A DNA stretch of 36,293 nucleotides from Chitinophagaceae bacterium (GTDB lineage: Bacteria > Bacteroidota > Bacteroidia > Chitinophagales > Chitinophagaceae), in assembly GCA_947458625.1 (NCBI GenBank), contig CANGZN010000004.1:1-36293 (forward strand). Direction: 5' to 3'. The position numbers and the translations under genes were made by a program. Each line of letters begins with the position of its first letter. The stretch's first letter is position 1. Under the pieces are notes generated by a model. The model made no database searches. It was not told the origin of the DNA and worked only from the letters and a program-made list of their open reading frames with translations. Positions 1 through 36,293 of the stretch are shown in pieces.

Positions 1-311
1 ATACCCATGCGGAAGATCGCGTTGTCGAGACGAGCCTCGAGCAATTTGATCAGGTTCTCACCAGTGGCACCCTTACGACGGGCAGCCTCTTCAAATGTTT
101 TACGGAATTGACGCTCCAGTACCCCGTAGGTATACTTGGCTTTTTGCTTCTCGCGCAATTGCAGCGCGAATTCGCCCAGGGTTTTACGCTTGCGCTTTTC
201 CCCGTGCTGACCGGGAGGATTGCTGTTCTTTCCCAGCCATTTTCCATTTCCCAGAATGGGCTCCCCGAAAATGCGGGAGATCTTGGTCTTTGGACCGTTG
301 TACCTTGCCAT
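1..311 (-). CDS. rpsD: 30S ribosomal protein S4, C-terminus truncated by window edge
   Basis: Minus-strand translation from CAT at 309-311: [67 protein letters not shown]...; alpha-operon context. Confidence 0.97.
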
Positions 312-326
312 GTTAGTTGTTCATTT

Positions 327-367
327 AAGCTTTTTTAGAAACCGGCACCACGATCCGTAAAAAGCTT
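327..367 (-). promoter_or_regulatory. Inverted repeat in rpsD leader
   Basis: AAGCTTTTT (327-335) / AAAAAGCTT (359-367), 9-bp stem closing a 23-nt loop, 15 nt before the rpsD ATG. Confidence 0.55.
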
Positions 368-423
368 TGAAAAAATCAATCGGATGCCCTTTGTTGAAAT
401 GAAACCAGACAGGCTATGTCAAT

Positions 424-441
424 GAGTGGCCGAAGCCACTC
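424..441 (-). promoter_or_regulatory. cUUCGg hairpin in rpsK-rpsD spacer
   Basis: Minus strand GAGTGGC-TTCG-GCCACTC, 7-bp perfect stem, 3 nt after the rpsK stop codon. Confidence 0.7.
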
Positions 442-444
442 GGT

Positions 445-852
445 TTACACACGACGTTTCTTAGGCGGACGGCAGCCGTTGTGCGGCATGGGCGTCACGT
501 CCTTGATCATAACGATCTCGATTCCGTTCTGTGACAGTGAGCGGATCGCTCCTTCACGGCCGGAACCAGGACCTTTTACATATACATCCACCCGCTTCAA
601 TCCAGCATCAGTAGCTGTCTTGGCAGCATCTGCTGCAGCCATTTGAGCGGCATAGGGTGTATTTTTCTTAGAACCGCGGAAGCCCATTTTACCGGCGCTG
701 CTCCAAGAAATGACCTGACCTGTTTTGTTGGTCAAGCTAACGATGATGTTGTTGAAGGTGGCTGAGATGTGGGCATCGCCATAGGCGTCCACTTTTACCA
801 CCCGCTTCTTTGCAGCGGCTTTGGCGCTGGGCTGTTGTTGTGCTTTTGCCAT
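445..852 (-). CDS. rpsK: 30S ribosomal protein S11
   Basis: ORF with [49 protein letters not shown] and C-term [18 protein letters not shown]. Confidence 0.98.
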
Positions 853-969
853 TTTTTCTGTTTAGGTAGTCAACTGGTTTGGTTTCACCGGCTGGGCCGG
901 GACTGTTTCCTTTCCTCCCGCCGACTTACGAGGCGATCCGGATCAAAAACAGATTCAGGGGGTAAGTCC

Positions 970-994
970 GATTCCCGGTCATGGACCGGGAATC
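970..994 (-). promoter_or_regulatory. Strong hairpin in rpsM-rpsK spacer
   Basis: GATTCCCGGTC-atg-GACCGGGAATC, 11-bp perfect stem, 7 nt after the rpsM stop, no T-tract. Confidence 0.7.
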
Positions 995-1001
995 GTCAAG
1001 C

Positions 1002-1382
1002 TTATTTCTTAGCTGCCTTCTTTTTACCGGCAACTGTCTTACGCTTTCCTTTACGGGTACGGCTGTTGGTCTTGGTACGCTGACCACGAACCGGCAGTCC
1101 CTTACGGTGACGAAGTCCACGGTAGCAAGCGATATCAAGCAAACGCTTGATGCTCATCTGCACCTCCGAACGCAACTGACCTTCCACCTTGAATTCCTCC
1201 GTAATGGTATTACGGATAGCGTTCAGGTCCTCATCGTTCCACTGGTTCACTTTCTTACTGCGGTCAATGTTGTTCTTGTCCAGGATGTACTTAGCGGTAG
1301 AGGGACCGATACCATAGATATAGGTCAGTCCGATCTCACCTCTTTTGTTCTTCGGTAAATCAACGCCGGCGATACGAGCCAT
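1002..1382 (-). CDS. rpsM: 30S ribosomal protein S13
   Basis: [34 protein letters not shown]... [25 protein letters not shown]. Confidence 0.98.
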
Positions 1383-1416
1383 AATTTATACTTGATGATG
1401 TTTAATGAATGTTAGA

Positions 1417-1533
1417 TCAACCCTGACGCTGCTTGAAGCGAGGATTCTTCTTGTTGATGATGTACAGTTTTCCTTTGCGACGGACGATCTTACAATCGAC
1501 ACTGCGCTTTTTGATGGAGGCTCTTACTTTCAT
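1417..1533 (-). CDS. rpmJ: 50S ribosomal protein L36
   Basis: Read by hand (not in ORF track): [38 protein letters not shown], between rpsM and infA. Confidence 0.95.
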
Positions 1534-1562
1534 AATCTGTTTTTGTGCGCCTTCGTTTAAAA

Positions 1563-1781
1563 TTATTTATATCGGAAATTGATCCGGCCGCGGGTTAAGT
1601 CGTACGGAGACAATTCCACCCCCACTTTGTCACCTGGCAAGATCCGGATGTAGTGCATGCGCATTTTACCGGAGATCGTTGCCAAGATCTCATGTCCATT
1701 TTCCAGCCTTACACGAAACATGGCGTTGGAGAGGGCCTCCAGAATGATGCCATCTTGCTTGATCAGGGGTTGTTTGGACAT
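1563..1781 (-). CDS. infA: Translation initiation factor IF-1
   Basis: [72 protein letters not shown]; start trimmed from the 1886 ORF start to ATG at 1779-1781. Confidence 0.97.
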
Positions 1782-1796
1782 ATGAAATTGGGGGTG

Positions 1797-1804
1797 CAAA
1801 GATA
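1797..1804 (-). promoter_or_regulatory. Putative -7 element (TATCTTTG) of infA
   Basis: CAAAGATA on + strand = TATCTTTG on - strand, matching the Bacteroidota TAnnTTTG consensus, 15 nt upstream of the infA ATG. Confidence 0.6.
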
Positions 1805-1837
1805 CAGGGGCAACCCCAAAAAAAGAAGGGAGGCGTG

Positions 1838-1871
1838 AAAAAAAATAATCAGGGGGTAAATTCCTGATTAT
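1838..1871 (-). terminator. Intrinsic terminator downstream of homogentisate dioxygenase gene
   Basis: Minus strand ATAATCAGG-aatttaccc-CCTGATTAT followed by T-tract (AAAAAAAA at 1838-1845 on +). Confidence 0.75.
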
Positions 1872-1905
1872 CAGTCCGAAAGACAACGATGGTCTGGGTG
1901 GTTGG

Positions 1906-3063
1906 CTATTCCGCCCAACTCATCACATAGTCTTGATTCTCAATTGCTAAAGCCTGCTTGGTGAGTTTCAAGGGCCGGAAAGTGTCGACCATAACCGCCA
2001 ATTCCTTGGTCTCCTTGGCGCCGATGCTCTTTTCAACGGCACCCGGATGGGGGCCATGCGGAATACCTGCGGGATGCAAGGTGATCATCCCCTTTGTGAC
2101 ATGTTTGCGGCTCATGAATTCACCATCCACATAGTACAATACTTCATCACTATCGATATTGCTGTGGTTGTAAGGAGCCGGTATACCCTGCGGATGGTAA
2201 TCATACATCCGTGGAACGAATGAACAAACCACGAACGCCTCGGCTTCAAATGTTTGGTGGATCGGCGGCGGCATGTGTACGCGTCCGGTGATCGGCTCGA
2301 AGTCGTGGATAGAGAAAATATACGGATAGCAACAACCATCCCACCCGATCACATCGAAAGGATGCGTACCGTAGTGAAGTCCGTACAACATACCCTGCTT
2401 TTTGGCACGGATCAAAAAATCACCTGCCTGGTCGAAGGTCTCGAGGTCTTGCGGGGGACGGATATCCCGCTCACAATAGGGCGAATGCTCCATCAACTGC
2501 CCATACTTACTCAAATACCGCTTTGGAAAGCGCAACGGAGAAAAGGATTCCACGATGAATAACCGATTATCGGGGGTATCGAAATGGATCTGGTAAATCG
2601 TGCCGCGAGGTAAGACAATATAATCGCCATAAGAGAATGGCAGTTGTCCATACGGCGTACAAACTTTACCACTTCCTTCGTGCACGAATATCATTTCATC
2701 TGCATCGGTATTCTTGAAAAAATAATCGGTGGTGCTTTTGCGAGGAGCCGCCAATACAATGTGACAATCATTATTGACTAGAACCGGTATCCGACTCTCC
2801 AAATAATCATCAGCCGGCGGCACCTTGAATCCTTCCAGACTCCGGTGTTTCAGCATTTTTTCCTCTGCCACCTGAGGTGATACATCCACCTGCGGCTCTG
2901 TCTTGATGATCTGCGTGGGTGGATGGCAATGGTATAGAAGTGAATAATCGTTGCTGAATCCCTCCGTGGAGAACAATTGCTCGCTGTACAATCCGCCGTC
3001 AGGCTTACGAAACTGCGTGTGACGCTTGTGTGGGATCTGGCCGAGTGTATGGTAATGAGGCAT
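1906..3063 (-). CDS. hmgA: Homogentisate 1,2-dioxygenase family protein
   Basis: [45 protein letters not shown]...; cupin-like [30 protein letters not shown]. Confidence 0.88.
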
Positions 3064-3078
3064 GTGGGAACGTTGGAC

Positions 3079-3152
3079 GATGAAAGATGAAGGATGAAAT
3101 GGTAGAATGTAGAAAGTGTAAGGTTTAAACGTTCTACTTTCTACCTTCTACA
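3079..3152. repeat. Degenerate period-7 tandem array with inverted halves around a GTTTAAAC palindrome
   Basis: GATGAAA GATGAAG GATGAAA t GGTAGAA TGTAGAA AGTGTAA ggtttaaacg TTCTACT TTCTACC TTCTACA. Confidence 0.75.
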
Positions 3153-3579
3153 TTCCGGGGAACCAAGGTCTGGCGATCGCAGCATCGCGGAAAGGCCAGG
3201 GAACGGCTGCAAGGATAAGCACCAGAGCGATCAGTAATAAGGTTTTGACGGACCGGTAATTCAGATCTTTTGCCTTCCGACGTGCTAGGGTGATCAACAC
3301 CACGCTAGTGATCATCATCACCGGATGCTCCACGAGGTAGAATCGATAAAATCCGTCCTTCATCACCGAAGTTCCTTCAGGCACATTCATCCATCCATAG
3401 CGACCGGCGATGGTCTGATACAAGCCGATCAACAGCATGACATGTGACGTGATCATCAACCAGAGTCCGGTTGATTTGATCTTCTCGCTTTTTACTAACG
3501 AATAGTAAATGCTAACCAGTAGCAATATTAAAATAACCCAACGCAGTAGGCTGTGTAAATGTATAAGTCCGGTAGTCAT
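3148..3579 (-). CDS. Small four-helix-type membrane protein (cytochrome b561-like)
   Basis: MTTGLIHLHSLLRWVILILLLVSIYYSL... several hydrophobic helices; early His pair; ATG at 3577-3579 preferred. Confidence 0.6.
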   Translation of the reverse strand: MTTGLIHLHSLLRWVILILLLVSIYYSLVKSEKIKSTGLWLMITSHVMLLIGLYQTIAGRYGWMNVPEGTSVMKDGFYRFYLVEHPVMMITSVVLITLARRKAKDLNYRSVKTLLLIALVLILAAVPWPFRDAAIARPWFPGM

Positions 3580-3601
3580 ATGGCGTGATTTTGGTGTATC
3601 A

Positions 3602-3609
3602 CAAATATA
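3602..3609 (-). promoter_or_regulatory. Putative -7 element TATATTTG
   Basis: CAAATATA on +; TTG about 19 nt further upstream on the minus strand; 22 nt before the ATG of the 3148-3579 gene. Confidence 0.5.
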
Positions 3610-3635
3610 CAACTACAGCCTACAGACCCAATTAA

Positions 3636-4940
3636 CTAGAAGGACATGTTCATGTTCCGCATGTCGCCCTCAAAACGGGGATTCACGAAATTATTCAACC
3701 TGGACCCAAACCGATAATTGATCCCAAAACTGGTGAAAAAATTATAGCCGGAGGCCAACTGTCGCTGCCTGGCCAAAACTTCTTGCGGAGAGGCACTCCC
3801 CTTGGGCAGAAAGATCTGGTCGCGGGTAACTCCTCCAAAAGCAGACACAAAAAAGGAAAGTCCGCCCGTGATCCGAACATTGGTAAAGGCATTGATGCCC
3901 AAATTGAAAAAATCCCAATCATTCAAAAAATGTTCACCGAATAGGCCGATTGACAGATTGCCCCATTTCTGATTTTTGGTCATATTCACCCGAACCCCCT
4001 GTGTGTATACCCGCTCTTGCAGCTTGTCATAGATCGTAGAATCGTAATAACGTTGATCCTTTGCTGCCAGTACATAGGATATAGTGAACAGATTATTGTT
4101 CACCTCTTTGTACGGGTAAATATTATATTCTATGCCCAAACTGACCTCTGATCGTAACTTATAGTTGGAAAAAGTACTTTGACTGAACCGAGCATCATAA
4201 GCCCAACTCCAACGATCATTGATGCTTCCGACTAAGTAGTGATACAACGAGAGGTCATGATTGTTAACCGTAAATTCCACTTCCCCGGTCCCATCGTCAT
4301 AGGTGAAAGAGGACTGGTTACGGGATGCGTTCAGGAATAACCCATACTTCCACTTCTCTGTCGTTCGATTCGCTGAAAGATTGGAGCTGTACCGATTACT
4401 CCGATACACAGCATCCGCATTGATGTTCCCGTTCGCACCTACCCGAAATATCCAATAATCCCAGGGGTCTTTGGTTTCTTTCGTTGTATCCGGCCTCCCG
4501 GATGAATCTGTTCGCTCTTTGAATTCAATAGAAAGATTCCCCGGATCCTTCGTGCGAACGACATAAGCAACCAGGCCCGACTTCAGATAAAACAGTAACG
4601 ATTCGCGAATTTCTACATCCGTGGCATTTCTGTCTACATCAAACGACAATGTATCCATCATACCCGCAAAGGCATGCTGCCCGTAATAAATAAGTTGATA
4701 ATGACTGCCTCCACTACCGGTAGGCAAACTCGTGATTAACACGTGTACATCCGCTGCCTGATTGTCCAATGTAAAATCGACACCCTTTATCTCCGTGCGG
4801 ATATAAGTCATATCGCACCAGGTATTCGAACAATCAACAAAAATGGAAAGCCTGCCAGGCAAGTTTCTACCGGACTGTGAATTTGCAGAATAACCTAAGA
4901 ACAAAGGAATAAAAGCGAAAAGCAGGAAGGTCTTGGACAT
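3636..4940 (-). CDS. Uncharacterised outer-membrane protein: N-terminal domain plus predicted C-terminal beta-barrel
   Basis: Signal peptide MSKTFLLFAFIPLFLGYSANSQ; conserved-looking DCSNTWCDMTYIRTEI and QAADVHVLITSLPTGSGGSHYQLIYYG; C-terminal half rich in alternating aromatic beta strands. Confidence 0.7.
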   Translation of the reverse strand: MSKTFLLFAFIPLFLGYSANSQSGRNLPGRLSIFVDCSNTWCDMTYIRTEIKGVDFTLDNQAADVHVLITSLPTGSGGSHYQLIYYGQHAFAGMMDTLSFDVDRNATDVEIRESLLFYLKSGLVAYVVRTKDPGNLSIEFKERTDSSGRPDTTKETKDPWDYWIFRVGANGNINADAVYRSNRYSSNLSANRTTEKWKYGLFLNASRNQSSFTYDDGTGEVEFTVNNHDLSLYHYLVGSINDRWSWAYDARFSQSTFSNYKLRSEVSLGIEYNIYPYKEVNNNLFTISYVLAAKDQRYYDSTIYDKLQERVYTQGVRVNMTKNQKWGNLSIGLFGEHFLNDWDFFNLGINAFTNVRITGGLSFFVSAFGGVTRDQIFLPKGSASPQEVLARQRQLASGYNFFTSFGINYRFGSRLNNFVNPRFEGDMRNMNMSF

Positions 4941-5002
4941 TGGTTTGGTTTGAGTCGCGCAAAGATTGTCAAACATATCGACCCGAGCATTCCCAATTTG
5001 TT

Positions 5003-5072
5003 AAACACTTCCCAATCTAAACTCTCATCCCTCATCTCTAAACTCCCACCCTTCACCCTTCACCCTTCATCT
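5003..5072. repeat. Degenerate period-7 tandem array (GGGTGAA/AGATGAR/AGTTTAG heptamers on minus strand)
   Basis: Minus strand: AGATGAA GGGTGAA GGGTGAA GGGTGGG AGTTTAG AGATGAG GGATGAG AGTTTAG ATTGGGA AGTGTTT. Confidence 0.75.
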
Positions 5073-5076
5073 CCCC

Positions 5077-6162
5077 CTACTCCACCCAATCCGCTACAAA
5101 CACATTCGTATCCCGCGTGCCGCCGTTATTTCGGTTACTGCAGAATACGATTTTCTTACCGTTGGGTGAAAACATTGGAAACGCATCGAAGCCTTTATCA
5201 CGAGAAACCTTTGTGAGATTCGATCCGTCACCATTCATCGTGTATAAATTGAACGGGAAACCGCGCTTGTACTCGTGATTGCTGGCAAAAATGATCCGCT
5301 TACTGTCGGGCATAAACGATGGAGCCCAATTGGCCTGACCCAGTGTCGTGATCTGTTTGGCATTGGATCCGTCGGCATTGGCTACCCAAACCTCCATATT
5401 GGTTGGCGCCACCAAATGCTCGGCCAGTAGGTCTTTGTACTCTTTTACTTCGGCCTCCGATTTCGGACGGGAAGCCCTCCAAATGATCTTCTTGCCATCC
5501 GGCGAAAACCAGGCACCTCCATCATATCCTAAATCATAGGTGATCCGCTTCTCCGAACCTGTTTCCAGATTCATGATGTACAATTCGATATCACCGTCTT
5601 TATCACTGGTATAAAGCATCAACTTGCCATCGGGAGAAAGCGTAGCCTCGGCATCATATCCGGGTGCATTCGTCAGTTGCTTGACAATATTTCCTTTCAG
5701 GTCGGACATGAAAATATCGAAAGACGGATACAAAGGCCAGATATACTTGTTGCCGTATTTGGCACGGTCTGGTACCGGCGGGCAATCCCCCGAACCCAAA
5801 TGCGTGGAAGCGTAGATGATATGCTTGTCGTCTTTCGTAAAAAAAGCGCAAGTGGTTCGACCCTTACCGGTGCTTACCAACTGATAAGAAAAGGGACGAT
5901 TCTTCTTCTTGGGCAATTTGCCATAATAGATCTGATCACAAGGGATGCCATCCTTCATGCTGGTACGTTGAAATACCAGGGATTTTCCATCATAACTCCA
6001 ATAAGCTTCCGCATTATCACCCCCGAAGGTGAGCTGACGCATGTTCCGAAAATGCTTCTCCTCAGGAAGTCGAAGTGTATCGTCGGACTGAGCCGATACC
6101 ATTAAAGTGGCGCTTACCAGTAAGCAGGTGGCAATGAAAACAGCTGATTGTCGTTTAAACAT
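5077..6162 (-). CDS. TolB-like/PD40 beta-propeller secreted protein
   Basis: Signal peptide MFKRQSAVFIATCLLVSATLMVSAQ; repeated LSPDGKLMLYTSDKDGDIELYIMNL, FSPDGKKIIWRASR, FSPNGKKIVFCSNR. Confidence 0.85.
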   Translation of the reverse strand: MFKRQSAVFIATCLLVSATLMVSAQSDDTLRLPEEKHFRNMRQLTFGGDNAEAYWSYDGKSLVFQRTSMKDGIPCDQIYYGKLPKKKNRPFSYQLVSTGKGRTTCAFFTKDDKHIIYASTHLGSGDCPPVPDRAKYGNKYIWPLYPSFDIFMSDLKGNIVKQLTNAPGYDAEATLSPDGKLMLYTSDKDGDIELYIMNLETGSEKRITYDLGYDGGAWFSPDGKKIIWRASRPKSEAEVKEYKDLLAEHLVAPTNMEVWVANADGSNAKQITTLGQANWAPSFMPDSKRIIFASNHEYKRGFPFNLYTMNGDGSNLTKVSRDKGFDAFPMFSPNGKKIVFCSNRNNGGTRDTNVFVADWVE

Positions 6163-6179
6163 ATATATGTCTTGTTCCG

Positions 6180-6187
6180 CAAAATTA
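6180..6187 (-). promoter_or_regulatory. Putative -7 element TAATTTTG of the PD40 gene
   Basis: CAAAATTA on +; exact TAnnTTTG on minus strand upstream of ATG at 6160-6162. Confidence 0.5.
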
Positions 6188-6250
6188 ATCATCCACAACC
6201 GTATCGCCCCCCTCAAAGGGTAAACGGGAAGCAAACAGTATTTTTACAGC

Positions 6251-7237
6251 ATGCAGCGAATCGGCTTTTTGTTTATCCTCATTTGTGCGGCATTGGCCTG
6301 TAATAGTCCCCAGGCAGACTCCACCACTACCGAACTACTCGAACAGCCGCCTTTTCTTGAATGGACAGACCGAATTGAAAATGACCCCGAAAACGATTCC
6401 CTGTACTTCATACGCGGCAGACTACTGATGCAAGGCGGACATACAGCTGCCGCACGTACCGATTTTGAAAAAGCCTGGTCGATCAAGCCCGCCGCCCTTT
6501 TGGCAGAATATCTCGCCAACACACTTGAATCACCACAAGCGCAATGCTCCTTCTTAAAACAAGCGACGAATCAATTCCCCGGTGATTTCCCATTAGAATA
6601 TATGTTGGCCGAGTCTTTTCAATCGATGGACTCAACGGATGCAGCCCTCTACATCACACAGAAATGGCTACAATCAGGCATTGAGATCCCGGAATTCATC
6701 TTACTACACGCATCCCTATTGGAAAAAAAAGGGAACAAAACCGAATCGCTCTACCTACTCGAAACACTTTACGAAAATGAGCCGAACTATCGCCCCGTAA
6801 AGGAGATACTTGCCTTACGATATGCCGGCAGCGGTAATAAAAAAGCGATCCTTCTGTGCGAGGAAATATCCCAACTTGATAGCACTGGGCACGACCCATT
6901 ACCCAATTATTACCTCGGGATCTACTACGGTACACAAAAAAATTACACGTCGGCGATCCAAGCTTTCGATAAAGCCATCCAATCAGATTATAATTTCATC
7001 GAGGCCTATATTGAAAAAGCCTCCCTGCTCTATGAACAAAAAGTATACAAAGGATCGCTGGAGGTGTTGAGTAAAGCCCTTGCCGTGGCCCCCGATCATG
7101 CATCCGTTTATTACTGGACGGCTAAATGTCAACAGGCACTGGGGGACAAGGAATCGGCCCGATTCAATTACCTGAAGGCATACGGACTGGATAAAAGTTT
7201 CATTGAGGCGAAAGCCGCTGCCGATCAACTGAAATAA
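6251..7237 (+). CDS. TPR-repeat lipoprotein
   Basis: Lipobox AALAC in MQRIGFLFILICAALACNSPQ; multiple TPR-like helices (e.g. NYTSAIQAFDKAIQSDYNFIEAYIEKASLLYEQ). Confidence 0.85.
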   Translation: MQRIGFLFILICAALACNSPQADSTTTELLEQPPFLEWTDRIENDPENDSLYFIRGRLLMQGGHTAAARTDFEKAWSIKPAALLAEYLANTLESPQAQCSFLKQATNQFPGDFPLEYMLAESFQSMDSTDAALYITQKWLQSGIEIPEFILLHASLLEKKGNKTESLYLLETLYENEPNYRPVKEILALRYAGSGNKKAILLCEEISQLDSTGHDPLPNYYLGIYYGTQKNYTSAIQAFDKAIQSDYNFIEAYIEKASLLYEQKVYKGSLEVLSKALAVAPDHASVYYWTAKCQQALGDKESARFNYLKAYGLDKSFIEAKAAADQLK

Positions 7238-7264
7238 AACTATCTTGCAACAAATTCCAAAGCG

Positions 7265-7912
7265 ATGGCGCTGATCGCTCCCTCCCTGCTCTCCGCAAAT
7301 TTTCTGCACCTCGAGGCTGACTGTCGTATGCTCAATGAGAGCCAGGCCGACTGGTACCATTTGGATGTGATGGATGGTCGTTTCGTTCCCAACATCAGCT
7401 TCGGACCGATGCTGATCGACTTCTTCAGAAAAGCTACGACCAAATACCTGGATGTTCACTTGATGATCGAAGAGCCTGAAAAATATGTAGAGGCCTTTCA
7501 TCGCGCTGGTGCGAACGGTATTACCGTTCACCTCGAAGCCTGTCGTCACCTGCACCGCAACCTGCAACAGATCCGCTCATTAGGCATCAAAGCCGGTGTA
7601 GCGATCAATCCACATACCCCTGTAGACAGTTTGAACGACATCCTTCAGGAAGCAGACCTGGTTTGCATCATGAGTGTCAATCCCGGTTTCGGCGGACAAC
7701 AATTCATTCCACATACCCTGGAAAAAGTACGTCAATTGCGTAAACGCATCGATGCCCTTCAACTTTCCACACTGATCGAAATTGATGGTGGGGTAACGCT
7801 TGATAATGCATCCACACTCATCGAAGCCGGTGCACATGTGCTCGTTGCCGGCAATACGGTTTTTAAATCTGCTGACCCGAAAGCAACCATTTCTGCCCTG
7901 AAAGCTTGCTGA
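7265..7912 (+). CDS. rpe: Ribulose-phosphate 3-epimerase
   Basis: IAPSLLSANFLHLEADCRML, YHLDVMDGRFVPNISFGPMLI, VMSVNPGFGGQ-like IMSVNPGFGGQQFIP, IEIDGGV. Confidence 0.97.
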   Translation: MALIAPSLLSANFLHLEADCRMLNESQADWYHLDVMDGRFVPNISFGPMLIDFFRKATTKYLDVHLMIEEPEKYVEAFHRAGANGITVHLEACRHLHRNLQQIRSLGIKAGVAINPHTPVDSLNDILQEADLVCIMSVNPGFGGQQFIPHTLEKVRQLRKRIDALQLSTLIEIDGGVTLDNASTLIEAGAHVLVAGNTVFKSADPKATISALKAC

Positions 7913-7959
7913 GTGCAGGTCAATTCCGTTCAGTAAATTGTGCAACGAAGAATCATACC

Positions 7960-10488
7960 TTGCGGCGCATACTTTTAATAATCCTTTTTCACGTTTGCGG
8001 ATCATACGCATTCACCCAGTCGCGAAACGCACAGATCACCGGCCACGTCGTAGATGAGGAAGAAAGGCCCCTTTCCGGCGTGTCGGTGCAACTACTGGGA
8101 AGAAATCTCAGCGCCACAACCAACGACAGTGGTGCATTCAAGATCACGGTGCCCGCCGATCGCGCCATCGCCCTTCGCTTTTCATTTGTGGGCTATAAGT
8201 CCGAACAACGAAATTTTTTGCTGCAACCAAATGAAGCTGAATTCGTCCGAATCCGACTCCTAGTCAACAAAGACACGCTTCGTGAAGTGATCATCGAAGA
8301 TGATCGGGACCGACGAGAAACCGGACTCATCAAACCCAATCCCAAATCTGTTCTCAACCTGCCGAGTGTAGTTACCGGTGTGGAAAGCCTGATCAAGATC
8401 TTTGTCGGATCCAACAATGAACTCACGTCCAACTATTCCGTACGCGGGGGCAGTTACGAGGAGAATCTGATCTATGTAAATGACTTTGAAATCTTCCGCC
8501 CCTACTTGGTTCGCAGCGGACAACAAGAGGGACTCAGCTTCATACATCCCGAAATGGTGCGCAACCTCAGCTTCTACAACGGAGGATTCAGTGCTCGGTA
8601 CGGAGACAAACTAAGCAGTGTATTAGATATCCAATACAGAACGCCGAAGCCGGATCTGCGAAAAAATAAGCGTACCGGTGGATCAGCGTATATCAGCCTG
8701 TTGGAACAAGGATTGATGCTGGAAGGCGTTGACCGAAAAAATAAATTCGCATATCTGATCGGTGCCCGAAACCGAAACAATCAAAATGTTCTCAGTCGAC
8801 AAGACACGCGCGGTAATTATGTTCCTAGTTCGCGAGATGTACAAGGACTTATCTCCTACACATTCAACTCAAAATGGAGAACTGAATTGCTTGGCAACTT
8901 TTCCTCCTCTCGTTTTCAACTGACACCGCAATCCAGTCAACTGACGGCCTCTGTATTTTCACCTCTCTTCTCTGCCAACATTGGGGTAGATATTGCGTTC
9001 GCCGGACGGGAGAATGATTCGTATCGAACCAATATGCTCGGATGGTCATTGATCCACCAGCCATCTCGCAAACTTCAATTGAAATGGATGTTATCTCAAT
9101 TTGCAAACCAAGAGGCTGAACGCATCGACATCCAGGGCGCCTATCTGTTCGGAGAGCGCGATTTTGACAGACGTAACAGCACCTACGGGCTGATCATCAA
9201 TCCGCTGGGCGCCGGAATTTTCCATACTTGGGCACGCAACGAACTCGATCTTACCAACCTAAATGCCGGACATAAAGGCTCCTTGGAACTGAATCGACAC
9301 CGGATCCTCTGGGGTGCGAACGTAGAACGTACGAAGATCGATGACAAGCTATTTGAGTGGGAGTTCCAGGACTCCGCCGGCTATTCAGTCCCCTATCAAC
9401 CGAATCTCCTTCAATTAAATAAACTACTGATCGGAGATGCTAAACTTCGAGTGAACCGATTTTACGGGTACATACAGGATCAACTGGCCTGGAACAGTAA
9501 AAAGGGGAATACCACCCTACAAGTAGGAGTTCGATGGAATTACAACAACCTGAATAAACAACTGATCCTGTCTCCTCGTATGCAGGCGAGTCACAAACCG
9601 GCAGGAAAAAAAGACCTGCTATACCGGTTGGCAGTAGGCGCCTACCATCAACCTCCATTCTACCGGGAACTTCGTCGTTACGATGGTACCGTGAATACCG
9701 AACTGAAAGCACAACAGAGCTGGCAAGCCGTGGCGGGTGTCGACTACCAGTTTGTCGGACTAGCCGGCAGACCTATGCGCCTAACCACGGAAGCATATTA
9801 CAAACAACTCCGAGATGTAGTGCCGTATGATGTAGACAATGTCCGACTGCGATATTTCGGTGAAAACATGGCCAACGCCTACGCGACGGGATTGGAGATG
9901 AGGTTGCATGGAGAATTGGTACCTGACGCAGAAAGCTGGTTCAGCCTGGGCGTCATGCAAACCAAAGAGGACCTGCTCAACGATCATTATTACCGCTACA
10001 AAAATGCAGCAGGCGAATTCATTAATGCAACTAGTTTGGACCCCGTTGTGACGGACAGTATGCGATTCGATGTTGGATGGGTCCGCAGGCCGAACGATCG
10101 ACGTATTACGATGGGATTATTCTTTCAAGACTATCTATCCACCAACCGTAACATCCAAGTATTTCTCAACCTGTTGTATGGAAGCAATATGCCCTATAAT
10201 ATTCCAGGATCGGTGCGCTTCCGAAATGCCGCTGTGATCGACCCCTACATCCGTTGCGACCTGGGGTTCAGCGCGATCTTGTGGGATGAAGCTACCTCAA
10301 CCAAAAGAAGCCATTCTCCACTGCGGAACTTTTCACAAGTACGCTTAAGTCTGGAACTTTTTAATGTTGTTGACCGGGCCAATACCATCTCCTATTTGTT
10401 GGTCAAAGATTTTTCGAATACTACGTACCTATTGCCGAACCGACTTACCCCTCGATTGATCAACCTGAAATTGATGGCCCGCTGGTGA
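7960..10488 (+). CDS. TonB-dependent receptor with N-terminal CarboxypepD_reg-like domain
   Basis: Signal-like RRILLIILFHVCGSYAFTQ; ITGHVVDEEERPLSGVSVQLLG; plug YSVRGGSYEENLIYVNDFEIFRP; GGFSARYGDKLSSVLDIQYR. Track start 7906 and my start 7960 are both TTG codons. Confidence 0.88.
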   Translation: MRRILLIILFHVCGSYAFTQSRNAQITGHVVDEEERPLSGVSVQLLGRNLSATTNDSGAFKITVPADRAIALRFSFVGYKSEQRNFLLQPNEAEFVRIRLLVNKDTLREVIIEDDRDRRETGLIKPNPKSVLNLPSVVTGVESLIKIFVGSNNELTSNYSVRGGSYEENLIYVNDFEIFRPYLVRSGQQEGLSFIHPEMVRNLSFYNGGFSARYGDKLSSVLDIQYRTPKPDLRKNKRTGGSAYISLLEQGLMLEGVDRKNKFAYLIGARNRNNQNVLSRQDTRGNYVPSSRDVQGLISYTFNSKWRTELLGNFSSSRFQLTPQSSQLTASVFSPLFSANIGVDIAFAGRENDSYRTNMLGWSLIHQPSRKLQLKWMLSQFANQEAERIDIQGAYLFGERDFDRRNSTYGLIINPLGAGIFHTWARNELDLTNLNAGHKGSLELNRHRILWGANVERTKIDDKLFEWEFQDSAGYSVPYQPNLLQLNKLLIGDAKLRVNRFYGYIQDQLAWNSKKGNTTLQVGVRWNYNNLNKQLILSPRMQASHKPAGKKDLLYRLAVGAYHQPPFYRELRRYDGTVNTELKAQQSWQAVAGVDYQFVGLAGRPMRLTTEAYYKQLRDVVPYDVDNVRLRYFGENMANAYATGLEMRLHGELVPDAESWFSLGVMQTKEDLLNDHYYRYKNAAGEFINATSLDPVVTDSMRFDVGWVRRPNDRRITMGLFFQDYLSTNRNIQVFLNLLYGSNMPYNIPGSVRFRNAAVIDPYIRCDLGFSAILWDEATSTKRSHSPLRNFSQVRLSLELFNVVDRANTISYLLVKDFSNTTYLLPNRLTPRLINLKLMARW

Positions 10489-12933
10489 TCAGCGCCAGCG
10501 ATTTCGGAATCGATCCCAACTCGTCAGCCCGATCTTGAATTGAACAGGGTTCTTAAACTGATTGGCAACAGAACCCACCACGTACACACCCAACTTGAAT
10601 CGAGTCAGCGGATTGAACGGCCACTTGAAAATCCGCTCGATTCCAGCGAACAACTCCGCATATTGCAAGTCTCTTTCGGGAGCAATTAAAAAACCGCCCC
10701 CTGCAACCTCCTGAATTCGAAGCTTCTTCAGAAAAGGGATCTTATTGACCAATGCGCCATTGAATTCATGTAATAGATTGCCTTGATAATACCGGTCAAA
10801 TACCGGAAAAGTGGAATCGAGCGCCTGAAACATCCGCTGTGGATTGAGAAAGAACAACGGATCTCCCTGACGCATGAATCGGTAATCGATTACCTGCAGG
10901 TTTCGTTTGTTGGTGAATTCGCCGGACTTAATGGTATACGAAGTATTCCCGGGCGTACCCCACTGAATGGTTTGCAGCAATCCGAATTCCCAATAATCAA
11001 AATCAATTGCGCTGTTGATGAATCCCGGAACCCCCTTCCTCCAATGCAAATAAAAAGTTGGGTATTTCGAACCTAGATAGATCTTTTCCCTGGGCTCACG
11101 CAAATAACGAAGCTTGGGTGTATAGAACAACTTGACCTCATTGTACAAGGCATTGTAAGGCTGAAAATCAACGGCCGGTTCATTGGGAATACCAAAAATA
11201 GAATCCGCATTGTTACTAACCTTGTAATTCGAAACCGATCTTCTCCAGGCATATTCTACCTGATTCATCAGGGTCAGTCCATTGAATATCTCTATCTCAT
11301 GATTCACCTCTAACCCGGTATTGAGATAAATGTTACTACGCTTGAGCACATTCACCCAGGCATCTCCCGCATAAATGAATTCAAAATTGCGACCGGCTTT
11401 TATACCAAATTGCCCTTTCCGAAACGGATCATATTTGCGCTGCAGGGAGAGCGCACCATTTACATCCTGGTTGCGAAATCCGTAGCTCAGATCTGCTTCG
11501 AGATTTAAATTTTTTCGGCTGGGATAGGTCTTACGATAGGCACCGGCAAAACGAATCCGAGTGCCCCCGAAGGAAATGGGCTGAATCAAGGACGTGATCG
11601 GTGGCAGGATCCAACTACGCTCCTTTCGGTGGTCATTGAAGATCTGTCCGAAGATCAGCATCTTAGACCACGTGATCCGGTTCAATACACGATCGACAGA
11701 ATCCAAATACGCATCGCTTTGGCGAATTTTCAGCAGACTGTCTTGGTACCATTGATAACGCTGTTGCTGTACCGAAAGCGGTTCGCTTCGCACGGCTGAC
11801 CAAAACGCACTGTCTTTCTCATAGGCCTGCTGATCGGTTCGACTGACCTCGTCTCCAAAATATTTTCGAGAATAAATCTGACCAGGTTTTTGATCGGAGT
11901 ACATGGCCAGCGTCTCCCCATATCTTTTTCCACCCTTTACCTTGGTCTCATATCGAAAGGTTTGCTTACTGAGTATTGGCAATGTGTCACCTAACCGATC
12001 GTATTGCTGCTCTACCTCGAACCGATCGTACTCCGGAACATGCGCTTTGGGCAATTCAAAACGGGCACTGATGAGTTCAAAGGTACTGTCGCGAATGACA
12101 AGCTCCCCTTCGATGGTAGCGTTACTGAGTGCACGGGGGCGAACGGATATCGTAAAGACCCTGGGCCGCTGCGATCGATCGATGCGAAGGGTCTTGAACC
12201 GATAGGCTAACAATCCGCTGTGGCTGATAGGCGATACAAATGGGATCTGTGAAAGAGCCGGCGCCTGAATGAGATTCTCAAACAAATTGAAGCGACCATC
12301 GGTAGTAGTCAGGTAAAACAGACCTTCTCGGCTTCCCTGTTGCTTAACCGCCAACCTTTCTTCCTTGATCCTGGCTCCTTCCCCCTGATCCACTTTGAGA
12401 AATACCTCCGTGAGTGATAAACCTGCAAAGGGATCCGGCTTCGCAATGGAATCGGATTTTTTTTGCAGGATCTTAGACGAGTCGATTTCCTGCGCACGGA
12501 TGTAGACTTGCTGAGAGAAATTAAACAGGGGGAGGGCTCGCATTTCTTTTTCGCGGATCAGGTGTCGGACCAACTCCTCTGCGCGGTCGCGGGGTTTGAC
12601 TCGAACCACCACTTCTCCCAAATTATCCGGCTCACTCAACGTTAGTGGAACCGTGATTTGCACCGGTTTATCGTGAACAAAAAAGGGGATCAACGCCGTC
12701 TTGTAACCGATCAAACTCACCACCAGATCATAGCGCCCCCGCTCCAGCATGAACTCAAAACTTCCATCGTCCTTTGCGAGGCGACCGATCTGCAGGGATT
12801 TGATCTTGACACTGGCCAGCGGCAGTCCCTCCCCACGGGCATCTACCACTTTTCCACTCACCCGATAATTCTGCGCCAGTATCGGCCCCATTAGAAATAA
12901 CAGCGATATGAGTAGATGAATTCTTGATGTCAT
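10489..12933 (-). CDS. DUF5686-like outer-membrane protein with CarboxypepD_reg-like domain
   Basis: MTSRIHLLISLLFLMGPILAQNYRVSGKVVDARGEGLPLASVKIK... followed by a long beta-rich barrel; start moved to ATG at 12931-12933 at the signal peptide. Confidence 0.78.
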   Translation of the reverse strand: MTSRIHLLISLLFLMGPILAQNYRVSGKVVDARGEGLPLASVKIKSLQIGRLAKDDGSFEFMLERGRYDLVVSLIGYKTALIPFFVHDKPVQITVPLTLSEPDNLGEVVVRVKPRDRAEELVRHLIREKEMRALPLFNFSQQVYIRAQEIDSSKILQKKSDSIAKPDPFAGLSLTEVFLKVDQGEGARIKEERLAVKQQGSREGLFYLTTTDGRFNLFENLIQAPALSQIPFVSPISHSGLLAYRFKTLRIDRSQRPRVFTISVRPRALSNATIEGELVIRDSTFELISARFELPKAHVPEYDRFEVEQQYDRLGDTLPILSKQTFRYETKVKGGKRYGETLAMYSDQKPGQIYSRKYFGDEVSRTDQQAYEKDSAFWSAVRSEPLSVQQQRYQWYQDSLLKIRQSDAYLDSVDRVLNRITWSKMLIFGQIFNDHRKERSWILPPITSLIQPISFGGTRIRFAGAYRKTYPSRKNLNLEADLSYGFRNQDVNGALSLQRKYDPFRKGQFGIKAGRNFEFIYAGDAWVNVLKRSNIYLNTGLEVNHEIEIFNGLTLMNQVEYAWRRSVSNYKVSNNADSIFGIPNEPAVDFQPYNALYNEVKLFYTPKLRYLREPREKIYLGSKYPTFYLHWRKGVPGFINSAIDFDYWEFGLLQTIQWGTPGNTSYTIKSGEFTNKRNLQVIDYRFMRQGDPLFFLNPQRMFQALDSTFPVFDRYYQGNLLHEFNGALVNKIPFLKKLRIQEVAGGGFLIAPERDLQYAELFAGIERIFKWPFNPLTRFKLGVYVVGSVANQFKNPVQFKIGLTSWDRFRNRWR

Positions 12934-13137
12934 GGTGAAGGTTCCGAATGGGATAGACACAAAAAAAAGCAAACTGCATGTGGCCGGTGGAAAAGAATTG
13001 TAGTTTTCGAGATTCTTTAACAGGACGTATACATAATTCACAAGCTGTGCATAAGTAAAAGCTGGAAATTGCGGCTTCTTTTCAGTAATATTGAGAAGGA
13101 CATTCGAAAACATCCACTCATCCTAAATCCATTCGAA

Positions 13138-14133
13138 TTGACTGACACCATCATCAACCTCGAATCCGTCAACCCCATCGAATTTCTGGGTGTCAATAAC
13201 GGAAAACTCGACTTGCTCAAAAAACGATTCCCGCTGCTCAAGATCCTTTCTCGCGGCTCTCAACTCAAACTCAGTGGCTCGCCTGACCAGATCGAACTGG
13301 CAAAAGAAAAGATCAATACGATCGTCAGTTTCCTGGAACGAAACGGCCACATGCCTGCCAATTATTTTGAGCAGGTCTTGGGGGGAGATGACACAGAAAC
13401 AATCGACCACTTTCAGGAAAAGAATCCCAATGAAGTGTTGGTTTTCGGTCCGAATGGCAAGTCGGTTCGCGCCCGTACAGCCAACCAGAAGAAGTTAGTT
13501 CAGGAGGCGGAGCGCAATGATATTGTATTTGCGATCGGTCCGGCAGGTACCGGTAAAACCTATACCGCAGTAGCGCTGGCCGTGCGTGCCTTGAAAAACA
13601 AACAAGTCAAGAAGATCATTCTCACGCGTCCGGCTGTAGAGGCGGGCGAGAGTTTAGGATTTCTGCCCGGCGATCTGAAAGAAAAGATCGATCCATATCT
13701 GCGTCCACTCTACGATGCGCTGGATGATATGATCCCTGCTGACAAGTTGGGATATTACATGACCACGCGTACCATCGAGATCGCCCCCTTGGCTTATATG
13801 CGTGGGCGCACACTGGACAATGCCTTTATCATTCTTGACGAATCTCAGAATGCCACCGAACTGCAATTGAAAATGTTTCTGACCCGCATCGGTGCCAATG
13901 CCAAAGCGATCATCACGGGCGATATGACGCAGGTAGACTTACCTCGGAATCAACGCAGTGGTCTGACTACCGCCGCGCGCATTCTCCGAAACATTGATGG
14001 GATCGGCCATATAGAACTGGATGAAGAGGATGTAGTACGCCACCGTTTGGTCAAACAGATATTGCGTGCATACAACCAGGAACATGAAAGAGATTCTTCC
14101 CGCCATCCGGATGAACGTCCGGCAAAATACTGA
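13138..14133 (+). CDS. PhoH family ATPase
   Basis: GPAGTGKTYTAVALAVRAL, RPAVEAGESLGFLPGDLKEKIDPYLRPLYDAL, ILDESQNAT; probable TTG start at 13138 giving MTDTIINLESVNPIEFLG (track extends to TTG 13069). Confidence 0.9.
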   Translation: MTDTIINLESVNPIEFLGVNNGKLDLLKKRFPLLKILSRGSQLKLSGSPDQIELAKEKINTIVSFLERNGHMPANYFEQVLGGDDTETIDHFQEKNPNEVLVFGPNGKSVRARTANQKKLVQEAERNDIVFAIGPAGTGKTYTAVALAVRALKNKQVKKIILTRPAVEAGESLGFLPGDLKEKIDPYLRPLYDALDDMIPADKLGYYMTTRTIEIAPLAYMRGRTLDNAFIILDESQNATELQLKMFLTRIGANAKAIITGDMTQVDLPRNQRSGLTTAARILRNIDGIGHIELDEEDVVRHRLVKQILRAYNQEHERDSSRHPDERPAKY

Positions 14134-14137
14134 TGTG

Positions 14138-14563
14138 ATGAAAATGATCGTACGATGCCTTCCCCTCCTGACACTGCTCGCCTGCTCAGAAAAAAAGACT
14201 GGATCACAGTCTGAAAACGACCTCGATGCGGCCCGTAATTTTATTCAGGCGGCACTGTCCAATGACTTCAAGAAAGCATCTCAATACATGCTCGATGATT
14301 CTGTGAACCGGAACTACCTGGAGGTTACAGCCAGGTCCTTCGACCACCTCGATCCGCTTGCCAAGGAGAAATACCGAGGGGCCAGCATCCGTATACACCA
14401 GCCGGTCACCTACCTCAATGATTCTACTACGATCGTCATCTACTCAAACTCCTACAAAAATGACCCGGACACCTTACGAGTTTGCCGGGTCGACAATAAT
14501 TGGGTAGTCGATCTTAAATACCTGTTCGAGCAGGCTCCCGATTCAACGACAAACAACCAATGA
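14138..14563 (+). CDS. Small lipoprotein, DUF4878-like
   Basis: MKMIVRCLPLLTLLACSEKKTG lipobox; ~140 aa NTF2-like size; ORF start trimmed from 14066 because the upstream part overlaps phoH. Confidence 0.6.
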   Translation: MKMIVRCLPLLTLLACSEKKTGSQSENDLDAARNFIQAALSNDFKKASQYMLDDSVNRNYLEVTARSFDHLDPLAKEKYRGASIRIHQPVTYLNDSTTIVIYSNSYKNDPDTLRVCRVDNNWVVDLKYLFEQAPDSTTNNQ

Positions 14564-14943
14564 CGGCTTTCTTCTGGGTCATGATCGGTGGGGCACTGGG
14601 CGCCGCATTGCGCTTTGGCATGGGCAGACTACTCCCCTTCCAGGGACAGCATTTCCCCTGGGCCACATTCTGGGTGAATGGCATCGGTTGTCTGATGATC
14701 GGATTGCTGATCGGATACCTTGAAAAAAAATCGATCCGGGGAGACGTCATACGCTGGCTCTGGATCAGTGGTTTCTGTGGAGGCTTCACTACGTTTTCGG
14801 CATTTTCGTTGGAAACAATTACACTATTTCAAAATGATCGCGGAGCTGTCGCCATAATCTATGCGCTGACAAGTGTAGGAGCCGGCTTGCTTCTCACCTG
14901 GATTGGCTGGTGGATGATGCGACCCGGTTCGATCACCATCTAA
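14560..14943 (+). CDS. crcB: Fluoride channel CrcB/FluC
   Basis: GGALGAALRFGMGRLLP, WATFWVNGIGCLMIGLLIGYL, ISGFCGGFTTFSAFSLET; overlaps previous stop by 4 nt. Confidence 0.92.
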   Translation: MTAFFWVMIGGALGAALRFGMGRLLPFQGQHFPWATFWVNGIGCLMIGLLIGYLEKKSIRGDVIRWLWISGFCGGFTTFSAFSLETITLFQNDRGAVAIIYALTSVGAGLLLTWIGWWMMRPGSITI

Positions 14944-14944
14944 C

Positions 14945-15370
14945 ATGAAAAAAAATATGGACATACAGATCATATGGATCGCCCTAGCGATCGGATTGGG
15001 AGCCGGGATCATGAGTGGCCTTATTGGCATCGGAGGGGGCATCATCATGGTACCCGCCCTTGTGATTTTTCTGCAATACAACCAACACCAGGCACAAGGA
15101 ACATCGCTCGCTGTGCTGACCATGCCGGTGGTGATCCTTGCCTCCTTTTATTATTACACCCAGTGCAAAGCACAAGGAACACCGATCGACTTGCGAGTGG
15201 TAGGACTCCTGGCTCTTGGATTTATTGCAGGCGCCTATGTAGGTGGCCGTTGGGCGCTGACACTCTCACAAGCCCAATTGAAACAGATCTTCGCAATCGT
15301 ACTGATCTACACAGCCATCCGGATGTTGGAATGGGATCAATGGCTTATTCAGTTAGTCAAAAAAAGTTGA
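14945..15370 (+). CDS. Half-size TauE/SafE family membrane protein
   Basis: GLGAGIMSGLIGIGGGIIMVPALVIFLQYNQHQAQGTSLAVLTMP; 141 aa, one repeat only. Confidence 0.82.
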   Translation: MKKNMDIQIIWIALAIGLGAGIMSGLIGIGGGIIMVPALVIFLQYNQHQAQGTSLAVLTMPVVILASFYYYTQCKAQGTPIDLRVVGLLALGFIAGAYVGGRWALTLSQAQLKQIFAIVLIYTAIRMLEWDQWLIQLVKKS

Positions 15371-15425
15371 CGCCGACGTGTTGAATTTACGCGCCTGATG
15401 CATCCTGACTCAAAGGTCCTATTTT

Positions 15426-16010
15426 ATGCCCCTGGAGCGATATCGACACTTGTCTGACGAGGAACTGCTGGAACGGTTCCATTCCGGAAAGGACACGGAC
15501 AGTCTGGGCCATCTGATGCAACGCTATACGCTGATGCTTTTAGCCGTTTCGATGAAATACCTGAAGGATGAGGAAGCCGCACGCGATACGGTTCAACAGG
15601 TTTTTTTGAAAGCGATCACTGAGCTGGGAAAGTATAAAGTCACCTATTTCAAGTCCTGGATCTATCAGATCGCCAAGAACCAATGCCTGATGCAACTTCG
15701 AGATCAGAAAAAATGGGGCACTCCGTTAGAAGCTGAATCCTTACCCATCGAAGGGGATGCGGCCATCGATCTGGAACAATGGACTGAAAAAGAACAACAG
15801 TTCGACCACCTGAATATTGCCTTGCAATCGCTGAGTGAGGAGCAACGGCGTTGCGTAACTTTATTTTATCTGGAGAAAATGAGTTACCGACAAATAGCAG
15901 AAAAAACAGGACACGGCATTGCAACGGTCAAAAGTCATATCCAGAACGGAAAAAGAAATTTGCGGATCGCCCTGGCGAGCCATAAAACAGCGGCAAGAAA
16001 TGAACGATAG
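15426..16010 (+). CDS. ECF-type RNA polymerase sigma factor
   Basis: YLKDEEAARDTVQQVFLKAI (region 2), SLSEEQRRCVTLFYLEKMSYRQIAEKTGHGIATVKSHIQNGKRNL (region 4). Confidence 0.93.
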   Translation: MPLERYRHLSDEELLERFHSGKDTDSLGHLMQRYTLMLLAVSMKYLKDEEAARDTVQQVFLKAITELGKYKVTYFKSWIYQIAKNQCLMQLRDQKKWGTPLEAESLPIEGDAAIDLEQWTEKEQQFDHLNIALQSLSEEQRRCVTLFYLEKMSYRQIAEKTGHGIATVKSHIQNGKRNLRIALASHKTAARNER

Positions 16011-16356
16011 TCCTACACATAAACAAGATCAAGGCAACGGAGTAGACCCGCAGGAGATCCTTCGCTACACCTCCGGCCAAATGAGTGACGAAGAAGCTCG
16101 TCGACTGGAAGCTCGTTCACTCGAAGATCCATTTCTCGCAGACGCGCTGGAGGGCATGGAACAAACTGCAGACACCAAGCGTTTGGAACAACTCGCGTAC
16201 TCCCTGAATCAGGACTTGAAAAGAAGACTGAAAAAAAAGAGGTCAAAAAATAAATGGATCGGTTTTGAGACTCCAATCTGGTGGCCTTGGACCATCCTGA
16301 TCCTGCTGTTGCTAATTACCATCGCCTACCTGTTCATCCGAAAACTAGGCGGGTAA
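16000..16356 (+). CDS. Short putative anti-sigma factor with one TM helix
   Basis: MNDSPTHKQDQGNGVDPQEILRYTSGQMSDEEARRLEARSLEDPFLADALEGMEQ...; TM WPWTILILLLLITIAYLFI; overlaps the sigma gene by 11 nt. Confidence 0.7.
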   Translation: MNDSPTHKQDQGNGVDPQEILRYTSGQMSDEEARRLEARSLEDPFLADALEGMEQTADTKRLEQLAYSLNQDLKRRLKKKRSKNKWIGFETPIWWPWTILILLLLITIAYLFIRKLGG

Positions 16357-16360
16357 GCGT

Positions 16361-17731
16361 TTAAAGAGCATTCCATACCTGCTGGGCAAATTGCTCCAAT
16401 GAAGGATCCCGCGCGCCCATTAACAAAAGAACCGTATCTGCATTGAGGTGTGATCGAACGGCATCCATGAAATGATTTCGGTCTTCAATAAAATATGCAG
16501 ACACGCCCAGTTGACGCAGATCTTCAACGAGGTCGTTGGCTGAAATATCACGCTGAGCCGTACCTCCTGCAAAATAAATCTCACTCATCCAGATCTCATC
16601 TCCCGGACGTAAAGCAGCGGAGATCTCTTGCACATAATCGGGTCGCAAAAAACGCGTGGGCTTGAACCCATGGGGTTGAAACCAGGCGATCAATTTGGGC
16701 GCAATGGGCTGACAGGCGCGAATCGACGCAGCACATTTGGCCGGGTTATGCGCAAAATCATCGATCACCCATACCCCATTTTTATTACCCAATACCTGAT
16801 GTCTTCTATAGATGCCCTCATACTGTCGTAATGCTTCCGCAGCCACTTCCAACGATACGCCGAGCGTGCGAGCAACTGCAACAGCTGCCAAGGCATTCTC
16901 CATATTATGCCGACCGACCTGATTCAACTCAAACCATACATCACCCACTCGAAAACGGATCTCCATACCGGATTGCTGAAAGTCCATCGCCACGGAACCT
17001 GCTTCTGATGAAGGGTCTGCAGAAAAATCCAGCTGCTGATCAGTAGAAAGTCCTGCACTCAACGAATGACTTCGATTCACGATGAAAACATCGCTCTGCT
17101 CCCGAAACACCTTGAATAAACGAACCAGCTCATCCAGTTCCTGATGGTCTTTATCGATGTTCAATAATACGCCTATGGCCGGATGATATTGGATGATGGA
17201 ACCATCACTTTCGTCGGCCTCAATGATCAGCCACTCTCCGCCACCCACAGCTGCATTGCCGATGAGTCCCTTGCGGATCAATTTGGTCAGCCCGGCACCA
17301 CTAATGATTCCGGGTTCAAGACCGGCATGTTCCAAGATACTGTATAGCATGGCACTGGTCGTACTCTTGCCGCTAGTGCCCGCTACCGCAATCGTTTTTC
17401 GGCTAGCAGCGATCAAGGCCAACAGATCTGAACGGTGAAGGACCGGAATCCCTCGCTCTTTTGCCATCCGGTACTCTTCCACTGTATCCTCTACGGCCGT
17501 GGAAACGATCACCACATCGATGTCCTTGGAAAATCCTGAACCATCCTGCGCATAGCAACGAATGCCGGCAGCCTCCAGTTTCTCACGCACTTCACTGGGA
17601 GATGCAAACAATCGATCACTGCCGCTCACCTGTTTTCCGATTCCTTGTAGATATTGGGCCAGCGCACTCATGCCACTACCTCCTATTCCCAGGAAAAACG
17701 GATGACGTATTTCGGATATCGATATCGACAT
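16361..17731 (-). CDS. Divergent MurC-like Mur ligase
   Basis: FFLGIGGSGMSALAQYL, VAGTSGKSTTSAML, IEADESDGSI, VIDDFAHNPAKCAASI, WFQPHGFKPTRFL; Mur ligase architecture, ~456 aa. Confidence 0.85.
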   Translation of the reverse strand: MSISISEIRHPFFLGIGGSGMSALAQYLQGIGKQVSGSDRLFASPSEVREKLEAAGIRCYAQDGSGFSKDIDVVIVSTAVEDTVEEYRMAKERGIPVLHRSDLLALIAASRKTIAVAGTSGKSTTSAMLYSILEHAGLEPGIISGAGLTKLIRKGLIGNAAVGGGEWLIIEADESDGSIIQYHPAIGVLLNIDKDHQELDELVRLFKVFREQSDVFIVNRSHSLSAGLSTDQQLDFSADPSSEAGSVAMDFQQSGMEIRFRVGDVWFELNQVGRHNMENALAAVAVARTLGVSLEVAAEALRQYEGIYRRHQVLGNKNGVWVIDDFAHNPAKCAASIRACQPIAPKLIAWFQPHGFKPTRFLRPDYVQEISAALRPGDEIWMSEIYFAGGTAQRDISANDLVEDLRQLGVSAYFIEDRNHFMDAVRSHLNADTVLLLMGARDPSLEQFAQQVWNAL

Positions 17732-17767
17732 GCCGCAATTTATTGAATATGGATGCTGGCAGGCAAA
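17729..17767 (-). promoter_or_regulatory. Putative leaderless promoter of the MurC-like gene
   Basis: Minus strand TTTG (17767-17764) N21 TAAATTG (17742-17736) CGGC ATG. Confidence 0.55.
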
Positions 17768-17792
17768 AAAAATCCCGGCTCGAGGCCGGGAT
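17765..17792 (-). terminator. Intrinsic terminator of the DsbA-like gene
   Basis: Minus strand ATCCCGGC-ctcga-GCCGGGAT followed by 8 T. Confidence 0.88.
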
Positions 17793-17797
17793 CCTAA

Positions 17798-18394
17798 TTA
17801 AGCTCGTTGTTTTTGTCGAGGTGCAGCTTTTTTAGCAGGCGCCTTCGCCTTGGGCTTCGATTTCTTCAAGGCCTCATTGATCGCAGCAGCCAAGTTCGCA
17901 TAAGTGGGCTTGCCCGCCACTAGCTGATCATTGATAAAAAATGTGGGGAGCTCTTTCACTCCTCTATTGATCCCTTCTTTGAGATCATCCTGCACTTGCC
18001 AGCCATAGACACCATTCACCAGGTCATCTAGAAATTTCTTGTTCTTGACACCGGCTTCTTTACTGTGTAATTTGAGACTGGTTGTTCCTAGGTTACGACG
18101 ATTTTGAAAAAGCACGTTGTGCATTTCCCAGAACTTCCCTTCTTGCGCTGCGGCAACGGCCGATTCACTGGCCTTCAGGCTACGCTGATGTATCAAAGTC
18201 AATGGAAAATGTCGAAACTGAAAACGAATTTTCCCATCGAACTCTTCCAGCAGTTGTTTTACGATCTCGTTCACTTTGGCACATTCCTCACTCTCGTACT
18301 CGCCGAATTCCATTAAGGTTACAGTTGCATCTTTATTACCCACGAAAATTTCTCGGGGCTCAATGATTATAATATCGTCTTTTTTGAATGCCAT
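17798..18394 (-). CDS. DsbA-like thioredoxin-fold protein lacking CxxC, with basic Ala/Lys/Pro tail
   Basis: VTLMEFGEYESEECAKVNEIV, FRHFPLTLIHQRSLKASESAVAA, KELPTFFINDQLV (cis-Pro loop); tail KKSKPKAKAPAKKAAPRQKQRA. Confidence 0.8.
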   Translation of the reverse strand: MAFKKDDIIIIEPREIFVGNKDATVTLMEFGEYESEECAKVNEIVKQLLEEFDGKIRFQFRHFPLTLIHQRSLKASESAVAAAQEGKFWEMHNVLFQNRRNLGTTSLKLHSKEAGVKNKKFLDDLVNGVYGWQVQDDLKEGINRGVKELPTFFINDQLVAGKPTYANLAAAINEALKKSKPKAKAPAKKAAPRQKQRA

Positions 18395-18406
18395 ATTTTT
18401 TGTTTA

Positions 18407-18426
18407 CCCTTTTTAGATAAAAAGGG
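18407..18426. promoter_or_regulatory. Leader hairpin upstream of the DsbA-like gene
   Basis: CCCTTTTT-AGAT-AAAAAGGG perfect 8-bp stem, 12 nt from the start codon. Confidence 0.6.
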
Positions 18427-18464
18427 ATTTTTTGTAAAACACGAAGCCGTAAAAAAAGTTCACT

Positions 18465-18480
18465 ACAAACAGCTGTTTGT
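18465..18480. promoter_or_regulatory. 16-bp perfect palindrome, possible operator
   Basis: ACAAACAGCTGTTTGT. Confidence 0.5.
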
Positions 18481-18491
18481 CGGTTTCGCGC

Positions 18492-18522
18492 TGAAGGTAA
18501 TCTTTTTTGAAAGCCCTCCAAA
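18492..18522 (-). promoter_or_regulatory. Putative promoter of the DsbA-like gene
   Basis: Minus strand TTTG (18522-18519) N19 TACCTTCA (18499-18492), close to TTTG/N19-21/TAnnTTTG. Confidence 0.45.
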
Positions 18523-18602
18523 TGTGGATGGCACTGATTTTCGTCTTTTGTTGTATCCTATTGATTAACAATTGTTTAATTAATTATAATAAAAAGTGAA
18601 AA

Positions 18603-21215
18603 TCAGATTTCCCCTTTCACCAGGGGTTCATTGCGAAAGACCACCATCTCGTCAAAAACATCCACTAATACGGGCTGTGAGCGATCGATCGTTCCGGCCA
18701 GGATCTTTTTACTGAGCGGATTGATGATCTCCTTTTGGATGAGTCGTTTGAGGGGTCGGGCTCCAAACTGCGGGTCGAATCCCTGTTCGCTCAAAAAGGC
18801 CAACGCATAGTCGCTGAAGTGCAGGTCGATGCCTGAAGTGGCCAATAGCTCAGACAGGCCTTTCAACTGGATCCGAACGATGCCCTGTATTTCCGACTTA
18901 AGCAATGGCTGAAACAGTATGATCTCATCCACACGATTCAAAAATTCCGGTCGAACTGTCTGCCGTAACAAATGCATCACCTCTCCTTTTGTTCGCTGCA
19001 TTACTTCCTGCACCGTGCGTTCTCCGATCTGTTCAAACGCCTCCATGATGAGGTGGCTGCCCAGGTTACTGGTCATGATGATGATCGTGTTCTTAAAATT
19101 TACGACTCGACCTTTATTGTCGGTCAGTCTTCCATCATCCAGTACTTGCAGAAGCACATTCCAAACATCCGGGTGTGCTTTTTCGATCTCATCCAGCAAT
19201 ACAACACTATAGGGCTTACGTCGTACAGCTTCAGTAAGCTGCCCCCCTTCTTCATACCCTACATAACCCGGAGGTGCTCCTACGAGTCTGGATACGGTAT
19301 GCTTTTCCTGGTATTCACTCATATCGATACGGGTCATCAAACTTTCATCATCGAACAAGTAGGAAGCCAATGCTTTTGCCAGTTCTGTTTTACCGACACC
19401 GGTGGTTCCCAAAAAAATAAAGGAACCGATGGGACGCTTCGGATCTTGCAATCCGGCTCTGCTTCTTCGAATGGCATCGGCCACGGCTGTGATCGCTTCT
19501 TCTTGTCCGACCACGCGCTCATGCAAATGTTCCTCCAAGTGAAGAAGTTTCTCCCGCTCACTCTGCAACATTTTAGCAACCGGAATACCGGTTGATTTAG
19601 CTACGCTTTCCGCAATATCCTCCGCATCGACCTCTTCTTTGAGCAATCGCTTATCAGCAGACTGAGCCAGTTGACTGGTCAACACCTCGATCTGTGTTTC
19701 TTGCTCCTTTATCTTGCCGTATCGGATCTCTGCCACTTTACCGTAATCGCCTTCCCGCTCAGCTCGGTCGGCTTGCTGACGAAGGGATTCAATGGATTGC
19801 TTCGCTTGCTGAATATTATCTACCTGCTCCTTTTCCATTTTCCATTTGGCACGAAGGGTATCACGCAGCACGATGAGGTTGGCGATCTCTGTCTGTAATT
19901 CTTTTAGTTTCGACTCGTCGTTCTCGCGCTTGATCGCCTCCCGCTCGATTTCCAACTGACGTATCTGTCTCTCCAGTGTATCTAACTCTTCCGGCATGGA
20001 ATTCATCTCCAATCGCAACTTGGCGGCACTTTCATCGATCAGGTCGATCGCCTTATCGGGTAGGAATCGATCGGTGATGTAGCGTGACGACAACTCCACG
20101 GCTGCAATGATCGCTTCGTCCTTGATCCGAACATGGTGATGGGTCTCATACCGATCCTTCAACCCGCGCAGGATCGAGATCGCATCTTCCACTGTAGGCT
20201 CGTCCACCATCACCTTCTGAAAGCGACGTTCGAGGGCCTTATCTTTTTCAAAATATTTTTGATACTCATTGAGTGTAGTTGCCCCTACGGCACGAAGTTC
20301 CCCACGTGCGAGTGCCGGCTTCAAAATATTCGCAGCATCCATTGCGCCTTCTCCTCCTCCGGCTCCAACCAATGTATGTATCTCGTCAATGAACAGGATG
20401 ATACTTCCGTCACTTTCGCCAACCTCCTTAACAACACCCTTCAAACGTTCCTCAAACTCGCCTTTATACTTAGCCCCAGCAATGAGTTGCCCCATGTCGA
20501 GGGCATAAATGATTTTGCTCTTTAGATTTTCCGGCACATCGCCACTGATGATCCGGTGTGCAATTCCCTCTGCAATAGCTGTTTTTCCCACACCCGGCTC
20601 GCCTACCAAAATGGGATTATTCTTGGTCCGTCGAGAGAGAATATGAAGGGTGCGACGGATTTCCTCATCTCTTCCGATCACCGGATCCAACTTGCCCTGC
20701 CGGGCCAATTCATTCAAATTCTTCGCATACTTATTCAATGCGTTGAACTCCGTTTGTTGGGTAGCGGAAGTCACTTTCTCCCCCTTACGAAAATCTTTGA
20801 TCGACTTGATCAGATCTGATTCATTCAAGCCTGCATCCTTCAGCAAACCTGCGGTAGTATCCTTGCCCTGTAAGATGGCCAGCAACAGATGTTCCGGAGT
20901 TACAAACTCATCGCCGAAGGTAGCAAGTACGGCACCTGCCCGAAGAACGGCCTGGTTGGCATCCCGACCGATCTGCTGGGCCGCCTCGCCAGAGGTCTTT
21001 GGGAGTTTCTGAATCAATTCATCCAATTTGGATGTTACCACACCCAATGTCACATTGTTCTTTTTCATCAGGTACCCTACCGTTGTATCCTCTTGCTGAA
21101 GCAAGGCTTTGAGGAAGTGGGCCGTTTCAATTGTCGGACATCCAGCATTAAAGGCCAGCTGTTGTGCTTGTTGCACGGCTTCCGCTGCTTTTATCGTAAA
21201 GTTTCCTAAGTTCAT
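18603..21215 (-). CDS. clpB: ATP-dependent chaperone ClpB
   Basis: Two AAA+ Walker A motifs [13 protein letters not shown] and [12 protein letters not shown], central coiled-coil, N-terminal Clp repeats; 870 aa. Confidence 0.98.
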
Positions 21216-21222
21216 AACAGAC

Positions 21223-21230
21223 TATTTTTG
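21223..21230 (+). promoter_or_regulatory. Putative -7 element TATTTTTG upstream of serine hydrolase
   Basis: Exact TAnnTTTG match in the clpB/beta-lactamase divergent spacer. Confidence 0.45.
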
Positions 21231-21278
21231 TAGCTAGTAGGCCTCAAACACCAATCCAATCGTTCAAACTCAGCAACT

Positions 21279-22328
21279 ATGTCAGTATTCCGATCATTCA
21301 TCTGTCCGCTCGTCATATTTCTCTGCGTGGGACTGCTAGATTTTCAGACTCTTCATGCCCAGCCCAACTGGGATGATCTATCTGCCAAGCTCGACAACTC
21401 ACAAAAAAAACTAGGTACCGATATCGTAGTACTGATCTGGAACAAGGATTCACTGATCTTCAAAAGGGAATTGGGTGATTTCAATACAAAAACACAAGTT
21501 CCGATTGCCAGCTGCAGCAAATGGCTGACGGCAGCCTTGGTGATGAAGATCGTTGAAGAAGGCAAGATCAGTCTGGATGATCCGGTCGTGAATTACATCC
21601 CTGAATTCGGAAAGTATTTCAAAAGCTACATCACACTTCGTCATTGCCTGAGTCATACTACCGGCATCACCGATGAGGACCGGATCCTCAAAAACATGGC
21701 TGAGAGAAGAAAAATGGAATCACTGGAAGAAGAAGTCAATAGTATAGCTGCTCGAAAGATCCGTGCAAATCCGGGCACTGATTTCTGGTATGGCGGGGTT
21801 GGACTGAATATCGCCGGCCGCGTATTGGAAGTGGTGACAAAAAAACGATTTGACGTCTTGATCAAAACCAAACTGCTTAATCCGCTTGGCATGAGACGAA
21901 CTTCATTCACCAACCTCAACGGTGGACCGGTAAATCCCTCCGGCGGAGCGCTCTCAAATGCGGATGACTACATGCGCTTCCAGACTATGTTGTTGAATAA
22001 TGGAAAGATCAACGGTGTTCAATTCCTCAGTATGGAATCCATCGAAGAACTGAGAAAGATCCGGACCGAAGGCCTGCCTGTCCGATATGCACCCAAGAAC
22101 GCGCAGGGATTTCAATACGCATCCGGTGCTTGGGTGATTGAAGGAAAAAATGGTCTGGCCGATGCACTCGCCAGTCCGGGATTGTTTGGCACTTGGCCTG
22201 TTGTTGATTATTGCAACGGTTACTCCAGCCTGGTGTTGGTTAAGAATCTAATCACGGAGGATAGAGCCGATATTCATCAGGAAATCCGTCAGCTGATCAT
22301 GCAACAATTGACCAATCGCTGTCAATAA
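21279..22328 (+). CDS. Beta-lactamase/PBP4-like serine hydrolase, secreted
   Basis: Signal peptide; SxxK motif ASCSKWLTAAL; LRHCLSHTTGI; FWYGGVGLNIAGRVLE; GMRRTSF. Confidence 0.87.
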   Translation: MSVFRSFICPLVIFLCVGLLDFQTLHAQPNWDDLSAKLDNSQKKLGTDIVVLIWNKDSLIFKRELGDFNTKTQVPIASCSKWLTAALVMKIVEEGKISLDDPVVNYIPEFGKYFKSYITLRHCLSHTTGITDEDRILKNMAERRKMESLEEEVNSIAARKIRANPGTDFWYGGVGLNIAGRVLEVVTKKRFDVLIKTKLLNPLGMRRTSFTNLNGGPVNPSGGALSNADDYMRFQTMLLNNGKINGVQFLSMESIEELRKIRTEGLPVRYAPKNAQGFQYASGAWVIEGKNGLADALASPGLFGTWPVVDYCNGYSSLVLVKNLITEDRADIHQEIRQLIMQQLTNRCQ

Positions 22329-22341
22329 GCGAACGACCTGC

Positions 22342-23307
22342 ATGCAGCTGACCGCTCCAACACCGAACCAGTTAACCGAACGAAACCGATCGATCAAGTC
22401 GATGGCGCAACGACTGGGCTTCGATGCCTGCGGCATTGCACAAGCCATGCCACTCGATGAAGATGCCCGCAGATTGGAACAATGGTTGCTGGCCGGACAC
22501 CAAGGCAGCATGCAGTACATGGAGCGACATTTCGATCTGCGCACCGATCCGACCAAATTGGTACCCGGCGCCCGTTCCGTGATCACCCTTCTTTATAATT
22601 ATTACCCGGAGCAGCACACTACTCCATCCGAAGTGAAAATCTCCAAATATGCTTATGGCGTAGATTATCACCACGTCATCCGCAACAAACTCAACGCATT
22701 TATGCATGAGATCGAAACGGAGATCGGTGCTATCAATGGAAGAGGCTTTGTGGATTCCGCCCCGGTGTTGGAACGCACCTGGGCTCAACGCAGCGGCTTG
22801 GGGTGGGTAGGAAAAAATGGAAATCTGATCAATAAGCAAAAGGGTTCTTTTTTCTTCCTTGCCACTTTGATCACAGATCTGGCAATTGAACCAGATCAAC
22901 CGTTTGCCACTGATCACTGTGGCACTTGTACGCGTTGTATCGATGCTTGTCCTACTGAGGCGATCCTACCCGGACCAGTCATCGCGGGCAATAAATGCAT
23001 ATCTTATTTCACGATCGAATTGAAAGAAAAACTCATTCCGTCTGACATGACAGGCAAATTCGATGGCTGGCTATTCGGCTGTGATGTTTGTCAGGATGTT
23101 TGCCCTTGGAATCGTTTCAGCAAACCCACTCAGGAACCGGCTTTCACGCCAATACCCGGAATCCTGAACTTATCGACCAACGACTGGGATGAAATGTCAG
23201 AGGAAGTATTCAGAAAAATGTTCAAGGATTCTCCGCTCAAGCGCACCGGATATGAGGGAATTAAACGAAATCTTCGATTCATTCAGGGAGATACCCCGGC
23301 CAGCTGA
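22342..23307 (+). CDS. queG: Epoxyqueuosine reductase
   Basis: CGTCTRCIDACPTEAIL and CDVCQDVCPWNRF Fe-S motifs; YAYGVDYHHVIRNKL; VDSAPVLERTWAQRSGLGWVGKNGNLI. Confidence 0.96.
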   Translation: MQLTAPTPNQLTERNRSIKSMAQRLGFDACGIAQAMPLDEDARRLEQWLLAGHQGSMQYMERHFDLRTDPTKLVPGARSVITLLYNYYPEQHTTPSEVKISKYAYGVDYHHVIRNKLNAFMHEIETEIGAINGRGFVDSAPVLERTWAQRSGLGWVGKNGNLINKQKGSFFFLATLITDLAIEPDQPFATDHCGTCTRCIDACPTEAILPGPVIAGNKCISYFTIELKEKLIPSDMTGKFDGWLFGCDVCQDVCPWNRFSKPTQEPAFTPIPGILNLSTNDWDEMSEEVFRKMFKDSPLKRTGYEGIKRNLRFIQGDTPAS

Positions 23308-23732
23308 GCCCTTTCGATACAAGCCTTAAAGATAGTCAAGTTATTTTCTAACCACGGGCCATATCTGGGTTCCATCAGCAAGGATCGAAAACGATCCCAG
23401 GGCAACCAACCCAAATGGGCAACGGCCAGAGCCTGCAGGGTTATCGCACCATCGGCACCGTGAAAAACCCAGGTCAATTCCAGGTCTGCTTGCTTGATCC
23501 AGATCAGGGTGCTGTCATTCAGGATAGAAAACGCCTTCATCTGTCCGGTTGTATCGGTCCAACAGGACTGAAAGTCCGGTTCCTTTATCCATTTGATCAA
23601 CGCTTCTTTTTGTTGACCCGGAAGATCCACTGCCCTGGATACCTTAACCGTCGAGGGGAAAAGAAGTCCAACCATCGTCAACAAAACAAAGAACGAGAGA
23701 AGACTGATCAAAAAAAGTTTAAGTATTCTCAT
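23283..23732 (-). CDS. Hypothetical membrane-anchored protein, possibly SRPBCC-like
   Basis: MRILKLFLISLLSFFVLLTMVGLLFPSTVKVSRAVDLPGQQKEALIKWIKEPDFQSCW. Confidence 0.6.
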   Translation of the reverse strand: MRILKLFLISLLSFFVLLTMVGLLFPSTVKVSRAVDLPGQQKEALIKWIKEPDFQSCWTDTTGQMKAFSILNDSTLIWIKQADLELTWVFHGADGAITLQALAVAHLGWLPWDRFRSLLMEPRYGPWLENNLTIFKACIERAQLAGVSP

Positions 23733-23737
23733 CGCTA

Positions 23738-24841
23738 TCACTCCCATTTGATGGTTCGGGCTGCAACAATATAGATCAACACCATCCAGGCACTTAAGAT
23801 GGCCAATTCCGACCAACAGCCCCAGATAGGCACTCCTTCAAACGCCAGTTTACGGATCGCATCATTGAACTGTGTTAGCGGCAGGATGTAACAAAATTTT
23901 TGTAGCCAACCGGGAAATACATCGATCGGAAAGAATGTACCGGACAGCATCATTTGCGGAAATCCAAACAAGTTGATCAGCAACGGAATCGACGTGTCGG
24001 TTTTAACCACGCTGCTAAAGATGAGGCCTACGCCCATCAATAAAAACAACATCAGTACCGTCATGAATATGATCTCAAAAAAGGTGACGGCACCTTGATG
24101 TAAAGTGAAATCCATCGCGAAATGACCGAAGAGCAGCAATACCGTTACACTAAGCAATTGAAACGACAACCGGCTGGCACCGATGCCTAGCAATATATTC
24201 AACCGATGGATCGGGGTGGCATAAAAACGTTTCAGCACCAATTGCTCTCGCAAGCCGAAGAAGGTGAAAGCGATACCGAAAAGCGTGGAAAAAAGAATCG
24301 AGAACCCGAGCTGTCCGGGCAGAATAAAGTCGATTTTCCGGTATGGACGTACTTCCGTCACGATCGGTGGATCGATTTGAATGGTCGATTGCTCCTCCCC
24401 GCGAACCGCCTGCTCAATGCGCAACCGGATATAATCGAGTACAGGGACAAACGATCCAAGTGTGTTGGCACTGGCTGTGGTAGACCGAACAATGATCCGG
24501 TGTGTGCTATCACTATCTGCCAGGATCTGCAGCACAGCGGTCAGTTTTCCTTTTTGAAGTTCTTGATTAAGTTCAAGTGTATCCGAGTAAGAAACCAGTT
24601 TTACGACGGGCGTCTGTTTCAACCCCTGATAGAACTCGCTGGTGGTGTCTGAATCCGGCGTGAGGGCAATTCGGTAACTGGCATTTCCACCATTGTCGAA
24701 AGCCCCGAAGATCAGGATGAATATGATGGGGAAGAGTACACTGAAAATGATGGCACTGGGGTTGGCAAAAATGGCTTTGAAGCTTGCCCGCGTGATCGCC
24801 AGCAGTGCCCGGGTTTGGCTGTAAGTGGAGGTCTTTGACAT
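23738..24841 (-). CDS. ABC-2 type transporter permease
   Basis: SAIIFSVLFPIIFILIFGAF; large extracytoplasmic loop; C-terminal TM cluster with GTFFPIDVFPGWLQKFCYILPLTQFNDAIRKL. Confidence 0.9.
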   Translation of the reverse strand: MSKTSTYSQTRALLAITRASFKAIFANPSAIIFSVLFPIIFILIFGAFDNGGNASYRIALTPDSDTTSEFYQGLKQTPVVKLVSYSDTLELNQELQKGKLTAVLQILADSDSTHRIIVRSTTASANTLGSFVPVLDYIRLRIEQAVRGEEQSTIQIDPPIVTEVRPYRKIDFILPGQLGFSILFSTLFGIAFTFFGLREQLVLKRFYATPIHRLNILLGIGASRLSFQLLSVTVLLLFGHFAMDFTLHQGAVTFFEIIFMTVLMLFLLMGVGLIFSSVVKTDTSIPLLINLFGFPQMMLSGTFFPIDVFPGWLQKFCYILPLTQFNDAIRKLAFEGVPIWGCWSELAILSAWMVLIYIVAARTIKWE

Positions 24842-24904
24842 GACTGCTGCAAATCTATCTGAATTGAGCATAGCATCGAAGGGTCAAATACGGATATTTG
24901 CCGC

Positions 24905-25384
24905 ATGCATCAGGCCTATTTATTACTCGGTTCCAATCTGGGTGATCGCGACCAGATCTTCAATCAGGCGATCGAGTCGCTGGCTACCCTCGGACGGGTC
25001 CTTGCCGTTTCCGGCCGTTATGAAACTGCTGCCTGGGGCCGTAGGGACCAACCCGGATTCCTGAATCAGGCATTGCTGCTTCAAACAGTACTTGAACCGT
25101 CACTTCTTCTTGATTCCATTCTTTCGATAGAGAGACAGCTGGGCCGTGAACGAAAAGAGCGTTACGGGCCCCGAACCATCGACATCGACATCTTGCTCTA
25201 TGACGATCTGATCGTTCAAACAGAGAAGTTGTTGATCCCCCATCCGGAATTACCGAATCGACGCTTTGCCTTGACGGCGCTGACTGAAATAGCCCCGAAT
25301 TATCTGCATCCGGAAAAAAATCAATCCATTCAGGAGCTTTTATTGAATTGTTCCGACCCCTTGCCGGTTCATCTACTGTCGTGA
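24905..25384 (+). CDS. folK: 2-amino-4-hydroxy-6-hydroxymethyldihydropteridine diphosphokinase
   Basis: AYLLLGSNLGDRDQIFNQAIESL, RYETAAWG, ERQLGRERKERYGPRTIDIDILLYDD, LIIPHPELPNR-like. Confidence 0.97.
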   Translation: MHQAYLLLGSNLGDRDQIFNQAIESLATLGRVLAVSGRYETAAWGRRDQPGFLNQALLLQTVLEPSLLLDSILSIERQLGRERKERYGPRTIDIDILLYDDLIVQTEKLLIPHPELPNRRFALTALTEIAPNYLHPEKNQSIQELLLNCSDPLPVHLLS

Positions 25385-25452
25385 TCGGTTCTTGACTCAA
25401 GAAGCAAAACAATTGGCGTAATTTGTCGCCCCCAACTGCCGAACGACCTTAC

Positions 25453-26091
25453 ATGAAGCATCATTTCATCACCATAGAGGGAAACATCGGTGCCGGTAAA
25501 ACCACCCTGGCTACTCTGTTGAGCAGACACTACAATGCCCGGCTGGTGTTGGAGGAGTTTGCCGATAATCCCTTCCTGCCCAAGTTTTATGAAAAACCGG
25601 AACAGTATGCGTTTCCGGTGGAATTGTTCTTCATGGCGGAGCGTTTCAAGCAATTGAAGGAACTGATTCAGCAGACCGACCTGTTCCAGCAAGTAACGAT
25701 CTCTGACTATCTTTTTACCAAGTGTCTGTTGTTTGCAAAAGTGACACTTCCCGCAGATGAGTTCCGTCTTTATCAACGGCTTTTCGACATCATTCACCAG
25801 CAACTCATCCAACCCGACCTGCTCGTTTATTTGCATGCACCTGTTGCCAAACTGCAGCAAAACATCAAAGTCCGCAACCGCGCCTACGAGCAGAATATTC
25901 CTGACAGCTACCTGCAAAACCTGCAGGATACGTATAGCCACTACCTGAAAAATCAAGCGGTTCCGACCCTGATCATCGATGTCACAAATGCTGACTTTCT
26001 GAAGCACCCGCCACATTTTGAATTCATGCTGCAGGCACTAGAGAAAGACTACGAACCCGGACAACATTTCCTGACCCTACCACAGGAATAG
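25453..26091 (+). CDS. Deoxynucleoside kinase
   Basis: FITIEGNIGAGKTTLATLLS; LEEFADNPFLPKFYEKP; VRNRAYEQNIPDSYLQNL. Confidence 0.93.
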   Translation: MKHHFITIEGNIGAGKTTLATLLSRHYNARLVLEEFADNPFLPKFYEKPEQYAFPVELFFMAERFKQLKELIQQTDLFQQVTISDYLFTKCLLFAKVTLPADEFRLYQRLFDIIHQQLIQPDLLVYLHAPVAKLQQNIKVRNRAYEQNIPDSYLQNLQDTYSHYLKNQAVPTLIIDVTNADFLKHPPHFEFMLQALEKDYEPGQHFLTLPQE

Positions 26092-26103
26092 TATCTTTAC
26101 CAC

Positions 26104-27348
26104 ATGAAGTTGTTCGCCGGCTCACCGGGACTACAACCCCTGCAACACATCGAATTCCGTCGGTTCATCATTGCCCGATTCTTTCTCATCATGGCGCTTC
26201 GAATGCTGGGAACGGTGGCTGCCTACCAATTATTCCAGATCACGAAAGACTCTTTCTCGATCGGACTCGCCGGTTTGGCTGAGTTCATCCCGGTATTTTG
26301 TCTGGCACTCTATGCCGGACACGTGATCGACCGATCAGATAAACGAACCTTACTCCTGCGTTCGGTTTTGATATATGCTGCCTGTACATTGGCCATGGTC
26401 ATCATCACTTCGCCATCGGTGATAGACGTATTCACCTCAAAGACACTCCCCTGGCTTTTCTACGCGATCATTTTTTGTACGGGAATCATACGTGCATTTG
26501 CCGGTCCCACGACCCATGCGCTTATCGCCCAGCTGGTTCCGAGAGACATCCTACCTCTCGCCGCGAACATCAGCTCCTCCACCTGGCTCATCGCCTCCAT
26601 CACGGGTCATGCCAGCTCCGGATTTCTGATCGCTTGGTTCGGCGTGAATAAAACCTATGGCATCATCTTGATCTATGTATTGATTTCGGCATTTTTCTTG
26701 ATGCGGATCGAGCGCAAGCCCATCCTCTCCAAATCGATGGATGTATCTGCCTGGCAAAGTGTTCGGGAAGGACTCCGATTTGTATATCAAAATAAGATCA
26801 TGCTGGGTGCGCTCAGCCTGGATCTGTTTGCCGTGCTATTCGGTGGCGTGGTGGCCTTGGTGCCTGAATTCGCCGACCGGATCCTGGAGGTCGGACCGAT
26901 CGGTTTCGGATGGTTGAATGCCGCTATCGATATCGGATCGATCATTACCATTGTGCTGATGACCCTTCGCCCTATGAAGCGAAAGCAGGGTGAGCGTCTT
27001 TTTTACGCGGTGGGCGGTTTCGGCGTTTGTGTGATCCTATTCGGATTCTCTGATATTTATTGGATCTCTTTTGGAGCCTTACTGATCGCGGGTATGTTCG
27101 ATGGAGTGAGTGTTGTGATCCGCGGCACCATTCTGCAATTGACCACCCCCGACCACATGCGAGGGCGGGTTTCGAGCGTGAATTCGTTGTTCATCAACAG
27201 CAGCAATGAGTTGGGCCAATTCGAGAGCGGTTTTGCGGCGAGGGCACTTGGAACCGTCCCCTCCGTCATCTTTGGCGGATGTGTAACCCTGATCGTTGTG
27301 GTGATCACTTGGTTTCGATCGCCCAGTCTGCGCAAATTCGAGTACTGA
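26104..27348 (+). CDS. MFS transporter (EntS/DHA3-like)
   Basis: ~12 TM; FRRFIIARFFLIMALRMLGTVAAYQLFQITKDSFSIGLAGLAEFIP; AGHVIDRSDKRTLL. Confidence 0.88.
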   Translation: MKLFAGSPGLQPLQHIEFRRFIIARFFLIMALRMLGTVAAYQLFQITKDSFSIGLAGLAEFIPVFCLALYAGHVIDRSDKRTLLLRSVLIYAACTLAMVIITSPSVIDVFTSKTLPWLFYAIIFCTGIIRAFAGPTTHALIAQLVPRDILPLAANISSSTWLIASITGHASSGFLIAWFGVNKTYGIILIYVLISAFFLMRIERKPILSKSMDVSAWQSVREGLRFVYQNKIMLGALSLDLFAVLFGGVVALVPEFADRILEVGPIGFGWLNAAIDIGSIITIVLMTLRPMKRKQGERLFYAVGGFGVCVILFGFSDIYWISFGALLIAGMFDGVSVVIRGTILQLTTPDHMRGRVSSVNSLFINSSNELGQFESGFAARALGTVPSVIFGGCVTLIVVVITWFRSPSLRKFEY

Positions 27349-27837
27349 TCAACGCCCACCCAGTTTGTCCATTAGCCCCTCCATGACCCAATAGGTGATG
27401 GGACAAAATTTGACATTTTCCAGGGTGATGCGGCTGCGTTTAAGCAACACATCCTCATCCGTGTATGGGAACCGTCGGCAATCGGAGGGGCGATCTTCAT
27501 AGATCGAGCAACGATTATCGTCTCCCAGCATGGGACAAGGCGTGGTTCGGGTAACATAGTCCCCCTCCTCATCCACTTTCAGGTATTGCTCTATGAATTC
27601 ACTTTCCCGAAGTCCGAGCACCCGGCTGATCCGTTTGATATCCGGGGTCTTGAACCGAGGAGAGAAGCTTTTACAACACTGGGCACATTGCAGACAATCG
27701 GTGGCTTCGGTGGCTGAATCATGCAGCTCGGGTAGAACGGCAAGCGCCTTGTTCCGGTTAACCCGGTCCAGGAACTGACGATATACTTTAAGTCGGGATG
27801 CCGCGAGGCGTTTCCAATGCGCCGGTAGTTCAGCCAT
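27349..27837 (-). CDS. YkgJ family cysteine cluster protein
   Basis: DCLQCAQCCKSFSPRFK ... TTPCPMLGDDNRCSIYEDRPSDCRRFPYTDED. Confidence 0.93.
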   Translation of the reverse strand: MAELPAHWKRLAASRLKVYRQFLDRVNRNKALAVLPELHDSATEATDCLQCAQCCKSFSPRFKTPDIKRISRVLGLRESEFIEQYLKVDEEGDYVTRTTPCPMLGDDNRCSIYEDRPSDCRRFPYTDEDVLLKRSRITLENVKFCPITYWVMEGLMDKLGGR

Positions 27838-27910
27838 TCAACAAAGAAAACAGATTTCACGGATTATCCCCACCTTGCTTTAGTCCGCAAATCGTCTCGG
27901 CCATCCCGTG

Positions 27911-27918
27911 TAACTTTG
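27911..27918 (+). promoter_or_regulatory. Putative -7 element TAACTTTG of gcvP
   Basis: Exact TAnnTTTG match, 24 nt upstream of ATG 27943; no good -33 seen. Confidence 0.45.
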
Positions 27919-27942
27919 CGCCAAATTCAAATCAGAACGACC

Positions 27943-30801
27943 ATGTCATCTTCCGGTATCCAACCCAACGAATTCCAGTCCAGACACATCGGCCCTCGTC
28001 CTTCCGACCTGACGGACATGTTAAGTACTATTGGAGAGAGCAGTTTGTCTGACCTGATCGACCACACCGTTCCGGCCAACATTCGCATGAAACGCTCACT
28101 GAAATTGCCGGCGGCTATGACCGAGTACGAGTACTTGCAACACATGCAGGGACTGTCTCAAAAAAATAACTTGTTTAAAACCTATATCGGTCAGGGTTAT
28201 TACAATACCATCACGCCCTCGGTGATCCTTCGAAACATCTTTGAAAATCCGGGATGGTACACCCAATACACCCCCTATCAGGCAGAGATCGCTCAAGGAC
28301 GTTTGGAAAGTCTGCTGAACTTTCAGACCATGGTGTCTGATCTCACAGCCCTTCCGATCGCCAACGCCTCCTTGCTGGATGAGGGTACGGCCGCTGCCGA
28401 GGCGATGACCATGTTCTTCAACAGCCTCAACAAGCAAGACCACATCGACCGACCCAAATTCTTTGTCGACGAACAGGTATTCCCTCAAACACTCGAGATC
28501 CTGAAAACCAGAGCCCTGCCCGTTGGGATCGAACTGGTGGTAGGCAATTATCAGAATGCAACACTCGATGCATCCTACTTCGGTGCATTACTACAATACC
28601 CCAACAACCTCGGCGCGGTCGTCGATCATCGATCCTTCATTGACCAAGTACATGCCATTGGCGGATATGTGGTCATGGCCACGGATCTGTTGGCCCTTAC
28701 CCTGATTACGCCTCCGGGTGAGCTGGGAGCAGATGCAGCCGTCGGATCCGCACAGCGCTTTGGTGTTCCGTTGGGTTATGGTGGTCCGCATGCCGCCTTC
28801 TTTGCTACAAAAGACGATTTCAAACGATCCATGCCCGGACGCATCATTGGAATCAGCATCGATGCAAATGGTAACCGAGCCCTTCGCATGGCTTTGCAGA
28901 CTCGTGAGCAGCACATCAAACGTGAAAAGGCCACCTCTAACATTTGCACCGCACAGGCCTTACTCGCGAACATGGCCGCTATGTACGCGGTGTATCATGG
29001 TCCGGATGGACTCAGAAAGATCGCACTACGTGTAGCCCACTACACGCACATCGTAGCCGATGCACTCAGCACACGCGGCTTTAACGTGGTGACTGATGGC
29101 TTTTTTGACACGATCACTGTTCAGACTGAGCAGCTCGAGTCGATCCGGGAAAAAGCATTGCGACAGCAGATCAATCTGCGTTACATCAACGCGGATCACA
29201 TCGGTATCTCTATCGATGAAACAACACAGGTCACTGACTTATTCGACCTCATCAATTGTTTTGAAAACGAAACCGACCCGGTTGGTTTTTCGATCGATCC
29301 GTCAAATGAAGAAACCGGCATCACGGCTGCATTTCAACGCCAGTCGGCCTACCTGCTGCATCCAGTATTCAACAGCCATCGCAGTGAAAGTCAGATGATG
29401 CGCTATATCAAATCACTGGAGAATAAGGACCTCTCGTTGAACACGTCGATGATCTCACTGGGCAGCTGCACCATGAAACTGAATGCGGCTACAGAGATGA
29501 TGCCGTTGAGTTGGCCCGGCTGGAGTAGCTTGCATCCTTTTGCTCCGGCAGAACAGGCAAAAGGCTACCAACAGATACTCGCTGATCTTTCCGAATACCT
29601 CTGTGACGTGACCGCCTTTGATGCCTGCAGTTTGCAACCCAATAGTGGTGCTCAGGGTGAGTATGCCGGATTGCTGACGATCCGTTCCTACCACGCCTCC
29701 AGAGGTGATCATCACCGGGATGTGATGCTGATCCCCATTTCCGCACACGGAACCAATCCGGCCTCCGCCGTAATGGCCGGCATGAAAGTGGTGGTGGTGA
29801 AAGCATTAGATAATGGCTATATCGATGTGGCCGATCTGAAAGCAAAAGCAGAACAATACAGCGGACAGCTGGCCGGCATCATGATCACTTATCCAAGCAC
29901 CTATGGCGTATATGAAGAATCCGTGATCGAGATCACGGATATTGTACATCAGCACGGCGGACAGGTGTATATGGATGGTGCGAATATGAATGCACAGGTG
30001 GGATTGACCGCCCCCGGACTCATTGGAGCGGATGTTTGTCACCTGAACTTGCACAAGACCTTTGCCATTCCGCATGGCGGTGGTGGTCCAGGTATGGGAC
30101 CGATCTGTGTCAAATCACATTTGGCTCCATTCTTACCCGGACATGTCAGCACCGACGGAAATTATGCAGTATCCGCGGCGCCATTTGGATCAGCAGCGAT
30201 CTTATTGATCTCCTATGGTTATATCCGAATGTTGGGAGCTGATGGGGTAAAAGCCTCAACCGAATTCGCGATCCTGAATGCCAATTATATGCGTGCACGC
30301 CTGGATGGGCACTATGACATCCTTTACACAAACGACAATGGTCGGTGTGCACATGAATTCATTGTCGACTTGCGTCCATTCAAGAAATCAGCCGAGGTGG
30401 AGGCCGAAGATGTGGCGAAGCGTTTGATGGATTATGGATTCCACGCACCGACGATGAGTTTTCCGGTTGCCGGAACCATCATGATCGAACCGACGGAAAG
30501 TGAGGACAAAGCAGAACTTGACCGGTTCTGTGATGCACTCATAGCGATCCGGGAGGAGATCCGATCTATCGAAATCGGCCTGTCGGATAAAAAGGATAAC
30601 CCGCTGAAAAATGCACCACATACGCAAGCTGTCGTGATTACCGATAACTGGCAACACAGCTACAATCGCGAGAAGGCCGTCTTCCCCCTACCATACGTAG
30701 CGCTGAATAAATTCTGGCCTTCCGTCGCGCGGGTGAACAACACGCACGGCGACCGGAATCTGGTTTGTACCTGCGAACCCGTAGAGAGCTATGCGTCTTG
30801 A
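27943..30801 (+). CDS. gcvP: Glycine dehydrogenase (aminomethyl-transferring), P-protein
   Basis: FQSRHIGP, TSMISLGSCTMKLNAATEMMP, DVCHLNLHKTFAIPHGGGGPGMGPI (PLP lysine); ~952 aa. Confidence 0.98.
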   Translation: MSSSGIQPNEFQSRHIGPRPSDLTDMLSTIGESSLSDLIDHTVPANIRMKRSLKLPAAMTEYEYLQHMQGLSQKNNLFKTYIGQGYYNTITPSVILRNIFENPGWYTQYTPYQAEIAQGRLESLLNFQTMVSDLTALPIANASLLDEGTAAAEAMTMFFNSLNKQDHIDRPKFFVDEQVFPQTLEILKTRALPVGIELVVGNYQNATLDASYFGALLQYPNNLGAVVDHRSFIDQVHAIGGYVVMATDLLALTLITPPGELGADAAVGSAQRFGVPLGYGGPHAAFFATKDDFKRSMPGRIIGISIDANGNRALRMALQTREQHIKREKATSNICTAQALLANMAAMYAVYHGPDGLRKIALRVAHYTHIVADALSTRGFNVVTDGFFDTITVQTEQLESIREKALRQQINLRYINADHIGISIDETTQVTDLFDLINCFENETDPVGFSIDPSNEETGITAAFQRQSAYLLHPVFNSHRSESQMMRYIKSLENKDLSLNTSMISLGSCTMKLNAATEMMPLSWPGWSSLHPFAPAEQAKGYQQILADLSEYLCDVTAFDACSLQPNSGAQGEYAGLLTIRSYHASRGDHHRDVMLIPISAHGTNPASAVMAGMKVVVVKALDNGYIDVADLKAKAEQYSGQLAGIMITYPSTYGVYEESVIEITDIVHQHGGQVYMDGANMNAQVGLTAPGLIGADVCHLNLHKTFAIPHGGGGPGMGPICVKSHLAPFLPGHVSTDGNYAVSAAPFGSAAILLISYGYIRMLGADGVKASTEFAILNANYMRARLDGHYDILYTNDNGRCAHEFIVDLRPFKKSAEVEAEDVAKRLMDYGFHAPTMSFPVAGTIMIEPTESEDKAELDRFCDALIAIREEIRSIEIGLSDKKDNPLKNAPHTQAVVITDNWQHSYNREKAVFPLPYVALNKFWPSVARVNNTHGDRNLVCTCEPVESYAS

Positions 30802-30816
30802 ATCGTTTGACGAAAT

Positions 30817-30848
30817 AAAAAAAGGGGAATCATAGATTCCCCTTTTTT
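30817..30848. terminator. Bidirectional intrinsic terminator between convergent gcvP and lipoprotein gene
   Basis: AAAAAAAGGGGAATC-ata-GATTCCCCTTTTTT. Confidence 0.9.
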
Positions 30849-30862
30849 GTGCAGGTGCAACA

Positions 30863-32656
30863 TCAGCGCCGCACCTTGAAGGTGCAAACCACGTTTCGAT
30901 TCGTACCTCCGAAATTCATCACCACATTGAAGTTTCCTTCTACGAATCCGGTTGCAGGCGGACCGTATGCTGTCAAATTGATCGTAGGTGAAGGCGTAAC
31001 GATCTGCTGACTACTGAGTGTTTGTGAAAGGAACACACTGGCATTGTTCAATACGAGATTGCTTGCAGGAGCAGCATTGTGATTGAAACTGAAATTAACG
31101 GCTGATGTGGAAGTCGTGCCGCCACCCTGGCTGATACGTGTTGCATTTATATATGCCTGAAACGGCGCCACCACAGCTGAATCCATCAGCCGTATCTGAT
31201 CAGGCGGAGAAACGAAATTATACGGAGTGCCATCAACTAAAAGTTCTACAAACTGTGTTGCCGAAGTGCCGCAAGCTTGTATAGTACCGACATTCACCGG
31301 ACCAGTTGTTCCGCTTCCACTATACACAGTACCCTGTTGCAGGGAGTTGTAATCAACACCCAAGACAGAAAAATTCAAGGTCCCGCCCGAGCAGCGCAAT
31401 ATGGTTTGCGAGAAAGTGCCATTGGTAACGGGCACCGTATAACTATGCGACCCACCCGTATAGATCAACACCGCACCGCTGGCAACCGGATTGTTGCTAC
31501 AATCCGTAAGGGTGCCACTGATGGTCAATGTATTGACTGTAGGGATATTAACCTGAATTACACCCAGATCTGTATTGGCTGTAAAGGGACCGATACTTTG
31601 TGTATAGATAGTATTACCGCATTGATCAAGTACCAGCAAGGTCAATGCTTCATTCTTGGGGACTTTTCCACAAAGTCTTCCAACTGAATCGGTACGACCA
31701 TAACCGTATGAGTTATTCGGTCGGCGGATCCGAACAGCCGCATTATTCAACCCCTGATTACCAGTAGCAGATTGTAAGGTCATGCAGAGATCGATCAGCG
31801 GGAACGGCGCATCACAATTCCAGAAGGAAAAATGACTAACCTGTGCCTGATACGTATTTCCAGTCTTCGTAGCAGCACCTTCTTGCAGCCAACGAGCACG
31901 TGATTCATTGAAATACCATAGATCGATGGTGGCAGGTGCTGTGCCACTCATCGATGCAGGAATCGGGAAACTCAGATCTGCTTTTTTTCCGGTGGCCACA
32001 TTGAGAGGAAGACCGGAAGGACTACTCAATTCCACACCGATCATACCAAAGGTTTCCAATCCTCTTTCTCCACCGCCGGTTGTGATTCCACGCAGATCTC
32101 CCATCACGGTCTCAGAAAGATTATTAGCTGATGGGTCGATCCAGGTCATAGCTACCTGTACCTGTCCGCTGTACGGATTACCACTTGCATCGGCAACTGC
32201 ATTGGCAGGCATAGTCAGCTTGGCGCCATTAGGCAATGTAACGGTACCTCCTGCAGCAGCATCAAAACTGCCACTGTTAGACTTAGGTAGAAGTTGGATG
32301 CGCACCTGATGCATCCGTCCCGCCGTACTCACAAAACTTCTGAAATGTGTGAAGTATCCTTGCTTGACAACCTTCACAGATCCGTTAGCCTTTGAGATGG
32401 AAACATTTCTGAATTGAAAATTGCCATAACGATCCGTTGATTGGGTTTGTCCGCTACAGGTGACCAAGGCTCCTGAAACCGGGCGGCCTGCTTCATCGAT
32501 GATAGTACCTCGTACACCAGCCGTTACGGTGATGTTATCGTTCACCGTTTCGGTGGGGTTAGTGGGCCCGTCCGGAAGTGAAACCTCCCGCTGGCAGGAA
32601 ATAAAGACAGCCACAAGTGCGAAAGAGGTGGCTACTGCTGAAAGTACTTTTCTCAT
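30863..32656 (-). CDS. Large lipoprotein with CarboxypepD_reg-like domain and a possible ZU5-like segment
   Basis: Lipobox VFISCQREVSL; VRGTIIDEAGRPVSGALVTC; GGTVTLPNGAKLTMPANAVADASGNPYSGQVQVAM; SHFSFWNCDAP. Confidence 0.75.
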   Translation of the reverse strand: MRKVLSAVATSFALVAVFISCQREVSLPDGPTNPTETVNDNITVTAGVRGTIIDEAGRPVSGALVTCSGQTQSTDRYGNFQFRNVSISKANGSVKVVKQGYFTHFRSFVSTAGRMHQVRIQLLPKSNSGSFDAAAGGTVTLPNGAKLTMPANAVADASGNPYSGQVQVAMTWIDPSANNLSETVMGDLRGITTGGGERGLETFGMIGVELSSPSGLPLNVATGKKADLSFPIPASMSGTAPATIDLWYFNESRARWLQEGAATKTGNTYQAQVSHFSFWNCDAPFPLIDLCMTLQSATGNQGLNNAAVRIRRPNNSYGYGRTDSVGRLCGKVPKNEALTLLVLDQCGNTIYTQSIGPFTANTDLGVIQVNIPTVNTLTISGTLTDCSNNPVASGAVLIYTGGSHSYTVPVTNGTFSQTILRCSGGTLNFSVLGVDYNSLQQGTVYSGSGTTGPVNVGTIQACGTSATQFVELLVDGTPYNFVSPPDQIRLMDSAVVAPFQAYINATRISQGGGTTSTSAVNFSFNHNAAPASNLVLNNASVFLSQTLSSQQIVTPSPTINLTAYGPPATGFVEGNFNVVMNFGGTNRNVVCTFKVRR

Positions 32657-32666
32657 GAAAGGGTAT

Positions 32667-33392
32667 TTAACATTGATTGAATCGGTCGCTCACTCGATCC
32701 CAGTTAATGATCGACCAAAAAGAAGAGATATAATCCGCTCGTCGGTTTTGATATTTTAGGTAATAGGCATGCTCCCATACATCCAATCCAAGCAATGGAA
32801 TCCCTTTCAGATCCGAAACATCCATCAACGGATTGTCCTGATTAGGTGTAGAACCTACCTTCAACTTTCCATTCTCTCCGACCAGCCAGGCCCAGCCACT
32901 CCCAAAACGGGATTTAGCCGCATCCGAGAATTGTGTTTGAAACGCATCAAAAGAACCGAAAGATTCTTTGAAACGTTTCATCAGTGCATCACCGGGCATA
33001 TTGAATGTGTGCGGTGCGCGTAAAGACTTCCAAAACAACTCATGGTTGTAATGTCCGCCCGCATTGTTGCGCAGCTTGGTCGAATAGGAAGAGATCTTGG
33101 CTAAGAGCTCTGTGATAGCCAGGGCGGAGGTATCCACTTTCTCTGCAAAAATAGCATCGGTCATATTCTTGGTGTAGCCCGCTGCGTGTTTAGTGTAATG
33201 GATCTCCATGGTTAACGAATCGATCGACGGCTCCAGTGAATTATATGAGTAGCCGAGGGGATCCTGCTTATATCCGATCTCGCCTGCAGATACGATCGGT
33301 CGAGATGGGGTGGCTGATAAGAGATCCGGAACCATGATCAGGGCCGCAGTGGCTTGTGCGCTTTGTGTGATGAATTTTCTGCGGGATGACAT
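32667..33392 (-). CDS. Fe/Mn superoxide dismutase with Tat-like signal peptide
   Basis: MSSRRKFITQSAQATAALIMVPDLLSA; metal ligands in EIHYTKHAAGYTKN, GGHYNHELFWKSL, LGLDVWEHAYYLKYQN. Confidence 0.93.
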   Translation of the reverse strand: MSSRRKFITQSAQATAALIMVPDLLSATPSRPIVSAGEIGYKQDPLGYSYNSLEPSIDSLTMEIHYTKHAAGYTKNMTDAIFAEKVDTSALAITELLAKISSYSTKLRNNAGGHYNHELFWKSLRAPHTFNMPGDALMKRFKESFGSFDAFQTQFSDAAKSRFGSGWAWLVGENGKLKVGSTPNQDNPLMDVSDLKGIPLLGLDVWEHAYYLKYQNRRADYISSFWSIINWDRVSDRFNQC

Positions 33393-33431
33393 GGTGGGAG
33401 TTTGTTGAATTGTAGATTCTAAAGGTATGAT

Positions 33432-33471
33432 TTTGATAAAACATCATTGATGGGGTTAGTTTTGCAGCATG
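33432..33471 (+). promoter_or_regulatory. Putative leaderless promoter of the J-domain gene
   Basis: TTTG (33432-33435) N21 TAGTTTTG (33457-33464) CAGC ATG (33469). Confidence 0.6.
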
Positions 33472-34116
33472 CTGGTTGATCATTTTGCTATTTTGGGGCT
33501 ACCCCCCTCGGCCAGTCCGGAGGAGATCAAAATCGCCTACCGAAAGTTGGCCCGCACCTCTCATCCCGATTTAAATCCCACGGACACTCAAGCAGTTGAC
33601 CGATTTCGATCCATTCAGTTGGCCTATGAAACGCTCAGCCGCCCTCGATTAAGGACGGCCTACATGGAGAAACGTTGGTACGCTCAATACCGCAACCAAC
33701 CGTTGGAGACAAAACCGCTGGATCTGTTTCTGATACTCCAGAAATGCATAGAGCTGGAGCGTTTCGTATCAACGCTGGATCCATACCGTATGGACCATCA
33801 AGGACTCCGTGAACATATACACCGCTCACTGGAAGAATGGAATAAAATCGAATGGAAGGTTGATACAGAAAAGGATCCGGCTCAACAGATCAGTCGATTA
33901 TTGATCGAATCCTGTCGACACCTGTCGTATGATGACAGCCACTCAATTCATCTGAAGATAAAATCTTGGTTTGATCACAATCGATCCGGACACCTACTCC
34001 ACGATAAATGGCTAGCCGATAGAAAACGAACTGAAAACTTGCAACGATGGTGGCCGGTATGGATGGGACTCATCACCCTTGTGCTGGCAGTTATTATTTG
34101 GCTCTCAGCCCGATAA
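33469..34116 (+). CDS. J-domain protein with C-terminal transmembrane helix
   Basis: FAILGLPPSASPEEIKIAYRKLARTSHPDLNPTDTQAVDRFRSIQLAYETLS (HPD); C-term WWPVWMGLITLVLAVIIWLSAR. Confidence 0.9.
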   Translation: MLVDHFAILGLPPSASPEEIKIAYRKLARTSHPDLNPTDTQAVDRFRSIQLAYETLSRPRLRTAYMEKRWYAQYRNQPLETKPLDLFLILQKCIELERFVSTLDPYRMDHQGLREHIHRSLEEWNKIEWKVDTEKDPAQQISRLLIESCRHLSYDDSHSIHLKIKSWFDHNRSGHLLHDKWLADRKRTENLQRWWPVWMGLITLVLAVIIWLSAR

Positions 34117-34144
34117 GCCCATTCTTTTAAGCTAATTTTACAAG

Positions 34145-36031
34145 ATGCATTATTTATCGGCTGAGGGATTATCGAAGAGTTACGGGATACAACCACTTTT
34201 TCAGGGACTTAGCTTTCACATCCAACAAGGAAATAAGATCGCGCTCGTTGCCCGTAATGGAAGCGGAAAATCCACGCTGTTGAAAATTCTGGCCGGACAA
34301 GAAACCCCCGATTCCGGAAAATGCTGGGTACACAAAGACGTTCAAGTCATTTTGTTTGAACAAGAACCCCTGTTCAATGAATCGGCGTCGGTACTCGATA
34401 ACATTTTTGCATACGAGCATCCTGTTATTCAGGTCATCAAACGATACGAGGCTGCTTGTGAATCGGCCGACACCGATGCATTGACAGATGTAATTGGCGA
34501 AATGGATGAAATGGGTGCTTGGGACTTTGATGCTAAGGTCAAGCAGATACTCGGAAAACTAAACATCCATCACCTCGATCAAACCGTGATCTCCCTGAGT
34601 GGTGGACAACGCAAACGCGTAGCCCTAGCCCGAACCCTGATCGACATCACGTTCGGTCCACCCGACATTCTGCTGATCATGGACGAGCCCACCAACCACC
34701 TCGACGTGGAGATGGTAGAATGGCTGGAACAATTTCTGAATCGTGATCGAGCCACCTTGTTACTGGTCACCCACGATCGGTACTTCCTGGACTCCGTTTG
34801 CAATGAAGTATGGGAACTAGACGGATCCAACCTCTACACCTATACCGGCGATTACGAAAACTACCTGGAGAGAAAAGCGGCACGCATTGAAAGCGATAGC
34901 GCCACCATTGACAAAGCCCGCAACCAATACCGTAGTGAATTGGAGTGGATGCGCAAACAACCCAAGGCCCGTACCACCAAAAGCAAAAGCAGACAAGATA
35001 ATTTTTACAAGATAGAGGAACAGGCCAAACGAAAGATCAGCGACGACCAAGTGCAATTGGATATGAAGATGAATCGACTGGGCGGCAAGATCCTCGAACT
35101 GAAAAAAGTACACAAACGTTACGGAGACAAGATTCTATTAAAAGGATTCGACTATACGTTTAAACGCGGCGAACGAATTGGGATTATCGGAAAAAATGGC
35201 GCCGGTAAATCCACTTTCCTAAATCTGATCCAAGGATTGGAGGAATCCGATAGCGGCAAGATCAATGTGGGGGACACCGTGATTTTCGGTAATTACAACC
35301 AACAGGGGCTGGCCATGGATGAACAACTCCGGGTAATCGAATTTGTAAAAGATATTGCCGAGAATTTTCCATTAGCCAATGGCGGTACACTTTCCGCTGC
35401 TCAATTTCTACAACGTTTCCTATTCGACCCGGATAAACAATACACCTACATTCACAAATTAAGTGGAGGGGAGAAACGCCGATTGCACTTACTCTCCATC
35501 CTATTCAAGAATCCCAACTTCCTGATCCTAGATGAGCCAACCAACGATCTGGATCTTCCGACACTGTCAGTACTGGAAGGGTTCCTGATGGACTTTCCAG
35601 GCTGCTTGCTGATCGTGTCACACGACCGGTATTTCATGGACCGGTTAGTGGATCACTTGTTTGTTTTTGAGGGCGACGGGGTGATCCGAGATTTTCCGGG
35701 GAACTATGCCCAGTATCGTGAATACGAAAAGACAAAAAAACCAGGAGATCCCGAGATCAGACTGGTGGAAGTTGAAAAAGTGGAGGAAGTTGAGAAAGTC
35801 GAGCCGGCTAAGCCACGCCAATTGAGTTTCAAAGAGAAGCGGGAGTTTGAGGGTTTAGAAAAAGAAATCCCGCAATTGCAAGCCGAGAAGGTACAATTGA
35901 CCGAGCGGATGGGTGGTGGCGAACTGCCTTATGCCGAATTGGAAAAGATCACCCATCGATTTACGGAGATCAACCAACTCCTCGAACAAAAAGAATGGCG
36001 CTGGCTCGAACTCAGTGAACAGACGAATTGA
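34145..36031 (+). CDS. ABC-F family ATPase (Uup-like)
   Basis: Two ABC domains: GRNGSGKST-like ARNGSGKSTLLKIL and GKNGAGKSTFLNLI, LSGGQRKRVALA and LSGGEKRRLHLL; C-terminal coiled coil. Confidence 0.95.
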   Translation: MHYLSAEGLSKSYGIQPLFQGLSFHIQQGNKIALVARNGSGKSTLLKILAGQETPDSGKCWVHKDVQVILFEQEPLFNESASVLDNIFAYEHPVIQVIKRYEAACESADTDALTDVIGEMDEMGAWDFDAKVKQILGKLNIHHLDQTVISLSGGQRKRVALARTLIDITFGPPDILLIMDEPTNHLDVEMVEWLEQFLNRDRATLLLVTHDRYFLDSVCNEVWELDGSNLYTYTGDYENYLERKAARIESDSATIDKARNQYRSELEWMRKQPKARTTKSKSRQDNFYKIEEQAKRKISDDQVQLDMKMNRLGGKILELKKVHKRYGDKILLKGFDYTFKRGERIGIIGKNGAGKSTFLNLIQGLEESDSGKINVGDTVIFGNYNQQGLAMDEQLRVIEFVKDIAENFPLANGGTLSAAQFLQRFLFDPDKQYTYIHKLSGGEKRRLHLLSILFKNPNFLILDEPTNDLDLPTLSVLEGFLMDFPGCLLIVSHDRYFMDRLVDHLFVFEGDGVIRDFPGNYAQYREYEKTKKPGDPEIRLVEVEKVEEVEKVEPAKPRQLSFKEKREFEGLEKEIPQLQAEKVQLTERMGGGELPYAELEKITHRFTEINQLLEQKEWRWLELSEQTN

Positions 36032-36293
36032 GCCATTGACGGGCGATGATCAACACCTGTTCCGGTTCAATCTTTTGCATACAAGAGAAATGCCCGATCG
36101 GGCAACGCTCATAACCGATCTTGGAGCAGGGACGACACCAAACTTTGTGTTCCAATTGTACATGAGCCGTTTCTACGGCTCCATAATAGGGCGTCATGCC
36201 AAAGGCTGGAACCGTATTACCCCAAAGAGAAATGATCGGTTTGTGAAAGGCAGCTGCAATGTGCATGAGGCCGGTATCGCCGGTAATTACAAA
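36012..36293 (-). CDS. Glycosyltransferase family 9 (heptosyltransferase-like), N-terminal part beyond window edge
   Basis: FVITGDTGLMHIAAAFHKPIISLWGNTVPAFGMTPYYG; CRPCSKIGYERCPIGHFSCM. Confidence 0.85.
   Translation of the reverse strand, partial: FVITGDTGLMHIAAAFHKPIISLWGNTVPAFGMTPYYGAVETAHVQLEHKVWCRPCSKIGYERCPIGHFSCMQKIEPEQVLIIARQWLNSSVH

Follow-up and report, generated by a model that had tools for sequence, protein, structure and literature searches.

The DNA analysed here, called the window, is a stretch of 36,293 nt at the start of contig CANGZN010000004.1 of a Chitinophagaceae bacterium (GCA_947458625.1). On its minus strand a gene for a PD40 beta-propeller protein is followed directly by a tandem array of degenerate 7-nt units. 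The assignment of this gene to PD40, made earlier from the letters alone, proved right. The features of the locus are as follows.

5077 to 6234, minus strand: PD40 beta-propeller gene, upstream of the array (PF07676, E 2e-40)
5077 to 5079, minus strand: TAG stop codon ending the PD40 gene, with 4 nt between it and the array (sequence)
5067 to 5069, minus strand: TGA at +8 after the PD40 stop, closing frame 1 (sequence)
5060 to 5062, minus strand: TGA at +15, closing frame 2 (sequence)
5053 to 5055, minus strand: TGA at +22, closing frame 0, the PD40 gene's own frame (sequence)
5003 to 5072, minus strand: one-armed degenerate heptad array (sequence and lag scans)
5014 to 5071, minus strand: core of the array, the part with statistical support (lag-7 log-odds score 24.7)
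5001 to 5092, plus strand: G-free, C-rich run of 92 nt, complement of the array (the next longest in the window is 34 nt)
3055 to 3155, minus strand: sister heptad array, two-armed, with GTAGAAG and GATGAAR units (score 33, fold z=-3.95)

Read on the minus strand, the TAG of the PD40 gene is followed by GGGG (5076-5073) and then by heptads from 5072 downwards. The start of the array 4 nt after the stop and the heptads themselves were confirmed as the preliminary description had given them. Eight units are clear (AGATGAA GGGTGAA GGGTGAA GGGTGGG AGTTTAG AGATGAG GGATGAG AGTTTAG). The last two of the ten proposed heptamers (ATTGGGA AGTGTTT) are weak. A lag-7 scan, which had been suggested as a check, gave 5014-5071 its score of 24.7; none of 200 dinucleotide shuffles of the window scored above 14.5, and when the lags 4 to 13 were scanned only lag 7 exceeded a score of 15 in the window. 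With the TGA triplets at +8, +15 and +22, stops are present in all three frames behind PD40. The sense strand of the array is C-free throughout, the 79-nt core of the G-free run on the plus strand contains 30 YC dinucleotides, and an antisense RNA of 5003-5072 would have the composition of a rut site, being long, C-rich and G-poor. No Rfam 15 match above the gathering score was found in the window. The ORF at 3636-4976 opens at 4976; a start at 4940, which gives a signal-peptide-like N-terminus by eye, is likelier and would make the gap behind PD40 about 136 nt long.

The array had been linked to the sister array within the same window. Both are real period-7 arrays, but their architecture differs, since 3055-3155 is a folding inverted repeat and 5003-5072 is one-armed. 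The sister array sits behind the TAG of the gene at 3148-3612, and relatives carry an array of other units at its site.

The occurrence of such arrays was then analysed in the source genome (G000; 1.76 Mb, 72% complete) and in its nearest relatives, which are Chitinophagaceae metagenome-assembled genomes (e.g. G014, G007 and G024). In G000 and G014, 17-25 arrays scoring at least 12 were found per 400 kb at lag 7, compared with 0-2 in the same samples at the lags 4, 5, 8, 10, 11 and 13 and with 0-1 lag-7 arrays in shuffled sequence. Lags divisible by 3 gave higher counts because of the coding sequence. Other Chitinophagaceae (80 loci, 1.38 Mb) contained 141 lag-7 and 80 lag-8 arrays. The small samples from further away showed 19 lag-7 arrays in 160 kb of other orders of the class and none in 126 kb of the phylum's other classes. 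The dispersed period-7 family that had been suspected from two instances is therefore real and larger than proposed, extending over G000, its relatives and many Bacteroidota. Period-8 arrays, often in inverted pairs, lie beside period-7 arrays in Chitinophagaceae loci such as L100, L101, L108 and L056, and locus L271 from another order contains very long degenerate lag-7 arrays at 10298-10688 (391 nt) and 6948-7172 (225 nt). The detailed statistics rest mostly on four related genomes, and every one of the 77 other loci was chosen around PD40. As many tests were run on the same data with thresholds set along the way, a single p value near 0.01 should not be relied on.

The position of the arrays was determined relative to genes called by a home-made, hexamer-trained finder, whose stops are more reliable than its starts. 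The arrays are intergenic and almost absent from predicted coding sequence. Their density per kb of gap was 1.92 in convergent, 0.86 in co-directional and 0.49 in divergent gaps of the four genomes, absolute values that are biased because the sampling, especially of G007, was partly around known arrays; in the 77 other loci the order was less clear (0.71, 0.78 and 0.51, respectively). Array edges bunch around stop codons, between about -10 and +7 nt. Where a co-directional gap measured 80 nt or more, 22 edges lay within 10 nt of a stop where 15.4 were expected (p=0.02), and 25 where 14.5 were expected in a second set (p=0.001); no enrichment was seen at gene starts in such gaps. TAG was the stop codon at 41 of the 97 array-bearing gene ends in the four genomes, compared with 15% of genes (p=1.5e-11), and the other loci showed a weak trend in the same direction (p=0.1). 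The location just behind stop codons, noted earlier for two arrays, is thus a general one. Two simple origins of this location were rejected. Insertion of arrays into coding sequence is ruled out by protein C-termini that are the same as those of array-free orthologues. Seeding of the array by the gene's own stop is disfavoured by the weak agreement between stop and unit triplet (p=0.046, small numbers) and by array-free orthologues, which often use another stop codon (again small numbers).

The arrays next to a stop show a clear strand rule. With the gene's own stop excluded, stop triplets were more frequent on the sense than on the antisense strand in 62:10 and 58:4 of these arrays. Within 35 nt the arrays closed 2.46 and 2.27 of the three frames, compared with 2.05 and 2.02 after column permutation and with 1.37 and 1.45 at array-free ends. 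It is the arrays at the stop that carry the strand bias; at a low threshold, single arms in co-directional gaps had no strand preference. Among purine-balanced arrays the sense:antisense bias was 22:4 in the other loci and 9:6 in the four genomes, so that in the latter purine and stop content are inseparable.

By pairing score, a partner arm of strong complementarity accompanies about 45% of the arrays in the array-rich genomes. In 49 of 52 two-armed gaps, which were not selected for pairing, the order was purine to pyrimidine. The arms of one locus paired better with each other than with the arms of other loci in G014 (p=0.0002) and G007 (p=0.011); in G000 the difference was not significant (p=0.28, n=11). 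For 5003-5072 no partner arm was found. Its RNA folds no better than shuffles (z=+1.12), whereas the sister array folds because of its two complementary arms. No terminator-like site and no U-tract was detected at 5003-5072 on either strand. A 3'-end or termination signal had been among the roles suggested for this array, and in the form of a hairpin these results do not support it. The array is not supported as an intrinsic terminator, and if it is transcribed, it would be an unstructured 3' UTR. Canonical hairpin-plus-U-tract terminators were present at 162 of 942 array-free gene ends (gaps of 50-250 nt) and at only 7 of 159 array-bearing ends, where 24.0 +/- 4.1 were expected after stratification by genome set, gap type and length. 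A few arrays lie between the stop and an intact terminator. Either the arrays replace terminators, or they leave no room for them.

Turnover was followed by comparing G000 with G014, whose flanks are about 93% identical. By eye, the same sites bear arrays in which units were replaced, added or lost, and one locus had apparently switched to period 8 in both arms. Of 17 array loci 14 differed in length, by 16 nt on average, compared with 5 of 29 array-free gaps (mean 0.2 nt), and 4 of the 14 length changes were exact multiples of 7. Within arrays, unit identity fell from 0.72 between neighbours to 0.44 at distance 7, a decay that local slippage-type duplication leaves behind. The units and lengths turn over far faster than other gaps while the period is kept, a slippage-like turnover that indirectly supports the earlier suggestion of slippage. 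One locus has a short GTTGAA...TTCAAC stem in G000 and a full two-armed array in G014; growth and shrinkage both fit. The 14-nt near-perfect tandem repeat (GGTCTTTCGTCTCT) at G000:C18:9501-9606 is absent at the orthologous place in G014.

The sites themselves pass from species to species by inheritance, although the letters in them are exchanged. A flank-based inheritance test was clear among close relatives. At about 77% flank identity, some 25 of 32 array sites bear an array in the other genome, compared with 3 of 41 array-free gaps, where the counts compare G000 or G014 with G007 in both directions and are not independent. The pool of all distant pairs gave p=8e-13; the pairs with G024 are few and singly not significant. 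Behind the PD40 stop, where G000 has the array at 5003-5072, the array of G014 has been rewritten, and that of G007 is shorter and made of different units (AGTTCAG type). Across the family, arrays at PD40 were counted in 15/80 versus 108/1170 (p=0.01), and this positional test was set aside because gap size explains most such conservation at intermediate distances. The preliminary description had set its proposal against arrays placed at random with respect to genes and conserved nowhere. The arrays found here are intergenic, enriched at 3' ends and inherited at orthologous sites.

The units follow a vocabulary of their own in each genome. In G000 it is RGDTGAR, and 5003-5072 is built of RGDTGAR and AGTTTAG. 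The RRRTGAR unit that had been read as common to both arrays of the window reflects a true heptad vocabulary of G000, but this is species-specific, and relatives use other heptads at the same sites. Among the units of other species are GTTTGTA, GATGAGT, GTGAGAC, ATCGATG and GGTTACC. The fixed and variable columns of the unit are identical at tens of loci, and in G000 and G014 GTTGA is the first unit in 53-60% of arrays, compared with 5-6% of internal units; this was not seen in G007. Between loci the unit order is near random, with longer shared words slightly in excess (p=0.013 and 0.017 in G014; p=0.017 for 4-unit words in G007). One vocabulary per genome is not explained by local slippage alone.

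With a probability of about one half, we regard 5003-5072 as one of a set of degenerate 7-nt arrays that extends through the genome and the class and whose behaviour is that of self-renewing microsatellites at the 3' ends of genes. Slippage would renew the array in place. A growing array that reaches or overwrites the stop codon would be tolerated solely if its units supply stops in every frame, as an array creeping over the stop would otherwise extend the protein. We infer a filter of this kind, which would keep the orientation whose units supply the stops. One stop per unit would close every frame as long as the period is not a multiple of 3, which holds for 7 and 8, and the mirror image of a stop-bearing arm would give the purine-to-pyrimidine polarity of the two-armed forms. 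What is observed is that arrays adjoining a stop codon have their stop triplets on the sense strand and close nearly all frames. Loops of 7-8 nt exceed the known repair range of MutS, which agrees with the presence of MutS; loss of MutS was rejected as the cause of the arrays, since MutS is present. The SbcD model stayed below its cut-off in all 10 genomes searched and is uninformative on an absence of SbcD as the cause. Several observations count against the microsatellite reading. The long persistence of sites in compact genomes and the depletion of terminators hint at selection for the presence of arrays. Independent slippage predicts neither the shared vocabulary nor the special first unit. 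Few of the length changes are exact multiples of 7, and many arrays begin behind the stop codon, where stops within the array would not be required.

Selection could act on the RNA. The arrays may be maintained 3'-end elements, in which purine arm, loop and pyrimidine arm form a hairpin, for convergent genes in the transcripts from either side, and end or protect transcripts that have no canonical terminator; arrays of the 5003-5072 type would then be half-elements. The frequency of strong partner arms, the almost uniform purine-to-pyrimidine order, the better pairing of own arms in G014 and G007, the scarcity of terminators at array ends and the inheritance of sites all speak for this. We nevertheless hold it to be unlikely, as 5003-5072 has no second arm and does not fold, no U-tract was seen after the arms, and some arrays are followed by an intact terminator, standing between it and the stop; the depletion may reflect nothing more than a lack of room, and the own-arm test was not significant in G000. 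Selection could instead act on translation, with the arrays serving as fail-safe stop cassettes after a missed stop or a frameshift, in which one stop per 7-nt unit would halt ribosomes in every frame within about 21 nt. The three TGA triplets behind PD40, the sense-strand stop triplets and the closed frames would be expected of such cassettes. At array-free gene ends, however, backup stops are hardly enriched (1.37 sense versus 1.28 antisense), a result that speaks for tolerance and against selection as a fail-safe, and the units of several species contain few or no stops, such as GGTTACC and CCATCCC, so positive selection of this kind appears very improbable.

One-armed arrays might also be directional Rho loading sites that end antisense transcription into the gene, their antisense RNA being predicted to be long, C-rich, G-free and unstructured with closely spaced YC dinucleotides. 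The G-free plus strand at 5001-5092 and its YC dinucleotides fit, and the G/C skew of arrays in the array-rich genomes (median 0.92, compared with 0.23 in other intergenic windows) points the same way; rho was found in G014 and G024 and in pieces in G007. This support is compositional, the skew is weaker in other species (median 0.60), some units are C/G-balanced, and rho was not found in G000, an incomplete genome. We give such a Rho function little credence. Nor do we expect much of a trans-acting factor or ectopic copying that homogenises units between loci, be it through sites for a binding protein or through inter-locus conversion. It would account for the fixed and variable columns that tens of loci have in common, the distinct first unit in G000 and G014, the species-specific vocabularies at the same sites and the slight excess of longer shared words; against it, unit order is otherwise near random between loci, and the Y1 transposase, the sole candidate protein searched for, is absent. 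There is also a broader proposal. The heptad and octad arrays might constitute an undescribed class of gene-end elements of the class Bacteroidia, in which an inherited site and a stop-bearing, purine-first architecture replace terminators, while the letters drift via genome-wide species vocabularies homogenised between loci by some process or binding factor. We consider this doubtful but worth stating.

Heptanucleotide repeats as such are an already known kind of repeat. Long simple sequence repeats of this unit length occur in prokaryotes, and slippage was proposed as their cause (Mrazek et al. 2007, as cited in PMC4679880). The arrays resemble them in having 7-nt tandem units longer than expected by chance and a length that varies between close relatives (14/17 versus 5/29), and 5003-5072 itself has changed units in G014. 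They differ in being degenerate, almost never coding, tied to stops with a strand rule, often inverted-armed and poor in canonical terminators. TAACTGA heptamers are found in Beggiatoaceae, cyanobacteria and some Bacteroidetes; the forward repeats carry stops in all three frames and must therefore lie at ORF ends, and indels between close strains occur in 7-nt steps (MacGregor 2015, PMC4679880). Both are intergenic 7-nt direct repeats with stops in three frames. The unit here is different (RGDTGAR and AGTTTAG), and no TAACTGA array was found in G000. The BOGUAY repeats mostly point towards a start codon just downstream, whereas the arrays here follow stops, and related heptamers are freely mixed here but rarely there. 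TAACTGA may be one vocabulary among many. A pattern of three consecutive TAACTGA units matched 29 times in G086, a genome from this class.

With REP/BIME elements and their RAYT proteins the arrays share the extragenic position behind stops and, in the two-armed forms, the palindromic structure; they are built of heptads, however, and 5003-5072 is not palindromic. Mobility of the REP/RAYT type was rejected, as no PF01797 (Y1_Tnp) match was obtained in G000 (72% complete), G007 or G014. Intrinsic terminators resemble the arrays in their position behind stops and, for the two-armed arrays, in the hairpin, but the arrays have no U-tract, 5003-5072 has no hairpin, and the two rarely co-occur. The STRR repeats of cyanobacteria are, by description, dispersed heptad tandem arrays as well. 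A literature search, which was incomplete so that absence does not prove novelty, retrieved no description of this array set in Chitinophagaceae; nor did it retrieve a strand rule coupled to stop anchoring, arms in inverted order, sites that are inherited though their letters change, or terminator depletion.

If the microsatellite reading is true, many gene 3' ends of these bacteria are bordered by DNA that changes its length far faster than the surroundings and yet is long-lived in place. A simple rule would then hold for short tandem repeats beside genes, namely stop triplets on the sense strand and a period not divisible by 3, and the arrays would offer a natural system for studying the dominance of 7- and 8-nt units. 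Function can be tested directly, given that each genome shares one vocabulary and that canonical terminators are scarce where arrays lie. In Bacteroidota, heptad arrays may also interfere with genome assembly and with the prediction of terminators.

A GC-rich palindrome, CCTGCCTGCCGGCAGGCAGG, was observed at L144:6418-6437, L195:5841-5860, L215:18657-18676 and L072:8796-8815. In several cases it is nested in a heptad array, and its presence varies between sister genomes.
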